This document shows, one piece after another, positions 1-64,000 of a DNA stretch of 64,000 bases. Each line of letters opens with the position of its first letter. Position 1 is the stretch's first letter. The notes below the pieces were generated by a model. That model did not search any database. It was not told where the DNA came from and saw only the letters and a program-made list of their open reading frames with translations. This stretch comes from an uncultured Anaerolineae bacterium (lineage in GTDB: Bacteria; Chloroflexota; Anaerolineae; Anaerolineales; Villigracilaceae). Where the stretch lies: NCBI GenBank assembly GCA_937120535.1, contig CAKZJX010000010.1, forward strand, positions 1 to 64,000, in the 5' to 3' direction. A program made the translations under genes and the position numbers.

Positions 1-68
1 ATTTGCGCGCCATCCAATCTGCCTTCGCTGCTTTGCGGGAACTCCATCCCGCTCAACTTGCTGCGTAA
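1..68 (+). CDS. C-terminal fragment of an unidentified CDS (..LRAIQSAFAALRELHPAQLAA*)
   Basis: Open frame from window edge to TAA at 66-68; composition looks coding; family unknown. Confidence 0.35.
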   Translation, partial: LRAIQSAFAALRELHPAQLAA

Positions 69-164
69 GGTGAGTTATTAATTGCCCCAATTCGTTGACG
101 GCTTCGCTCGTCATCGAACGGCCTATTGATCCTCTCCAACAAAAATGTTACAGCGTCGACCACC

Positions 165-908
165 TTATTTTAGCTGGGTCATCAACTGATCAAAGGAAGA
201 GATGGTGGGACAATCGGCTTCGGGGAAGACTCCGTCGGGGTCGTAGAGGACTGGCCAAAGTCCCGCGCGACGCGCTCCGATGATGTCGGCGAAGTAGTTG
301 TCGCCGATGTAGAGCGTTTCGGCGGGGGAGGTGTTTGCCCGTCGCAGCGCTTCTTCAAAGATGGCCGGTTCAGGTTTGAAGGACTGAATCTCGCCGCCGG
401 CCAGAGTGAAGTGAAAATACTGGCGCAGGCCCAAGGCTTCTAGATGATGATCGTAGGGGTGATTACGGTTGGATACGGTTCCCAAAATGTAGCCGGCTTG
501 ATGGAGGTAATCCAGCAGGCGATAGGCGTCGTTGGGGACAAATACGTCGTGATGATAGTGTTCGATCATGTATTGGGCCACCTGGGGCGCTAGTTCGGTG
601 GCCTGGGCGGGGGAACATCCCAGCACGTTCAATCGCCGCCGGCTGAAGCTGATCCAGAAGCTGTTAACTTCGAACGTCTGATTCTGATGTTGTTGTTTGT
701 CGACGCGGATTTCTGGGGAGTTGGCAAAATAGTAGTGTTCCCAGCGCGTTGCACGCTGGACGTCTTCACTGTTCAGGGGGATGCCTAACGAGGCAACGTA
801 GGCGTTGAAGATCTCTCCTGCGCGCGGCCGGTGGTGGCACAGAGTGTCGTCCAGGTCGAAGAGAACGGCTCGGATGTAGCCGTTGGGCAAGAGGTTCATG
901 GCAGGCAT
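165..908 (-). CDS. HAD-superfamily hydrolase
   Basis: Motif I FDLDDTLC, motif II TVSNR, motif IV IGDNYFADIIGARRAG. Confidence 0.88.
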   Translation of the reverse strand: MPAMNLLPNGYIRAVLFDLDDTLCHHRPRAGEIFNAYVASLGIPLNSEDVQRATRWEHYYFANSPEIRVDKQQHQNQTFEVNSFWISFSRRRLNVLGCSPAQATELAPQVAQYMIEHYHHDVFVPNDAYRLLDYLHQAGYILGTVSNRNHPYDHHLEALGLRQYFHFTLAGGEIQSFKPEPAIFEEALRRANTSPAETLYIGDNYFADIIGARRAGLWPVLYDPDGVFPEADCPTISSFDQLMTQLK

Positions 909-919
909 GTGGAGAGCGC

Positions 920-1900
920 TCAGCCGCCGATCTGGTTCATCACCCGGTTGAGGGGGATCACACCGTCGGCCAGGCCATGTCCCCAGGGTTTGTTCCAGAT
1001 CCCATCGAGGATCAGGGTGCGCAGTTCGTCGAGGGAAGCACCGGCGCGCAACGGCGTGAGCAAATCCACTTCTTTTTCGCGCAACAGGCAGAGCCGCAGC
1101 CGCCCGTCAGCGGTGAGGCGGGCGCGGGTGCACGAGGCACAGAAAGGTTGGGTGACCGAGGAGATAAAGCCGATCTCGCCTTTGGCATTGGGCAGGCGGT
1201 AGACGCGAGCTTCGCCGTCCAATTCGCCGCCGTGGGCGATTTCCAAGTCGCCAAGGGAGTCTTCGATGCGCTCTTTGATCTCTTCTGCGGTCACCACATG
1301 GGTGGTTTGGAGATCGGTGATGCCGGCGAAGGGCATCATTTCGATGAAACGAACTTGCCACGCATGGTCGAGGGTCAGTCGCGCCAGGTCAACCACATCG
1401 TCTTCGTTGTAACCGCGCACCACCACGGCGTTGAGCTTGATGGGGGTCAGGCCGGCCTCTTCCGCCGCCAGGATGCCGGCCCATACATCTTCCAGCTTGC
1501 CCCAGCGCGTCAGACGCTTGAACTTGAGCGGGTTGAGGGTGTCGAGGGAGACGTTAACCCGTTTGAGGCCGGCCTCGGCCAACGGCCTAGCCAGTTTCGA
1601 GAGCAGGACGCTGTTGGTGGTCATCGTGACGGTGCGGATGCCCTCCGTCTGAGCGATGCCGCGTACCAAGTCCACCACATGGGCGCGGACGGTCGGTTCG
1701 CCGCCGGTTAGCCGGATTTTGTCAAACCCCAGCGAAGCAAACAGGCGGACAAAGAGCAGAATCTCCTCGTCTTGCATCAACTCCGCATTGGGGCGGAAGA
1801 CTTGATCCTCGGGCATGCAATAGATGCAACGCAAGTTGCAGTGATCGGTCAGGCTGATTCGCAGATAGTGAATATTTCGTCCAAAGCGATCGATGGCCAT
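920..1900 (-). CDS. moaA: GTP 3',8-cyclase (radical SAM)
   Basis: CNLRCIYC radical SAM motif, C-terminal CASCTRARL..C cluster, terminal GG. Confidence 0.95.
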   Translation of the reverse strand: MAIDRFGRNIHYLRISLTDHCNLRCIYCMPEDQVFRPNAELMQDEEILLFVRLFASLGFDKIRLTGGEPTVRAHVVDLVRGIAQTEGIRTVTMTTNSVLLSKLARPLAEAGLKRVNVSLDTLNPLKFKRLTRWGKLEDVWAGILAAEEAGLTPIKLNAVVVRGYNEDDVVDLARLTLDHAWQVRFIEMMPFAGITDLQTTHVVTAEEIKERIEDSLGDLEIAHGGELDGEARVYRLPNAKGEIGFISSVTQPFCASCTRARLTADGRLRLCLLREKEVDLLTPLRAGASLDELRTLILDGIWNKPWGHGLADGVIPLNRVMNQIGG

Positions 1901-1906
1901 GTCGTG

Positions 1907-1912
1907 ATTATA
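1907..1912 (-). promoter_or_regulatory. -10 box TATAAT 6 nt upstream of moaA ATG
   Basis: Minus-strand TATAATCACGACATG. Confidence 0.5.
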
Positions 1913-2057
1913 CTCATTTTAGATGGAAGAGCAATATAAAAATTGGTGTGTTTTTCTCCGATTTCCTCCTAGACAGGCAAAGGTGTTTGGAGAGAGGCAG
2001 ATTGGAACGGGCGGATGGGATACAATTAGGTCTGCTTTCTCACGAAACGAGGTCTCC

Positions 2058-3569
2058 ATGAAATTGGAAAAAAAGTTCACTGAATTGAAAGCCCTGCTGG
2101 CCGAGATCAGCGATCTGAACGGTGCTTCGGCGCTTCTGGTTTGGGATCAGGCCATGTACATGCCCTCTGGCGGGGCGCCGGCCCGAGCTCGACAGATGGC
2201 CACGCTTTCCCGGCTGGCTCATCAGAAGTTCACCGATAAGAAGATCGGACGATTGCTGGACGCCTTGCGCCCTTACGAGGAAAGCCTGCCCTATGACTCG
2301 GATGAAGCCGCACTGATCCGAGTCGCCCGCCGCGACTATGAACGGGCCATCCGCATCCCGAACGAGTTTGTCGCCCGATTCAACGCCCACGTCGCTGAGA
2401 CGTATCAACGTTGGACTGAAGTGCGTCCGGCCAACGATTTCGCCGCCATTCGCCCCAACCTGGAGCGCACTCTGGAGTTCAGTCGCCAACTGGCCGATTT
2501 TTTCCCCGGCTACGAGCATATCGCCGATCCACTGATCGATTTCTCGGATTACGGCATGAAAGCCACCACGCTCCGCAGTCTGTTCCACGAATTGCGTCAG
2601 GCGTTGGTTCCCCTAGTGGAAAAGATCACCTCTCAGTCCCCGGCCGACGACTCCTGCCTGCGCAAGTCCTACCCCGAGGCAGCCCAGAGCGAGTTTGGCG
2701 CCGAAGTGGTGCGCCAAATTGGGTACGACTTCCAGCGCGGCCGAATTGACAAGACACACCATCCCTTTATGATCGCTCTCTCCATCGGCGATGTGCGCAT
2801 CACCACCCGCCTTCGGGAGGACCATTTAGGAGAGTTGCTGTTCAGCAACATTCACGAGGCCGGCCATGCCTTGTACGAACAGGGTGTGGACCCAGCTTAT
2901 GAGAACACCCCTCTGGCAGGCGGCGCTAGCGCCGGCCTGCACGAGAGCCAGTCCCGACTGTGGGAAAACGTGGTAGGGCGCAGCTGCGGTTTTTGGGAGT
3001 ATTTCTATCCCCGTTTGCAGGCCCATTTCCCCGATCAGCTCGGTGCGGTATCGCTGGAAGAGTTTTATCGCGCCATCAACAAGGTAGAAAAGTCGCTGAT
3101 CCGCACCGATGCCGATGAGGTGACCTACAACCTGCATGTCATGCTGCGTTTTGACTTGGAACTGCAACTCCTGGAGGGGACTCTAGCCGTTCGCGATCTG
3201 CCCGAGGCTTGGCGAGAGCGTTTCCAGGCCGATTTCGGGATCGCTCCGCCAGATGACCGCGATGGCGTCTTGCAAGATGTCCATTGGTATAGCGGCGCCA
3301 TCGGCGGAGCCTTCCAAGGGTACACGTTGGGCAATCTTCTCAGTGCGTTGTTCTACACCCAAGCGCTTCAGGAGCATCCCGAGATCCCGCACGAGATCCG
3401 CCAGGGACGATTTGATACGCTCCGCCGCTGGTTGACCGAGAAGATTTATCGCCATGGCCGCAAGTACACCGCTCCCGAGCTGATCCGACGGGTGACGGGG
3501 GATGATCTCACCCTCCGGCCCTATATCGAGTATCTGCAAGCCAAGTATGGCGAGTTGTATTCTTTGTGA
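2058..3569 (+). CDS. M32-family carboxypeptidase (Taq-type)
   Basis: HEAGHALYEQG metal site, M32-like sequence throughout; ATG at 2058 preferred over the upstream in-frame start at 1923. Confidence 0.92.
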   Translation: MKLEKKFTELKALLAEISDLNGASALLVWDQAMYMPSGGAPARARQMATLSRLAHQKFTDKKIGRLLDALRPYEESLPYDSDEAALIRVARRDYERAIRIPNEFVARFNAHVAETYQRWTEVRPANDFAAIRPNLERTLEFSRQLADFFPGYEHIADPLIDFSDYGMKATTLRSLFHELRQALVPLVEKITSQSPADDSCLRKSYPEAAQSEFGAEVVRQIGYDFQRGRIDKTHHPFMIALSIGDVRITTRLREDHLGELLFSNIHEAGHALYEQGVDPAYENTPLAGGASAGLHESQSRLWENVVGRSCGFWEYFYPRLQAHFPDQLGAVSLEEFYRAINKVEKSLIRTDADEVTYNLHVMLRFDLELQLLEGTLAVRDLPEAWRERFQADFGIAPPDDRDGVLQDVHWYSGAIGGAFQGYTLGNLLSALFYTQALQEHPEIPHEIRQGRFDTLRRWLTEKIYRHGRKYTAPELIRRVTGDDLTLRPYIEYLQAKYGELYSL

Positions 3570-3603
3570 TCGACTTCCTGCCTGAGCGGGTTTCAGAAAA
3601 GGG

Positions 3604-3634
3604 CCGGCCCCCTCGCCCAGAGCGAGAGGGCCGG
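3604..3634 (+). terminator. Hairpin after M32 carboxypeptidase
   Basis: CCGGCCCCCTCGC / GCGAGAGGGCCGG arms (one mismatch) followed by ttggttta. Confidence 0.55.
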
Positions 3635-3839
3635 TTGGTTTAGGAAGCCCAATCAAGACCGTGGTCCATCACATTCGTTTCGTCATCGAGATCGAGCGGT
3701 TTACAAAGCTTTGAAGAACAACCTAGCCTCGTCCCATTCTGCCGATCTACCCTTGCTGCTTCCATCACCCGATTCATGTCAAATGTCCTCATTAAAACCT
3801 GTCAATTGAAAATGGCCTTCCGGAAAGAACCTGCATAAA

Positions 3840-5693
3840 ATGGACAAGAATACGGCGAATCATCTGGAAAGGAGACGACCCGTGACCGTGCGACAAATGC
3901 TTTCTGGCAATGAGGCGATTGCCCGCGGCATGTGGGAGGCCGGGGTGGTCGTGGCATCGGCCTATCCGGGCACCCCCAGCACCGAGATCCTAGAGAATTT
4001 CGCCCGCTACCCCAACGTCTACGCCGAATGGGCGCCCAACGAAAAAGTGGCCCTCGATGTGGCGATCGGCGCAGCCTACGCCGGCCGGCGCGCCCTGGCC
4101 GCCATGAAACACGTCGGCCTCAATGTGGCTGCCGATTCCCTGATGTACGCCTCCATGACCGGTGCCGAGGCCGGCCTGGTCATCGTCAGCGCAGACGACC
4201 CGGCCATGCACTCCAGCCAGAACGAGCAAGACAATCGTACTTACGCCCGCTTTGCTCGCATCCCCTGCCTCGAGCCCTCCGATAGTCAAGAAGCCAAAGA
4301 CCTGACCGTTGTAGCTTTCGAACTCTCCGAACAGTTCGACACCCCGGTTTTGCTGCGCGTCACCACCCGCATCTGCCATTCCGCGTCCCCAGTCGAGCTG
4401 GGTGAACGCTGCGAGCGCTCCTCGCAAACCTCTCCCTTCCCGCGCAATCCCGCCAAATACGTCATGGTGCCTAGCAATGCCCTTCGGCGTCACCCGGTCA
4501 TGGAAGAACGCATTCGCGCCATAGCCGACTACGCTGAAACCTTCCCCTACAACCGCATAGAACTGCGGGATCGCTCCCTGGGCATCATCACCGCTGGTGT
4601 GGCCTACCAATATACTCGCGAAGTCTTCCCCGATGCCTCGGTGCTCAAACTTGGCATGACCTGGCCTCTGCCTGAAGGCCTGATCCGCCGCTTTGCCGCC
4701 TCGGTAGATCGCCTGATCGTGCTCGAAGAACTCGACCCCTTCATCGAAGATGTCGTGAAACGAATGGGGATTCCCTGCCAAGGCAAAGACATCTTCCCCC
4801 TTACTGGCGAACTCGATCCTTACGTGGTGCGTCTCTCGGCGATTCAAGCCGGACTATTGTCGGACGCGGCCGTCCCGAGCATACCCACCCTCGAGGGTGA
4901 TCCCCTTCCCGCCCGTCCGCCGGTCCTCTGCCCAGGCTGTCCCCATCGCCCCACCTTCTACGTGCTAAACAAGCTCAAAGTCCCGGTCAATGGCGATATC
5001 GGCTGCTACACCCTGGGATTAGTCCCCCCGCTCAGCGCCATCCACACCTGTGGCTGCATGGGGGCCGGCATCGCCGTAGCCCACGGAGCCGTCCAGGCCG
5101 GCAGCCCAGAGCGTCATGTGGCGGTCATCGGCGACTCCACCTTCTTCCACACCGGCATCCCGGCCCTGATCAACGTGGTCTACAACCAATCGCCGGTGGT
5201 GACCGTGATCCTCGACAACCGCACCACCGGCATGACCGGCCATCAGCCCAACCCCGGCACCGGCCACACCCTGCAAGACAAACCGGCACCGACCATCGAA
5301 ATCGAACCGCTGGTACGCGCCTGTGGCGTCAAACAGGTACGCACCCTCTCGGCCTTCGACGTGACTGGCATCGAGAAGACCCTCAAAGAATACCTCCAAC
5401 TCAACGAACCTTCGGTGCTCATCGTTCAAGAACCCTGTGCCCTCCTGCCCGAAGCCCGCGAGCGTTGGCAGCCACTGGAAGTGAACCTGGCCCAATGCAA
5501 TGGTTGCACCCTGTGTTTCCGCATCGGCTGTCCAGCCATCCTGAAGAGCGACGAACTGGATGAGAAAACCGGCCGGCCCAAAGCGCAGATCGATCCCAAC
5601 CTGTGCACCGGCTGTGAGCTCTGTGCGCAAATCTGCCCGCGCCATGCCATTCCCTTCCGGCTCGATAGCATCTTCCTTCGAGAGGCAGCATGA
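3840..5693 (+). CDS. iorA: Indolepyruvate ferredoxin oxidoreductase alpha subunit
   Basis: AYPGTPSTEILE N-terminus, TPP-binding region GDSTFFHTGIPALINVVYN, C-terminal two [4Fe-4S] motifs. Confidence 0.93.
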   Translation: MDKNTANHLERRRPVTVRQMLSGNEAIARGMWEAGVVVASAYPGTPSTEILENFARYPNVYAEWAPNEKVALDVAIGAAYAGRRALAAMKHVGLNVAADSLMYASMTGAEAGLVIVSADDPAMHSSQNEQDNRTYARFARIPCLEPSDSQEAKDLTVVAFELSEQFDTPVLLRVTTRICHSASPVELGERCERSSQTSPFPRNPAKYVMVPSNALRRHPVMEERIRAIADYAETFPYNRIELRDRSLGIITAGVAYQYTREVFPDASVLKLGMTWPLPEGLIRRFAASVDRLIVLEELDPFIEDVVKRMGIPCQGKDIFPLTGELDPYVVRLSAIQAGLLSDAAVPSIPTLEGDPLPARPPVLCPGCPHRPTFYVLNKLKVPVNGDIGCYTLGLVPPLSAIHTCGCMGAGIAVAHGAVQAGSPERHVAVIGDSTFFHTGIPALINVVYNQSPVVTVILDNRTTGMTGHQPNPGTGHTLQDKPAPTIEIEPLVRACGVKQVRTLSAFDVTGIEKTLKEYLQLNEPSVLIVQEPCALLPEARERWQPLEVNLAQCNGCTLCFRIGCPAILKSDELDEKTGRPKAQIDPNLCTGCELCAQICPRHAIPFRLDSIFLREAA

Positions 5694-6313
5694 ACGTCCC
5701 CCTCAACTTCCTGCTATGTGGTGTTGGCGGGCAAGGGATCGTCTTGGCCAGCGACGTGCTGGTCGCCGTTGGTCTTCTGGCCGGCCTAAATGCCAAGCAA
5801 GCCGAAGTGCATGGCATGTCCCAGCGCGGCGGCAGCGTGGTGAGTCATGTGCGCTGGGGTCGTGAGATCTATTCCCCCATCGTTGGATGGGGTGAAGCTG
5901 ACGTGTTCATTGCGTTCGAGAAACTCGAAGCCCTGCGCAACCTGCGATTTCTGCGCCCGAGCGGCCTGGCGCTGATCAGCACCCAAGCGCTCGAACCGTT
6001 GACCGTCATCTCCGGCGGTCAGGTCTACCCTGACGATTCACGCCTTCGCGCCGCCTTTGCCCAGCTCACCCCTCATGCCCACTACCTAGATGCCGAGTCG
6101 ATCGCTGCTGAAGTGGGGAATGTGCGTGCGGTCAATACCGTTCTTCTCGGAGCGCTCTCCGCCCTACTCGAAGCCAATTCGCGCTTTGCCGCTTGGGCGC
6201 CGGCTCCTGAGATCTGGCTTCAAGTGATCGCCGAGCGCGTCCCGTCCCGGCACCTCGACCTCAACCGCCAGGCCTTCCAAGCCGGCCGGAACGCCATTGC
6301 CGGCCCTCGCTGA
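5690..6313 (+). CDS. iorB: Indolepyruvate oxidoreductase beta subunit
   Basis: GVGGQGIVLASDVL and SQRGGSVVSHVRWG; overlaps iorA by 4 nt. Confidence 0.92.
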   Translation: MNVPLNFLLCGVGGQGIVLASDVLVAVGLLAGLNAKQAEVHGMSQRGGSVVSHVRWGREIYSPIVGWGEADVFIAFEKLEALRNLRFLRPSGLALISTQALEPLTVISGGQVYPDDSRLRAAFAQLTPHAHYLDAESIAAEVGNVRAVNTVLLGALSALLEANSRFAAWAPAPEIWLQVIAERVPSRHLDLNRQAFQAGRNAIAGPR

Positions 6314-6475
6314 CCTTGAATGGACGAGAGAGTGCCATCCTGATTCACGACCCACCGAGCACTCTCTCATCCTCAAACAGATCTTCCCTTCTACACATCA
6401 GAACATCAGATGGCTCACCAAGCGCCGCTAAGGTTTATGGTAGCATAGACTGTATTCCACCACGGAGTACAGGAC

Positions 6476-6805
6476 ATGGATTTTTCCGCCTACCAAGAAC
6501 AATCACGCACCACGGCGCGCTACCCCCACATTGGCCATCCGGTGATCTATCCGGTTCTCGGCCTGGCCAGCGAGGCCGGCGAAGTGGCCGGCAGGATCAA
6601 AAAAGTCTTTCGCGATCAGCAGGGCGAAATTAGCGAACAGACCCGCCGCATGCTGGCCGCAGAGCTGGGCGACGTTTTGTGGTATCTGGCTCAAGCCTGC
6701 ACCGAGCTAGGTCTCTCCCTGGATGACGTGGCCCAACAAAACCTGATCAAATTGCTAGATCGCCAAGCACGCGGTACAATTCAAGGGGATGGAGACCAAC
6801 GTTGA
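6476..6805 (+). CDS. MazG-like nucleotide pyrophosphohydrolase
   Basis: GLASEAGEVAGRIKK and ELGDVLWYLAQ motifs. Confidence 0.85.
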   Translation: MDFSAYQEQSRTTARYPHIGHPVIYPVLGLASEAGEVAGRIKKVFRDQQGEISEQTRRMLAAELGDVLWYLAQACTELGLSLDDVAQQNLIKLLDRQARGTIQGDGDQR

Positions 6806-6948
6806 CGCTCGATCGTCACCTAAGACACCTTGATCCCTTGCTAGGACCATGGACGAACTCTAATCAAACTCCAACACATCCCCGAGAACGATATTTGGTA
6901 GAATTGTTTTAGACTTGTTTTGTCGCTTTCAATCAAGCTGGAGACTGT

Positions 6949-9408
6949 ATGTCTGGAATGGAACGCTTTACCCAACGGGCGAGACGGGTTCTCAGTCTTG
7001 CCCATAGCGAGGCCGAGCGGGCCCGTCACAACTACATCGGCACGGAGCACCTGTTGCTTGGCCTAACCGATGAAGATGGCGGCGTGGCCGGACGTGTGTT
7101 GCGCGAGCTTGGCCTAGACCCGGCTCGGGTGCGTGAGATGGTCGAGCGCCTCTCGCCCTCCGGCCGACATAGCGGTGGAAAGATCGACCTAGCTCCTGAC
7201 ACGCAACAAGTTCTAGAATACGCAGTGGAAGAAGCCCGCCGCATGGGCCACCACTACATCGGAACCGAACATATCCTGCTGGCATTAGTGCGCGTGGATG
7301 GCGTGGCGCTGGAAGTGTTGCGCCGCTTGGGCGTCACCCCCGAACAGATTCGTCGTCAAACCCGCCGTGTATTGAACGAATCGGCATCTGCTCCTGCCAC
7401 GGCCGGCCCGCAACGCGGACAGAGCACGGCCAAGACGCCGCTGGTAGACCAGTTAGCGACCGACCTGACCAGCAAAGCCGAAGAGAAAAAGCTCGACCCG
7501 GTCATCGGTCGCGAGATGGAGATCGAACGGGTCATTCAAATCCTGGCCCGGCGCACCAAGAACAACCCGGCCCTGATCGGTGAGCCGGGCGTGGGCAAGA
7601 CGGCCATTGTAGAAGGCCTGGCCCAGCGCATCGTCGAGGGCGACGTCCCGGCCCCCTTGATGAACAAGCGCCTGCTCCAGTTGGATGTCGGATCGCTGGT
7701 GGCGGGGACCATGTACCGCGGCCAGTTCGAGGAGCGCCTCAAACGAGTGATTGAAGAACTCAAACAGTCGGGTGCCATCCTATTCATTGACGAAGTCCAC
7801 ATGCTGGTGGGGGCGGGCGCGGCCGGCTCCTCAGTCGATGCCGCCAACATCCTCAAGCCAGCCCTATCGCGCGGTGAACTCCAGGTGATCGGCGCAACCA
7901 CCCTTGACGAGTATCGCAAGTACATCGAATCCGACGCCGCCCTAGAGCGTCGCTTCCAACCGGTGCATGTAGAAGAGCCGAGCGTCGAAGAAACCATCGA
8001 GATCCTGAAAGGCCTTCGTTCGCTATACGAAGAGCATCATCACCTGGTCATCACCGATGATGCCCTGCAGGCGGCAGCCAACCTCTCTTCGCGCTACGTT
8101 ACCGACCGTTTCTTGCCCGATAAAGCCATCGACCTGATCGATGAAGCAGCTTCTCGCGTTCGCATGTACAAGAGCCCGGCCGCCAAACAGGCCAAAGAAC
8201 TCTACCGACAACTACGCATTGCTCGTCAGAACCGCGCCCTGGCCCAAGAAGAAGGCAACCACGAAGATGTCCGCGAATGGGAGGAACAGGCTCTTGAACT
8301 GGAAAGCCAGATCGAACGTCTGCGATCTGGCTGGGATCGGGAAAACAGCCCCAAAGTCACTGCAGAAGATATCGCCGAAGTCGTGTCCATGTGGACAGGT
8401 GTGCCAGTGATGCAATTGACCGAAGAGGAGTCGCAGCGCCTGCTCAAGATGGAGGATGAACTGCGCAAGTCCATTGTTGGGCAGGAGGAGGCCATTGTGG
8501 TCATCTCGCGCGCTGTCCGTCGCGGCCGTGCCGGCTTGAAAGACCCGAGGCGGCCGATCGGCTCCTTCATGTTCCTCGGCCCGACCGGCGTGGGCAAGAC
8601 CGAATTGACCAAAGCCCTGGCCAAATTCCTCTTCGGGAGTGAAGACGCCGCCTTGCAATTGGACATGTCCGAGTTCATGGAGCGGCATACCGCCTCGCGA
8701 CTGGTAGGCGCGCCACCTGGCTATGTGGGCTACGAAGACGCCGGCCAACTCACCGAAGCCATCCGTCGCCGTCCCTACTCGATCGTGGTCTTCGACGAAG
8801 TCGAAAAAGCCCATCCCGAAGTCCACAACATGCTTTTACAGATCATGGAAGAAGGTCATCTCTCCGATGCCAAAGGGCGCAAGGTGGACTTCCGCAACAC
8901 CATCATCGTTATGACCTCCAACATCGGCGCAGAAATGATCAAGCGCCAGACCGGCCTGGGTTTCCAAACCAAGCACAGCGAGGCGGCTGAGGATCAGATC
9001 CCCTACGAGGAGATGCGCAAGAAACTGAACGACTCGTTGCGCCGATCGTTTCGGCCTGAATTCCTCAACCGCCTGGATGCCGTGATCATCTTCCGGGCCT
9101 TGAACAAGGAAGACATCAAGCAAATCGTCCATCTGGAACTGAACAAGGTGGCCGAACGCCTGAAAGAGCACAACCTCACCCTGGTGGCCGCCCCAGAAGC
9201 GCTTTCCACCCTGGCCGATCTGGGCTTCGACTCGGAATTCGGCGCCCGACCTCTGCGGCGCGTGATCCAGCAAAAAGTGGAAGACCCGCTCTCCGACAAA
9301 CTGTTGGCCGGCGAGTTCCAGAACGGTGACACCATCCTAATTGCCGTCGAGGACGGCGAGATTGTGCTCAATAAAGCCGAGGAAAATCTGGCAGAGATGA
9401 GCATGTAG
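6949..9408 (+). CDS. clpC: ATP-dependent Clp protease ATP-binding subunit
   Basis: Clp N repeats, two AAA+ modules ([18 protein letters not shown]), UVR-like middle region. Confidence 0.95.
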
Positions 9409-9443
9409 TAAGCTTGCCAAGCCAGAGAACTCCCAAAGACACA

Positions 9444-9480
9444 AAACAGGCCGGCCCGTTCTCGGGCTGGCCTGCTGTTT
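9444..9480 (+). terminator. Rho-independent terminator after clpC
   Basis: CAGGCCGGCCCG-ttct-CGGGCTGGCCTG stem followed by ctgtttgt. Confidence 0.75.
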
Positions 9481-9679
9481 GTGACACAAAAAAGCAGGAA
9501 TGGCTCTCACACAAACGATGCTTGGGCATACCAGCTGAGCCTTGGAGTTCGAGGCGATCGCAAGCCAGCCCAAGCTGTCCTTACCCCCCAGGCGGCTTGG
9601 CCGGCGAGACGCCACCCGCTATCAGATGCTCCTTAGAGGCTTGCCTGGTTTCAGCTATGACCGAGCAGGAACCGTTCGT

Positions 9680-10228
9680 CTATCGGTTGGCCAGGCGCAA
9701 CCGTCGGACCAAAACGATCACGACCAGCAGGGTGAGCGTGATCACCATCAATCCTGGTGCGCCGGTTTGATCGAGGAAGCCAGTTTGTGGCAAAAGCGTA
9801 GAGGTGGGCAGGACGGTCGCTGTCAGCTGGGCCTGTGCAGCCTGAGTCAGGGCGGCAGCCACCGTGGCCGTGGCCGGATCTGGAGTGGCCATCATCGCGG
9901 GGGTCGGTTGTTGAACCACCGGTGTTTCGGTGGGAGCCAGAGTTAGGGTGGCCATAGCTTGCATGGTGAGGGCGTCTGCAATGGCCGTTGCGGTCAAGCC
10001 CTGGCTGACCAACAGCTGCTGCGCCACCAGCGTCGCCTGCTGGCTCTGGCGGACAGCTGCCTGGCGGGGCAAGATGACCAACCCATAAACAGCGATCAGG
10101 GCGATCGAGATCAGAACCAACCCACCGAGGATCGCCGCCGCAATGAGAAAGGTGCGATTCCCCGACTCTTCCGGTGGCTGTTCCTTCTCTTCAGCCCAGG
10201 GGGTCAATTCCTCATCTTGTTCGAACAT
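9680..10228 (-). CDS. Membrane protein with N-terminal TM, Thr/Ala/Pro-rich region and LPxTG-like C-terminus
   Basis: TM FLIAAAILGGLVLISIALIAVYGLVIL; LLPQTGF, then hydrophobic segment and RRLRLANR tail. Confidence 0.7.
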   Translation of the reverse strand: MFEQDEELTPWAEEKEQPPEESGNRTFLIAAAILGGLVLISIALIAVYGLVILPRQAAVRQSQQATLVAQQLLVSQGLTATAIADALTMQAMATLTLAPTETPVVQQPTPAMMATPDPATATVAAALTQAAQAQLTATVLPTSTLLPQTGFLDQTGAPGLMVITLTLLVVIVLVRRLRLANR

Positions 10229-10297
10229 GGGCCACTCTCCTAAAAATTAGTTTTTGGAGGCGTTGACGTTTGGCGCACGCAGGACGGCGCCAGGCAA

Positions 10298-11353
10298 TTA
10301 TCCCACAACTTCCAGATTTGCCAGAGGGACAAGCAGCTCCTCGTTGGTCTCTAGGCGTACCTCAGCGGCCGGCGCGCGCAGGCCGCTGGGCAAGGAAACC
10401 GCCTCCTCATACAGCCGAACAATGGACCCGATGGCGCCGTATCGTGTGCCGGCCCGCAGGCGCACCTGCTGCCCTTCGGCAAAGGCGATCACATCTGCTG
10501 GAGGAACCGGCTCGATCGCCACCGGTAGGGGGATGATCACCTCAGGGCGTGCTCCGCTGAATCGATCGGTGCTCTCGGCGTTAACGGAAGCCTCGCGCTT
10601 CACGTTGGTGCTCAGCAGGCGATAGGCAGCGCTGTTCATCGGGATGTGACCAAAGCCATCGGTCACCAGGATCGGATAGCGCATCTGCAAGGCCAAGGGA
10701 AGGAGCGGGGGATTCAAGCTCGATAGGATCAGGCCACGCACAGGCAACTCGGCGGCGGTGTTCAACGTTTCCGCGTCGTGCACGATCCCGCCCAAGATCA
10801 CCATGCCGCGTAGGCTCACATCCAGGCGATCGGGCCGGAGCACTGTATCCGGAGCGTCCATAAGATTGAATAAGACCCCGCTCTCGATCCGCCCGTTGCC
10901 CCACACGCCCTGGATCAGTGCACCCGCTGTTTGAATCACAACCCCACGGTCGGGGATCACCTCGATTACCTGGCCGGGCAGGCCGGCCCGTAGCACCAAA
11001 TTCACCTCGCCGACCTCAAGCAGGACGCGCCCGCCTCCCGCCACAACCACCCGCCCATCGCGTGGAGCGCGCACTTGGCGAGGAAACGGCCCGCGCGTCA
11101 TGGCGATCAACGAATTGGCGATCAATTCATCGCCCTCCTTGCAAACAATCAAACGGTCAGCTGTAGCAGGCGAGACGCCCAGCTTACGAGCCACATCGAT
11201 CAAAAGATGCTCACGCGCCCAGCGCGCCTCGGCGACCACATCCCCGGCCGAGAGGCGTTGATTCAAGCGAGCGTGTAGTACGCCGGGTACCGGCAAGAGG
11301 CGCTTGCGTTGAATGGTGGTCAGGGGAAGGATATGTAGGACGGGCGCAAGCAT
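10298..11353 (-). CDS. Conserved hypothetical protein with barrel-sandwich-like N-terminal half and KOW-like C-terminus
   Basis: Long ORF directly downstream of the MutL gene; C-terminal FAEGQQVRLRAGTRYGAIGSIVRLYEE resembles KOW. Confidence 0.7.
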   Translation of the reverse strand: MLAPVLHILPLTTIQRKRLLPVPGVLHARLNQRLSAGDVVAEARWAREHLLIDVARKLGVSPATADRLIVCKEGDELIANSLIAMTRGPFPRQVRAPRDGRVVVAGGGRVLLEVGEVNLVLRAGLPGQVIEVIPDRGVVIQTAGALIQGVWGNGRIESGVLFNLMDAPDTVLRPDRLDVSLRGMVILGGIVHDAETLNTAAELPVRGLILSSLNPPLLPLALQMRYPILVTDGFGHIPMNSAAYRLLSTNVKREASVNAESTDRFSGARPEVIIPLPVAIEPVPPADVIAFAEGQQVRLRAGTRYGAIGSIVRLYEEAVSLPSGLRAPAAEVRLETNEELLVPLANLEVVG

Positions 11354-11356
11354 GGG

Positions 11357-13156
11357 TTAGCCTCCCAACGTCCAGAGCCATTTCTGGAAGAGTTCACGTC
11401 GCCGAACGGGATCCGCCGGCAGCGGAATCGGACGTCCACGAGCGTCGATCACCACCCCCAGCGCACCGCCGTTGACCGTAACCGTCTTGCTCTGACCAGG
11501 ACCGAAGCCTACATCGGCGCGGCGCAGCGGTTGCAGCGATAGGCGTGCCGTTTGACCCACTGTAAGGGGAAGGGTTTCCAGCGCGCCTTGTCGGATCTCC
11601 AAACGGGCTTCGTTCCCGTCCTCATAGCGCAAGCGGACCCGCAGGACGGGAGTTCCGTAGTGAGCATCGCTCACCACCGAGACCGTGGTCCCTAGGTTTT
11701 GGAAAGCGCCTGACTCGAGGACATGTACTGGCAAGATAGCGTTCCAGCTGGCGGCGACCCCCAGCAGAGGAAGGACGTTATATCGGTCGAGCAACACTTG
11801 GGTGATCCCAACCGGCTGGATGGCATCCAACAGCAACAGCAGATTCTGGCCGGGTGTCGTGCCGTCGGTCAGCGGGCCCCCGCTGGCAAACAGAAATTCC
11901 AGGCGAGGCATCAAGTCTGGGCGTAGGACAGGGGCGTTTTCGGGAAAATCTCGTCGGGCGGCTTGAATCGCCAGGTAGAGCATCTGACGTGAAATGGCCT
12001 GGGCAATCGAGCGATCTTCGGGGGTGGCAGGGATGATGGAAGGGTAAAGGACCCGTTGGTAGATGGCGTTGCGCATGCTGCTTTCTGAGATATCTAAGGA
12101 AAGCCAACGCATAAAGTGATCGAGCGGGATCTGGTGCAAGATAGTTGCCAGATTCTCCCCTAGCCCGTATTGGGGATAGACCCGCAAACACAGATCGCCG
12201 TCAAATCCAGCCAGGACGTGGGCTGAGGAGGCGCCTAACCCCACGTTTAGAACCCCGCTGCTGGCTCCTGTTAACCGACTCAAGAATCTCACAATGCGGC
12301 CGGCGGCATGGGCGGTCGGCAGCAGATGTCCCTTGGTCCAGCCGGCCAATTCTTCCATCCCATTGAGCTGCTTGCGGCGGATGAGGTTGACCAGATGAGC
12401 CAGCTCATGCATCGCCGGACTCACGTCCTCCGTGTCGAGCGACGGGCGCACGTTTGGACTGATACGGAGTGCCGAGCTGAGGGGGGCCAGCAATTCTTGA
12501 ACGTTTTCAGCCAGGCTGCTGTTGCCGGCAAAGAGGATAGCTGGACGTCGCTCGTTGGGCATCAGGTAGCAGGCCAACCCGACGATGTCGAGCATCTGTT
12601 GTATGGCGTGCGAGGCGCCGCCATCGGTGCCACCGGTCACGATGATCAGGTCGGGACGGGCGCGCAGCAGGGCATCGATCTGCTCGTCTGGGTGTCGGCG
12701 ATCGTTCAAGCTCAGGCGTTCCACGATCTGGCCATACGTGCTCTCTGCTAGACGCCGGGCCGACTCCAGCGAGACCTCGGCTAGCAGACCGACGATAGCA
12801 ATGCGCAGCGCCGACCCAGCCGATACCGTCGCCACCACTGCATCCACGCCGGAGCCATCGGCCTGCGTCGGCACGATCAAGCGCCGTTGCGGATCGAGTA
12901 GGACCCGGCCGGTGATGTTTTGGACGCGTTCGATCGCTTCTCGAATCCCTAGGCCGATGTCTTTGTAGGGGGCTTCGGCTGTGCTTCGTGCTTGACCGGC
13001 AGCCAAAAAGCGATAAACCCCCTCCACTACGTCAAATAGCACGGCTCGCGTGGTAGAGGGGCCAACGTCAATTGCTAATAATGAGTTTCCTTCAACCAAT
13101 GAGATCGGCATCGAGCGGTCTCCTGCCGCAGCGAGATAGGCGATTGAGGCTACCAC
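11357..13156 (-). CDS. MutL/GlmL-family ASKHA protein (glutamate mutase accessory-like)
   Basis: N-terminal LLAIDVGPSTTRAVLFDVVEGVYRFLAAGQARST; central IIVTGGTDGGAS; MutL-family-like over most of its length. Confidence 0.82.
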   Translation of the reverse strand: MVASIAYLAAAGDRSMPISLVEGNSLLAIDVGPSTTRAVLFDVVEGVYRFLAAGQARSTAEAPYKDIGLGIREAIERVQNITGRVLLDPQRRLIVPTQADGSGVDAVVATVSAGSALRIAIVGLLAEVSLESARRLAESTYGQIVERLSLNDRRHPDEQIDALLRARPDLIIVTGGTDGGASHAIQQMLDIVGLACYLMPNERRPAILFAGNSSLAENVQELLAPLSSALRISPNVRPSLDTEDVSPAMHELAHLVNLIRRKQLNGMEELAGWTKGHLLPTAHAAGRIVRFLSRLTGASSGVLNVGLGASSAHVLAGFDGDLCLRVYPQYGLGENLATILHQIPLDHFMRWLSLDISESSMRNAIYQRVLYPSIIPATPEDRSIAQAISRQMLYLAIQAARRDFPENAPVLRPDLMPRLEFLFASGGPLTDGTTPGQNLLLLLDAIQPVGITQVLLDRYNVLPLLGVAASWNAILPVHVLESGAFQNLGTTVSVVSDAHYGTPVLRVRLRYEDGNEARLEIRQGALETLPLTVGQTARLSLQPLRRADVGFGPGQSKTVTVNGGALGVVIDARGRPIPLPADPVRRRELFQKWLWTLGG

Positions 13157-13824
13157 CCAAATAGGGAGAGCATAGCCTGCACACGTTCGACCAGGGCCGT
13201 CAGGGCAGCCAAGTATACTCCGGCAAATAGGGCGCCGAAGGCGAGCGCTAGGAACAATTTGCCCATCCAGGAGGCAATCTCAACCACAGGGTTGCGCCGA
13301 ATGGAACCATCCCGTTGACGACGCGCACCGAAATGGAAGTACGCCAAGGTGGAAATGGTCCCGATCAGCATGACGGCGCCGTTGAACAGGGCCTCGAGCG
13401 GGTTTATCCCACGCTCGGCCAGGGCTATCAGATCAAATGGCTCGCTAGCCGCCAGGAGTTGGGGAACCAGGGTGCCCTGGACAGCGCCAAGGATGGCCAC
13501 GGCTGCGCCGGCCCCAACCAGATAGCCCACTGCCGGCCCTCCTAACCAGGCCAAGCGCGAGGAGATCCGCATAAGCAGCAGCGTTCCAAGCACTAAGGGA
13601 ACGACCAACAGGCTGCGCTCAAGCATCGGAGCTTGCGCCAGAGGAAGGATCAGGTAGGGCCAGAGCACCTGGTAGAGCATGACAACAGCCACATAGCCGG
13701 CGGTGACGCCCACAAAGATGTGCACGGCAAATCGAAATAAGGGAGTATCGCCAAACAGGTAGCTGAATACCATTACGGTGAGCAGGAAGCCAACCAAGCT
13801 GGAGAGAAACTCGGGATTCAGCAT
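13150..13824 (-). CDS. Integral membrane protein, conserved hypothetical
   Basis: Multiple hydrophobic segments; ATG at 13824 overlaps the upstream stop (TGATG); the longer ORF start at 13941 is unlikely. Confidence 0.75.
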   Translation of the reverse strand: MLNPEFLSSLVGFLLTVMVFSYLFGDTPLFRFAVHIFVGVTAGYVAVVMLYQVLWPYLILPLAQAPMLERSLLVVPLVLGTLLLMRISSRLAWLGGPAVGYLVGAGAAVAILGAVQGTLVPQLLAASEPFDLIALAERGINPLEALFNGAVMLIGTISTLAYFHFGARRQRDGSIRRNPVVEIASWMGKLFLALAFGALFAGVYLAALTALVERVQAMLSLFGW

Positions 13825-16349
13825 CACTCTTCTGCCTTGTTTGGAGAGTAGCGTCCACGAACCCGAGCCACCAAGCTCACTATTCCACCCAACAAGATCA
13901 GTAAGACGACTAGAGATAGGGCGATGTGATAGGCGTTCCAATAGGCGCTCACTGGGCTGCTTAGGTTGCTCGTGGCTTCAAAAGCGGCACCCACCGGGAG
14001 TCCGCTCAATAATCCATGTGCTTGGCCGGAGAGCAGGTAGGGTTGGATGAGGGGAGCTGCCTGGGTGCTGGCGATAACGACCAGGAAATTTCCCTGGCGC
14101 TGATCGCCTGTCTGTTCGATCCACGCTCGGGCAAGGCCGGCTTGGTCGGTGAGCAGGATCATGGCACGATAGTCGGAGAACCGCTGGACGGCCTGCAGAG
14201 CTGGGCGATTCCAGAGTTCGGACGGCAGCGCCAACCGAGGATAGAGGGCAAAGGTGCGAATGCCCACCACACCGCCAGGCAGGTAGCCAAGGCGAATAAA
14301 GGTGTTCTCTAGGGAGGGATATCGCTGTTCCAGGCGAGTCAGGAATCGCTCCGCCAGGGCCATGCCGGTGGGTGAGGTGGAAAGGGCAGTGATGTTGGGT
14401 GAGCGCAATCCAAGCAAACGATCCACGAAGGGAATCGCTACGGCCTCTAGCTCGCCGGCCAGGGCCGGCTGATAATCGAAGATCATCAGCAGGGGTGCGT
14501 TAACTGGCAGGGCATCTAGCACCTGTAGAGCGCGATTGCTTTCGATAGGCAGTCCGACAGGCAGAGGAATGGCGCGGAAACCGACGATTTGTACAGCAAG
14601 GACCGTTAGCACTAACAGAGTTGCTAGGGCCCATCGTAGTGTTTTCTGCGAGGCGATGAGCAAGCTGCTGCGGATGGGTTTGGGTTGGGCTTCGGTGTTG
14701 AGTATTTGTTCGAGCAACAGAGCATCGGCTTGTTGGGCCTCACTGGCTTGAAGCAGCAAGCCTTGGGGTTTGGGTTTGCCGGAGATGAGCACATCGATCG
14801 GAGGTAACACACCTTGCAGGCCGGCTAACGGACCGCTAACTTCTATTGGAACGTCTTCTTCAAGGGATGTTGGCGCACCGGTCAACACGGTTTCCACGGG
14901 ACGCATGGCTTGCACCCAGGAGGGCAGCTCGGCCGGAGCGAGATCTTCTAAGAAAGGTGGTTTGGGCTCCTCGGCCGGAGTGATAGCCGAGAGCCATTCG
15001 GGCATTTCAAGCGAGAAGATGTCTTCGCTGGCGGCTGGGCGTGCTTCTTCTTGAGGGGCGAGGAAGGCCGGACTGCGCGGAAGTTCGGTTGGAGCTGCGG
15101 GCGGCGTCGGAGCAGTGGTGGAGGCTTCTTCTCGGGCGAAGGAGGCGAGATACTCGGGCAGGGCGGTTTCCACCGGACCCGCTGGCTCGGTTTCTGCGCC
15201 GAATGGCGGGGGGCCGGCCTCGCTGGGTTTGGAGCTACGTGGCCAATCGGGGAGGTCGGCCTGCTGGAAGGGTTCAACCTTCGGCGGAGGCGCCGTTGCT
15301 GCTTGGAGTTGGCTCAGCCAGTCGGGCAAGGCCGAATCAGGGGGAGCGGCTTGGAGAGGTAGAGTCGGCCCCTCGCCTGGGCCGGTCGAGGGCAAGTGGT
15401 CTAAGGGGAAGGAGGGTTCTGTGGAAACGGGAGCAGTTTCTGCCGGCGCAGCGGTTTCGACCGCAGATTTCAGCCAATCGGGCAAATCAAAGGTGTCTTC
15501 GGCAGGCAAGCCGCGGTCTTCTGCTCGGGTCAGGGCTGCTTCGGGTTCGGTCATGCCGGCAAACCAGTCGTCGAGCGACGTGCCGGCAGCCGGTGCGAAG
15601 GGAGAGACGGCCGGCAGTGGAGTTTCTTCTGTTGAAGGGGGTGGTTGGGGTGCAGCTGTTTCTGCCGTCGCTTGATTTAGCCAATCAAGCAATTCACCCG
15701 TAGCCGGAGGAGTTGGTTCTTCGAGGAAGGGTGAGGTGGTAGGAGGCTCTGCCGAGGGGGGTGATGGTTCGTCTAATCGTGAGAGCCAGTCAGAGACCTC
15801 GTCCAGCGGTTTGGCTTCCTCTTCAGGGCCCCGAAGCCAGGACATCAAGTCCGCTTCTTCCGCCTCGGGCGCAGAGATTTGGGCAACGCCGCCTAGTTCG
15901 TCAGGAGCGAATGCTTCGGGGGCGAATTCTTGGAAGGTGAAGGCCGGTGGGGTCGGTGGGGGTGATTCGGCGAGGGCTGACGGAGGGGAGAATTGCTCGC
16001 GCAACCAATCGGGAAGTTCTTCGTCTTGGGCTTCGTCTCGAGCCACCGCTTCGAGACCGGCTAACCACTCGGGGAGGTCCGACGAGGCGGCGGGTTCGGC
16101 AAGAGGCGTTTCTCTTTTTTCTGGTTTTTCTTCTTGATCGGTGGTTGTAGAGCGAGCGGCCTCGCGGGCCTGACGCAACCAGTCGGGCAGCATAGGTTCG
16201 AGTTCGGAGGTGGATTTTTCTGTGGGCACCAGGCCAGGACGAACACGCTCTTTATCGACAATGGGATGAAGAGCATGCTGGCAGAAGAAGCACCGATCTT
16301 GCTCGGGAGGGTTTGGCGTACCGCAGTTGGGGCACAGGATCTCGCTCAT
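13824..16349 (-). CDS. Zinc-ribbon, repeat-rich membrane protein with LPDWL-type motifs
   Basis: N-terminal CPNCGTPNPPEQDRCFFC; about a dozen LPDWL-like motifs in Pro/Glu/Ala-rich region; TM segments in the C-terminal part. Confidence 0.8.
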   Translation of the reverse strand: MSEILCPNCGTPNPPEQDRCFFCQHALHPIVDKERVRPGLVPTEKSTSELEPMLPDWLRQAREAARSTTTDQEEKPEKRETPLAEPAASSDLPEWLAGLEAVARDEAQDEELPDWLREQFSPPSALAESPPPTPPAFTFQEFAPEAFAPDELGGVAQISAPEAEEADLMSWLRGPEEEAKPLDEVSDWLSRLDEPSPPSAEPPTTSPFLEEPTPPATGELLDWLNQATAETAAPQPPPSTEETPLPAVSPFAPAAGTSLDDWFAGMTEPEAALTRAEDRGLPAEDTFDLPDWLKSAVETAAPAETAPVSTEPSFPLDHLPSTGPGEGPTLPLQAAPPDSALPDWLSQLQAATAPPPKVEPFQQADLPDWPRSSKPSEAGPPPFGAETEPAGPVETALPEYLASFAREEASTTAPTPPAAPTELPRSPAFLAPQEEARPAASEDIFSLEMPEWLSAITPAEEPKPPFLEDLAPAELPSWVQAMRPVETVLTGAPTSLEEDVPIEVSGPLAGLQGVLPPIDVLISGKPKPQGLLLQASEAQQADALLLEQILNTEAQPKPIRSSLLIASQKTLRWALATLLVLTVLAVQIVGFRAIPLPVGLPIESNRALQVLDALPVNAPLLMIFDYQPALAGELEAVAIPFVDRLLGLRSPNITALSTSPTGMALAERFLTRLEQRYPSLENTFIRLGYLPGGVVGIRTFALYPRLALPSELWNRPALQAVQRFSDYRAMILLTDQAGLARAWIEQTGDQRQGNFLVVIASTQAAPLIQPYLLSGQAHGLLSGLPVGAAFEATSNLSSPVSAYWNAYHIALSLVVLLILLGGIVSLVARVRGRYSPNKAEE

Positions 16350-16975
16350 GTTTTCTCACCATAAGGACGATCGAGCGCAAATAGGACGCGCAGGCCCGTC
16401 ACCAGCGCTCCCAGGGCAACTCCCAGCAATAGGCCACGCAATCCGCCGGCGACCGGGCTGAACAATAACCAGGGGCGCACCCAATCGCTTAGGATGGGTA
16501 TTTCTCCCAAGAATGGCAAGGAGACAGATGAAAGCAACCAGAGGACCACAATGGCTAAGAACAGGATGGACATCCAATCTGCACGGCGGCGCAGGAGTCG
16601 CATGGCGGCGTAGAGGAGCGTGACGGCCAGTAAAGCCATGAGCGAGGCTTCCACCGGTACAATGATGGCTTCTACGGCAACTTGCATCCAGGGATGGGAG
16701 GGGCCTCCTAGTACGCCGATGAACAGGGTTGCTAATAAGGCAACCAACAAGGTAAGGCTGTCGAGCGCGCCTGCCTGGCGCCGGCGGACTCGCGAAAAAT
16801 GGACAGCAAACAAGTTGCCGATGCCCACCAACACGGCAATGCCAGCCAGGATCATCCCCCATTGCAACAATTGCATGCTGATCGATCGCAAGAGGGGGAT
16901 GGGCAGGATCGATCCTATCAGGATGAGAGCCCCGATAGCGATGGCAAAGGCGGTTGGGACGAGCCATGATTTCAT
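16346..16975 (-). CDS. Integral membrane protein, conserved hypothetical
   Basis: About six hydrophobic segments; ATGA overlaps with both neighbours. Confidence 0.75.
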   Translation of the reverse strand: MKSWLVPTAFAIAIGALILIGSILPIPLLRSISMQLLQWGMILAGIAVLVGIGNLFAVHFSRVRRRQAGALDSLTLLVALLATLFIGVLGGPSHPWMQVAVEAIIVPVEASLMALLAVTLLYAAMRLLRRRADWMSILFLAIVVLWLLSSVSLPFLGEIPILSDWVRPWLLFSPVAGGLRGLLLGVALGALVTGLRVLFALDRPYGEKT

Positions 16976-17712
16976 AGCATCCCTACCCCTTTCAGGCCGG
17001 CCAGGATCAATAAGGTCAGGATGATCAACCAGCGCAGCACGTCCTGTACTTGTAGGCTAGCACGTTGGAACGCCTCTTGACCGACATAGGCTGGAGCTGC
17101 AAAGAGTTCTTCGCCGACCAGCGGCTCTGAAGTGCTGGCAAAGAAGATCGCTTGGGCAGAGGGCTCCATCGCCGCTGCGATAAGGGAGGTGTTGGCGCGT
17201 TCGGCGGCATCGGCCAAGAGCCCGGCTTCGGCCCCGAAATCACCGATTACGATGTTGGTCGAGACGTTTTCTTGGGAAATGACGCTCATCGCTCCAGCGG
17301 CATAGGAAAAGGGGGTCAGGCCGCTCAGCTGAGCCTGGTTGGGCTGAAATCGTTCTTCTTCGCCGGTAGCTTGGTGTGCCGTTTGAAGGGTGTCGTGGGA
17401 GAGGAGCGCTAGAACGGCGTCGCCAGAAGTGGCGATCGGGGGACGGTCGCCAATGGAAGCCCCTTCTCCGATCTTTCGCAACAGAGCTAAGGCAGCAAAT
17501 GAGGCGGCACCGCGTGGTAGGAGCAGGTCGCCGTGACCTAGAGCAAGGTGCAGACGAGTCCCTTCTTCCACCGAGATTGCCGTCGCTCGGCGCAGACGGG
17601 AGAAAGCGGGGATGTTGCGCAGAGTGACGGGCGTTCTGCGTTGTAAAAAGCGCAGGGCCGGCAAAAGCACCGCTGCGATCAGGATCAGCGCTAATGCGAC
17701 CAAATCGATCAT
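16972..17712 (-). CDS. Membrane protein, DUF6754-like
   Basis: N-terminal TM and RLHLALGHGDLLLPRGAASFAALALL; ATGA overlap with neighbour. Confidence 0.65.
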   Translation of the reverse strand: MIDLVALALILIAAVLLPALRFLQRRTPVTLRNIPAFSRLRRATAISVEEGTRLHLALGHGDLLLPRGAASFAALALLRKIGEGASIGDRPPIATSGDAVLALLSHDTLQTAHQATGEEERFQPNQAQLSGLTPFSYAAGAMSVISQENVSTNIVIGDFGAEAGLLADAAERANTSLIAAAMEPSAQAIFFASTSEPLVGEELFAAPAYVGQEAFQRASLQVQDVLRWLIILTLLILAGLKGVGML

Positions 17713-17948
17713 CTCAACTCCTCTTCGCGCAGATAGGCTGCGAAGGCATGGCGTGCCTCTTCATCTTCTAGGAGATCAGCCAGGGCTTCGCTTTGTTCAC
17801 CGAGCAGTGGACGGGCAATGAAGAGTGCCTGCGCGCCAAGCAAAACAAACGGTGCGCTAGCTTCTAGCAACCAAGCAAACCAATCAGCCAGGTTGAGGTG
17901 ACGCAGGTGATCGGCCCAGGTCACCCATTCTGCTCGTAGCCTATGCAT
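17709..17948 (-). CDS. Small (79 aa) hypothetical protein, first gene of the MutL operon
   Basis: ATG at 17948, TATACT 6 nt upstream; overlaps the next gene by 4 nt. Confidence 0.6.
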   Translation of the reverse strand: MHRLRAEWVTWADHLRHLNLADWFAWLLEASAPFVLLGAQALFIARPLLGEQSEALADLLEDEEARHAFAAYLREEELR

Positions 17949-18601
17949 GTTAAGAGTATAGCACAGTTTAATAAATGAGTGTTGATTGAGATGAGGGTTG
18001 AATAGCATCCTGCAATGAAAGTGCTTTTTTGGGCCAGGGATTTTCTAGCAGTTGTCAAGCTGAGTGTGGAGAAGCAGCTAGAGCACATTGAGCGTCCGGG
18101 ATAGATTCCTATCCCAACCGTCTGAGCAGCGCAACGGCTACATCGCGGAGATTGCTCAGCGCTAAGCCGATCTTTCGATCGTGGAGTGTGCCTTTTGCTC
18201 TTGTCGTATTTTTGGCCACCAAATTTGTTAGAGTGACTCTCCTTCTTTAGATTTTCAAAAAATCCATATACCATAAAAACGCCGTAATGCCATATAATTC
18301 AGGAACTCAAAAGGAGCACCTGAACGCTAGAACCTCCTCTATACAACATCATCGGTCATCTAGACACGGGCAAACAACGACTGCGAGTCTAGAACAGAGT
18401 ATCAGCATTTGGCATTCCAGAGAGTATTGCGCTCAAGCCAGATGAACTTACAGACGAAGAACAGGCCATGCCAGCGGAAGACGCAGGCTGCCATCTGCGC
18501 CAGCGAGCTGGCCATGCCCTTGCTTCGCCGATCGTAAAAGTCTTGCTGGAGCTGACCTACGCCTCGCCTGCCCAGAAAACCTAGGACAATCTCAAATACC
18601 C

Positions 18602-19096
18602 ATGGAGCACGAGGTCTTTATTTCATTTGGCACCAATCTCGGTAACCGGTTGCTCAACCTGCGCACCGCCATCTCGATCTTGGCAGGAGATTGTTGTCGG
18701 TGGATTGCGCTATCAAAAGTGTATGAGACCCCACCCTGGGGCTATCTGGATCAACCCCCCTTCCTAAACATGGCCGGCCGAGCGCGCACCTTTCTAGACC
18801 CTCAAACACTGTTGCGCACACTCAAGGACGTGGAAGTCTGGATGGGACGCATGCCTACCTTCCGTTGGGGACCTCGGTTGATCGATCTGGATATCCTGTT
18901 CTACGACGACCTGGTCCTCGATACGCCTCCCCTGGTCATCCCCCATCCACGTCTGCACGAACGCGCCTTTGTCTTGGTCCCCTTGTTAGACGTCGCCCCC
19001 GACTGGCTCCATCCTACCCTCAAGCGCACTGTAGCCGAACTTGCTGCTCAAGTGGATACCAGTGGCATCGTCCTGAGCCCAGAACAACTAGAATAA
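18602..19096 (+). CDS. folK: 2-amino-4-hydroxy-6-hydroxymethyldihydropteridine pyrophosphokinase
   Basis: FGTNLGNRLLNLRTAI, GPRLIDLDILFYDD, HPRLHERAFVL. Confidence 0.95.
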   Translation: MEHEVFISFGTNLGNRLLNLRTAISILAGDCCRWIALSKVYETPPWGYLDQPPFLNMAGRARTFLDPQTLLRTLKDVEVWMGRMPTFRWGPRLIDLDILFYDDLVLDTPPLVIPHPRLHERAFVLVPLLDVAPDWLHPTLKRTVAELAAQVDTSGIVLSPEQLE

Positions 19097-19139
19097 CTGT
19101 CATGCCCAAATTGTGATGACTCTTCCCACCATCCTGGCC

Positions 19140-19145
19140 TATAAT
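19140..19145 (+). promoter_or_regulatory. -10 box TATAAT upstream of kbl-like gene
   Basis: Consensus hexamer; no clear -35. Confidence 0.4.
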
Positions 19146-19203
19146 AGCTAGAAAGCACACCTTGCTTTCTCTCTACTCCTACTTTACCTTTGCGGAGTTC
19201 CCA

Positions 19204-20385
19204 ATGTCCAAGACCGATTGGATCCAACAAGAACTGGACGCCTTGAAAGAACAAGGGCTATATAACTACATTCGTACCATTGGGTCGCCCCAAGGAGCTT
19301 GGTTGATCGTAGACGGTCGACGCGTCTTAAACTTCTGTTCCAACAACTACCTAGGCCTGGCCAATCATCCGGCGCTGGTGGCCGCTGCCAAACGGTCGTT
19401 AGACGAGATGGGCGTCGGGCCGGCTGCCGTTCGCTCAATCGCCGGGACAACCACCTTGCACGTCGAGTTGGAGAAGCGCCTGGCTGCCTTTAAGGGCGTC
19501 GAAGCGGCCCTCACCTTCCAGTCGGGGTTCAACGCCAATCTGGCCACCATTCCGGCTCTGGTGGGCAAGGAAGATGTGATCTTTTCCGATCGCCTAAACC
19601 ACGCCTCAATTATTGATGGATGTCGTCTATCGGGAGCTAAAATTATCGCCTATGAGCATAACGACGTACACTCGCTCGAGGAACACATCCGAGCAAACTT
19701 GAGTCAATATCGCCGCGGCCTGATCGTCACCGATGGGGTGTTCAGCATGGATGGCGATATTGCCCCCCTGCCGGCCATTTGCGAGATCGCTCAAAAATAC
19801 GACCTGCTGCTGATGGTGGACGATGCCCATGGCGAAGGCGTGCTCGGCCGCGGTGGACGCGGCATCGTCGATCATTTCGGTCTGCACGGCAAAGTGGACG
19901 TCGAGGTGGGCACGCTCTCCAAAGCCTTTGGCGTGGTAGGCGGTGTGGTGGCTGGCAAATCGGTCATCGTTGAGTGGCTGCGCCAGCGGGGCCGGCCCTT
20001 CCTATTCTCTTCCGCTATGACCATTCCCGATGTAGCAGCCTGCCTGACAGCCCTCGAACTGCTGGAACAGTCCACCGAACTGGTGGACCGTCTATGGGCG
20101 AACGCTCACTACTTCAAAGCCGAGATGAAACGCCTGGGCTTCGATATCGGATCAAGTGAGACTCCCATCACCCCCGTCATGCTCGGCGAAGCACCCTTGG
20201 CCCAGCAATTCAGCCGTGAACTGCTCGAAGCCGGCGTATTTGCCATGGCGATCGGCTATCCCACCGTCCCGCGCGGCAAAGCGCGTATCCGCGTGATGCT
20301 CTCGGCGGTGCACACTCGAGACGATTTAGATCAAGGCCTAGAAGCCTTCCAGACAGTAGGGCGCAAGCTTGGCGTAATCTCCTAA
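19204..20385 (+). CDS. kbl: Glycine C-acetyltransferase / AONS-family PLP enzyme
   Basis: [45 protein letters not shown] at 19204 preferred. Confidence 0.85.
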
Positions 20386-20458
20386 ACCTCCCCTCGGCAC
20401 TCCTCCTTTGCTCCACAGCGACCGGTGTCGGCCGGCTTATTCCCCTCTTGCTTATTGC

Positions 20459-20487
20459 GAGAGCCAGGGACGCCGACCCTGGCTCTC
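20459..20487 (+). terminator. Hairpin downstream of kbl-like gene
   Basis: Perfect GAGAGCCAGGG/CCCTGGCTCTC stem; no T tract. Confidence 0.45.
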
Positions 20488-20548
20488 TCAAGGAGGAGAA
20501 GAGAAATCACCTTACGCCCTTATAGTAGCACAATCCTAAATGCAGTGC

Positions 20549-20578
20549 TTGACGAGAATTCTACGTTTCCTCTACGAT
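20549..20578 (+). promoter_or_regulatory. Candidate promoter TTGACG-18-TACGAT upstream of ABC genes
   Basis: Hexamers and spacing read directly. Confidence 0.5.
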
Positions 20579-20625
20579 TATCCGACAATTTTTATCAACA
20601 ACGATGCCTATAAGGAGTTCTTACC

Positions 20626-21651
20626 ATGTCCATCCCGTTGGCTGTAGAAACCCATCAACTGGGTCGAGTATACAAAATTCGTGGCAACCGTAAAGAGAAA
20701 GTCATCCGCAAAGAACTGGTTGCCTTGGAAAATGTCAACCTAGAGGTGCAACAAGGAGAACTATTTGGCCTGCTGGGTCCAAACGGCGCCGGCAAAACAA
20801 CCCTGATCAAGATTCTGACCACGCTTCTCGCCCCGACCTCGGGCTGGGCGCGCGTGGCCGGATACGATGTGGTCACCCAAGCAGCCAAAATTCGCCCTCT
20901 GATCAACATGGTCTCCGGTGGCGAATCGTCTGGCTATGGGCTGTTGACCGTGCGCGAAAACTTGTGGATGTTCGCCCAGTTTTACGGCATCCCATCTCGA
21001 GAGGCCAATCAACGTATCGAACGCCTGATCGAGATGGTAGGCATGTCCGACCGCTTGCACACCAAATCTTCAGACCTCTCGACCGGCTTGCGACAGAAGA
21101 TGAACATCGTGCGCGGCTTCCTCACCGACCCGCGCGTGCTCTTTCTCGATGAACCCACCCTCGGCCTGGACGTGGGCGCCTCGCGTGACGTGCGCCGCTT
21201 TATCCGAGACTGGATGAAGGAAGATCTCACACGAACCATCGTGCTCACCACCCATTACATGGTCGAGGCCGATGAGCTCTGCGACCGCGTGGCCATCATC
21301 AACCGCGGGCGGGTCTTGGCCTGCGACACACCGGCCGCTCTCAAACAGCGCCTGCAGCGCGAAGCCCACTTTGAAATCGAAACTGGCTCGCTCAACGGCG
21401 TGAACATTAGCATGGTAGAAAGTCTGCCTGGCGTGCGCAAAGCGGTCCTGAGCGGCGCCAAAGGCATGGTGCGCCTGAAATTCACCTTGGCAGAAGAAGC
21501 AGCGCTGGCCAATGTGATCAACCTATTCACGCAGCAAGGGGTGAAAATCCTACGCTTGACCAAGCAAGAGCCCACTCTGGAGGATGTCTTTGTGGATTTG
21601 GTAGGCCGTAGCATGACAGAAGAGGAAGAGGGCCAAAATGCAGAAGCATGA
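20626..21651 (+). CDS. ABC transporter ATP-binding protein (ABC-2 type exporter)
   Basis: Walker A GPNGAGKTT, signature-like LSTGLRQK, Walker B VLFLDEPT. Confidence 0.93.
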   Translation: MSIPLAVETHQLGRVYKIRGNRKEKVIRKELVALENVNLEVQQGELFGLLGPNGAGKTTLIKILTTLLAPTSGWARVAGYDVVTQAAKIRPLINMVSGGESSGYGLLTVRENLWMFAQFYGIPSREANQRIERLIEMVGMSDRLHTKSSDLSTGLRQKMNIVRGFLTDPRVLFLDEPTLGLDVGASRDVRRFIRDWMKEDLTRTIVLTTHYMVEADELCDRVAIINRGRVLACDTPAALKQRLQREAHFEIETGSLNGVNISMVESLPGVRKAVLSGAKGMVRLKFTLAEEAALANVINLFTQQGVKILRLTKQEPTLEDVFVDLVGRSMTEEEEGQNAEA

Positions 21652-22501
21652 ATCGTCGTCGTCCACTACACATGTCACTCACAAAGATAGCGGATGGCGC
21701 CTGTTCCTGCGCACGGTGATCGCCCGCGCCTACCCACGCTTGATCGGTCAGCAACGAGAGCCATCTTGGTTAATCTTTGAAGTGGTCATGCCGATTGGCA
21801 CGACCATTGCTTACGTGCTGGTCTATAAAGCGCTGCGTGCGCCGGAGGAGTATATCGGCTTTGTGGTGATGGGCGGCGCTATGACTGCCTTCTGGATGAA
21901 TGTGCTGTGGAGCATGGCCAGTCAATTGTATTGGGAAAAAGAAACCGGCAACCTGGCGCTCTATATCATTGCGCCCAACCCGAAGATGGCTGTCTTGCTC
22001 GGCATGGCGTTGGGGGGCATGGCGGCTACGTCGCTGCGCGCCTTGATCGTGATCCTGATCGGATCGCTGCTGTTCGACGTTACCTATCGCGTGACCGATT
22101 TCATGCAACTGTTTGCGGTGTTTTTGCTGACTATGGTAGCCTTGTATGGGATGGGGATGATGTTGGCGTCGGCGTTTTTGTTGTTCGGTCGCGAAGCGTG
22201 GAATTTGGTCAGTTTGGCGCAGGAGCCGATCTTCCTGGTATCCGGGTTTTTCTTCCCTCTCAAAGCTCTCCCGTTCTGGGTCGGGATCATCGCCTCGATC
22301 GTTCCTGTAACTCTCGGCATGGACGCTATGCGACAGTTGGTCTTCCCCTCGGCATTTCCTTTCGGCTTCTTGGACGTGCGCACCGAAATTGCGGTGTTGG
22401 CCGGCCTGGCAGTCGTCTTCCTGGTCTCGGCCAAATGGTTGCTGGACTACGTGGAGCGTCTGGCGGTACGCGAGGGCCGGCTTACCGAGAGTCGACGATG
22501 A
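21638..22501 (+). CDS. ABC-2 type permease
   Basis: Six-TM pattern; overlaps ATPase gene by 14 nt. Confidence 0.88.
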   Translation: MQKHESSSSTTHVTHKDSGWRLFLRTVIARAYPRLIGQQREPSWLIFEVVMPIGTTIAYVLVYKALRAPEEYIGFVVMGGAMTAFWMNVLWSMASQLYWEKETGNLALYIIAPNPKMAVLLGMALGGMAATSLRALIVILIGSLLFDVTYRVTDFMQLFAVFLLTMVALYGMGMMLASAFLLFGREAWNLVSLAQEPIFLVSGFFFPLKALPFWVGIIASIVPVTLGMDAMRQLVFPSAFPFGFLDVRTEIAVLAGLAVVFLVSAKWLLDYVERLAVREGRLTESRR

Positions 22502-22521
22502 AGCGGAAAGGAGGTCTCGCC

Positions 22522-23376
22522 ATGAATCGTAGTGCCCTGTGGCGTTCGTTCCGTTTGGCTACCTGGTTAGGTTGGCAGATCGAGTCGAATTGGACCGATC
22601 CGTTCTTGTTTGCGATCTACTCGATCATCAAGCCGATCACCGGGGCGGCGATCTTGGTGATTATGTATGGTGTGATCACGCAGGGTCGCTTCGAGGATCC
22701 GATGTTCCCGTATCTGTATCTTGGGAATGCCTTTTACATTTATGTAGGTTCGATAATGACGGGCGTCTCGTGGGCGGTGATCGACGATCGGGAGCATTAC
22801 CGCACTCTCAAATACGTTTACGTTGCCCCAATCCATATTCCACTCTACTTGCTTGGGCGCGGCGTTGCTCGATTCTTAACCGGATCGATCGCCGTGGTGA
22901 TCACGATTGCCGCCGGTGTGCTCTTCTTGAGCGTGCCATTAGACTTCTCTGCCATCCAGTGGGGTCTGTTCTTGCCCACGTTGTTGTTTGGCGTGTTCAT
23001 GCTGACCATGATGGGCTTGCTGCTGGCCGGCCTAACGCTGATCATGGCCCGCCATGAATTCATTATCGGCGAAGTGACCGCTAGTGCGTTATATATCTTC
23101 AGCGGCGCAGCCTTTCCGCTTGAGGTGTTGCCCCCTTGGCTACGTCCGATCGGCTTTGCCATGCCGACCACCTACTGGCTAGAGTTACTTCGCCGTTCCC
23201 TGGTAAGCGATGTGGCCCAGGCGTTCCCTACCTTGTCTATATTGAGCAACGCCCAACTGTTGAGCATCTTGATCGGCCTGGGTGTACTGTTCGCCGCCCT
23301 AGGTGCGCTGATCTTTTGGTTCTGCGATCGCCTGGCGCGCGAACGCGGCCTGATTGACATCACCACCCATTACTGA
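22522..23376 (+). CDS. ABC-2 type permease (second)
   Basis: AAAGGAGGT Shine-Dalgarno before ATG 22522; multi-TM. Confidence 0.87.
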   Translation: MNRSALWRSFRLATWLGWQIESNWTDPFLFAIYSIIKPITGAAILVIMYGVITQGRFEDPMFPYLYLGNAFYIYVGSIMTGVSWAVIDDREHYRTLKYVYVAPIHIPLYLLGRGVARFLTGSIAVVITIAAGVLFLSVPLDFSAIQWGLFLPTLLFGVFMLTMMGLLLAGLTLIMARHEFIIGEVTASALYIFSGAAFPLEVLPPWLRPIGFAMPTTYWLELLRRSLVSDVAQAFPTLSILSNAQLLSILIGLGVLFAALGALIFWFCDRLARERGLIDITTHY

Positions 23377-24290
23377 TGGCGCTTGATTTGGAACACGTCA
23401 AAATCCCGCGCCACCACCGTGTTTGGGAAGACAGCTTGCGCCTCAGCCAACACGTCCTTTTCCCGATAGCGGCGCGAGATGTGAGTCAGGATCAATCGCT
23501 TGACTTCGGCCCGTAGCGCCAATTCAGCCGCCATGCGAGCCGTTAAATGAGAAAACTGGCGAGCCATCTCGGCTTCCTCGCTAAGATAAGTGGCTTCGAT
23601 CACCAACGCATTAGCGCCGCGACATACTTCTACCAGATCGTCGGTACGACCCGCATCTCCCACGATCACCAGCTTGGCGCCGCGCTCTGCCGGCCCCAAC
23701 ACATCGTCCGGCGTGACGCGAGTGCCGTTGGCCAGGGTGATCGTCTCGCCGGCCACCAGGCGACCGCGCTCCGGTCCGAAAGGCACTCCCAGCGCATCGG
23801 CTTTTTCGGGCAGGAAGGGCCGGCGCGCCTTTTCCTCAAAGAGATAGCCCAAGCAGTCCGGCCCACGATGGGTGACGGGGAAGGCTGTCACCGTAAACTC
23901 GTCCGCTTCAAAGAACGTGCCTGGCTGAATCTCGATCAAGCGCAAGGGCATAGGAGGTGGATTGCCACGCAACACCACCCCATAGAGCAAATCGTGAATG
24001 CGCTCCAGGGTTTGCCGTCCGGCGTAAATTTCTAGCTCGTCGATCGCTTCCCAGCGCAGAAAGGTCGAAAGTAACCCTCCCAGGCCGAGGATATGATCGA
24101 GATGGCCATGGGTGATCAAGATGCGGTTCAGGTGTTTGAATCCAATGCCAGCCTGCAAAATCTGGCGTTGAGTCCCCTCACCACAATCCACCAAAAAACG
24201 ATATTCGTTATGGGTGACGATCTGAGCAGAGAGGCCGCGTCGGGCCGAAGGAGCAGAAGCAGAGGTTCCAAGAAAGAGCAACTCAAACAA
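23370..24290 (-). CDS. rnz: Ribonuclease Z
   Basis: FLGTSASAPSARRGLSA and ITHGHLDHILGL metallo-beta-lactamase motifs. Confidence 0.92.
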   Translation of the reverse strand: MFELLFLGTSASAPSARRGLSAQIVTHNEYRFLVDCGEGTQRQILQAGIGFKHLNRILITHGHLDHILGLGGLLSTFLRWEAIDELEIYAGRQTLERIHDLLYGVVLRGNPPPMPLRLIEIQPGTFFEADEFTVTAFPVTHRGPDCLGYLFEEKARRPFLPEKADALGVPFGPERGRLVAGETITLANGTRVTPDDVLGPAERGAKLVIVGDAGRTDDLVEVCRGANALVIEATYLSEEAEMARQFSHLTARMAAELALRAEVKRLILTHISRRYREKDVLAEAQAVFPNTVVARDFDVFQIKRHQ

Positions 24291-24386
24291 GGCGTATCCT
24301 CAGGGCTGCCGCAAGAACCAGACTTGCGAGGCAAGGAATGAACTAGGCGCCACAATTTTACCTTAAGAAAAACCGACCATTTGTGC

Positions 24387-24392
24387 TATAAT
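24387..24392 (+). promoter_or_regulatory. -10 box TATAAT upstream of ftsK-like gene
   Basis: Consensus hexamer about 35 nt before ATG. Confidence 0.45.
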
Positions 24393-24427
24393 CTTTTTAT
24401 CACGTTGAGTGGTCTTGTGAGTTGCCG

Positions 24428-26836
24428 ATGCCTAGGTCAAGCGGAAAGTCGTCCAAATCTCACAGCCCATCCAGAGGGCCGGCCGGCGGGCGGAAATCGC
24501 CCCCCGCTTCTTCTCAGCCGGCTCCTGCGCCTTCTGCGGCGCTCTCCTGGTGGCACCAATTATCGCCGGAGCGCAAGCTGGACATCGTAGGCATGGCCCT
24601 TTCCGGCAGCGGTGCGATCTTGCTGCTCAGCTTGTTGGCCGTCCAGCGCAGCCCTTTGATCGGAGGGGCGATCCGTCTGCTCTCACAACTGGTTGGGTGG
24701 GGCATCTATATCCTTCCCATTGCCCTGTTGGCCTTCGGTTTGTGGCTGGTATTCCGTCGCATTGAAACCCTGCCGCCGCTCACCTTGGAACGCGCCATCG
24801 GCAGCCTGATTTTCTTCTTCTGGTTGCTGATCGTCTTCCACGCCTTCTTTCCCTTAGATCAATCCCTGCTGGCAGCGGCCGATGGACGAGGCGGCGGTTG
24901 GATTGGCAGCCTGCTCCACCGCCTGCTCTGGAACCTGCTGGGGGTTGCCGGCGCAGGAATTGCCTTGTTGGCCTGGTTCCTCATTGCTTTGATGTTGACC
25001 TTGGACCTCTCGGCAAGCGACCTAGCGGCCGCGCTTGCGCCCCTGTTTGCACGCACCCGCGCCTCCCTTGCCGCCTTCTGGAGACGCCTGACTCGATCCC
25101 CCACACCCACCCCTCCATCAATCCAAGTCAACGGTTTCCAACCCCTCACCCCATCGCCCATACAGACGACCGAGGCCCGTCCGCCGATGCCCATCGTCCC
25201 TAAAGTGGGCCTAGCGGAGCCGATAGTCACTTGGCAACTGCCCTCGATCGCCACCATCCTCGACCCGGCCGTCACTCCTTCGGTGAATGAGGAGTTCATT
25301 CAAAAACGGGCTCGCCTCATCGAAGAGACACTGGCCTCCTTGGGTGCGCCGGCCCAGGTCGTTGCCATCAGCCGTGGCCCCACGATCACCCAATTCGGCG
25401 TCGAGCCGCTTTTCATCGAGACCCGCAACGGTCGGATTCGGGTGCGCGTTAGCCGCATCGCCGCCTTGGCCGACGATCTGGCCCTGGCCTTGGCCGCGCC
25501 GCGCATCCGCATTCAAGCCCCTGTTCCCGGGCAGAGTTACGTCGGCATCGAAGTCCCCAACGAAGAAATGATCCTGGTCTCCCTGCGAGATATCCTAGAA
25601 AGCGAGATCTTTCGACGCAATCGGAGCCCTTTGCAGATTGCTCTGGGTCGAGATGTAGCCGGCCACCCGATCGTGGCCGACCTAACAGCCATGCCCCATC
25701 TGCTGATTGCTGGCACCACTGGCTCCGGCAAATCTGTGTGTGTGAACGCCATCCTTACCACCCTGCTGCTCCACAACACCCCCAACGATCTGCGCCTGTT
25801 GCTGGTCGATCCCAAACGGGTAGAGTTGACCGGCTACAACGGCATTCCGCATCTCCTCGCACCGGTAGTGGTCGAGATGGAACGTGTTGTAGGCGCCCTC
25901 CAATGGATCATGCGCGAAATGGATCGCCGGTATCGTGAATTTGCCCGCATCGGCGTCCGCAACATTTTGGACTACAACCATCGGGCCAGCGGCCTGGGGA
26001 TCAAAAAACTTCCCTACTACGTAGTGGTGGTTGACGAACTTGCCGATCTCATGATGATCGCCCCCGAAGAGACCGAGCGCATCATCACCCGCATCGCCCA
26101 ACTAGCGCGCGCCACTGGCATTCACCTCATCCTGGCTACCCAACGCCCCTCGGTAGACGTGGTGACCGGCCTGATCAAAGCCAACTTCCCGGCGCGCATC
26201 GCCTTTGCCGTGGCCTCCGGCGTGGATAGTCGCGTGATCCTCGATCAACCCGGCGCCGAACGCTTGCTCGGCCGCGGCGACATGCTCTATCAGGCCCCTG
26301 ATGCTGCCTCGCCGGTTCGCCTACAGGGCGTGTTCGTCTCCGACCAAGAAATCCAGCGCTTGGTAAATTTCTGGCGAGCCCAAGCTGCTGCAACGCCCTA
26401 CCTCACCTCATCCTCTGGTCCAGTGGACGCACCCTCCTTAGATGGCATACCTCTCAAACAGATCCCGCTCTTTGCCGATTTGGTAGCCGATTCTGAGGAA
26501 GACCCTCTGCTCAGCGAAGCCATTGCCATCGTGCGCAAAGAAGGCAAAGCATCGGTCTCCATGCTGCAGCGCAAGTTGCGCATTGGCTATACCCGTGCCT
26601 CACGCCTCATCGATCGCTTAGAAGAAAAGGGCATCGTCGGCCCTCCAGAAGGCCTTTCCCAGATCCGTCGCGTCCTAGGAACCGACGACAACCCTTCAAC
26701 GACCATCTCTCCCTCTCGAAACGATCTCTCCAAGAAAGACAAGCAAACCTACTCCTCTGAAGCACCCACGATAAATCCAACCACTGATCTTGCCCCCGGA
26801 ACAACAGGAAACATACCAGAAGGGAAACCTTCCTGA
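24428..26836 (+). CDS. ftsK: FtsK/SpoIIIE-family DNA translocase
   Basis: N-terminal TMs, GTTGSGKSVCVNA Walker A, C-terminal gamma winged helix MLQRKLRIGYTRASRLIDRLEEKGIVGP; the ORF track starts at 24422. Confidence 0.95.
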   Translation: MPRSSGKSSKSHSPSRGPAGGRKSPPASSQPAPAPSAALSWWHQLSPERKLDIVGMALSGSGAILLLSLLAVQRSPLIGGAIRLLSQLVGWGIYILPIALLAFGLWLVFRRIETLPPLTLERAIGSLIFFFWLLIVFHAFFPLDQSLLAAADGRGGGWIGSLLHRLLWNLLGVAGAGIALLAWFLIALMLTLDLSASDLAAALAPLFARTRASLAAFWRRLTRSPTPTPPSIQVNGFQPLTPSPIQTTEARPPMPIVPKVGLAEPIVTWQLPSIATILDPAVTPSVNEEFIQKRARLIEETLASLGAPAQVVAISRGPTITQFGVEPLFIETRNGRIRVRVSRIAALADDLALALAAPRIRIQAPVPGQSYVGIEVPNEEMILVSLRDILESEIFRRNRSPLQIALGRDVAGHPIVADLTAMPHLLIAGTTGSGKSVCVNAILTTLLLHNTPNDLRLLLVDPKRVELTGYNGIPHLLAPVVVEMERVVGALQWIMREMDRRYREFARIGVRNILDYNHRASGLGIKKLPYYVVVVDELADLMMIAPEETERIITRIAQLARATGIHLILATQRPSVDVVTGLIKANFPARIAFAVASGVDSRVILDQPGAERLLGRGDMLYQAPDAASPVRLQGVFVSDQEIQRLVNFWRAQAAATPYLTSSSGPVDAPSLDGIPLKQIPLFADLVADSEEDPLLSEAIAIVRKEGKASVSMLQRKLRIGYTRASRLIDRLEEKGIVGPPEGLSQIRRVLGTDDNPSTTISPSRNDLSKKDKQTYSSEAPTINPTTDLAPGTTGNIPEGKPS

Positions 26837-27241
26837 GGCAAATGCACTTCCCATCAACCCGCTAGGCTAGCTCGATGGAGGCAGGCATGGATAGCAGCGA
26901 GAGAAAGCCCAGAGACATCTCACCCCTGATAGGTACCATGCCCTTATTATTGCACAATTGGGAGCGGCTAAATTATAGGTTCGATAAACTCATGAGCAGG
27001 ATAGCTGGAAAAACGCTGCTTGTGCCATGGACGTCGGTTGAAGCAGGACATCAAACGTTTCCAGGCTGCCTGCAAGGCTTCTGGATCACGCGACAAGAAA
27101 ACAGCGCGAACGTCGCGCCAGGCGAGCGAGATCCTGGCCTCGCTCGGCGTTCTTCCCTTCGGGGTCGGTTTGTGCTTGGGACCCTGCCTCCACCCCGCCG
27201 TGTCACGTGACTCACATGGGAACACGTCGATCACAGAGCCT

Positions 27242-27270
27242 CCCCGCGTCTTTGTGTCTCTGTGTGAAAA
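27242..27270. repeat. Intergenic CACAGAGACACAAAGACGCGG-type sequence
   Basis: ccccgcgtctttgtgtctctgtgtgaaaa; resembles intergenic repeats seen in other prokaryotes. Confidence 0.4.
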
Positions 27271-27332
27271 AATTCCCTTTTTATCCACTCCCTGCACAAT
27301 TGCCAAGCTCCCTGTTGCACACTATACTATAC

Positions 27333-27338
27333 TATAAT
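27333..27338 (+). promoter_or_regulatory. -10 box TATAAT in ACTAT direct repeats upstream of STK-PQQ gene
   Basis: actatactatactataatag. Confidence 0.4.
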
Positions 27339-27397
27339 AGAAAACATCTGGCCATCTAGCTCGTCTTAAGTATGACACCTTTAGAATAGGTCTTTGC

Positions 27398-29332
27398 GTG
27401 GTGATGGTTAATCCTCAACCAACCCATTCATCCCACCAATCTCAACCGGGAGAGACCCCTCTGGATACCCGTCGCATCACTCAATCCCTGGACGAGGGAA
27501 ACAGCTCGTCGCGCCGTCAATTACCGTCGGGCTTCATCCTGGCCAAACGCTATGAGATCCAGGAGGTGATCGGAGTAGGCGGAATGGGCTCGGTCTATCG
27601 CGCCCGCGATCTCCACTTTCCCAACATCGTCAAACTGGTCGCTGTCAAAGAAATGGTCAACCTGGCCACCGACCCTGAGATGCGCAAGGCGATTATCCAG
27701 AACTTTGAACGGGAGGCTAACATTCTGGCTACTCTCAATCACCCCTCCATTCCCCGGATATACGATTACTTCTCTCAGGACGATCGCTCCTACCTAGTCC
27801 TGGAATTCATTTCCGGCAAAGATCTAGAAGCGATCATCAACGAGACGAAGGGCTTCCTCCCCGAAGAACAGGTTCTCGCTTGGGCTATCCAGCTGTGCGA
27901 TGTGCTGGACTATCTCCACAACCACAACCCGCCGATCATCTTCCGTGACATGAAACCCTCAAACGTCATGCTTAATTTCAACGGCGATGTCATCCTAATT
28001 GACTTTGGTATCGCCAAAATCTTTCAGAGCGGCGTCAAGGGAACGATGATCGGCACTGAAGGCTATGCCCCCCCTGAACAATATCGCGGCGAGGCCACCC
28101 CTTTAGCCGACATCTACGCTCTAGGGGCGACACTCCACCACGCTTTAACTAAGCGCGACCCACGCCTAGAACCGCCCTTCTCGTTTGCCGAACGCCCGAT
28201 CCGCAAAATCAATCCTGCCGTCTCAGCCGAATTCGAAGCAGTGATCAACAAAACCTTGGAATACAAGATGGAGGATCGTTTCCGCAGCGCAGCGGAAATG
28301 AAAGAAGCCCTGATCAACGTCGGTCGTAAGACGGGTATACTGAACCGCCTCCCAACCGCCGGCCTACAATCTACGACGATCAAACCCATATGGACCTTCA
28401 CTTGCGAAGACGAGATTCGCGGCTCGTCCACCATCTTCCAAGGAATCCTCTTCATCGGCTCCTACGACAACAACCTCTATGCCCTAAACGCTGCCGATGG
28501 CAAGCTGATTTGGAAATACCCCACCGATGGAGGGATCGTCACTCGGCCGGCCATCTATCAAGATAGCGTGTACATCGGCTCGGGGGACGCGCGGCTTCAC
28601 GCAGTAAGCATCCGATCGGGCAAAGTGCTCTGGACCTACTATACCAAAGGCCCAATCCACTCTTCCCCACGCATTGCTGAAGGGCACGTTTTCTTTGGGT
28701 CAGACGATCACTGTCTATATGCTGTCAACCTGAACACCGGCCGCCTTACCTGGAACATTCAAACCAGTGGAGTAATTCGATCCACACCGTTCATTGCCCA
28801 CGAACGCATTTACGTAGGCAACGAGAGTGGCGATTTCTACGCCTTCGACTTTCGGGGCGAGATCAAATGGCGCTTTACGGCCAAACGCGGCATTACCGGA
28901 TCGCCGATCGTGGTTGATCAGACCGTTTACTTCTGCTCCTTAGACGGTACGCTCTATGCCCTAGACGCTTTGCACGGATGGTTGGTTTGGCGATTTCGCC
29001 TAGGAAAAAGTTCGGTGGTCACGCCGGCTGTGTCTGAAAACATCATCATCACCGGCGCTGCGGATGGGTTTATTTATGCAGTGGATATCCAGAATGCTCG
29101 AGAAGTGTGGCGGTTTCGCACCGAGCATCAAGTCAGCGGTTCACCAACCATCTACCGCGATGCGGTGTATTGCGGCTCGGCCGATGGAGTGCTCTATTGC
29201 CTGGAATGTCGCACCGGACGTCTGCGCTGGAAGTTTGCCACACAGGGGCCGATCACAGGAACCCCCATGATCTATGATGATATTGTCTATATCGGTTCCA
29301 GTGACCGAAACGTATATGCTCTATTTGCTTGA
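27398..29332 (+). CDS. Ser/Thr protein kinase fused to PQQ-type beta-propeller repeats
   Basis: GVGGMGSVYRA, IIFRDMKPSN, DFGIAK; multiple repeats of the VYIGS.D..LYA type. Confidence 0.92.
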   Translation: MVMVNPQPTHSSHQSQPGETPLDTRRITQSLDEGNSSSRRQLPSGFILAKRYEIQEVIGVGGMGSVYRARDLHFPNIVKLVAVKEMVNLATDPEMRKAIIQNFEREANILATLNHPSIPRIYDYFSQDDRSYLVLEFISGKDLEAIINETKGFLPEEQVLAWAIQLCDVLDYLHNHNPPIIFRDMKPSNVMLNFNGDVILIDFGIAKIFQSGVKGTMIGTEGYAPPEQYRGEATPLADIYALGATLHHALTKRDPRLEPPFSFAERPIRKINPAVSAEFEAVINKTLEYKMEDRFRSAAEMKEALINVGRKTGILNRLPTAGLQSTTIKPIWTFTCEDEIRGSSTIFQGILFIGSYDNNLYALNAADGKLIWKYPTDGGIVTRPAIYQDSVYIGSGDARLHAVSIRSGKVLWTYYTKGPIHSSPRIAEGHVFFGSDDHCLYAVNLNTGRLTWNIQTSGVIRSTPFIAHERIYVGNESGDFYAFDFRGEIKWRFTAKRGITGSPIVVDQTVYFCSLDGTLYALDALHGWLVWRFRLGKSSVVTPAVSENIIITGAADGFIYAVDIQNAREVWRFRTEHQVSGSPTIYRDAVYCGSADGVLYCLECRTGRLRWKFATQGPITGTPMIYDDIVYIGSSDRNVYALFA

Positions 29333-29344
29333 GAAGGAGTTGCC

Positions 29345-30238
29345 GTGCTTGATGCTTTCCGTCGGTTATTTCAAAGGCGCAAAACCGCTGTGGATGTATC
29401 CACCGCCCCCCTCACGCCGGACCAGCTTGAAGCCATTACAGGGACGATCGGCCCGCGCACCGATCCCCCACAGCTGATCGCTGCTTGTGGGCAATCGGTA
29501 GGCAAGCAGCGCGATCTTAATGAGGATAGCTTGCTCGCAATCACGGCCACTTTGGCAGGCAACACTAACTTCTTGCCATTTGGCCTGTACATCGTCGCCG
29601 ATGGCATGGGAGGGCATCAATTTGGGGAAGTAGCTAGCAATGCTGCGATTCGCACAGTAGCTGGCAGCGTTCTGCGCAAATTTCATCCGTATCTCTTTCA
29701 CCTCAACTCTGAAGTTCCTGACGAGTCCCTGCAAGAAATCATGCAAATCGCTGTGGCCGAGGCCCAGCGCATCATCCAACGCGAAGCTCCTGGCAGCGGC
29801 ACCACCATGACCGCTGCCCTAGTCCTCGGTCAACAGGTGACCATTGCTCACGTAGGAGATAGTCGCGCCTACCTGCTCCACTCCGATGGTCGTGCCGAGG
29901 CCATCACACGTGATCACTCCCTGGTCAAACGCTTAGAAGAACTGGGACATCTCACCCCGGCCGAAGCCGAGAAATACCCTCACCGCAATGTCCTGTACCG
30001 TGCTCTCGGACAAGGGGATATCCTCGAACCAGATATTTTCACCCTTCCATTTCCTCGCAATGGGTTCTTGATGTTGTGTAGCGATGGACTATGGGGAGTT
30101 ATCCCTGAACCTGAGATCGTTCGCATCGTTCAAGAGTCGGCCACCCTGCAGCGCGCCTGCCAGGCTCTGGTCTCGGCTGCGAACGCAGCCGGCGGACCAG
30201 ATAACATTAGCGTGATCCTCGTTCAGCTATTGACCTAA
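29345..30238 (+). CDS. PP2C-family Ser/Thr phosphatase
   Basis: LNEDSLL, VADGMGGHQFGE, HVGDSRAYLL, CSDGLWG, GGPDNISVILV. Confidence 0.94.
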   Translation: MLDAFRRLFQRRKTAVDVSTAPLTPDQLEAITGTIGPRTDPPQLIAACGQSVGKQRDLNEDSLLAITATLAGNTNFLPFGLYIVADGMGGHQFGEVASNAAIRTVAGSVLRKFHPYLFHLNSEVPDESLQEIMQIAVAEAQRIIQREAPGSGTTMTAALVLGQQVTIAHVGDSRAYLLHSDGRAEAITRDHSLVKRLEELGHLTPAEAEKYPHRNVLYRALGQGDILEPDIFTLPFPRNGFLMLCSDGLWGVIPEPEIVRIVQESATLQRACQALVSAANAAGGPDNISVILVQLLT

Positions 30239-30247
30239 AAACCACCT

Positions 30248-31726
30248 ATGAATCCCAGACCCGATTTCTACGCTATTCTAGGGATTAGCCGGGATGCTAC
30301 CCCCGAGGAAATTCGGCGTGCTTATGTTGAGGCCGCTCGTCGCTTACATCCGGACAAGAACGTGGCTCCAGGGGAAACCGAACTCTTCTTGGAGATTCAG
30401 CAAGCCTATGAGACCTTATCCGATCCGAAGCGGCGGAAAGCCTATGATGCCACTCTGCCGCCGGCCGAGTCGACCTCAAGCATTCTCACTCCCGAAGTGA
30501 TCTTCAGCCGACCCCAATTGGTGCGTTTGAACGAACCCCAGTTGATCTACGTCCTGCTCACCCTACGCCCCAGCCCGGAACAACTCTCTCTACCGTTGCC
30601 TGCGCTCAATGTTTGCCTGGTGCTCGATCGATCTACTTCGATGAAAGGGGTGAAGATAGACCTACTCAAGGCGGCCACCATCCAGTTCCTGCGCAGCGCG
30701 CGCCCAGAGGACATTGTTAGCGTGGTCGCCTTCAGCGACCGAGCAGAGGTGATCATCCCGGCTTCCTATTACCGCGATCGGTTGCGGCTGGAAACCCTAG
30801 TTCGCAACATCCAACCCTCCGGTGCCACCGAGATCTTTCAGGGCCTGCAAACTGGCCTGGCCGAAGTGCAACGCGCCTACAACAATCAACGTATCAACCA
30901 CATTATCCTGCTCACCGATGGCTACACCTATGGCGACGAGCAAGCCTGCCTAAACCTGGCTGAAGAAGCCATGCGCAACGGGATCGGAATTAGCGCCTTC
31001 GGATTGGGCACTGAATGGAATGACATCTTCCTCGATCAACTGGCCGGCCGGACAGGCAATACCAGCGCCTACATCGCCCATCCAAAAGACATCCAAAAAT
31101 TTCTGCTCGAAAAATTCAAGGAACTCACCAACATCCTGTGCGATGAAGTTGTCCTGATGGGTGAATTGAGCCAAGGGGTGCAGGTGAATTACGCCTTTCG
31201 TCTTCAGCCCCAGCCCGGACCTATCCCCTTTCATCACACCACCGCTCTGGGCACCGTGATCAGAAGCGAGGGACTAAGTGTCTTATTTGAATTTCTCATC
31301 CATCCCTCCGCCCTAAATTCCTCTCCCTTGACACTTTGGAGCGGTCGAATCAGAATTTCTATGGCCTCTCAACCGATTCCACCGCCTCCTATTCCCTTGC
31401 GCCTGGAGCGCCTCGTCGAAGAAGACGCTTCCCCCGAGCCACCTCCGCCAGCAATCGTGCAGGCTCTCTCGCGCCTCATGCTCTACCGCCTATACGAACA
31501 AGCCCGTCAAGACATCCAGGCCGGCCATCACGAACGGGCAACGCGCTTACTCAAAAGCCTTGCCGAACACCTTATTCGGCAAGACCAACATCAACTGGCC
31601 CACACTGTCCTGCTCGAAGCAGAACACCTCCAGCGTAAGCGCACGTTTTCTCTGACTGGAGAAAAAGAGATCAAATATGGCACGCGCGCATTGTTATTAC
31701 CTCCCCCAGGGAGTAAGCAAACATGA
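30248..31726 (+). CDS. DnaJ (J-domain)-VWA fusion protein
   Basis: J domain with HPDKN; VWA MIDAS DRSTS; LTDGYTYG. Confidence 0.92.
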   Translation: MNPRPDFYAILGISRDATPEEIRRAYVEAARRLHPDKNVAPGETELFLEIQQAYETLSDPKRRKAYDATLPPAESTSSILTPEVIFSRPQLVRLNEPQLIYVLLTLRPSPEQLSLPLPALNVCLVLDRSTSMKGVKIDLLKAATIQFLRSARPEDIVSVVAFSDRAEVIIPASYYRDRLRLETLVRNIQPSGATEIFQGLQTGLAEVQRAYNNQRINHIILLTDGYTYGDEQACLNLAEEAMRNGIGISAFGLGTEWNDIFLDQLAGRTGNTSAYIAHPKDIQKFLLEKFKELTNILCDEVVLMGELSQGVQVNYAFRLQPQPGPIPFHHTTALGTVIRSEGLSVLFEFLIHPSALNSSPLTLWSGRIRISMASQPIPPPPIPLRLERLVEEDASPEPPPPAIVQALSRLMLYRLYEQARQDIQAGHHERATRLLKSLAEHLIRQDQHQLAHTVLLEAEHLQRKRTFSLTGEKEIKYGTRALLLPPPGSKQT

Positions 31727-32229
31727 ACATTTGCAGCAAATGCCTCTGCCCGAATCCGGTGGGTGCTCTTTTCTGTGCTGAATGTGGCGCATCCTTGATC
31801 CCCACAGAGCTGACGACCCAGTCATTTCGCACCGATCGTTTCGATGCTTCTGCCGACGGCGCGATCGTTTCGCCTCCTCCCATTACCCTTCCCCATCGAG
31901 ACCAAGCTTGGGCATCGCTGCACTTGATCGAGAGCGGTCACATTTTGCCCCTCGCCGACCGCAACGACTACACCCTCGGACGATACACTGAAGGCCAACC
32001 GATCCTGCCTGATATCGATCTCTCCCCTTATCAAGCCTACGCAGCAGGAGTTTCGCGCCTCCACGCCCTGATCAAGCGTGAGGGCAAACGCGTGATCATT
32101 GTCGATCTGGGTTCTTCCAATGGAACCTACGTCAACGGGAAGCGACTAACAACCCGCACAGAACACCTCCTGAACCATGGCGACATCATAGCGCTTGGCA
32201 AACTCAAACTTCAAATCCTACTACACTGA
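31723..32229 (+). CDS. Zinc-ribbon plus FHA-domain protein
   Basis: CSKCLCPNPVGALFCAECG; FHA-like YTLGR..SRLHALI..DLGSSNGTYVNG. Confidence 0.92.
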   Translation: MNICSKCLCPNPVGALFCAECGASLIPTELTTQSFRTDRFDASADGAIVSPPPITLPHRDQAWASLHLIESGHILPLADRNDYTLGRYTEGQPILPDIDLSPYQAYAAGVSRLHALIKREGKRVIIVDLGSSNGTYVNGKRLTTRTEHLLNHGDIIALGKLKLQILLH

Positions 32230-32243
32230 TTAGGAAGTATCCT

Positions 32244-32486
32244 ATGCCACACTTAGTTCTGTTACATCTTGCCGGCGAAGAAGCCATTGTCGGAGAAGTA
32301 GACGAACTGCCCAAGCCTACTGATAACATCATCACCGTGAGCCATCCTCGCCGTCGCGATGGCAAGGACATCCACTACATCGACTCGCGGGCGGTCAAGG
32401 TGATCTGGCCTTTGGCCCGGATCAGCTTTATCGAAGTGCTTGGCGAAGAAGAAGGCGAACAGATCATCAGTTTCGTGAGAGAATAA
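32244..32486 (+). CDS. Small (80 aa) hypothetical protein
   Basis: Tightly packed between FHA and response regulator genes. Confidence 0.7.
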
Positions 32487-32487
32487 C

Positions 32488-33228
32488 ATGCCCGACGATT
32501 TTGAACGCCGAAAGATCCTGATTGTTGACGACGAAGAGCGCATAGTGCGCTTCATCCGCATGAACCTGGAGCACGATGGCTTTATCGTAGCCGATGCCTT
32601 CAGCGGCAAAGAGGCCATCAGCAAACTGCGCGACTTCAATCCTGACCTCATCCTGCTCGATGTCATGATGCCCGACATGGACGGGTTTGAGGTGCTCGAG
32701 ACGCTGCGCGAATTCACCAATGTGCCGGTGATCATGCTCACTGCCAAAGGTGAAGAAGACGATCGCGTGCGCGGCCTCGAGTTGGGCGCCGACGATTACA
32801 TCACCAAGCCGTTTAGCCCTCGGGAGCTGGTCAGCCGTATCAAGGCCGTCCTGCGCCGCACCGAAGGCGTGACCGGCTCCATGCACGGCCTGATCGAAGT
32901 GGACGAACATCTCAAAATTGACTTTGACCGACGAGAAGTTTGGCTGGATGGCAAACTGGTTAAGCTGCGCCCCACCGAATATCGTCTCCTCTATCACCTG
33001 GTCCAAAACGCCGGCTGGGTGGTCTCACACGATCAATTGCTTCAAAAAGTGTGGGGCTACGAATATCGGGATGAGCCGCACTACGTCCGTCTCTACATCA
33101 ACTATCTACGCCAAAAGCTGGAGAAGGATCCCTCCAACCCCAAATACATCCTCACCGAACGCGGCGTTGGCTACCGCTTTGTGGACTTTCGTCGCAAAGC
33201 GGCCGGCAGCGAGAAAGAAACTCCCTGA
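32488..33228 (+). CDS. OmpR-family response regulator
   Basis: Receiver [15 protein letters not shown] in MLTAK; C-terminal winged helix [32 protein letters not shown]. Confidence 0.95.
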
Positions 33229-33237
33229 TCGATTTTA

Positions 33238-33999
33238 ATGAAACCCTCCGTCTGCGAGCGTCTGATCCAGCTCAATCGCCGCTTCTACGAACAATTTAGC
33301 GCGGAATTTTCGGCCACCCGCCGCCGGCTCCAACCCGGCGTCTCCCGCGTCCTTGACACCCTCCACGGAAACGAATCCATCCTCGACCTCGGCTGTGGCA
33401 ATGGCGAACTCGCTCGTGCCCTCCTCCACCGCGGCCATCGCGGCCCCTACCTCGGCCTCGATTTCAGCCGGCCCCTGCTCTCCGAAGCCCAACTTGCCCC
33501 TGACACACAGGCTCCGATCGTTACCTTTCTCCAAATCGACCTCACCCGGCTCACGCCCGACCAAATCCCGCCGCCGCTCTTCCACCCCGATCCCACCTCA
33601 GTCAGCCGCTCGGCCTGGATGGTGATCACCTGCTTTGCAACCCTTCATCATATTCCCTGCCAGACATGGCGCTTCCAACTGCTGCAAACGATCCACGCCC
33701 TCCTGGCCGACGACGGTCGCTTTCTTCTCTCAAATTGGCAATTTCTCAACAGCGCCCGTTTGCGCCAGCGCATTCAACCCTGGGAACGGATCGGCCTCAC
33801 TGCTGACGACGTAGAACCAGGAGATTACTTGCTAGATTGGCGACGTGGCGGCGAAGGCTTACGCTACGTTCACCACTTTACCGAACAGGAATTAGCAGCC
33901 CTAGCGCAAGCCGCCGGCTTTACCATTCTCGACTCTTTTTACTCCGACGGCGAGGGGGGGCGCTTGAGCCTATACCAAACCTGGACAAAAAGACGTTGA
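33238..33999 (+). CDS. Class I SAM-dependent methyltransferase
   Basis: ILDLGCGNGELARAL motif I. Confidence 0.85.
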   Translation: MKPSVCERLIQLNRRFYEQFSAEFSATRRRLQPGVSRVLDTLHGNESILDLGCGNGELARALLHRGHRGPYLGLDFSRPLLSEAQLAPDTQAPIVTFLQIDLTRLTPDQIPPPLFHPDPTSVSRSAWMVITCFATLHHIPCQTWRFQLLQTIHALLADDGRFLLSNWQFLNSARLRQRIQPWERIGLTADDVEPGDYLLDWRRGGEGLRYVHHFTEQELAALAQAAGFTILDSFYSDGEGGRLSLYQTWTKRR

Positions 34000-34024
34000 A
34001 AAATCCTCCCAGAGAGGCTAGAAT
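33996..34024 (+). promoter_or_regulatory. Promoter TTGAAA-17-TAGAAT 8 nt before ATG of AI-2E gene
   Basis: -35 33996-34001, -10 34019-34024, ATG 34033. Confidence 0.6.
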
Positions 34025-34032
34025 CAAAGTCA

Positions 34033-35238
34033 ATGCACGAAGGACACACATCTCGTCCCACCTCCCCCCGCTGGAGCGGAACCACTAAGCTGGTCGTGGC
34101 CTTTACCTTTGTCGCTATGGTCGCCGCCTTACTGATCCGTTTTCAAGTCATCATTGGCCCGCTCTTCTTGGCTTTCCTGCTCTCTTACCTGCTATACCCC
34201 ATCGTCAACTGGCTGTACCGTACGATGAAGCTGTCGTGGCGCACCTCGGTTGGCCTGACTTTCTTTGTGATCCTACTCCTTCTGCTCGGCCTGTTGACTC
34301 TAGGAGGTTTTGGATTAATCAACCAGGTGCAGAGTCTGATCGGGTTCGTGCAAACCAGCCTGAACGAATTGCCAAACATTATTGATAACTTCGTAGCCTG
34401 GGGAGTGCGCTTTAACCTGAACCTGAGTTACCTTGACCTCACTGATCAAGCCCTCTCCCTGGGTCAAAATCTCCTCGGGCGTATGGGAACCCTGCTGGCA
34501 ACCGTGGCAAGCAGCGCTGCAACCTTTGTGGGCTTGACATTCTTTGTACTGGTGATCGCTTTTTTCATCCTGGCCGAGAGCGGCGGCTTGCGCAAAGATA
34601 TTCTCAAGATCGATATTCCCGGCTATTCTGAAGACCTACGCCGTCTAGGAGAAGAATTGGGACTGATCTGGAACGCCTTTCTGCGCGGCCAAATCATCCT
34701 CTTCTTGCTTAGCGTTCTCATTTACTTCATCGCCCTGACACTGCTAGGCGTGCGATATGCCCTGGGCCTATCCCTGGCTGCCGGCTTTGCGCGCTTTGTC
34801 CCCTATCTTGGCCCAGCGATTAACTGGATGGCTCTGGCTTTAGTTTCCTTCTTTCAACCTTACAAACCCTTTGGGCTAGAACCCGTGTACTATACGATCA
34901 TCGTTCTTGGCATATGCTTCATCATAGACCAAATCTTTGATAACATCGTTCAACCGCGCATCATGGCCAAAGCCCTGCGCGTTCATCCGGCCGCCGTGTT
35001 GGTGTCGGCCATCATTGCTGCAAACCTGATCGGTCTTCTGGGAGTGGTCCTGGCAGCTCCTATGTTGGCTACAGTCCAGATGCTCGGAATCTATATCTTT
35101 CGAAAAATGCTTGACCTCGATCCGTGGCCCCTCCGGCCGGCCTCACCTCCCCCATCTCCACAACCGACCTGGTTACCACGGCTGATTGCGTGGTGCCGAA
35201 CATTTTATGCTCGACTTCGTAAACCGAAAGGAGTATAA
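34033..35238 (+). CDS. AI-2E family transporter / permease
   Basis: Multi-TM AI-2E pattern, IDQIFDNIVQPRIMAKALRVHPAAVL. Confidence 0.9.
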   Translation: MHEGHTSRPTSPRWSGTTKLVVAFTFVAMVAALLIRFQVIIGPLFLAFLLSYLLYPIVNWLYRTMKLSWRTSVGLTFFVILLLLLGLLTLGGFGLINQVQSLIGFVQTSLNELPNIIDNFVAWGVRFNLNLSYLDLTDQALSLGQNLLGRMGTLLATVASSAATFVGLTFFVLVIAFFILAESGGLRKDILKIDIPGYSEDLRRLGEELGLIWNAFLRGQIILFLLSVLIYFIALTLLGVRYALGLSLAAGFARFVPYLGPAINWMALALVSFFQPYKPFGLEPVYYTIIVLGICFIIDQIFDNIVQPRIMAKALRVHPAAVLVSAIIAANLIGLLGVVLAAPMLATVQMLGIYIFRKMLDLDPWPLRPASPPPSPQPTWLPRLIAWCRTFYARLRKPKGV

Positions 35239-35240
35239 CC

Positions 35241-35417
35241 ATGCCTCAAGAACCCCGAACCGAAACCATTGCGGAAACCGAAAACTACCTGGCCTGGAGA
35301 GCCGAAGAACCCGACGGCGAAACCACCTACCATCTCGAACTAAACAACATCACCGTCCACTTTTTTGAGGAGGAGTGGCAGGAATTCCTTAACCTGGCTC
35401 GTCAGCTCCTGGGTTAG
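35241..35417 (+). CDS. Small 58-aa acidic protein
   Basis: MPQEPRTETIAETENYLAWRAEEPDGETTYHLELNNITVHFFEEEWQEFLNLARQLLG; GAAAGGAG SD upstream; absent from supplied ORF track because of length. Confidence 0.7.
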   Translation: MPQEPRTETIAETENYLAWRAEEPDGETTYHLELNNITVHFFEEEWQEFLNLARQLLG

Positions 35418-35420
35418 GTT

Positions 35421-36437
35421 ATGAGCTCTCAATCATCGATCACCGATGTGCCTGGGATTGAAGTTGGTCATGCGCAAGACGAGGAAGCCCTAACCGGCTG
35501 TACAGTTGTGTTATGCCGCAAGGGCGCTGTCGCCGGCGTGGACGTGCGCGGCGGCGCGCCCGGCACCCGCGAGACCGATCTGCTCAACCCGATCAATCTG
35601 GTCGAAAAAGTCCATGCCGTCTTGCTCACCGGCGGTTCCGCCTTTGGGTTAGAAGCCGCCACCGGCGTCATGCGCTACCTAGAAGAGCAAGGCATCGGTT
35701 TTGAAACCGGTGTGGCCAAAGTGCCGATCGTGCCGGCAGCTGTCTTATTTGACTTGAACCTAGGACGAGCCGATCGACGACCGGACGCACAAATGGGGTA
35801 CCGCGCAGCCGCCTCAGCCTCCAAAACGCCGCCCCAGCAAGGCAACGTCGGTGCAGGAACGGGCGCCTCGGTGGGCAAATTATTCGGGATCAAACAAGCC
35901 ATGAAATCGGGCATCGGCGCAGCAGCCATCGAGATCGGTGGCGGCGTGATCGTGGGCGCCTTGATGGTCGTGAACCCCTTTGGCGACATCGTGGATCCCG
36001 AAACCAACCGCATTCTCGCCGGCCTGCGCTCGGCCGACTTCGGCCCGATTCACCTCGGCCAGCCCGGCTACTTTGCCGATACCCTAGCCACCATGCGCTC
36101 CCTCCTCGGACGCACCGCGCTCTCCTTTGCCACTCGCACCAACACCATTATCGGCGTGGTAGCCGCCAACGTCGAGATGACCAAAGCCGAAATCACCAAA
36201 GTCGCCCAGATGGCTCACGATGGACTAGCGCGCGTCGTCCGACCCGCCCACACCATGCTCGACGGCGATACCATCTTTGCGCTCGCTACCGGTGGCAAAC
36301 GAGCTGATCTCACCACCGTGGGGGCATACGCCGCCGAAGCCACCGCTCAAGCCATCCTCCAAGCCGTGCGGCATGCTGCCTCAGCAGCCGGCCTGCCCGG
36401 TCTCTTGGACTACGGCCTATCTTCAGGCCCTGCCTGA
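35421..36437 (+). CDS. P1-family (DmpA-like) peptidase
   Basis: ITDVPGIEVGHAQ, LTGGSAFGLEAATGVMRYLEE, GNVGAGTGASVGK. Confidence 0.92.
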   Translation: MSSQSSITDVPGIEVGHAQDEEALTGCTVVLCRKGAVAGVDVRGGAPGTRETDLLNPINLVEKVHAVLLTGGSAFGLEAATGVMRYLEEQGIGFETGVAKVPIVPAAVLFDLNLGRADRRPDAQMGYRAAASASKTPPQQGNVGAGTGASVGKLFGIKQAMKSGIGAAAIEIGGGVIVGALMVVNPFGDIVDPETNRILAGLRSADFGPIHLGQPGYFADTLATMRSLLGRTALSFATRTNTIIGVVAANVEMTKAEITKVAQMAHDGLARVVRPAHTMLDGDTIFALATGGKRADLTTVGAYAAEATAQAILQAVRHAASAAGLPGLLDYGLSSGPA

Positions 36438-36446
36438 ACGGCTAAC

Positions 36447-39400
36447 TTACAGCGCTACCACACGATTTCGCCCCTGGTTTTTGGCCATATACAGAGCCTG
36501 ATCGGCCTGCGCAATCAAAGCATCCAGATCGGACGTGTTGTGATCTTGCTCGGCCACGCCAACGCTGATTGTCACACGCACCTCGCCGGCAGGGTGATCA
36601 AATATCAACTGCTCCACCTGAGTCCGCAAGCGTTCCCCCACCTCACGCGCCTGCTTCAGATCGGCCTCCAACACCATGGCCACAAACTCATCGCCTCCAT
36701 ACCGCCCGATCGGATCAATATCCCTCATTCGTTGGCGACACAGCGCCCCAATTGCGGCCAACACCTGATCCCCAAACATATGACCATACGTGTCGTTAAC
36801 CTTCTTGAAGTGGTCGATATCAAACATCATCACCGACAATTGGCGCTTATAGCGCCGAGCACGCTCAAACTCGATGTGCGCCAGCTTCATAAAATGACGA
36901 CGGTTGTACAAGCCCGTTAACTCGTCTATAATCGCCATCCTCTGCACCGCATCAAACAAGCGGGCGTTCTCAATGGCCATCGCCACCTGATCGGCAAAAG
37001 CACTCACCAGTTCAATGTCAGCCTCACTAAACTGAAACGGATGACGGCCATCAACCGCTAGCAACCCGATCATGCGACTGTGCACGATGAGCGGCACGCC
37101 CAGCCAACAACGAATATGATTGTGGGGGGGATGACGAAAACCAGAATAGACTTTCTCGGCTTCTTGGACCAGATAGGGACGGCCGGTTTGGATCACCACC
37201 GTGTTCGGATTATCGCCCGGCACCGGAAAACGTAAGCCGATCACCTGCGAAGGGTCCTCCCATCCATCGCCGCCAATGATCTCCAATTCCCCATCGCGCA
37301 ACAACTGAATAGAGGCGCTATCGTGTGGCAATACAAACGCCAACTGCTCCAAGATGCGGGTGATTGTCTCTTGCAAATCCAGCGTTTCAGCAACCGTTGC
37401 CACGGCTTTCCGCAGCGTCTCCGCCTCCTCCACGCGGCGCTGGGCTTCTTCCATTGCTATGTTGCGCGCTAAGGCCAGGGTAAGCAACTCAGTCGCTTGT
37501 TCGGCAATCTGGATTTCCTGCGGAGTAAAGGTATGAGCCTGAGAAAAGCCGATCAACACCGCACCCAATCGCTTCTGCCCGGCGATCATCGGTACGGCCA
37601 ACACCGACCGAACCTGGAATAACGCTGCAATCCTTGGGCTAATATAAGGGCTATTCATCACATCTTCGGCGATCAGCGGATGGCCGGCCTCGAGCACAGA
37701 AACAGTAAACGTCTTTTCTTCGGGATCCAAATACACAGAGCGATACGATTCGGTGGGCATGCCATACGCAACGAATGGAACCACTCTCCTAGAGCGTTCA
37801 TCCCAGCGAGTCAAGAAGCATCGATCGGCTCCCAGAAGCCGGCCCAATCCATCCACCACCACCTGCGCCATCGCCTCCGTATTCGGCTGTTCCAGCGCCA
37901 GACGCAAGATAACCTGCAGCAAATCCTGAACCTGCTGCCGTTCACGCAGGCGCAATTCGGTCTTACGACGTTGAATCGCTGCCCCGAAGATCCCAGCTGC
38001 TGCCGAAAGCGCTCCCAGCTCGGCTTCGCTCCACTCCCGTTCCTGCAAGCAATCATCGAAACCGATAAAGCCCCACAATTCGCTGTCTGAGAAGATGGGC
38101 ATCACCACCAGCGATCGAATATCTTGGGCTGCCAAAAGCGAGCGCGGTTGCTCAGGCAACTCGCGCACCTTGCAAACCACCGGCTGATGATTGAGAAAAG
38201 CCCGTTCCCACTCCTCAAAACCCACCTCAAGATAAGGGAGATTTTGTAACTCAGGATTATCGATCTGCGGCGTAATCCCTGGCGTAGCCCACTCATAGCG
38301 TTGACTGACTAAAGGGGCGCCTGTCTCAGATACATGACGCTCAAAGATATATACCCGACTGACCTCTGCTGCTTGGCCCAACTGTTCCAAGACATGCGAC
38401 ACACTCTGTTCCCAGTCCGTTGCCAGAAACTGCTCAGCCGCCAGGCTCACAGCATGCAGGATCGCATCCCGCCGCCTCAAAGCCTGTTCAGCTTGAAGGC
38501 GTTCGGTTACATCGTGAACAATCATCAGCTCAGGAAAAGGCAGCCTAGCCGTGTTTGTCCGAGCCACCTCCATTCTCGTTCGATACACCTCGAACGTGCG
38601 ATACTGATCGTTCACCTGCTTGGTATACAAAATGGCCGACGAGACATCTTGTTGAAAAAGCTTCTCGGCATCGAGACAGACCATCTGGATCGGTTTTCCA
38701 GTTGCCTGATCCACGCTCATCCCGCAAATCTCTTCCATTCGACGATTCATGAAGAGAACCCGATATTGATCATCCACCGAGAGAATGCCGTCGTTCAAGC
38801 TATCCAAGATCGCGCTTTGGGCCAGCGGCATGATCTCCAATAACTGGGAACGAGCAATTGCCCAAGCCAGCGCCCCCGCAGAAGGCAAAAAGAAGAACAC
38901 CGTCAGATCCAGCCCGGCCAAGCCGGGGATCCAATTGAAGAGATAGGTCAAATTGCCCAACAGAGGAAAAAGAGCAGCGATCAAGATCGCCGTTGCTTGC
39001 GAGCGATACAAACGCGGTGCATGCAGCGCGTTGAAGACGAGCATCGCATTTCCTATTCCGAGCAAACCATACGAGTACGCCGTATGCACCCAGAACATTG
39101 GACCGTAGCTTGAATCAAGCAAACGCAGCCCAGACAATTCAATCAGATCAATCTGCGTCCAGATCAGATGGTGGATCTCGTTCGTCCAAACCAACCCCAA
39201 CGTGATCGACGGCAATACGAAAAGCAACCGCCACCAGCGTTGCTCGCGCCACCCCCCACGCCCAGTATACTCAACCGCAAACGTCAGCCAAAACAGCGGA
39301 AGAAAAACAATCCCCACATATTCCACCTTTGCCCAGAAGAGCTTCACAGCGAACGATTCCGCCAAGAGTTCAAACGCATACCCTAAGGTCCAAATCGCAA

Positions 39401-39542
39401 TCGTCAACATCAATAAGCCAAAAATCCGACCGCTTGAAGCACGCCGAAAAGACCAGCCATACCCTATCAACAGCACATAAATTCCGCCCAGCAACAACAA
39501 CACAAACGGCAGTAAAGGGATGCTAGAGGAAAAGATCGGCAT
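36447..39542 (-). CDS. Multidomain diguanylate cyclase: N-terminal membrane region, PAS, GAF domains, GGDEF
   Basis: GGDEF at RYGGDEFVAMV with RDID I-site five residues upstream; several GAF-like regions. Confidence 0.9.
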   Translation of the reverse strand: MPIFSSSIPLLPFVLLLLGGIYVLLIGYGWSFRRASSGRIFGLLMLTIAIWTLGYAFELLAESFAVKLFWAKVEYVGIVFLPLFWLTFAVEYTGRGGWREQRWWRLLFVLPSITLGLVWTNEIHHLIWTQIDLIELSGLRLLDSSYGPMFWVHTAYSYGLLGIGNAMLVFNALHAPRLYRSQATAILIAALFPLLGNLTYLFNWIPGLAGLDLTVFFFLPSAGALAWAIARSQLLEIMPLAQSAILDSLNDGILSVDDQYRVLFMNRRMEEICGMSVDQATGKPIQMVCLDAEKLFQQDVSSAILYTKQVNDQYRTFEVYRTRMEVARTNTARLPFPELMIVHDVTERLQAEQALRRRDAILHAVSLAAEQFLATDWEQSVSHVLEQLGQAAEVSRVYIFERHVSETGAPLVSQRYEWATPGITPQIDNPELQNLPYLEVGFEEWERAFLNHQPVVCKVRELPEQPRSLLAAQDIRSLVVMPIFSDSELWGFIGFDDCLQEREWSEAELGALSAAAGIFGAAIQRRKTELRLRERQQVQDLLQVILRLALEQPNTEAMAQVVVDGLGRLLGADRCFLTRWDERSRRVVPFVAYGMPTESYRSVYLDPEEKTFTVSVLEAGHPLIAEDVMNSPYISPRIAALFQVRSVLAVPMIAGQKRLGAVLIGFSQAHTFTPQEIQIAEQATELLTLALARNIAMEEAQRRVEEAETLRKAVATVAETLDLQETITRILEQLAFVLPHDSASIQLLRDGELEIIGGDGWEDPSQVIGLRFPVPGDNPNTVVIQTGRPYLVQEAEKVYSGFRHPPHNHIRCWLGVPLIVHSRMIGLLAVDGRHPFQFSEADIELVSAFADQVAMAIENARLFDAVQRMAIIDELTGLYNRRHFMKLAHIEFERARRYKRQLSVMMFDIDHFKKVNDTYGHMFGDQVLAAIGALCRQRMRDIDPIGRYGGDEFVAMVLEADLKQAREVGERLRTQVEQLIFDHPAGEVRVTISVGVAEQDHNTSDLDALIAQADQALYMAKNQGRNRVVAL

Positions 39543-39711
39543 ATGAGCTCCTCATTCTCTCTAATAAATTTTAACGACTAGATAACCGCTGAGCATTGCA
39601 AAAGTCATTTAATTCACAATTCATTACCCCTGCCGGCATAGTATAGAGGAGAGAAGACAAGACAAGAGAGGAGAGCATCTTCCCACAAGCACGCCCAACC
39701 GATCCCCATGT

Positions 39712-39717
39712 TATAAT
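39712..39717 (+). promoter_or_regulatory. -10 box TATAAT 7 nt before ATG of kinase gene
   Basis: ttataatctctctgATG. Confidence 0.5.
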
Positions 39718-39724
39718 CTCTCTG

Positions 39725-40780
39725 ATGAACGAAGGCGACCTGCTCAACCGGCGCTATCAACTACTCGAGCGCATCGGCTCCGGCGGCATGGCCGAAGTCT
39801 TCCGCGCCCGCGATCTGATGCTAGATCGCCTTGTCGCCATCAAAATCCTGCGCGCCGACTATTCCAGCAGCCCAGAGTTTCAAGAACGATTTCGCCAAGA
39901 AGCCCGCGCAGCGGCCAACCTCTCTCACCCCAACATCGTCACCGTCCACGATTTCGGCCTGGATGGCGGTCGACTCTTCATCGTCATGGAACACGTCCCC
40001 GGCGCCGATCTCAAGACCCTGCTGCGCCGGCGCGGGCGCCTCTCAGTGGACGAAGCCATCCCCCTCATCGTCCAAGCCTGTGCCGGCCTCGGCTACGCCC
40101 ACCGTGCCGGCCTGGTGCACTGCGATGTCAAGCCTCACAATCTGCTTATCACTCCCGACAAACGCCTCAAAGTGACCGACTTTGGCATCGCCCGCGCCCT
40201 CACCACCATCCGCCCTGACCAACGCGAACAAATCGTGTGGGGATCGCCACAATACTTCTCCCCCGAACAAGCGCGCGGCCTGCCCCCCACCCCGGCGTCC
40301 GACGTCTACTCCCTGGGCGTGGTGCTCTACGAAACGCTCACCGGCACCCTTCCCTTTCATGCCACCACCGCCGAGGAGCTGGCGCGCCTGCACATCTACG
40401 CCCAACCCATTCCCCTCAGCGAATTCGTCCCCGACATCCCGCCCACCCTCGAACAAATCGTGATGAAAGTCCTCTCTAAAGAACCGTCCGCCCGCTACCG
40501 CACGGCCGACCAACTCGGGCGCGTTCTCATGCGTTTTGGAATGACGAACCAAACGCCCCCCGTGCCGGCTCCTACGCCCACTCCCCCCCTGCCCTCGCAC
40601 CCCTCCCTGGCCCCGACGCCCGCTTCCTCCCTATACCCCAAGCCGGCCGCGGTCGTTCCCGAGCCGCTCCTCCCCCCCGACCTGGACTGGCTCTCCATCT
40701 TCCTAGGCATCCTGGCCCTGATTGCCGTCGGCGGCTTGATCCCCTTTTGGATGTGGATATACTACCTCTGGATCCCATGA
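39725..40780 (+). CDS. PknB-like Ser/Thr protein kinase with single C-terminal TM
   Basis: GSGGMAEVFRARD, VHCDVKPHNLLI, DFGIAR; terminal hydrophobic segment. Confidence 0.93.
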   Translation: MNEGDLLNRRYQLLERIGSGGMAEVFRARDLMLDRLVAIKILRADYSSSPEFQERFRQEARAAANLSHPNIVTVHDFGLDGGRLFIVMEHVPGADLKTLLRRRGRLSVDEAIPLIVQACAGLGYAHRAGLVHCDVKPHNLLITPDKRLKVTDFGIARALTTIRPDQREQIVWGSPQYFSPEQARGLPPTPASDVYSLGVVLYETLTGTLPFHATTAEELARLHIYAQPIPLSEFVPDIPPTLEQIVMKVLSKEPSARYRTADQLGRVLMRFGMTNQTPPVPAPTPTPPLPSHPSLAPTPASSLYPKPAAVVPEPLLPPDLDWLSIFLGILALIAVGGLIPFWMWIYYLWIP

Positions 40781-41445
40781 GCCGCACCATCATCGCTCCC
40801 TCCATCCTCTCTGCCGACTTCACTCGCCTCGGGGCTCAACTGATCGAATGCGAATCGGCCGGCGCCGACTGGATCCACGTCGACGTCATGGACGGTCACT
40901 TCGTCCCAAACATCACCGTCGGCCCCCTGATCGTCGAAGCTTGTCGCCAGGCGACCTCTCTGCCCCTCGACGTCCACCTCATGATCGAGCCTCCCGAGCG
41001 CTACCTCGAAGCCTTTGCCCAAGCCGGCGCCTCCTCCATCACCGTCCACGTCGAGACCTGTACACATCTGCATCGCACCATCCAGCGGATCAAATCCCTG
41101 GGCTGTCAGGCTGGAGTCACCCTCAACCCGGCCACCCCGGTCCTGCTCCTCGAGCCGATTCTTCCCCTAGTAGACTTGGTGCTGGTGCTCACTGTCAACC
41201 CCGGCTTTGGCGGCCAACAATTCCTCCCCGAAACCCTCCCCAAGATCCGCGAGCTGCGTCGCCTGCTCGATCGACTCAACCCCACCGCCTGGCTTGAAGT
41301 GGATGGCGGAATCTCGCTCAACACCCTGCCACAGGTGCATGCGGCCGGCGCCAACGCCTTCGTCTCAGGAAACTTCATCTTCCATCATCCCCAAGGCATC
41401 TCGGCCGGCATACAAGCCCTTCGGCAAGCCCTTTCGCAAGAATAG
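40777..41445 (+). CDS. rpe: Ribulose-phosphate 3-epimerase
   Basis: IAPSILSADFTRLG, HVDVMDGHFVPNIT, VNPGFGGQQF, EVDGGIS. Confidence 0.96.
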   Translation: MSRTIIAPSILSADFTRLGAQLIECESAGADWIHVDVMDGHFVPNITVGPLIVEACRQATSLPLDVHLMIEPPERYLEAFAQAGASSITVHVETCTHLHRTIQRIKSLGCQAGVTLNPATPVLLLEPILPLVDLVLVLTVNPGFGGQQFLPETLPKIRELRRLLDRLNPTAWLEVDGGISLNTLPQVHAAGANAFVSGNFIFHHPQGISAGIQALRQALSQE

Positions 41446-41607
41446 CTGATGAACAGCCTGATCGCTCTTGTCTGCTTCTTCAGAAAGCCATCTCTTGGCT
41501 CCAAGAACGGCTGTCTCGCCCCAGACGGTTCGCTTTCCTCAGGCAAGCCGGCCCAATGGCTCTGCCCAGACGCTGTCAAACACAGCGCCAGCGGCGACCC
41601 ACACCAA

Positions 41608-41643
41608 GCAAAAAAATCACGGCATCCCTGCCGCGATTTTCCA
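41608..41643 (-). terminator. Rho-independent terminator of rpmB
   Basis: Minus-strand AAATCGCGGCA-ggga-TGCCGTGATTTTTTTG. Confidence 0.8.
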
Positions 41644-41671
41644 AAAGCGTCCCCTGCGTGCCAAACGCACT

Positions 41672-41851
41672 CTAAACGGTTTTCGTCAGAGTGCGAATGC
41701 ACTTTGTGCACAACACCTTGCGCACCTTGCGCCCTTTCTCAATCACCGTCACCCGTTGTAAATTGGGTCGGAACGTTCGATTGGTAGCGCGCATCGAGAA
41801 CGAGCGATTGTGTCCAAAGGTGGTTGTCTTACCACAATGAGCGCATTTCAT
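41672..41851 (-). CDS. rpmB: 50S ribosomal protein L28 (zinc-finger form)
   Basis: MKCAHCGKTTTFGHNRSFSMRATNRTFRPNLQ..VLCTKCIRTLTK. Confidence 0.95.
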   Translation of the reverse strand: MKCAHCGKTTTFGHNRSFSMRATNRTFRPNLQRVTVIEKGRKVRKVLCTKCIRTLTKTV

Positions 41852-41972
41852 AGCAATCCTTTCCTTTCCATTCAAGCTTGCACATCTGTGCCGCGCAGGT
41901 TATACATTCTACTACATTTCGCAACCATCTTCAACAATCTTTGTTAATACAATAGCAAGCAAAGGAACGAGT

Positions 41973-42329
41973 ATGACTCAAGAGAGCACTGTCTACGGCA
42001 GCATCCACATCTCCCCCAAAGCCATTGCCGCCATTGCCTATCGCGCCACCTTGCAATCCTACGGCGTGGTTGGCCTGGCGCCACGCAACGTCGTGGAAGG
42101 CATAGCCCACCGCATCACCCACGAACCCCTGCGGGGCATTGATGTTCGTTTTGACGGGGAAAAGATCGAAATCTACGTTCACATCATCGTTGAATATGGC
42201 ACGCGCATCACCTCAGTAGCACAGAGCGTCGCCAACACTGTTCGTTTCTATGTCGAAAAGGCCTTAGGGCTCAAAGTCCATGCCGTCAACGTCCACGTAG
42301 CCGGCCTGCGGATCAGCAGCCTTGATTAA
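41973..42329 (+). CDS. Asp23/Gls24 family protein
   Basis: GSIHISPKAIAAIAYRATL..GVVGLAP, C-terminal VNVHVAGLRI. Confidence 0.9.
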   Translation: MTQESTVYGSIHISPKAIAAIAYRATLQSYGVVGLAPRNVVEGIAHRITHEPLRGIDVRFDGEKIEIYVHIIVEYGTRITSVAQSVANTVRFYVEKALGLKVHAVNVHVAGLRISSLD

Positions 42330-42402
42330 TTCGATTGCCTGGCATGGCGGTCGCTCTCACCCAACACACCCAGCCAACCCGAATCCATTCCAAGGAGACT
42401 TG

Positions 42403-44085
42403 ATGAGCTTAGCTTCCTCTGACCTTCAAGCCAGACACCTCCAAGACTTGCGCAACAAGCCGATCGATGGACAGGTGTTCAAAGAACTGGTCATGGCAGG
42501 GTTGACCTGGCTGCGCACCAACCAACAAACTGTCAATGCTCTGAATGTCTTCCCGGTCCCCGATGGAGACACCGGCACCAACATGACCCTGACCATGCAA
42601 TCTGCCTGGAACGAGATTGCCGAGCTCGGCACGCGCCATCTGGGAGAAATGGTGGCTGCTGTAGCCAAGGGCGCGCTCATGGGAGCCCGTGGCAACTCCG
42701 GCGTGATCCTTTCCCAATTATGGCGCGGCTTCTCGCGCACCCTCCAACACGCAGAAATCCTCGATGCCCCGACGTTCGTCAAAGGCTTGATCGAAGCCCG
42801 TGATACCGCCTACAAAGGCGTTGTCCGCCCGGTGGAAGGAACCATCCTGACCGTCTCCAAAGATCTCGCTGCTGCGGCGGAAGCCGCCCTACAAAAAACC
42901 CAAGACCTATGCGAAATCCTAGAACAAGTGGTCGCTGCAGCCGATCGCTCGGTGCAAAACACCCCTAACCTCTTGCCCGTGCTCAAACAAGCCGGTGTGG
43001 TAGATTCAGGCGGCAAAGGCTTATTCTTTATCCTAGAAGGCATGTTGCGCTACGTCAACGGCGAGTCGCTCGATACTCCAACCGTCACTGTCCAACCCAT
43101 CTCGGCCATGAATCTCAAAGAAGCCATGGAGTCGGTCGAAGAAGGTCAGGATTACGAGGTGGTGGTGGATTTCTACCCCAAAGGCATCCTAGACCTGCAA
43201 GCCTTCTACGGAAAGTTAGAAACCATGGGCACCTCCATCCAGGTTGGCGAAGGCGATGGAATGTATCGCATGCACATTCACGTGCCGCTGGAGAAGCGCT
43301 ACGAGCCGATCGATTACATCATGACTCTGGGAACGATCACCAAGATCTCGATGGAGAACCTACAGGCCCAGATCGAGGACATCCAGCAGAGCAAAGACGA
43401 GAGCATCGAGTTTCAGCCGGTGGAGCCTGGGCAGATCGCTGTGGTTGCGGTTTCTCCTGGGCGCGGGCTGAGCCGCATCTTTGCCTCTCTAGGCGTAGCA
43501 GCGATCATCTCGGGCGGCCAAACCATGAATCCCTCCACCCAGGAGATCTTGGCCGCCTTTGAAAACCTACCCACCGACAAAGTGATCATCTTGCCCAACA
43601 ACAAAAATATCATCCTGGCCGCCAGACAGGCAAAAGAAGTGACCGTCAAGCAAGTAGTGGTTGTCCCTACCCAGACTGTCCCCCAAGGCTTAGTGGCTAT
43701 TCTGGCACATGATCCCTACGGCGATCTAGAAGCGGTAGCCGAGAAAATGAACAACTCCCTTGCCTCAGTGCAGACCGGCGAGATCACCGTGGCCACCCGC
43801 ATGGTAGAGATCGACGGTGTTCGCGTAGAAGCCGGCCAGATCATCGCCTTGCTCGACGGCAAGCTGGTCCTCTCCTCCACCTCCCTCGATGAAGCCGTGC
43901 TCGGGCTGTTAGAAAAGGCTCACGCTGCCGATCACGAACTGATCACCTTCTATTTCGGCGAAGACCTAAGCCGCAGCGAAGCCAACCGCATTGCCGACCT
44001 AGCTTGGGCCCACTATCCTGCTCAGGAGATCGAAGTGCAGGAAGGCGGCCAACCCCACTATCCGTTAATCATTTCCGTGGAATAA
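42403..44085 (+). CDS. fakA: DAK2-domain fatty acid kinase subunit-like protein
   Basis: NALNVFPVPDGDTGTNMTLTM, GARGNSGVILSQLWRG; ATG at 42403 preferred. Confidence 0.9.
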   Translation: MSLASSDLQARHLQDLRNKPIDGQVFKELVMAGLTWLRTNQQTVNALNVFPVPDGDTGTNMTLTMQSAWNEIAELGTRHLGEMVAAVAKGALMGARGNSGVILSQLWRGFSRTLQHAEILDAPTFVKGLIEARDTAYKGVVRPVEGTILTVSKDLAAAAEAALQKTQDLCEILEQVVAAADRSVQNTPNLLPVLKQAGVVDSGGKGLFFILEGMLRYVNGESLDTPTVTVQPISAMNLKEAMESVEEGQDYEVVVDFYPKGILDLQAFYGKLETMGTSIQVGEGDGMYRMHIHVPLEKRYEPIDYIMTLGTITKISMENLQAQIEDIQQSKDESIEFQPVEPGQIAVVAVSPGRGLSRIFASLGVAAIISGGQTMNPSTQEILAAFENLPTDKVIILPNNKNIILAARQAKEVTVKQVVVVPTQTVPQGLVAILAHDPYGDLEAVAEKMNNSLASVQTGEITVATRMVEIDGVRVEAGQIIALLDGKLVLSSTSLDEAVLGLLEKAHAADHELITFYFGEDLSRSEANRIADLAWAHYPAQEIEVQEGGQPHYPLIISVE

Positions 44086-44135
44086 GGAACACATTCGCCC
44101 CGCCGCAAGGGCGTTCGACCTTACCCCCATGAGCA

Positions 44136-44202
44136 TAGGGAGGGCTCTCGCGCCGGGAAGAACGCTTGAGGAAGTCGGCCGGCCTGAGGATAGCCCTCCC
44201 TA
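44136..44202. repeat. Widely spaced inverted repeat TAGGGAGGGCT / AGCCCTCCCTA
   Basis: Perfect 11-nt arms at 44136-44146 and 44192-44202 between convergent genes. Confidence 0.6.
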
Positions 44203-45150
44203 GCGGTAATACCAGCGGAAAATGCGGTTATAGATCCCCAACAGCGCTTTCTTCACCGGACCCCACTCTAGCAAACGCCGTGTCCAACCAATGCGCTGCA
44301 TCGGGCGTCTCTCTCTCTTCAACTCGCCCCGCAGGTATCCCAACGTGTTCGAGAGATTCATCGCCAGCGGATCGCTCACCATCAAGCGCAGCAGGCCGGC
44401 CTCGTTCATCCGTCGGTCCAATTGGCGAACCTGCCCCATCGGCTTGCTCATATCGAACGGCAAGAAGCGCTGTAAGGTGGATTTATAGGCCGTAAATTGC
44501 CAGTGCGATGCTCCAGCAAAGGCGGTCACTCCGCGATAGTGAATCTGCCAATCGCGCGTCTCGGCGTAGACTTTACGATTCTCCTCTTCCGTCTGTCCTA
44601 GCGATAAATTGAACTCCAGGAACATCTCCCAAGGGATGAACTGCCCCTCCTCCAGCACGGCATGTTCGCGGGCCCAGGCCAGGGTAGCGGTCAAAAACTC
44701 CGGCGGCGTGCGGAACGGGCGTGCCGTCACCATACCCACGTTGGGAAACGTCTCCAGGATCTCTACCGAGCGCTTCAGCCAATTCGGAAAGAACAGCACA
44801 TCGCTATCGGTGTAAGCGATGATCTCCCCCGGCGCTCCGCCGAAGATCACGTTCCACGCCCCGCCTTTGCCCATGTTCTTCTCCGAGAGGATCAAATATT
44901 GGATCCGTCCCGCTTCTTTCTCTTGGATCAGAAAATCGCGCACCTCGGGGCACGACCCATTATCGAACACCATCAGGTCGAAGGGCAGGCCGGCATGGGC
45001 GCGTAGCGATTCGAGGCACACCTTGAGCACGTCGAGCGATTCCGCATAGTAACCGCTCAGGAGGGGAATGTAGTTCAACAAGGCCACCGTGATCCGCTCG
45101 GGGCGGGCCACCTGATCGACGAACTTGGCCGGATTCTGACCTTTACGCAT
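44200..45150 (-). CDS. Family 2-like glycosyltransferase
   Basis: DLMVFDNGSCPEVRDFL, GKGGAWNVIFGGAPGEIIAYTDSDVLFFPNWL. Confidence 0.85.
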   Translation of the reverse strand: MRKGQNPAKFVDQVARPERITVALLNYIPLLSGYYAESLDVLKVCLESLRAHAGLPFDLMVFDNGSCPEVRDFLIQEKEAGRIQYLILSEKNMGKGGAWNVIFGGAPGEIIAYTDSDVLFFPNWLKRSVEILETFPNVGMVTARPFRTPPEFLTATLAWAREHAVLEEGQFIPWEMFLEFNLSLGQTEEENRKVYAETRDWQIHYRGVTAFAGASHWQFTAYKSTLQRFLPFDMSKPMGQVRQLDRRMNEAGLLRLMVSDPLAMNLSNTLGYLRGELKRERRPMQRIGWTRRLLEWGPVKKALLGIYNRIFRWYYR

Positions 45151-46072
45151 GGAACACCTTTCCCAGCCGGCGCAACCAGGTTTGAAAGCGCTTCTGCCAG
45201 CGCTGCGGGCGAACCAGGCCTTCTAGGACGTTCTCCGGCACAAAGAACAATACCTTGCGCAGGAAGACCTCCAATCGGCGTAGCAAGCGCTGGCGAGTCC
45301 AGCGCGGGCGTCGAAGCGTCCCGTTGACCAGTTCATGGGTGGCATCCAGAATCGTGTAGCGGACGTTGGCCGGCCCACCCGCTAGGCGGATGTTTTCCAG
45401 CGTATCGGGATGATCGTGATGGGAACGACCACCGGGCAGGTGGCCGTAGTCATGGTTCTGATGGATCACAATGGCTGACGGTGTGATGTCGACCACCGGC
45501 CAGCCCTGCCGTCGGGCGTGATAGATCATCCAGTTATCCCAGCCAGCGCGGCCGATGGCAAACTCGGGCACCTCCCAATAGCATGCCCGTGGGAAGACAA
45601 AGAAGTCTGAACCGGCCGGCCGATGCAACACCCCGCAATCGATCACATGATCACGCAGCTGCACCTCCCAGCCGGCCGCAAAGGTCAATCGATCGGTGAT
45701 GTCCACATCCCAGCGCCGGCCCAGCAAGACAAAGGCCGGCCAATGCGGCCACACCTGACGCGCTGCCTGAAGAAAATCGGGCAGCAAGATCACGTCAGCG
45801 TTCAGAAGGCACAACAATTCCGCCTGACTCGCCTGACGGGCCAACTGGATCATCGAGGACACCAGGGGAATGCCGTTGGGGTTGCAGGCCACGCCAGGGA
45901 TGTGACGAACCCCCAGGTCTTGGGCGGCTTCGGCAATCCCCGGGTCATCGCCAAACAGAATCACCTCTACGTCGGGCAGCAGGGTCCAGGAGCGAATCGC
46001 ATTGTGTTGAATGGTGACCACATGGGGCCGGGTGAATGGCTTGGGAGCCGAAAACAGGGTAAGCAGTGGCAT
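45143..46072 (-). CDS. Glycosyltransferase-like protein
   Basis: LLCLLNADVILLPDFLQA; adjacent to other glycan genes. Confidence 0.7.
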   Translation of the reverse strand: MPLLTLFSAPKPFTRPHVVTIQHNAIRSWTLLPDVEVILFGDDPGIAEAAQDLGVRHIPGVACNPNGIPLVSSMIQLARQASQAELLCLLNADVILLPDFLQAARQVWPHWPAFVLLGRRWDVDITDRLTFAAGWEVQLRDHVIDCGVLHRPAGSDFFVFPRACYWEVPEFAIGRAGWDNWMIYHARRQGWPVVDITPSAIVIHQNHDYGHLPGGRSHHDHPDTLENIRLAGGPANVRYTILDATHELVNGTLRRPRWTRQRLLRRLEVFLRKVLFFVPENVLEGLVRPQRWQKRFQTWLRRLGKVFHA

Positions 46073-46086
46073 AGTTCAAAACCGTT

Positions 46087-46953
46087 CTAGCGACGGGCGC
46101 GATTATCCACATCCTTAAGCGTCTTGTGACGAACCTTGGCGTTGATCGCCTGGAGCTGGGGTTGGCGCTGCACCAGGTCGAGGATGTCCTTCCACGAGAA
46201 ATCCTCCTGGCCACCAAAGTGAGCATACACCTGCCGGACAAAAGTCAAATCCTTGCGAGTATCCACCGTCCAGCGATAGGCGCCGTAATCGCTCGGGTGA
46301 TACAGCACAGCGACCCGGAATCCTCGCTCAGAGAGCCCTTCCTCGATGTTGAAGGTGAACGGCGCGCAGTGGGATGTCTGCCCATGCGCAATCGGCGCCA
46401 GACGTACTCCTTCATAAAGATAAGGCATCACGTGTTCCCGTTGATGGGGCTCTTGAGCTTCGCGCCAGGCGCGCTCCAGGGCAGCAAAGGTGCATGCTTC
46501 CACGTCTAGGCCGATCGGATACGTCCGTCGCCAGGGAGGTGGCAGGCGATTGGCGGCAAAGTCCAATGAGGCGGCGTCCCCTTCGCCGTCGTCGTGCGAC
46601 AGGACCATCACCACATCGTCGATCAGGCCGGGGTCGATCAGTGGGCAATCAGCCGTGATGCGGACCACGATCTCGGCCATCGTCTTGCGAGCGGCTTGAT
46701 AGTAGCGATCCAGCACATCGTAGAGACTGCCGCGGGTGAAGGGAATGCCGTTCGTTTGACAGTAGGCCGCTACGGGGTCGTCGGAGGCGTCGGTGGTGGT
46801 CGCTAGGAGGACGTCGTGGAGCAGGCGCGCCCGAATGGTTCGGTTGTAAACGCGCCGTAACATCGGTTGTCCGCCAATGTCGGCCAGGATCTTGCCCGGC
46901 AGGCGGGAGGAACTCATCCGGCCCTGGATCAGGGCCACCACGCGCTGCGTCAT
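46087..46953 (-). CDS. Cytidylyltransferase, SpsF/CMP-NeuA-like
   Basis: ALIQGRMSSSRLPGKILADIGGQPML, RITADCPLIDPGLID. Confidence 0.88.
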   Translation of the reverse strand: MTQRVVALIQGRMSSSRLPGKILADIGGQPMLRRVYNRTIRARLLHDVLLATTTDASDDPVAAYCQTNGIPFTRGSLYDVLDRYYQAARKTMAEIVVRITADCPLIDPGLIDDVVMVLSHDDGEGDAASLDFAANRLPPPWRRTYPIGLDVEACTFAALERAWREAQEPHQREHVMPYLYEGVRLAPIAHGQTSHCAPFTFNIEEGLSERGFRVAVLYHPSDYGAYRWTVDTRKDLTFVRQVYAHFGGQEDFSWKDILDLVQRQPQLQAINAKVRHKTLKDVDNRARR

Positions 46954-47348
46954 AGCGGTTGGGCCGGCGCGGGAGGAGTGGGCTCTTGGTTGGACAGGGC
47001 CGGCTGGGCTGAAGGGATCGAGCTGGCAGCCTGTTTTGCGGCTTGAGCTTCGGCCTGGGCCTGAGCCAGCTTTTCTTTGTGCTGTTCGAGCGAGGCTTTC
47101 AGCTCTTCGATTTGCTTGCGCTGTCGCAAGTTGGTCAGGCCGCTCTTGATGCGACCGGGCAACATCACCAACACGCCGATCAGAAAGCCGAAGGCAATCC
47201 CCAACAGCACAAAGAGCGCCAACGACCCATCCACCCGAACGCCAAAGAAGTTGGCAGCGACCGGCGTCGGGTTTTGCAGGGCAAAGATGGCGGCCACAAT
47301 GGCCAGCAAAAAGGCAAAAATCAGAGTGACAACCATAGGGCGCTCCAA
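46950..47348 (-). CDS. LapA-domain membrane protein
   Basis: Two TMs with ALQNPTPVAANFFGVRVDGSLALFVLLGIAFGFLIG, then coiled coil. Confidence 0.82.
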   Translation of the reverse strand: MERPMVVTLIFAFLLAIVAAIFALQNPTPVAANFFGVRVDGSLALFVLLGIAFGFLIGVLVMLPGRIKSGLTNLRQRKQIEELKASLEQHKEKLAQAQAEAQAAKQAASSIPSAQPALSNQEPTPPAPAQPL

Positions 47349-47452
47349 GTATCCGAGTTTGGTCTATTTTAACCGACTTCGGCGAAGCCAGCTGGTTGGG
47401 TCTACGCCGAGGAGCATCGGTGGAGAAGGGAGCCGGAGATGCGGGCTGTAGG

Positions 47453-48835
47453 TTATCGGTGCATCGCGGCGTTCAACGCCTGAGCGAGGGAACGCGCCTC
47501 GATGATCTGGATGCCCGATGGATACGGCTCAGCCTTGCGCAGCGCTTTTGGGATGACGGCCTTTTGAAATCCCAATTTCTGTGCTTCGCGTAGGCGCGCC
47601 GCTATTTGACCAGGCATGCGCAGTTCGCCGGCCAGCCCGATCTCACCGATCAACACGGCCTCTGCCTGCACCGGTCGGTCGTACCATGAGGAGGCGATGG
47701 CCGCCGCTACCGCCAGATCGGCGGCCGGCTCCTCGATTTGGAGGCCGCCGACCACGTTGACGAAGATATCTTGCTCGGCCAGCTTCAATCCCACGCGGCG
47801 CGTTAGTACGGCGGCGATCAGCAACAAGCGGTTGAAGTCTACGCCGTTGGCCGTCCGCCGGGCATTGCCAAATTGGGTGGGCGAAGTCAACCCTTGGATC
47901 TCCACCAGGAGCGGTCGCGTGCCTTCCATGGTTACGGCAATGGCTGAGCCGGCCACGTTGACCATGCGCTCGGCCAAGAACACCTCGCTGGGGTTGGGCA
48001 CTTCGATCAGGCCTGCCTCGCGCATTTCGAACACGCCGACTTCTGAGGTGGCCCCGAAGCGATTCTTCACCGAACGCAGGAGGCGGTAGGCCTGAAAGCG
48101 GTCGCCTTCCAGGTAGAGCACGGTATCTACGATGTGCTCAAGCACGCGCGGGCCGGCGATGGCGCCTTCTTTGGTCACATGACCGACGACGAAGACGGTG
48201 ATCCCGCTGGATTTGGCCAGCTCACGCAACTGCGAAGCGCACTCGCGCACTTGGGTCACCGAGCCGGCGCTGGATTCCAGCTCGGGGAGGTAGGTGGTCT
48301 GAATCGAGTCCACGATCAGCACCTCGGGGCGCAGATCGCGCACATGACTGAGGATCACCTCTAGATTGGTCTCGGTGACCAGGAACAGAGCTTCGGGCAA
48401 CGGTTGCCGGCCGATCAAGCGCGCCGCCCGCATTTTGATCTGCTTTTCGGATTCCTCGCCAGAGACGTACAACACCCGCCGGCCCGGAAGAGCGATCTCA
48501 ATGGCCATCTGCGACATCAGGGTAGATTTGCCGATGCCCGGATCGCCGCCGATCAAAATGATCGAACCGGGGACAAGGCCGCCTCCCAAGACGCGAGCGA
48601 ACTCGGCCATCGGCAGCGGAAGGCGATCGTCCACTTCACCGGAGAGTTCGCTCAACCGCTTAGGGATCGAGCGTCCGCCTAGACCGCGCGTTGCGCCGGG
48701 CCTGGCTGGCGCCTCCTCGGGAAGCAGTTCTTCGATCATCGAGTTGAACGCGCCGCATTGAGGGCAGCGCCCCATATAGGTCGCTACGATGCGTCCGCAT
48801 TCCTGGCAGACGAAGCGTGTCTGAGGGCGAGGCAT
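47453..48835 (-). CDS. radA: DNA repair protein RadA
   Basis: CQECG..CPQCGAFN zinc finger, GGDPGIGKSTL, KNRFG motif, Lon-like C-terminus. Confidence 0.96.
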   Translation of the reverse strand: MPRPQTRFVCQECGRIVATYMGRCPQCGAFNSMIEELLPEEAPARPGATRGLGGRSIPKRLSELSGEVDDRLPLPMAEFARVLGGGLVPGSIILIGGDPGIGKSTLMSQMAIEIALPGRRVLYVSGEESEKQIKMRAARLIGRQPLPEALFLVTETNLEVILSHVRDLRPEVLIVDSIQTTYLPELESSAGSVTQVRECASQLRELAKSSGITVFVVGHVTKEGAIAGPRVLEHIVDTVLYLEGDRFQAYRLLRSVKNRFGATSEVGVFEMREAGLIEVPNPSEVFLAERMVNVAGSAIAVTMEGTRPLLVEIQGLTSPTQFGNARRTANGVDFNRLLLIAAVLTRRVGLKLAEQDIFVNVVGGLQIEEPAADLAVAAAIASSWYDRPVQAEAVLIGEIGLAGELRMPGQIAARLREAQKLGFQKAVIPKALRKAEPYPSGIQIIEARSLAQALNAAMHR

Positions 48836-48838
48836 GGA

Positions 48839-49180
48839 TCAGGCCTTCCCGCGGTGTTGCTCGCAGGGGCACAAAGCACGCAGGTAAGACCAGTTGTAGA
48901 TGCCATAGCTGTGCCCATCGCCCCACACAAGCGAGATGGCATAGGAGCCAACCGCTTGAATATCTACCAGTTGCGTCTCAGGCGACTCGGGCAAGTGCAC
49001 TTCGAAGACACTGGGATCAGGTTCGGCGCTCATCTGTTCGTGACCGCCGCGACACGAAGCACAAGGACAGCCGGCGCGCAACAGGTCGAAGGGATATATG
49101 CTCACATGTCCATCTGACCAGGTAACGGTCATTTCGCGCTTGGAACGACTGGCAGCGATGCCCGTAGGACGTATAGACAT
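48839..49180 (-). CDS. DUF971-family protein
   Basis: TVTWSDGHVSIYPFDLLRAGCPCASCRGG..VWGDGHSYGIYNWSYLRALCPC. Confidence 0.87.
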   Translation of the reverse strand: MSIRPTGIAASRSKREMTVTWSDGHVSIYPFDLLRAGCPCASCRGGHEQMSAEPDPSVFEVHLPESPETQLVDIQAVGSYAISLVWGDGHSYGIYNWSYLRALCPCEQHRGKA

Positions 49181-49233
49181 GGTTCACCTCAAATGCGAAA
49201 TCAAAACGTGACCCTTCAAAGCGTGGAAGGTGC

Positions 49234-49713
49234 TCACGGTGGGGTAGGGATGGCGATCAGGTAATCGGCTGCCGCCCAGCCGGCGCGAGTTTTATCGTAT
49301 GGGGCGACAAGGTACCACCAAATGTATCCATCGGCCTGGCGCGGGCCATCGCGCACTTGAAAGACCTCCGCCTCCTCGCCCAAAAAGAGCAACTCGCCTT
49401 TCAAGCCGGGTTGAGCTCGCAGGCGCAAGCCCACCCCGCCAGTGCCGTTGATCTGCACGTAGCTGCCGATCCAGATCAGGCTGGGGATGGTTGTCTCAGC
49501 GCTGACCACAGTCATGGTCGGGGTGGGCTGGAGGAATAAGGTGGAAGTGGGGGCCGGAATGCGGGTCAACGAGGCCGGAACCAGCGCCACCGCTCCAGGT
49601 GGTGAAGCAGTCCACCCGATCCATGCAAGAAAGCCGGCCGTGAGCACACAGGCGATGACCGGCGAGAGGATGAGCACCGTGGGAGTGAACAGCCGACGCA
49701 GATCGATCCACAT
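49234..49713 (-). CDS. Membrane-anchored SH3-like domain protein
   Basis: N-terminal TM, then VGLRLRAQPGLKGELLFLGEEAEVFQVRDGP..WWYLVAP. Confidence 0.75.
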   Translation of the reverse strand: MWIDLRRLFTPTVLILSPVIACVLTAGFLAWIGWTASPPGAVALVPASLTRIPAPTSTLFLQPTPTMTVVSAETTIPSLIWIGSYVQINGTGGVGLRLRAQPGLKGELLFLGEEAEVFQVRDGPRQADGYIWWYLVAPYDKTRAGWAAADYLIAIPTPP

Positions 49714-49726
49714 AGGAACGAAGAAA

Positions 49727-50668
49727 TTATATCTTGTTCAAGAGCAGATCCCTCCCCTTCGGAGGGACGAGCATCCACAACGAGCGCGATCGCACCATCA
49801 GAAAGGCGTGCTGAGTGGCCGGACGCGGTTCACCATCCGTCTGGACCAGGAAAGGAGAGTCGGCTTCCACCCGCAGGCGGTGAAAGGGGATGCGCCGCGC
49901 CTGATCGGAGTTGACATGGCGCCCACGCCAGAGATCGTAGGCTTGACGGAAGGCATCGGCCAGGGTACGCCCCCGAAAGAGCCAGAGATCGATCAGCCCG
50001 TCGTCCAGATAGGCTTCAGGCGAAAGCACTGCCAGGCCGCCCATGTAGTGGCGAATGTTATTGGCTACCGCCAGCATGAAGCGACCCTCGATCGCGTTGT
50101 CGTCGGTCCACAGGCGCAAATTGACGCCGCTCCACTGGGCTGCTTTCCAGATGGTGGTCATGGCATACTCGGGGATGGAGAAGAACTTTTCCACCCGAAT
50201 GCGCGGCTCGAGGGCGTGGACGGTGAGGGCATCGAGCCCCATGCCGGCCCACATCAGGAAGGGATGATCGTTGCACAAGCCCACATCCACCGCTCGGATC
50301 GGTGCACGGGCCTGCAGGCGAGCGCTGCGTCCCAAGGCCCACCAACGGGACCAGGAGAAGACCGGCAAGCCGAATTCTAAGGCCAACACGTTGGCCGTGC
50401 CGGCCGGCAAGATGCCCAGGGCGGTGGAAGACCCCACCAGGCCAGCGGCCACCTGACCGATGGTGCCATCCCCGCCACAGGCAAAGACCGCCGTAAAGCC
50501 CTCCTCCGCCGCCTGACGCGCCAAGGCGGTGGCGTGCTCGCCGCTCCGGGTTGGAAGCATCCCCACCTGCCATTGGGCACGTTCTAACGCCCGGACAGCA
50601 AACCGCAAGAACGGCTTGACAGAAAACCGCCCGGCCTGCGGATTATAAATGATAAGGGCACGAGACAT
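49727..50668 (-). CDS. Diacylglycerol/lipid kinase (YegS/DagK-like)
   Basis: IIYNPQAGR, FACGGDGTIGQVAAGL, LGILPAGTANVLA. Confidence 0.92.
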   Translation of the reverse strand: MSRALIIYNPQAGRFSVKPFLRFAVRALERAQWQVGMLPTRSGEHATALARQAAEEGFTAVFACGGDGTIGQVAAGLVGSSTALGILPAGTANVLALEFGLPVFSWSRWWALGRSARLQARAPIRAVDVGLCNDHPFLMWAGMGLDALTVHALEPRIRVEKFFSIPEYAMTTIWKAAQWSGVNLRLWTDDNAIEGRFMLAVANNIRHYMGGLAVLSPEAYLDDGLIDLWLFRGRTLADAFRQAYDLWRGRHVNSDQARRIPFHRLRVEADSPFLVQTDGEPRPATQHAFLMVRSRSLWMLVPPKGRDLLLNKI

Positions 50669-50685
50669 AAGGAAAAGGGGCCGGC

Positions 50686-50949
50686 TCAGATCTGTTCAAA
50701 GCGGTCTACCGGTAAGACAAACAAGGTGGCGCGCTTCTCACCCGGTTTGGCCTCACCCAAGCCTTGGCGCAGCACTCGGATGGCGGCTTCGACATCGGCG
50801 TCCTCCACGCCGATCAACAGGGTAACTACGCCCGAGCGCAGGAACCCGCCCGTAGAAGCGATGCGCGTGACGCGGAAGTTTTCGTTGGTCAACGTTTGGG
50901 TCACGCGATCGGCCTGGTGGTCTTTGACAATTACAACGATCAATTTCAT
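50686..50949 (-). CDS. Cyclic-di-AMP receptor-like protein (PstA/DarA family)
   Basis: MKLIVVIVKDHQADRVTQTLTNENFRVTRIASTGGFLRSGVVTLLIGVED. Confidence 0.87.
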   Translation of the reverse strand: MKLIVVIVKDHQADRVTQTLTNENFRVTRIASTGGFLRSGVVTLLIGVEDADVEAAIRVLRQGLGEAKPGEKRATLFVLPVDRFEQI

Positions 50950-50951
50950 GG

Positions 50952-51287
50952 TCACAACTCCTCATAGCGTTCGACCGGCAAGGCAAAGACGCTGGCCCCA
51001 CCCACCGTGACCGGTATCGGCGTGGGCAGAGGCAAGGGCGTGCCCTCCATGGGCAAGGTCAAATACTCCACCCGCTGCCGGCAGACGCGGTGCAATACCT
51101 CGAGCACAGGTCCTTCTTTGTTCTCAGAAAGGCCGATCAGCAAGGTAGCATTCCGCTGTCCGAGAAATCCCCCGGTACTGGCCAAGACGGTCACCCGCGC
51201 CCCAATGTCGTTCAGAGCGCGAACGGCAGCGTCCGTATCCTGGTCCTGCACGATGGCCAAGAGTAGATGTCGAATGGCGTCGGTCAT
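50952..51287 (-). CDS. Second cyclic-di-AMP receptor-like protein
   Basis: LLLAIVQDQDTDAAVRALNDIGARVTVLASTGGFLGQRNATLLIGLSE. Confidence 0.85.
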   Translation of the reverse strand: MTDAIRHLLLAIVQDQDTDAAVRALNDIGARVTVLASTGGFLGQRNATLLIGLSENKEGPVLEVLHRVCRQRVEYLTLPMEGTPLPLPTPIPVTVGGASVFALPVERYEEL

Positions 51288-51700
51288 GGGTACTCCCTTT
51301 CTTCAGGGGATGCTGTGAACGTGAAACATGGGGTAGTATTCTAACTCAGACAACACCGATTCAGCCAGCAACTCGCTTTGATTTCGGGCTGAGCCGGCAA
51401 CGAGACCTTTAGAGAAGCGGCCCACATCGATCCGATCCGCCCTTCGAAGAGCGACCATCCCAGGCCATCCCAAGCGTTGTTCTTGGAAGTATATCATCTG
51501 AACTTTTTCCAAACACAAGTTCCGCGTAGTCGAGAGGACGCATCCATCGTGATGAAGCCAATCCCGATCGTCTTCCTCAAGCGACCGATGTGGTGAACAT
51601 CTCGACGGTACGATGACCATGAACAATCGATGCGCTACCCTGTTGGCAAGCGAGCAGAGTTTGCTATAATGACGAGCATCTTCTAAGGCACGGAGTGGCT

Positions 51701-52471
51701 ATGCTTTCCTTTCCTTCGCTCTTGCTGGCCGGCCTGGCAGCCGTGGCGGCCGGCGCCATCAACGCCCTGGCCGGCGGCGGCACCCTGGTCACCTTCCCTA
51801 CCCTGATCGCCCTGGGCATCTCCCCGATCGGCGCTAATGTCACCAACACAGTGGCTCTCTTGCCAGGCTACCTTGGGGGCACCCTAGCCCAGAAAAACGA
51901 CTTGGCCGGCCAGACGCAACGCATGATCCTGCTCCTGCCGGCCGGTGCCCTAGGCGGGGTGCTCGGCGGTTGGCTGCTCTTCCGGACCGGCGAGAAGCTC
52001 TTCTCAGAACTGGTCCCCTACCTGATCCTGCTGGCTTCCCTGCTCCTAGCCGCGCAAGACCCAGTCCGGGCGTGGTTGACGCAGCGGGGGGTCGGGCAAT
52101 CTCGCCAAGGGTCGTCGGGAAGCGAGCGCTGGTCGTGGCTGCCAGTGGCGTTGGCATCGGTATATGGTGGCTATTTCGGCGCTGGGTTGAGTGTGATCGT
52201 TCTTTCCGCCCTGGCCCTCACCTTAGACGATACGCTGACCCGCCTGAACGCCCTCAAGCAGATCATCGGATTTGCGGTGAACGTGGCAGCAGCGGTGTTT
52301 TTCGCCTTCTCTGGCCGAGTGATCTGGCCGGTGGCCATCGTCATGGCGATCGGCGCCTTGCTGGGCGGGATGCTGGGCGGAAAATTGGCCGGCAGAGTCC
52401 AACCCACCACCCTGCGCTGGACGGTGGTCACGATCGGCGTCTTTCTTTCTGTCGTCTACTTCCTGCGCTAA
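51701..52471 (+). CDS. TauE/SafE (TSUP) family permease
   Basis: [41 protein letters not shown]. Confidence 0.9.
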
Positions 52472-52516
52472 TCCCACCCCTGGGCAACCCACCCCTTTAG
52501 CTTGTACGGAGGAGTC

Positions 52517-52759
52517 ATGACACTCGATGATGCCGTTCAAAACATCTCGACCATTATTCGCAATGTTTGTGCAAGCGCCGAGATTCGGGTGACCAAAGTG
52601 TCTGACGAGGAAGCGCGGCTGACGGTGCTCGCCCCCGGCGGAGATGTTGCAGCCATCAAAGATGCCGTGTTCCAACCGGTGCTGGACTTGTTGAAGGAGA
52701 ACCTGGATTTGCAAGTGTTGGTTTACGACAGAGACGCACCGCAGCCCAAAGGGGAGTGA
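52517..52759 (+). CDS. Small (80 aa) hypothetical protein
   Basis: ACGGAGGAG SD before ATG 52517. Confidence 0.65.
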   Translation: MTLDDAVQNISTIIRNVCASAEIRVTKVSDEEARLTVLAPGGDVAAIKDAVFQPVLDLLKENLDLQVLVYDRDAPQPKGE

Positions 52760-52869
52760 CGTTTTTCATCTAGCGATTATAATAAATCTACAAAATCTAC
52801 ATTGACCGCTGGATTTCACTTCATACAATTTGCCCCGAAAATCTCCAAAATCAACTCGAGGGCAAAGAG

Positions 52870-54177
52870 ATGTTCCTTAAGCGCGTTCAACTTGGCTTGA
52901 TCCACACTGCGGTGGCCATGACCCTGGTCCCCATCAACAGCACCCTAAATCGGGTGATGATTTATGAGCTGGGACTTTCCAAGACGCTGGTAACTCTGCT
53001 GGCCATTGCGCCGTACCTGCTGGCGCCCGTGCAGGTGTTGATCGGCTCGTTCTCCGATCGTCGCCCGATCTTGGGCTACCGCCGCACGCCGCTTATCCTG
53101 CTCGGCTTGATCCTGTGCACCCTTGGAGTGATCGTTTCTCCCCAAGTGGCGGTGCTGATCGACGAGAACTTCGCCCTAGGCCTGCTAGCTGCTTTGCTGG
53201 CTTTTGGGGCGTGGGGCATGGGCTACAACTTCTCGGCGGTTTCCTACCTATCGCTGGCCTCTCAACTTTCCGGCGAAAAAGGGCGTAGCCGCACCGTTGC
53301 GGTGATGTTCACCATGATGATCTTGGGAATCATCGGAACGGGCATCGCCCTGAGCTGGTTGGTGCCGACCTATTCGCCCGAGGCCCTCGAACGGGGCTTC
53401 CGCATCGTCGCCGGTTCGGCCTTGACCCTGGGCCTGCTCGGCCTGATTCGGCTAGAACCCCGCTCGAGCGAGATCGTGATCCCGACGGCGCGCGCCGAGC
53501 GCTACAGTGTGCGCGAAATGACGGCGACTATCACCGCCAATCCGGTGGCTCGCATCTTCTTCGTCTACCTTCTGCTGTTGCTAGCAGCCTTGCTCGGCCA
53601 GGATGTGTTGCTGGAGCCGTTTGGTGCCCAAGCTTTCGGCATGGATCTCGAACAGACCTCGCGCTTTGTTTCCATCATGGGCACCTTCACCCTGCTAGCC
53701 TTCGCCCTGGCCGGCGCGCTGGAAGGACGCGTGGCCAAGCGCATAGTGGCTCAAACCGGCAACCTGACCGCTCTAGCCGGTTTCTTGACCATCCTGGTCA
53801 GCGGCATCCTTGGCTGGTCGGGCATCTTCTACCTGGGCTTGGTCCTGCTCGGCTTTGGAACTGGGCTTTCCACGGTCGCCAACCTGTCGCTGATGTTCGA
53901 CCTGACTGTGCCCGAACAGGTTGGCTTGTACATCGGCGCTTGGGGGTTCTCGAACGGCCTTTCGCGGCTGACCGGCCTGTTCCTGGCCGGCGTGGTGGCC
54001 GATCTGGGCACCCAACTGACTGGCTCGGCGCTGACCGGCTACCTGATTGTCTTTGGCATCGAAGCGGCCATGATCTTCTCGGCGGCCCTGTTGCTCTCGC
54101 GCATCGACGTGGGAGCGTTCCGCCGGCGCGCTGCTGAACTTAGCCTGGCCGAGAAGGCGGCTATGGCCTCCGACTAA
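52870..54177 (+). CDS. PucC/BCD-family MFS transporter
   Basis: SDRRPILGYRRTPLILLG; about 12 TM; PucC-like architecture. Confidence 0.78.
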   Translation: MFLKRVQLGLIHTAVAMTLVPINSTLNRVMIYELGLSKTLVTLLAIAPYLLAPVQVLIGSFSDRRPILGYRRTPLILLGLILCTLGVIVSPQVAVLIDENFALGLLAALLAFGAWGMGYNFSAVSYLSLASQLSGEKGRSRTVAVMFTMMILGIIGTGIALSWLVPTYSPEALERGFRIVAGSALTLGLLGLIRLEPRSSEIVIPTARAERYSVREMTATITANPVARIFFVYLLLLLAALLGQDVLLEPFGAQAFGMDLEQTSRFVSIMGTFTLLAFALAGALEGRVAKRIVAQTGNLTALAGFLTILVSGILGWSGIFYLGLVLLGFGTGLSTVANLSLMFDLTVPEQVGLYIGAWGFSNGLSRLTGLFLAGVVADLGTQLTGSALTGYLIVFGIEAAMIFSAALLLSRIDVGAFRRRAAELSLAEKAAMASD

Positions 54178-54182
54178 ACCCG

Positions 54183-54206
54183 AGGCCCTTCCGCCAGGGA
54201 GGGCCT
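54183..54206 (+). terminator. Hairpin after PucC-family gene
   Basis: AGGCCCT / AGGGCCT stem, then tctctggctc. Confidence 0.45.
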
Positions 54207-54228
54207 TCTCTGGCTCTAACGACGAACC

Positions 54229-54840
54229 ATGAGCGACCTGATCTCCCTCAAAGAAGCGGCCTTGATCCTCGGCGTCCATCCCAGCACCGTGCGGGTCTGG
54301 ACCAATAAGGGCATCCTACCTTCTTTTCGCACTCCGGGCGGCCATCGTCGCTACCGCCGCACAGACGTGGAATTGTGGGCCGAGCACGCCCGCCGCGGCG
54401 GTCTAGAACCGGAGGCCATGATGCAATCGGTGGTGCGCAGTGTGCGCATGCGCATCGCCGAAGGACAGCTGGAGGGCCAAGGATGGTACCGAAAGCTCGA
54501 CGCCGAGGCTCGTCTCCAATACCGCCAGAGCGCACACTCGCTGTTCCAGAGCTTGTTGGGATTTCTCTCCACAAACGGCATCAACTCTTCTGCGGAGGCG
54601 CATGCCATCGGCTTTGAATACGCTTCACGTGCCCGCCGCTACGGCCTGAGCTACGTCGAAGCAGCTCAAGCGTTCCTGTTCTTCCGCAACACATTGATCG
54701 AATCGCTGGCAACCGCCTATCGCCAAGCCAACGTGCCTTTCGAGGAGATGCTTCATCGGATGCATGCGTTCACCGACGAAATTCTGATCAGCCTGCTCAA
54801 AACCTACCAAACCCTGGAAAAAAGGCCAGATAAACCATAA
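54229..54840 (+). CDS. MerR/BldC-type HTH regulator with C-terminal helical sensor-like domain
   Basis: SLKEAALILGVHPSTVRVWTNKGILPSFRTPGGHRRYRRTDVELW. Confidence 0.85.
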   Translation: MSDLISLKEAALILGVHPSTVRVWTNKGILPSFRTPGGHRRYRRTDVELWAEHARRGGLEPEAMMQSVVRSVRMRIAEGQLEGQGWYRKLDAEARLQYRQSAHSLFQSLLGFLSTNGINSSAEAHAIGFEYASRARRYGLSYVEAAQAFLFFRNTLIESLATAYRQANVPFEEMLHRMHAFTDEILISLLKTYQTLEKRPDKP

Positions 54841-54876
54841 AGCGCCTTCTGCAGCGCGCCAACAGCCCTTTGCCTG

Positions 54877-54882
54877 TATAAT
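54877..54882 (+). promoter_or_regulatory. -10 box TATAAT 6 nt before ATG 54889
   Basis: TATAATTGCAGCATG. Confidence 0.5.
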
Positions 54883-54888
54883 TGCAGC

Positions 54889-55407
54889 ATGCTTCTCCAT
54901 CTCCCTCTCATCCTTGAAACTCGACGCAACCATGCTCTAGAACACGCCACGCTGCACATGCTGGCTCACACTCACCCAGGTCCTTTGGCCGGGCATTCCA
55001 ATCCGAGCGGCTACCTGATCTTTGGCAACGTGGACACCGAGGCGCTACAGGCAGCCGCTGAGGAGGCGCTGCGGCGGTTGAAGGCCGGGGAACGCCATCT
55101 GGCGATCCATCCTGGCTGCGGCACCAACCTGGTCTCCCATTTGACCTTGATCCCGATGTTGGCCTGGCTGCCCTTGCGCGGTCGCAAGACTCTTGGGGGG
55201 CGGTTGGCCGGCCTGCCCCTGGCCTTCTTGCTGGCTGCCCTGGGGTTTGCCCTGGCTCATCGCCTTGGTCCAGTCCTACAGCAGCACATCACCACCGAAC
55301 CCGATCTGGGGGACCTGGAAATCGTAGCAATTCATCGCCTGGGTCCGAGCGTCCATCTGGTGATCACCCGCAACCATGCCCATCCTGTTTCTATGCGGCA
55401 CGGATGA
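54889..55407 (+). CDS. DUF6391-like membrane protein
   Basis: ETRRNHALEHATLHML, HPGCGTNLV, hydrophobic C-terminal half. Confidence 0.7.
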   Translation: MLLHLPLILETRRNHALEHATLHMLAHTHPGPLAGHSNPSGYLIFGNVDTEALQAAAEEALRRLKAGERHLAIHPGCGTNLVSHLTLIPMLAWLPLRGRKTLGGRLAGLPLAFLLAALGFALAHRLGPVLQQHITTEPDLGDLEIVAIHRLGPSVHLVITRNHAHPVSMRHG

Positions 55408-56353
55408 ATTTTCCATCGCCCGCCGTATCGCTGAGATTGCTGCCAAAACCGACCGCGACGGTTTGAACACTTCGCGCCTGGAAGCACGCCTGACCGCCGA
55501 GGAAGAGCTGTATAAGGCGGTGAATGCCCTGCCTTTCCTGGCGGAAAAGCGGCTGGTGATCCTGGCCCATCCCTCTCAGAAATACACTTCGGCTGAAGCG
55601 CGCCAAAAATTCCTGGCCTTCCTGACCAATGTCCCGCCCACCACGTTGCTGGTGGTCTATGAAATCCTGGAGGAGCGCGAAGCGCGCCAGGCCGGCAAAC
55701 ATTGGTTGGTGGGCTGGGCCGCTGAGGCCCTCCAGGCCAAGGTGGAGACCTTTTTGCTCCCCAAACCGCGCGAGATGAAAGACTGGATCGTCGGTGAAGT
55801 GAAGCGGCAGGGCGGCGCCATCTCCTCGCAGGCGGCCCATCGCCTGGCCGAGCTGGTTGGCGTGGATACCCGCCAGGCGGCGCAGGAGATCGCCAAACTC
55901 TTGACCTACGTCAATTGGTCGCGCCCGATCGAGCTCAAGGACGTGGAGGCGGTGTGCGTTTCCACCGCCGAGGTGAACCTCTTCGATTTCGTGGATCGCC
56001 TGGCTATGCGCCAGGTTCGCGCCTCCCAAGCCATGCTGCACAAGATGCTCGAGGAGCAAGATGCTTCTTCCATCTTCCCGTTGATCGTCCGCCAGTTCCG
56101 GCTCTTGATCCAGACCCGAGAGATGATCGAGGCCGGCAACAGCGTGCAAACGGTACAAGAGGCGCTTGGACTACATCCCTTCGTGGCCAGCAAGCTTGTG
56201 CAACAGGCCGAGCGCTTCACTTTAGCCGACCTGGAGGCGATCTACCGCCGCCTGTTGGAAATTGACGAAGCGGCCAAGATCAGCGCCATGCCGCTCGAGA
56301 TAGGTTTAGAGATGTTTGTAGTGGAACTAGGTCGATCGTCCCCCTCCGCTTAG
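55376..56353 (+). CDS. holA: DNA polymerase III delta subunit
   Basis: MPILFLCGTDEFSIARRIAEI, RLVILAHP, HolA-like throughout; 32-nt overlap with upstream gene. Confidence 0.88.
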   Translation: MPILFLCGTDEFSIARRIAEIAAKTDRDGLNTSRLEARLTAEEELYKAVNALPFLAEKRLVILAHPSQKYTSAEARQKFLAFLTNVPPTTLLVVYEILEEREARQAGKHWLVGWAAEALQAKVETFLLPKPREMKDWIVGEVKRQGGAISSQAAHRLAELVGVDTRQAAQEIAKLLTYVNWSRPIELKDVEAVCVSTAEVNLFDFVDRLAMRQVRASQAMLHKMLEEQDASSIFPLIVRQFRLLIQTREMIEAGNSVQTVQEALGLHPFVASKLVQQAERFTLADLEAIYRRLLEIDEAAKISAMPLEIGLEMFVVELGRSSPSA

Positions 56354-56869
56354 CTGCTCTCGAATCAGCCTCCATCCTATCCATACCAACCCAAGCGCTC
56401 CTGTGACCACACAACCCAATATCACAGCGGCGGGAGAGAGCATGCCGAGCAAGGGAGTAGCGCGCGTCCACGGCCAGAACAGATACACATCGTCATAGAG
56501 CAGCGCATCGAGCAGGACGTGGGAAAAGCTGCCGAGCGTTGCTCCCCACACCACTCCCGACAGCGTTATCTCGCCGTAGAGCACTGATCGGCGCTCGGCT
56601 AGAGCCAAGATACGATTCCCAAGGCCGGCCCTGCGCTCCAGCGCCCAGCGGCCGGCCAGACACAGCGCCACTGTGACCGCACCAACCAGAGCAGCGCCCG
56701 GCAGGGTGTGCAGGGCGCGGTGCAGCGGCGCCTCGCCACGCATCAAGTAGTACAGCGGCTCTAGATCAATCACGATCTGAGATACAGCAAACGCCGACCA
56801 AGAAACGCCTCGCGGCGCCCCTCCTTTGAGCAACAATCCCGGACCCAAATGGAATGGCGTGAACGGCAT
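56327..56869 (-). CDS. Membrane-bound metal-dependent hydrolase-like protein
   Basis: MPFTPFHLGPGLLLKG, IDLEPLYYLM, HTLPGA, SHVLLDALLY; ATG at 56869 preferred. Confidence 0.75.
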   Translation of the reverse strand: MPFTPFHLGPGLLLKGGAPRGVSWSAFAVSQIVIDLEPLYYLMRGEAPLHRALHTLPGAALVGAVTVALCLAGRWALERRAGLGNRILALAERRSVLYGEITLSGVVWGATLGSFSHVLLDALLYDDVYLFWPWTRATPLLGMLSPAAVILGCVVTGALGLVWIGWRLIREQLSGGGRST

Positions 56870-56877
56870 GACTACAT

Positions 56878-57930
56878 CTACTTTAGCGCTTCTTCCGCCG
56901 GAAAGCCAAACCACGGACGCAGGCGCGGGTTGCGATGGATGGCCAGCTCGTAGATCAGGGCAGGGATCAACACTCCGCTCAGAAAGGCCAGCACGATGGC
57001 CGGATCAGCGGATAGGCCCAAGCGCACCAACTTTTGGAAAAACGATTCTTGGATCGGCACGTGAAAGACCAAGATCACTAGCGAGATGCGCCCGAAATAG
57101 CGAAACACCCTGGCCAGCGGCTCGAGCCACGCGGCCTCTAGCGCGCGCGCTAGGGAGAGAATCATAGCGATCCCCAACAGCGCCTCGGCGGTGTTGATCC
57201 ATAGCGAGGGATAGGTGCGCGTGTTGAAATCCAGGGCCGGCGGCAGGACCAACACCATCGCCAGCAACAGGCCCAAGGCCGCCGGCAAGACGGCCGGCCA
57301 GGCCAACCATCGCTCCGGCGATAGCCGATTGACTTCATAGCCCAGCAGGAAAAAAAAACCGCTCGCCAGCACCAGGTCTAGGCTGAAGGGCAAGCCATAC
57401 AGCTCGATCTCCAGCATGGGCGCCCAGAACGGCCAAAAGAAGGGCATGACCATCACCCCCAACGCCAGCAGGACAAACAGGACTGCCAGACGCACCGCCA
57501 ACGTAGGAATGCGCCCGAGCACGCTGCGCCACACCAACCAGGCGAAGAGCGCCACGGCAAACAGGTGGGGCAAAAACCACAATTGCACCCAATCAATGTA
57601 GTGACCAGTGGCGTACAGAGATTTGACGATCCTCCCGACGATCACCGGGAAGGTCATGTTGGAAAACGCCGCTTCGCCCAGATAAATCAGAAAGATGGCG
57701 AACAGATACGGCCGCAGCAAGGTCTGGAAACGCCGTTGCGCCGTCTCCCAAAACGTGCGTTCTGGTCGAAAAAATAGGCCGGAGAGAAAGAAGAACAAGG
57801 GGATGTGGAACGAGTAGACGAATTTATGCAGGGTGGGATGGTAGGCGGCCAGATCGTTGTGCCCCAACACGATCAGTAAGATGCCAAACCCCTTGGCCGT
57901 GTCGATGTAAGCGATTCGTGAAGGAACCAT
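56878..57930 (-). CDS. Acyltransferase family 3 membrane protein
   Basis: RIAYIDTAKGFGILLIVLGHND, FVYSFHIPLFFFLSGLFF. Confidence 0.9.
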   Translation of the reverse strand: MVPSRIAYIDTAKGFGILLIVLGHNDLAAYHPTLHKFVYSFHIPLFFFLSGLFFRPERTFWETAQRRFQTLLRPYLFAIFLIYLGEAAFSNMTFPVIVGRIVKSLYATGHYIDWVQLWFLPHLFAVALFAWLVWRSVLGRIPTLAVRLAVLFVLLALGVMVMPFFWPFWAPMLEIELYGLPFSLDLVLASGFFFLLGYEVNRLSPERWLAWPAVLPAALGLLLAMVLVLPPALDFNTRTYPSLWINTAEALLGIAMILSLARALEAAWLEPLARVFRYFGRISLVILVFHVPIQESFFQKLVRLGLSADPAIVLAFLSGVLIPALIYELAIHRNPRLRPWFGFPAEEALK

Positions 57931-57954
57931 AGTGCAGCCTTCCTCAGCGGTTGA

Positions 57955-58818
57955 TCATCCGTCAAAGGCGAAGGTGGGCATGCCTTCAGTGTCGGTGAGG
58001 GCTTCGAACAAGCCACCGGAAAGCGGGAATCGTTCCAAGGCCGGCGGTTCCAACCCCACTCGGGCTGTGGTGATATATAACCGATCCAGGCGCTCTCCAC
58101 CGAAGACGCAGGAGGTCACATGCGGGGCCGGGACCAGCACCTCGGCTTCGCGCCGGCCGGTGAGCGGATTCCAACACACCACCCGTCCCCCGCCCCACAG
58201 GGCGATCCACAGGCGCCCCTCGCAATCCGAAGTCATCCCATCGGGCCAGCCCAACTCCGACGGGACGTCCAACGCTACCCGCGGACGCCGAAGATCGCCC
58301 GTCTCCAGGTCGTAATCGAAGGCGCGCACTTGACGGGTAGGCGTGTCAATGTAGTACAACATCCGATAGTCGGGGCTCCACGTTAAGCCATTCGAGATCG
58401 TGATGCCCTCCAGAAGTTTGCGCAGTGGGCGTCCGGCCGCTAGTGAGTAGAGGGCTCCGCTAGGGGCGGCCTCGTTCATGTCCATTGTCCCTGCTAGGAA
58501 GCGGCCGGCCGGATCGCACTTTCCGTCGTTGAAGCGATTGGTGGGCGGTTCCTGCACACGGGCCAGGAGCGTGCGTTCCTTCCCCGTCCGATCCATCGTC
58601 CAAAACGAGTCTTTCAGGGCGACGATCAAGCCCCCACGGCGACACGGCGCTACGCACCCCACATACTCATCAAGCTGCACAACCTGATCCTGGCCCCAGC
58701 AAAAGCAATGAACTTGCTTGGCCAAGATGTCCACCCAATAGAGCGCCTGGTCGGTCACATCCCAAGCCGGCCCCTCGCCGAGCGTCGCCCGTGCGTCGAG
58801 GATCAACTCTGCGCGCAT
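57955..58818 (-). CDS. SMP-30/gluconolactonase-family protein
   Basis: LGEGPAWDVTDQALYWVDI, NDGKCDPAGRFLAGTM, ISNGLTWSPD, PDGMTSDCEGRLWIALWGG; ATG 58818 overlaps corA stop. Confidence 0.9.
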   Translation of the reverse strand: MRAELILDARATLGEGPAWDVTDQALYWVDILAKQVHCFCWGQDQVVQLDEYVGCVAPCRRGGLIVALKDSFWTMDRTGKERTLLARVQEPPTNRFNDGKCDPAGRFLAGTMDMNEAAPSGALYSLAAGRPLRKLLEGITISNGLTWSPDYRMLYYIDTPTRQVRAFDYDLETGDLRRPRVALDVPSELGWPDGMTSDCEGRLWIALWGGGRVVCWNPLTGRREAEVLVPAPHVTSCVFGGERLDRLYITTARVGLEPPALERFPLSGGLFEALTDTEGMPTFAFDG

Positions 58819-59756
58819 CAGAACCAATCCCTTCGATAAAAAATATACGTCGCAACGAAGGTTAACGAAAGCGAGAGCCACAACACGATAGCAAAGGCCA
58901 GCGGATGCTCTTGAAACGGTAAGCCCACGTTCATCCCATAAAACGACGAAACCAGAATCGGGAGATTCAAAAGAATGGTCAAGGTGGCCAACACTTTCAT
59001 CACGGCGTTCAAGTTGTTGGAGATGATCGAGGCAAAGGCGTCCATCATGCCGGAGAGGATGTTGGTGGCAATGCTGGTCATCTGAATAGCCTGCTGATTC
59101 TCGGTCAACACGTCTTCCAGCAAGTCGGCGTCTTCCTCGTATTGATTGAACAGCTTCATCCGCTGCACGCGTTCCATCATCACCTCGTTAGAACGCAGCG
59201 CCGTGGCGAAATACGTCAGGCTCTTCTGGAACTTGAGCAATTCCAACACCTCACGGTTGCGAGTGGACTTCTGCAACTGATCCTCTACCGCTTCCACGGT
59301 CTTGTTGATGGCGCGCAGGTAGGCCAGATAATGCTGTGCAGCCTCCAAAAAGATATACAAGACAAACCGATACCGCTTGCCGGTGCGCATCCGCCGATAT
59401 TTGCCGTTCAGCAAAGGTTTGAGCACATCAGCCTCATAGCGACAGATCGTCACCACCACACCGTTGATGATGATGATTCCAAGCGGAACAGTCGTATAAG
59501 GAATATCGGTGTTTTCACCCTGGAAACGAGGAATGCGCAGCAAGATAAACGTGTGCCCATCTTGTTCTTCTCGCTCAATGCGCGCCATCTCATCCAGGTC
59601 GAGTGAGTAACTGATCAAATCGGGAGGGATCTCAAGTCTCTCGGTCAAAAAGGTGATTTCGTCTGGGGTGGGGTCAACCACATTGACCCAGCATCCCGTC
59701 ACAACATCATCCAGACAGAGTAATTCACCTTCGTTGCTCTTGTAAAACCGGATCAT
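58818..59756 (-). CDS. corA: CorA-family Mg2+/metal transporter
   Basis: C-terminal YGMNVGLPF and two TMs; start 59756 has SD AGGAGG 5 nt upstream; ORF-track start 59804 lacks one. Confidence 0.92.
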   Translation of the reverse strand: MIRFYKSNEGELLCLDDVVTGCWVNVVDPTPDEITFLTERLEIPPDLISYSLDLDEMARIEREEQDGHTFILLRIPRFQGENTDIPYTTVPLGIIIINGVVVTICRYEADVLKPLLNGKYRRMRTGKRYRFVLYIFLEAAQHYLAYLRAINKTVEAVEDQLQKSTRNREVLELLKFQKSLTYFATALRSNEVMMERVQRMKLFNQYEEDADLLEDVLTENQQAIQMTSIATNILSGMMDAFASIISNNLNAVMKVLATLTILLNLPILVSSFYGMNVGLPFQEHPLAFAIVLWLSLSLTFVATYIFYRRDWF

Positions 59757-59758
59757 AA

Positions 59759-59793
59759 CGGCCTCCTGCAAAATCTCATCACGCAGGAGGCCG
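59759..59793 (-). promoter_or_regulatory. RBS-sequestering hairpin in corA leader
   Basis: Minus strand CGGCCTCCTGC-gtgatgagatttt-GCAGGAGGCCG-TT-ATG; SD lies in 3' arm. Confidence 0.7.
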
Positions 59794-60089
59794 CGAAAAG
59801 GCATCCTACGTGATGGGAAGATGATCGATCAAACGGCGCCGGCCGGCGGTCAGGGACGGCGGTCTATCCTCCGGATCAAGTGAATCGCTGTCAAGGGCGT
59901 GGTACATCGCTTCCTGTGACACAAAACAAACCATACCGACAACAACACCTGGCGGCAAAAGCACCCACTTTCTCAATTTTACGCGGAATAAGCCGATCTG
60001 GATAGGGGAATTCTCCCCTCTCTACTCTGCTTTCCCCCTCGACCATGCCTGCCGCATAAGCTGAGTATGTTCGACATCCTTCCCCTGGC

Positions 60090-60118
60090 TTGACAACCCT
60101 TTCCTTTGCAAGTATAAG
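60090..60118 (+). promoter_or_regulatory. Promoter TTGACA-17-TATAAG 6 nt before ATG of transglycosylase gene
   Basis: -35 60090-60095, -10 60113-60118, ATG 60125. Confidence 0.75.
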
Positions 60119-60124
60119 CACGGC

Positions 60125-62563
60125 ATGCTTCCGCATCGCATCCTGATCCTGGGCCTGCTGGCCGCCTTCTTGGCCTGTTCGCCGGCCCCGGCGCTTCGCT
60201 TGACGTCCTTCTGGCCCACCGCCACCCCATCGGCCACGCCCATCCCACCCCCCACCCCGACCTTCACCCCTTCCCCGATCCCTACCTCCTCCTCCCGCAT
60301 TGAGCGCGGCGATCGGGCACTGTTCAACGGCGACTACGACATAGCCCGCCGAGAATACGCCTCGGCGCTGGAGCAGGCCCTCGATCCAGACGTGAACGCC
60401 GAAGCGCTCTGGGGATTGGGTCGAACGGCCTTTGCTGCCCGAGACCTGCGCTCAGCGACCAAGCACTTCCAACTCCTGATCGCCGAGCATCCCACCCATC
60501 AGCGTGCGGCTCAGGCCCACCTCCTGCTAGCCAAAGTTTATGAGCAACAGAACCGCCCGCTTGATGCGGCAGCCGCCTATGCCAACTACCTGGCAGCGCG
60601 TCCAGGGGTTTTGGATTCCTACGTCCTCGAATGGCGAGGCGATGCACTCTTCGCGGCCGGCGACTACGTGGCCGCCCTAAGCGCCTATCAGGCCGCAGCC
60701 GATGCCCCACGCCTGGATGCAGGGATCGAGCTGCGCATCAAGATCGGACAAACGCGGGTTGCCCTAGGCGATTACGCCGGCGCCCTGGCACAGTACGATG
60801 CCCTGGCGCAAGTTGGCAACGACTTCATCAAAGCCCAGATCGATTACCTAGCCGGGTCGGCCTACAAATTCCTCGGCCAGCCCGAGCAAGCCTACGCACG
60901 CTTTCGTCATGCTGTAGAGAACTACCCCCTCTCCTACTACGCTTACCTCTCCCTGGTCGAACTGGTGGACGCCGGTCAACCGGTCAACGATCTCGACCGC
61001 GGTCTGGTGAATTACTTTGCTGGCAACTACGGTCGCGCCCTCGAACGCTTGGAGATCTACATCAACGCCGGCCTGGACGCTAACGGCACGGCTCAATACT
61101 ATCGCGCCCTCACCTTGGTCAAGCTGGGCCGGCACGAAGAAGCCATCGCTGCCTTCCGAGCATTCTTGCAAGCCTATCCTGATCATCCCCGCTGGGCCGC
61201 TGCCTGGTATGGTGACCTGAATACCCCCCTGCTCACTCCCGGCTTAGCCTTCATCCAGTGGTACTACCTCAAGCGCTACGTCGAAGCCGCCCAAACCCTG
61301 CGCGGGTTTGCCGCTGCCCTGCCCACCCATCCCCTGACCTTCGACTACCTGATGATCGCGGCGCGCCTGCTGGAACGGGACAACCGACTGAAAGAAGCCG
61401 CTGACCTGTGGGAGTCTATCGCCGACCAATATCCAGCCGACCCGCGCGCTAGCGATGCGGCCTTCTTGGCCGGCATCGCCGACTACCGTCTGGGTGACCT
61501 GCGGCGTGCTCTCGCCGATTTCGAGCGCAGCTTGCTGATCTCTGTGGAGGCGGAAAAACGTGCTCGCGCCTACTTTTGGATCGGCAAGACGCAGGAAAAA
61601 CTGAACAACCCAGGCCAGGCCCGTCAGGCATGGCAGCAGGCCCAGCAACTTGATTCGACTGGCTACTACAGCCTGCGGGCGCGCGATCGGTTGCTCGGGA
61701 GTGCACCGTTTGAGCCGGCCCCCCTCACCCATCTGGAGGTCGACTTGGCGGCCGAACGCGCAGCCGCTGCTTCCTGGCTGCGCATCACCTTCAGCTTGCC
61801 GCCTGAGATCGACCTGAACCACTTGGGCCGGCTGGCTTCAGATCCTCGGCTGATACGCGGCAGCGAACTCTGGGAGTTGGGCTTCTACGAGGCAGCGCGT
61901 CGGGAATTTGAAGCCTTGCGGCAGACCGTCAGCTCCGACCCGGCGGATTCCTTCCGCCTGGCCAATCTGTTGATCGACCTCGGCCTGTACCGCTCCGGCA
62001 TCCTAGCCATCCGCCAAGTATTGACCTTGGCCGGATACGACGATCACACCGAATCGCTACAGGCGGCAGCGTACTTTAACCATGTCCGCTACGGCCTGTA
62101 TTTCCGCGACTTAATCGAGCCGGCCGCTCAACAGTACGGCTTCGACCCACTTTTCCTGTTCAGCGTGGCCCGTCAAGAGAGCCTGTTTGAGGGCTTTGCC
62201 CGCTCCACAGCCGGTGCACGCGGCCTGATGCAGATCCTCCCCGAAACTGGCCGCGAAGTGGCCGCCCGCCTGGCCTGGCCACCGGAATTTGATCCCGAGA
62301 TGCTCTACCGCCCTGCGGTCAGCGTGCAATTGGGCGCCTATTACTTAGCCTCCAACCGCAACCTGATGGAGGGCGATCTCTACGCCACCCTGGCCGCCTA
62401 CAACGCCGGCCCCGGCAACGCCTTGGCCTGGCGCAACCTGGCTGAGAACGACCCAGACCTGTTCCTAGAAGTGGTGCGCGCCGCCGAGACGCGCGACTAC
62501 ATCCGCCGTATCTACGAAACCTACCACATCTACCGCATGCTCTACAGCCCCCCAAGCCCCTAG
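60125..62563 (+). CDS. Soluble lytic transglycosylase with TPR repeats (lipoprotein-like N-terminus)
   Basis: N-terminal AAFLACSPAP; TPR-like repeats; SLT domain ARQESLFEGFARSTAGARGLMQILPETG..AYNAGPGNALAW. Confidence 0.93.
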   Translation: MLPHRILILGLLAAFLACSPAPALRLTSFWPTATPSATPIPPPTPTFTPSPIPTSSSRIERGDRALFNGDYDIARREYASALEQALDPDVNAEALWGLGRTAFAARDLRSATKHFQLLIAEHPTHQRAAQAHLLLAKVYEQQNRPLDAAAAYANYLAARPGVLDSYVLEWRGDALFAAGDYVAALSAYQAAADAPRLDAGIELRIKIGQTRVALGDYAGALAQYDALAQVGNDFIKAQIDYLAGSAYKFLGQPEQAYARFRHAVENYPLSYYAYLSLVELVDAGQPVNDLDRGLVNYFAGNYGRALERLEIYINAGLDANGTAQYYRALTLVKLGRHEEAIAAFRAFLQAYPDHPRWAAAWYGDLNTPLLTPGLAFIQWYYLKRYVEAAQTLRGFAAALPTHPLTFDYLMIAARLLERDNRLKEAADLWESIADQYPADPRASDAAFLAGIADYRLGDLRRALADFERSLLISVEAEKRARAYFWIGKTQEKLNNPGQARQAWQQAQQLDSTGYYSLRARDRLLGSAPFEPAPLTHLEVDLAAERAAAASWLRITFSLPPEIDLNHLGRLASDPRLIRGSELWELGFYEAARREFEALRQTVSSDPADSFRLANLLIDLGLYRSGILAIRQVLTLAGYDDHTESLQAAAYFNHVRYGLYFRDLIEPAAQQYGFDPLFLFSVARQESLFEGFARSTAGARGLMQILPETGREVAARLAWPPEFDPEMLYRPAVSVQLGAYYLASNRNLMEGDLYATLAAYNAGPGNALAWRNLAENDPDLFLEVVRAAETRDYIRRIYETYHIYRMLYSPPSP

Positions 62564-62569
62564 GGCGCT

Positions 62570-63345
62570 CTCAGCAACCGACGGCCTGCAAGACCTGGAG
62601 GATCGCTCGGCCACCTCGTGCACCCGATCAGTGGAGCACGAGAAAGCAAAGCGGATGTGGCCCTCGCCGGCCGCGCCAAACGCCGATCCCGGCGACGATC
62701 CCATGCCGGCTTGATCGATCAAATACTCGCTGATATTCAGCAGCCATGGCGCGGCTTGCCTCCTGCGGCTCATCTAAGGCGGCTGCCGCTCCGTACTGAG
62801 TCACCGAATTGTCGCCTACCGCCGCTCGGCCCCGCCCGGACGATCCCTGCCAGGTGTTCAGCTGTCGACCTGCGGGGAGAACTCCAGCCCGATCTGGCGG
62901 CGCTGGACGAAGCACAAAGCTCCTTAGGCCAATCCATCTTTGGCGACCAATGAATGCAACGCCCAGACACTCCTCAGCCAAGAGATGCTTGCCCACCACA
63001 AAGGGCGAGGCAGCCGGCGCAACCGCACCGGCATCGGCCGACCGCCGGCCAAGCAAATGTACTCCCCCACCTCGGTCCACATCGGCTCGGGCAAGATCAC
63101 CTGATCGCCCTGGTCGAGCAGGGCGCGGAAGATCACATATAGCCCATTCATGGCGCCCTTGGTCACGATCACTTGATCGGGGTCCGAGACGCGCAGCCCA
63201 TTTTCCATTGTCGTCTTGCGCCAAATCGCCTCACGCAACGGCACAATGCCAGTCGAATCAAGGCAAGCCGAATGAGGAGGGGGCCACCCGCTCGCCCGCC
63301 GTTGTGACCAGGTGTTCAAGAGCACCCGGCGCAGAAACGCCTTGG
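62570..63345 (-). pseudogene. Degraded class I/II aminotransferase
   Basis: Pieces in different frames: STGIVPLREAI, VSDPDQVIVTKGAMNGLYVIFRALLDQGDQVILPEPMWTEVGEYI; then NISEYLIDQAGM..SSPGSAFGAAGEGHIRFAFS. Confidence 0.85.
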
Positions 63346-63346
63346 C

Positions 63347-63658
63347 CTAGCTCAAGTGCCCGACAATTCGGTTGTGGGCTTCCTGCACATCCATATCTAA
63401 GATAGAGACCAGCTTGTCTCGTCCGTTGGCGCCGGCCACAATCTCTAGCCGAGACTTCGGGACGCCGAGAACTTCCGAAAGGAAATCCAATAACTGCTCG
63501 TTGGCCTGTCCTTCATGAGCCGAAGCGGTGAGATGAATCTTCACTGTGCCATCGTTCTGGATGGCAACGATCTCATTGCGGCTGGCGCGCGGGGTGACAC
63601 GAATGGCCAGGGCAGAGCCCCTTTTCCCATCATGTAGACGATACTGTCGTCTGGGCAT
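63347..63658 (-). CDS. DUF167 / YggU-family protein
   Basis: LAIRVTPRASRNEI, ANEQLLDFLSEVLGVPKSRLEIVAGANGRDK. Confidence 0.9.
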   Translation of the reverse strand: MPRRQYRLHDGKRGSALAIRVTPRASRNEIVAIQNDGTVKIHLTASAHEGQANEQLLDFLSEVLGVPKSRLEIVAGANGRDKLVSILDMDVQEAHNRIVGHLS

Positions 63659-63660
63659 GG

Positions 63661-63924
63661 CTACCTCAATGCATATAATAAGTTAATCAACGCAGATTGA
63701 ATCACACTAATCAACAGGATTAAGATAATCGGGCTGATGTCAAACATGCCGATCAGAGGGACCGAACGCCGAATCGGTTCCAAGAGCGGACCGACAATGC
63801 GATGCAGCGCCTGACGCACAGGATGATAGGGACTCAAGAACCACGACAACGCCACATCGAGAACGATCAACAAAATGAGCAGGTTAGCGACCAGACTGAT
63901 CAACCGAACAAGCAAATCTATCAT
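63661..63924 (-). CDS. YggT-family membrane protein
   Basis: Two TMs, ALSWFLSPYHPVRQALHRIVGPLLEPIRRSVP. Confidence 0.9.
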   Translation of the reverse strand: MIDLLVRLISLVANLLILLIVLDVALSWFLSPYHPVRQALHRIVGPLLEPIRRSVPLIGMFDISPIILILLISVIQSALINLLYALR

Positions 63925-63938
63925 CTATCTGCCTCGCT

Positions 63939-64000
63939 TCAAGCCAGACGTTTGGGCGGTCGCGGCCCTACGATAGCCGCTCCAACCCGCACCAGCGTAG
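63939..64000 (-). CDS. C-terminal end of YggS/PROSC-family PLP-binding protein (partial)
   Basis: Minus-strand ..TLVRVGAAIVGPRPPKRLA*, resembling the YggS C-terminal VRIGTAIFG; fits yggS-yggT-yggU order. Confidence 0.65.
   Translation of the reverse strand, partial: TLVRVGAAIVGPRPPKRLA

Follow-up and report, generated by a model that had tools for sequence, protein, structure and literature searches.

A conserved membrane-associated gene cluster with a MutL-like ASKHA protein in Chloroflexota and a second phylum

Contig CAKZJX010000010.1 (GCA_937120535.1) from an uncultured Anaerolineae bacterium of the Chloroflexota encodes a MutL-like protein within an operon of membrane proteins, which raises the question of what such a protein does away from glutamate mutase. 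We examined the operon in a window of 64,000 nt of this contig, to which all positions below refer unless another locus is named.

Layout of the operon and its membrane proteins

The ORF list and translations show eight tightly packed minus-strand genes, designated A to H, at positions 9680-17948, and all eight head-to-tail genes reported in the first-pass annotation are present. The A/B, B/C and C/D pairs overlap by 4 nt and the D/E pair by 1 nt, while F and G are separated by 3 nt; between G and H lie 69 nt, and an AGGAG-like site precedes H. The 7-nt overlap of E and F hinges on an upstream GTG as the start of F. Since most F relatives begin to align at about residue 16 of F, the ATG at 13111, about 38 nt past E, is the likelier start and probably the true one by sequence. 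Of the overlaps of 1-7 nt described earlier, those between A and E therefore stand, whereas the E/F overlap is doubtful and the last two junctions are spaced. A promoter scan gave fewer matches than shuffled sequence. A GC-rich inverted repeat at 9443-9474, between H and a convergent clpC-like gene (6949-9408), is possibly a shared terminator.

Only B and F matched Pfam families over threshold, with none for the other six proteins, and nearly every part of the system is uncharacterised. Gene A (17709-17948), the first gene of the cluster, encodes a small conserved protein of 79 aa that has no Pfam family; of the loci fetched, 80 contain a homologue. Gene B (16972-17712) belongs to DUF6754 (PF20539), scoring 91 bits against a gathering cut-off of 27 as its earlier assignment implied, and the positive-inside rule gives it a TM helix, a cytoplasmic domain and a second TM helix. 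DUF6754 has no assigned function and no mention of it was found in the open-access full-text literature, and the cluster provides the family with a set of partners. Genes C (16346-16975, by hydropathy) and E (13150-13824, 224 aa with an ATG start) encode polytopic membrane proteins that are conserved between two phyla.

Gene D (13824-16349) encodes a protein of 841 aa in which a cytoplasmic zinc ribbon and LPxWL repeats are fused to a TM helix, an extracytoplasmic domain and another TM helix; the positive-inside rule places the tail with ribbon and repeats inside and the C-terminal domain outside. The repeat region (14913-16193), here called Dn, contains 7 strict LPxWL motifs, compared with a mean of 0.05 in 500 shuffles. 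Among the ORFs examined, this motif is specific to D. The description of D as a zinc-ribbon repeat protein was borne out for the repeats and for the visible Cys pattern, although the ribbon scores below the Pfam thresholds. The C-terminal part, called Dc (13827-14702), was predicted by AlphaFold2 (mean pLDDT 93.2) as a Rossmann-like domain of alpha/beta type with a TM helix on either side, and its comparison with solved structures gave chance-level matches only (best E 0.003, TM about 0.3). B and Dc were also considered as paralogues, and this was rejected at a profile comparison probability of 3.9. Elsewhere in the window, a plus-strand gene (31717-32226) encodes a protein with an FHA domain and a zinc ribbon similar to the one in D, and a similar protein occurs at L070:3038-3994.

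Gene G (10298-11353) follows F in the operon, and its AlphaFold2 model has a mean pLDDT of 92.5. The N-terminal half is all-beta and in many relatives shows similarity to barrel-sandwich domains of the RnfC_N or biotinyl type; it is followed by a small domain of alpha/beta type, similar to a swivelling domain (2hi6), and by a C-terminal KOW domain (Foldseek, and Pfam over 43 relatives), so the KOW/barrel-sandwich assignment made at first pass is supported. RnfC_N was matched in 31 of the 43 relatives (best 5.5e-7) and not in G of the window itself, and one relative from the second phylum was barely over the cut-off. When solved structures were searched by sequence, the top match of G covered 29 residues of a lysozyme chain, and the next was an Spt5 KOW. 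RnfC and NqrA are barrel-sandwich subunits of membrane redox complexes, and G may resemble them in its N-terminal region and as a soluble subunit beside polytopic membrane proteins. Unlike them, G has no Cys clusters and carries a C-terminal KOW domain, and no Rnf or Nqr subunits are found among the operon proteins.

The MutL-like protein and glutamate mutase

Gene F (11357-13156 with the upstream start) encodes the MutL-like protein. The MutL likeness noted from the sequence at first pass is confirmed by PF13941 (MutL), with 189 bits against a cut-off of 27 and an ASKHA domain that spans nearly all of the Pfam model, and F is the single PF13941 gene of its genome. Against the GlmL equivalog NF040745 (NCBIfam), F scores 89 bits, far under the cut-off of 475. 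No GlmE was found in the own genome; among 251 Chloroflexota genomes GlmE exceeded the cut-off in five, none of which has B, and among 61 genomes of the second phylum it occurred in none, while F occurred in 55. GlmS was looked for in the neighbourhood only, and the operon has no GlmS-like gene. True GlmL loci of Chloroflexota (L044, L045 and L058) have mutase-like neighbours and served as a positive control.

The C-terminal domain of F (11360-11719) also sets it apart from GlmL. A segment with the pattern G-x-x-G-x-x-x-D-A-R-G-R-P, in the stricter form G-x-x-G-[VLI]-[VI]-[VI]-D-A-R-G-R-P, is present in every F group of the alignment and missing from GlmL, and a search with the DARGRP pattern retrieved F relatives in 555 of 598 stretches. 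In an unrooted tree with some long rows, the five GlmL/B12 rows formed a clade with 100/100 support and a branch length of 1.07, separate from every F. F thus shares with GlmL the PF13941 domain and the phosphate-1 motif, whereas it differs in having no mutase partner, an extra DARGRP domain, a constant association with G and a place in a membrane operon. Judged by these sequence comparisons, F is not GlmL, and a role as glutamate-mutase partner is largely refuted by the absence of GlmE, the NF040745 score and the tree, in a genome-wide search that covered GlmE. The earlier proposal that a MutL-like protein is used here away from glutamate mutase is supported, with no GlmE in the own genome or in any of the B-bearing Chloroflexota genomes sampled. 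A conserved mutase elsewhere in the genome, which the same annotation had named as evidence against its proposal, was looked for as GlmE and not found. In Chloroflexota, the annotation 'MutL/glutamate mutase L' is misleading in most cases, and the open-access full-text literature yielded no paper on PF13941 outside mutases.

Both a true GlmL beside GlmE and a separate operon-type F occur in one genome (G160; L057 and L058), a naturally occurring pair in which the two functions could be compared. At L061:4221-8024 (+), a B12-binding-like N-terminal part and a MutL/GlmL domain share a single frame of 1268 aa.

The nucleotide site of F is only partly kept. The phosphate-1 motif D-x-G-x(3)-T is intact in F of the window (IDVGPSTT), while the Asp of phosphate-2 is replaced by Gly; this Asp is kept in 87 of 101 Chloroflexota operon relatives and in all 25 F proteins from the second phylum. 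The adenosine motif is altered in many F relatives. Since phosphate-2 carries Gly and adenosine motifs are altered, ATP hydrolysis may be lost here, and it is possible that F of the window is no longer an ATPase. The label of ASKHA ATPase is thus confirmed for the MutL/ASKHA domain and questionable for the activity of this copy. Sequence searches of solved structures gave no relatives for F or B. A weak 'Permuted GreAB-C' match in one F had suggested a transcription factor, and this was dropped when 0 of 23 members had that match.

Conservation of the cluster and its two modules

From the 251 Chloroflexota genomes drawn, 40 regions of at most 20 kb were retrieved, almost all of them surrounding a PF13941 match, and a one-genome-per-species scan for F relatives gave 80 further loci. 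Iterated profiles of the window genes revealed the order A-B-C-D-E-F-G(-H) in many Chloroflexota families. The full order A-H is intact in more than 60 loci (Anaerolineae), and most of the remaining loci are broken by contig ends. Therefore, a chance arrangement is excluded, and the parting of the genes in relatives, which had been put forward as a finding that would speak against a system, was not what the loci showed. Cultured species among the loci are Bellilinea caldifistulae and Thermanaerothrix daxensis. In Chloroflexia, the upstream gene encodes D-Tyr-tRNA deacylase.

The genes also occur in the same genomes. Among the 56 Chloroflexota genomes with B, the tally found F in 55 and G in 55, with Fisher p values of about 4e-16 and 3e-15, respectively, which are uncorrected for phylogeny and include weak ASKHA matches in the tally of F. 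The lone genome that seemed to miss F (G081) has it split over two contig ends, which brings F to 56/56, and in the lone genome that misses G (G219) the contig stops 139 nt past F. B and F lie on the same contig in 46 of the 56 genomes.

The cluster extends to a second phylum, presumably Armatimonadota, of which 61 genomes were sampled and 22 loci fetched. B is present in 52 of these genomes, F in 55 and G in 54, all three are absent from six, and the genomes with B contain F in 52/52 and G in 51/52 cases. B, C, D and E stand together in 21 of the 22 fetched loci, with C and D about 5 kb apart in the other (L177), and A precedes B in most of them. D of the second phylum is Dc alone, and no LPxWL repeats were seen in the fetched loci. 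F and G adjoin the core in a minority of these loci and are often unlinked from B. Since B never occurs without F in the second phylum though the two are often unlinked, the coupling outlasts the loss of linkage. A MAG of this phylum, titled Chthonomonas calidirosea, has two DUF6754 genes of its own, both with strong scores, and one contig of the Chloroflexota A-H type (L093/L158, G251:C158), and this contig is probably mis-binned. Tandem duplicates of B (L175:9446-11268) and of Dc (L168:11307-13148) occur in the second phylum. A PH-like upstream gene of the second phylum was considered as well and set aside, having no Pfam support.

Based on these comparisons of gene content, the cluster is composed of two modules, a membrane core A-B-C-Dc-E and a cytoplasmic set Dn-F-G. 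At most of the second-phylum loci sampled, the core has no F or G beside it. Conversely, a minimal locus occurs in several Chloroflexota families, where Dn, here a zinc ribbon with LPxWL repeats, adjoins F and G and the membrane core is missing; sampled members of five such families (f18, f26, f28, f42 and f44) gave no DUF6754 match. In Chloroflexia-like families (f21, f31, f56 and f59), G is not beside F but elsewhere in the genome. In five related Chloroflexia genomes it has response-regulator and ATP-synthase genes nearby, apparently through shared ancestry, and no neighbours of unlinked F or G recur across lineages. The cluster is not built around F alone, because at most loci of the second phylum the core occurs by itself and F-G is often unlinked there. 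D of the window is a fusion of Dn and Dc, each of which is found alone elsewhere. This fusion is a Rosetta-stone link and the strongest sequence argument that the two modules work together.

Gene sets that two phyla keep together, or within the same genomes, usually serve a basic cell function. We consider it probable that the cluster represents an undescribed conserved membrane machine in at least two phyla (Chloroflexota and presumably Armatimonadota), combining a DUF6754/Rossmann-ectodomain core with a MutL-derived ASKHA protein and a barrel-sandwich/KOW unit, and unrelated to glutamate mutase. The suggestion of an undescribed system made at first pass is supported in that the membrane-associated system is conserved and apparently undescribed, whereas the role in envelope assembly or maintenance put forward there is speculative. 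Its newness lies in its composition, no described system of this make-up having been found, rather than in a new biochemical activity.

A proposed machine and its alternatives

We tentatively suggest, at somewhat less than an even chance, that the operon encodes one machine, in which a membrane module A-B-C-D-E is served by the soluble F and G, docked through D in Chloroflexota. In this machine, C and E would be the polytopic components, B would contribute the cytoplasmic DUF6754 domain and D the Rossmann-like domain outside the membrane. The cytoplasmic tail of D, with zinc ribbon and LPxWL repeats, would most likely be the docking platform that brings F and G to the membrane in Chloroflexota. 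Since LPxWL was unseen in the second-phylum loci, it is not a universal docking device. F and G would then bind the membrane module and might assemble, regulate or reset it, probably in a nucleotide-dependent manner. GlmL, EutA and DdrA are reactivases, and they are taken as a model for the working mode of F-G, not for family membership. The membrane-linked ASKHA proteins PilM, GspL and FtsA, together with EutA and DdrA, resemble F in being ASKHA-fold proteins that work with a partner complex, whereas F is not a member of these families by sequence and pilus, secretion, division and diol-dehydratase genes are absent here. Since Dn-F-G occurs without the membrane core, F and G must also have some role that is independent of it. 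Physical interaction, docking through LPxWL, ATP use and any cellular function are what we infer from this arrangement, and the domain fusion in D makes the interaction of the modules testable.

An alternative that we regard as unlikely is that F and G form a cytoskeleton-like or scaffold unit, with FtsA, PilM and MreB as actin-fold models. F would polymerise or cluster, the multivalent LPxWL tail of D would form clusters at the membrane, and A-E would be an anchor rather than a client. The ASKHA fold, a weak MreB-like_C similarity in second-phylum F, the short motifs repeated in the long low-complexity cytoplasmic tail of D and the degraded nucleotide motifs of F, which fit a structural role, are consistent with this. 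However, F has no above-threshold sequence relation to FtsA, PilM or MreB, division, pilus and shape genes are not linked to the cluster, and the Rossmann-like ectodomain and the cytoplasmic DUF6754 domain point to a ligand or enzyme role rather than to anchoring.

It is rather improbable that the two modules have separate roles, with A-E as a constitutive envelope transporter or enzyme, F-G acting in the cytoplasm, for example with the KOW domain and zinc ribbon as contacts to the ribosome or RNA polymerase, and the operon as a convenience of co-expression. G resembles the KOW regions of NusG, Spt5 and ribosomal S4e, Dn-F-G exists without the core, and F-G is unlinked from the core in many genomes. 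On the other hand, KOW/SH3-like similarity is generic, with low global TM-scores (0.16), D joins Dn and Dc in a single polypeptide, and B is never without F in either phylum. Although the PF13941 domain and the true GlmL and B12-binding-MutL fusion of the same phylum would favour it, a role of F as GlmL or reactivase for a B12-dependent mutase, encoded elsewhere or too diverged to detect, is very improbable in view of the GlmE distribution, the equivalog score and the separate clade described above. An anti-phage defence system was rejected, with 0 PADLOC matches for the eight proteins, no PHROG matches, no DUF6754 in viral contigs and housekeeping neighbours.

Beside the one machine that we prefer, gene H (9680-10228) looks, from its sequence features, like a surface or membrane component that was added to the system and could be processed by sortase. 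It encodes a signal-anchor-like N-terminal TM helix and a Thr/Pro-rich stretch followed by the complete tail of LPxTG motif, hydrophobic stretch and positive end (LPQTG-TM-RRLR), as had been noted at first pass, and an LPxTG-like motif is conserved in 73 of 85 H relatives. Sortase (PF04203) has two matches in the own genome, and sortases are present in all 21 genomes of the family (21/21).
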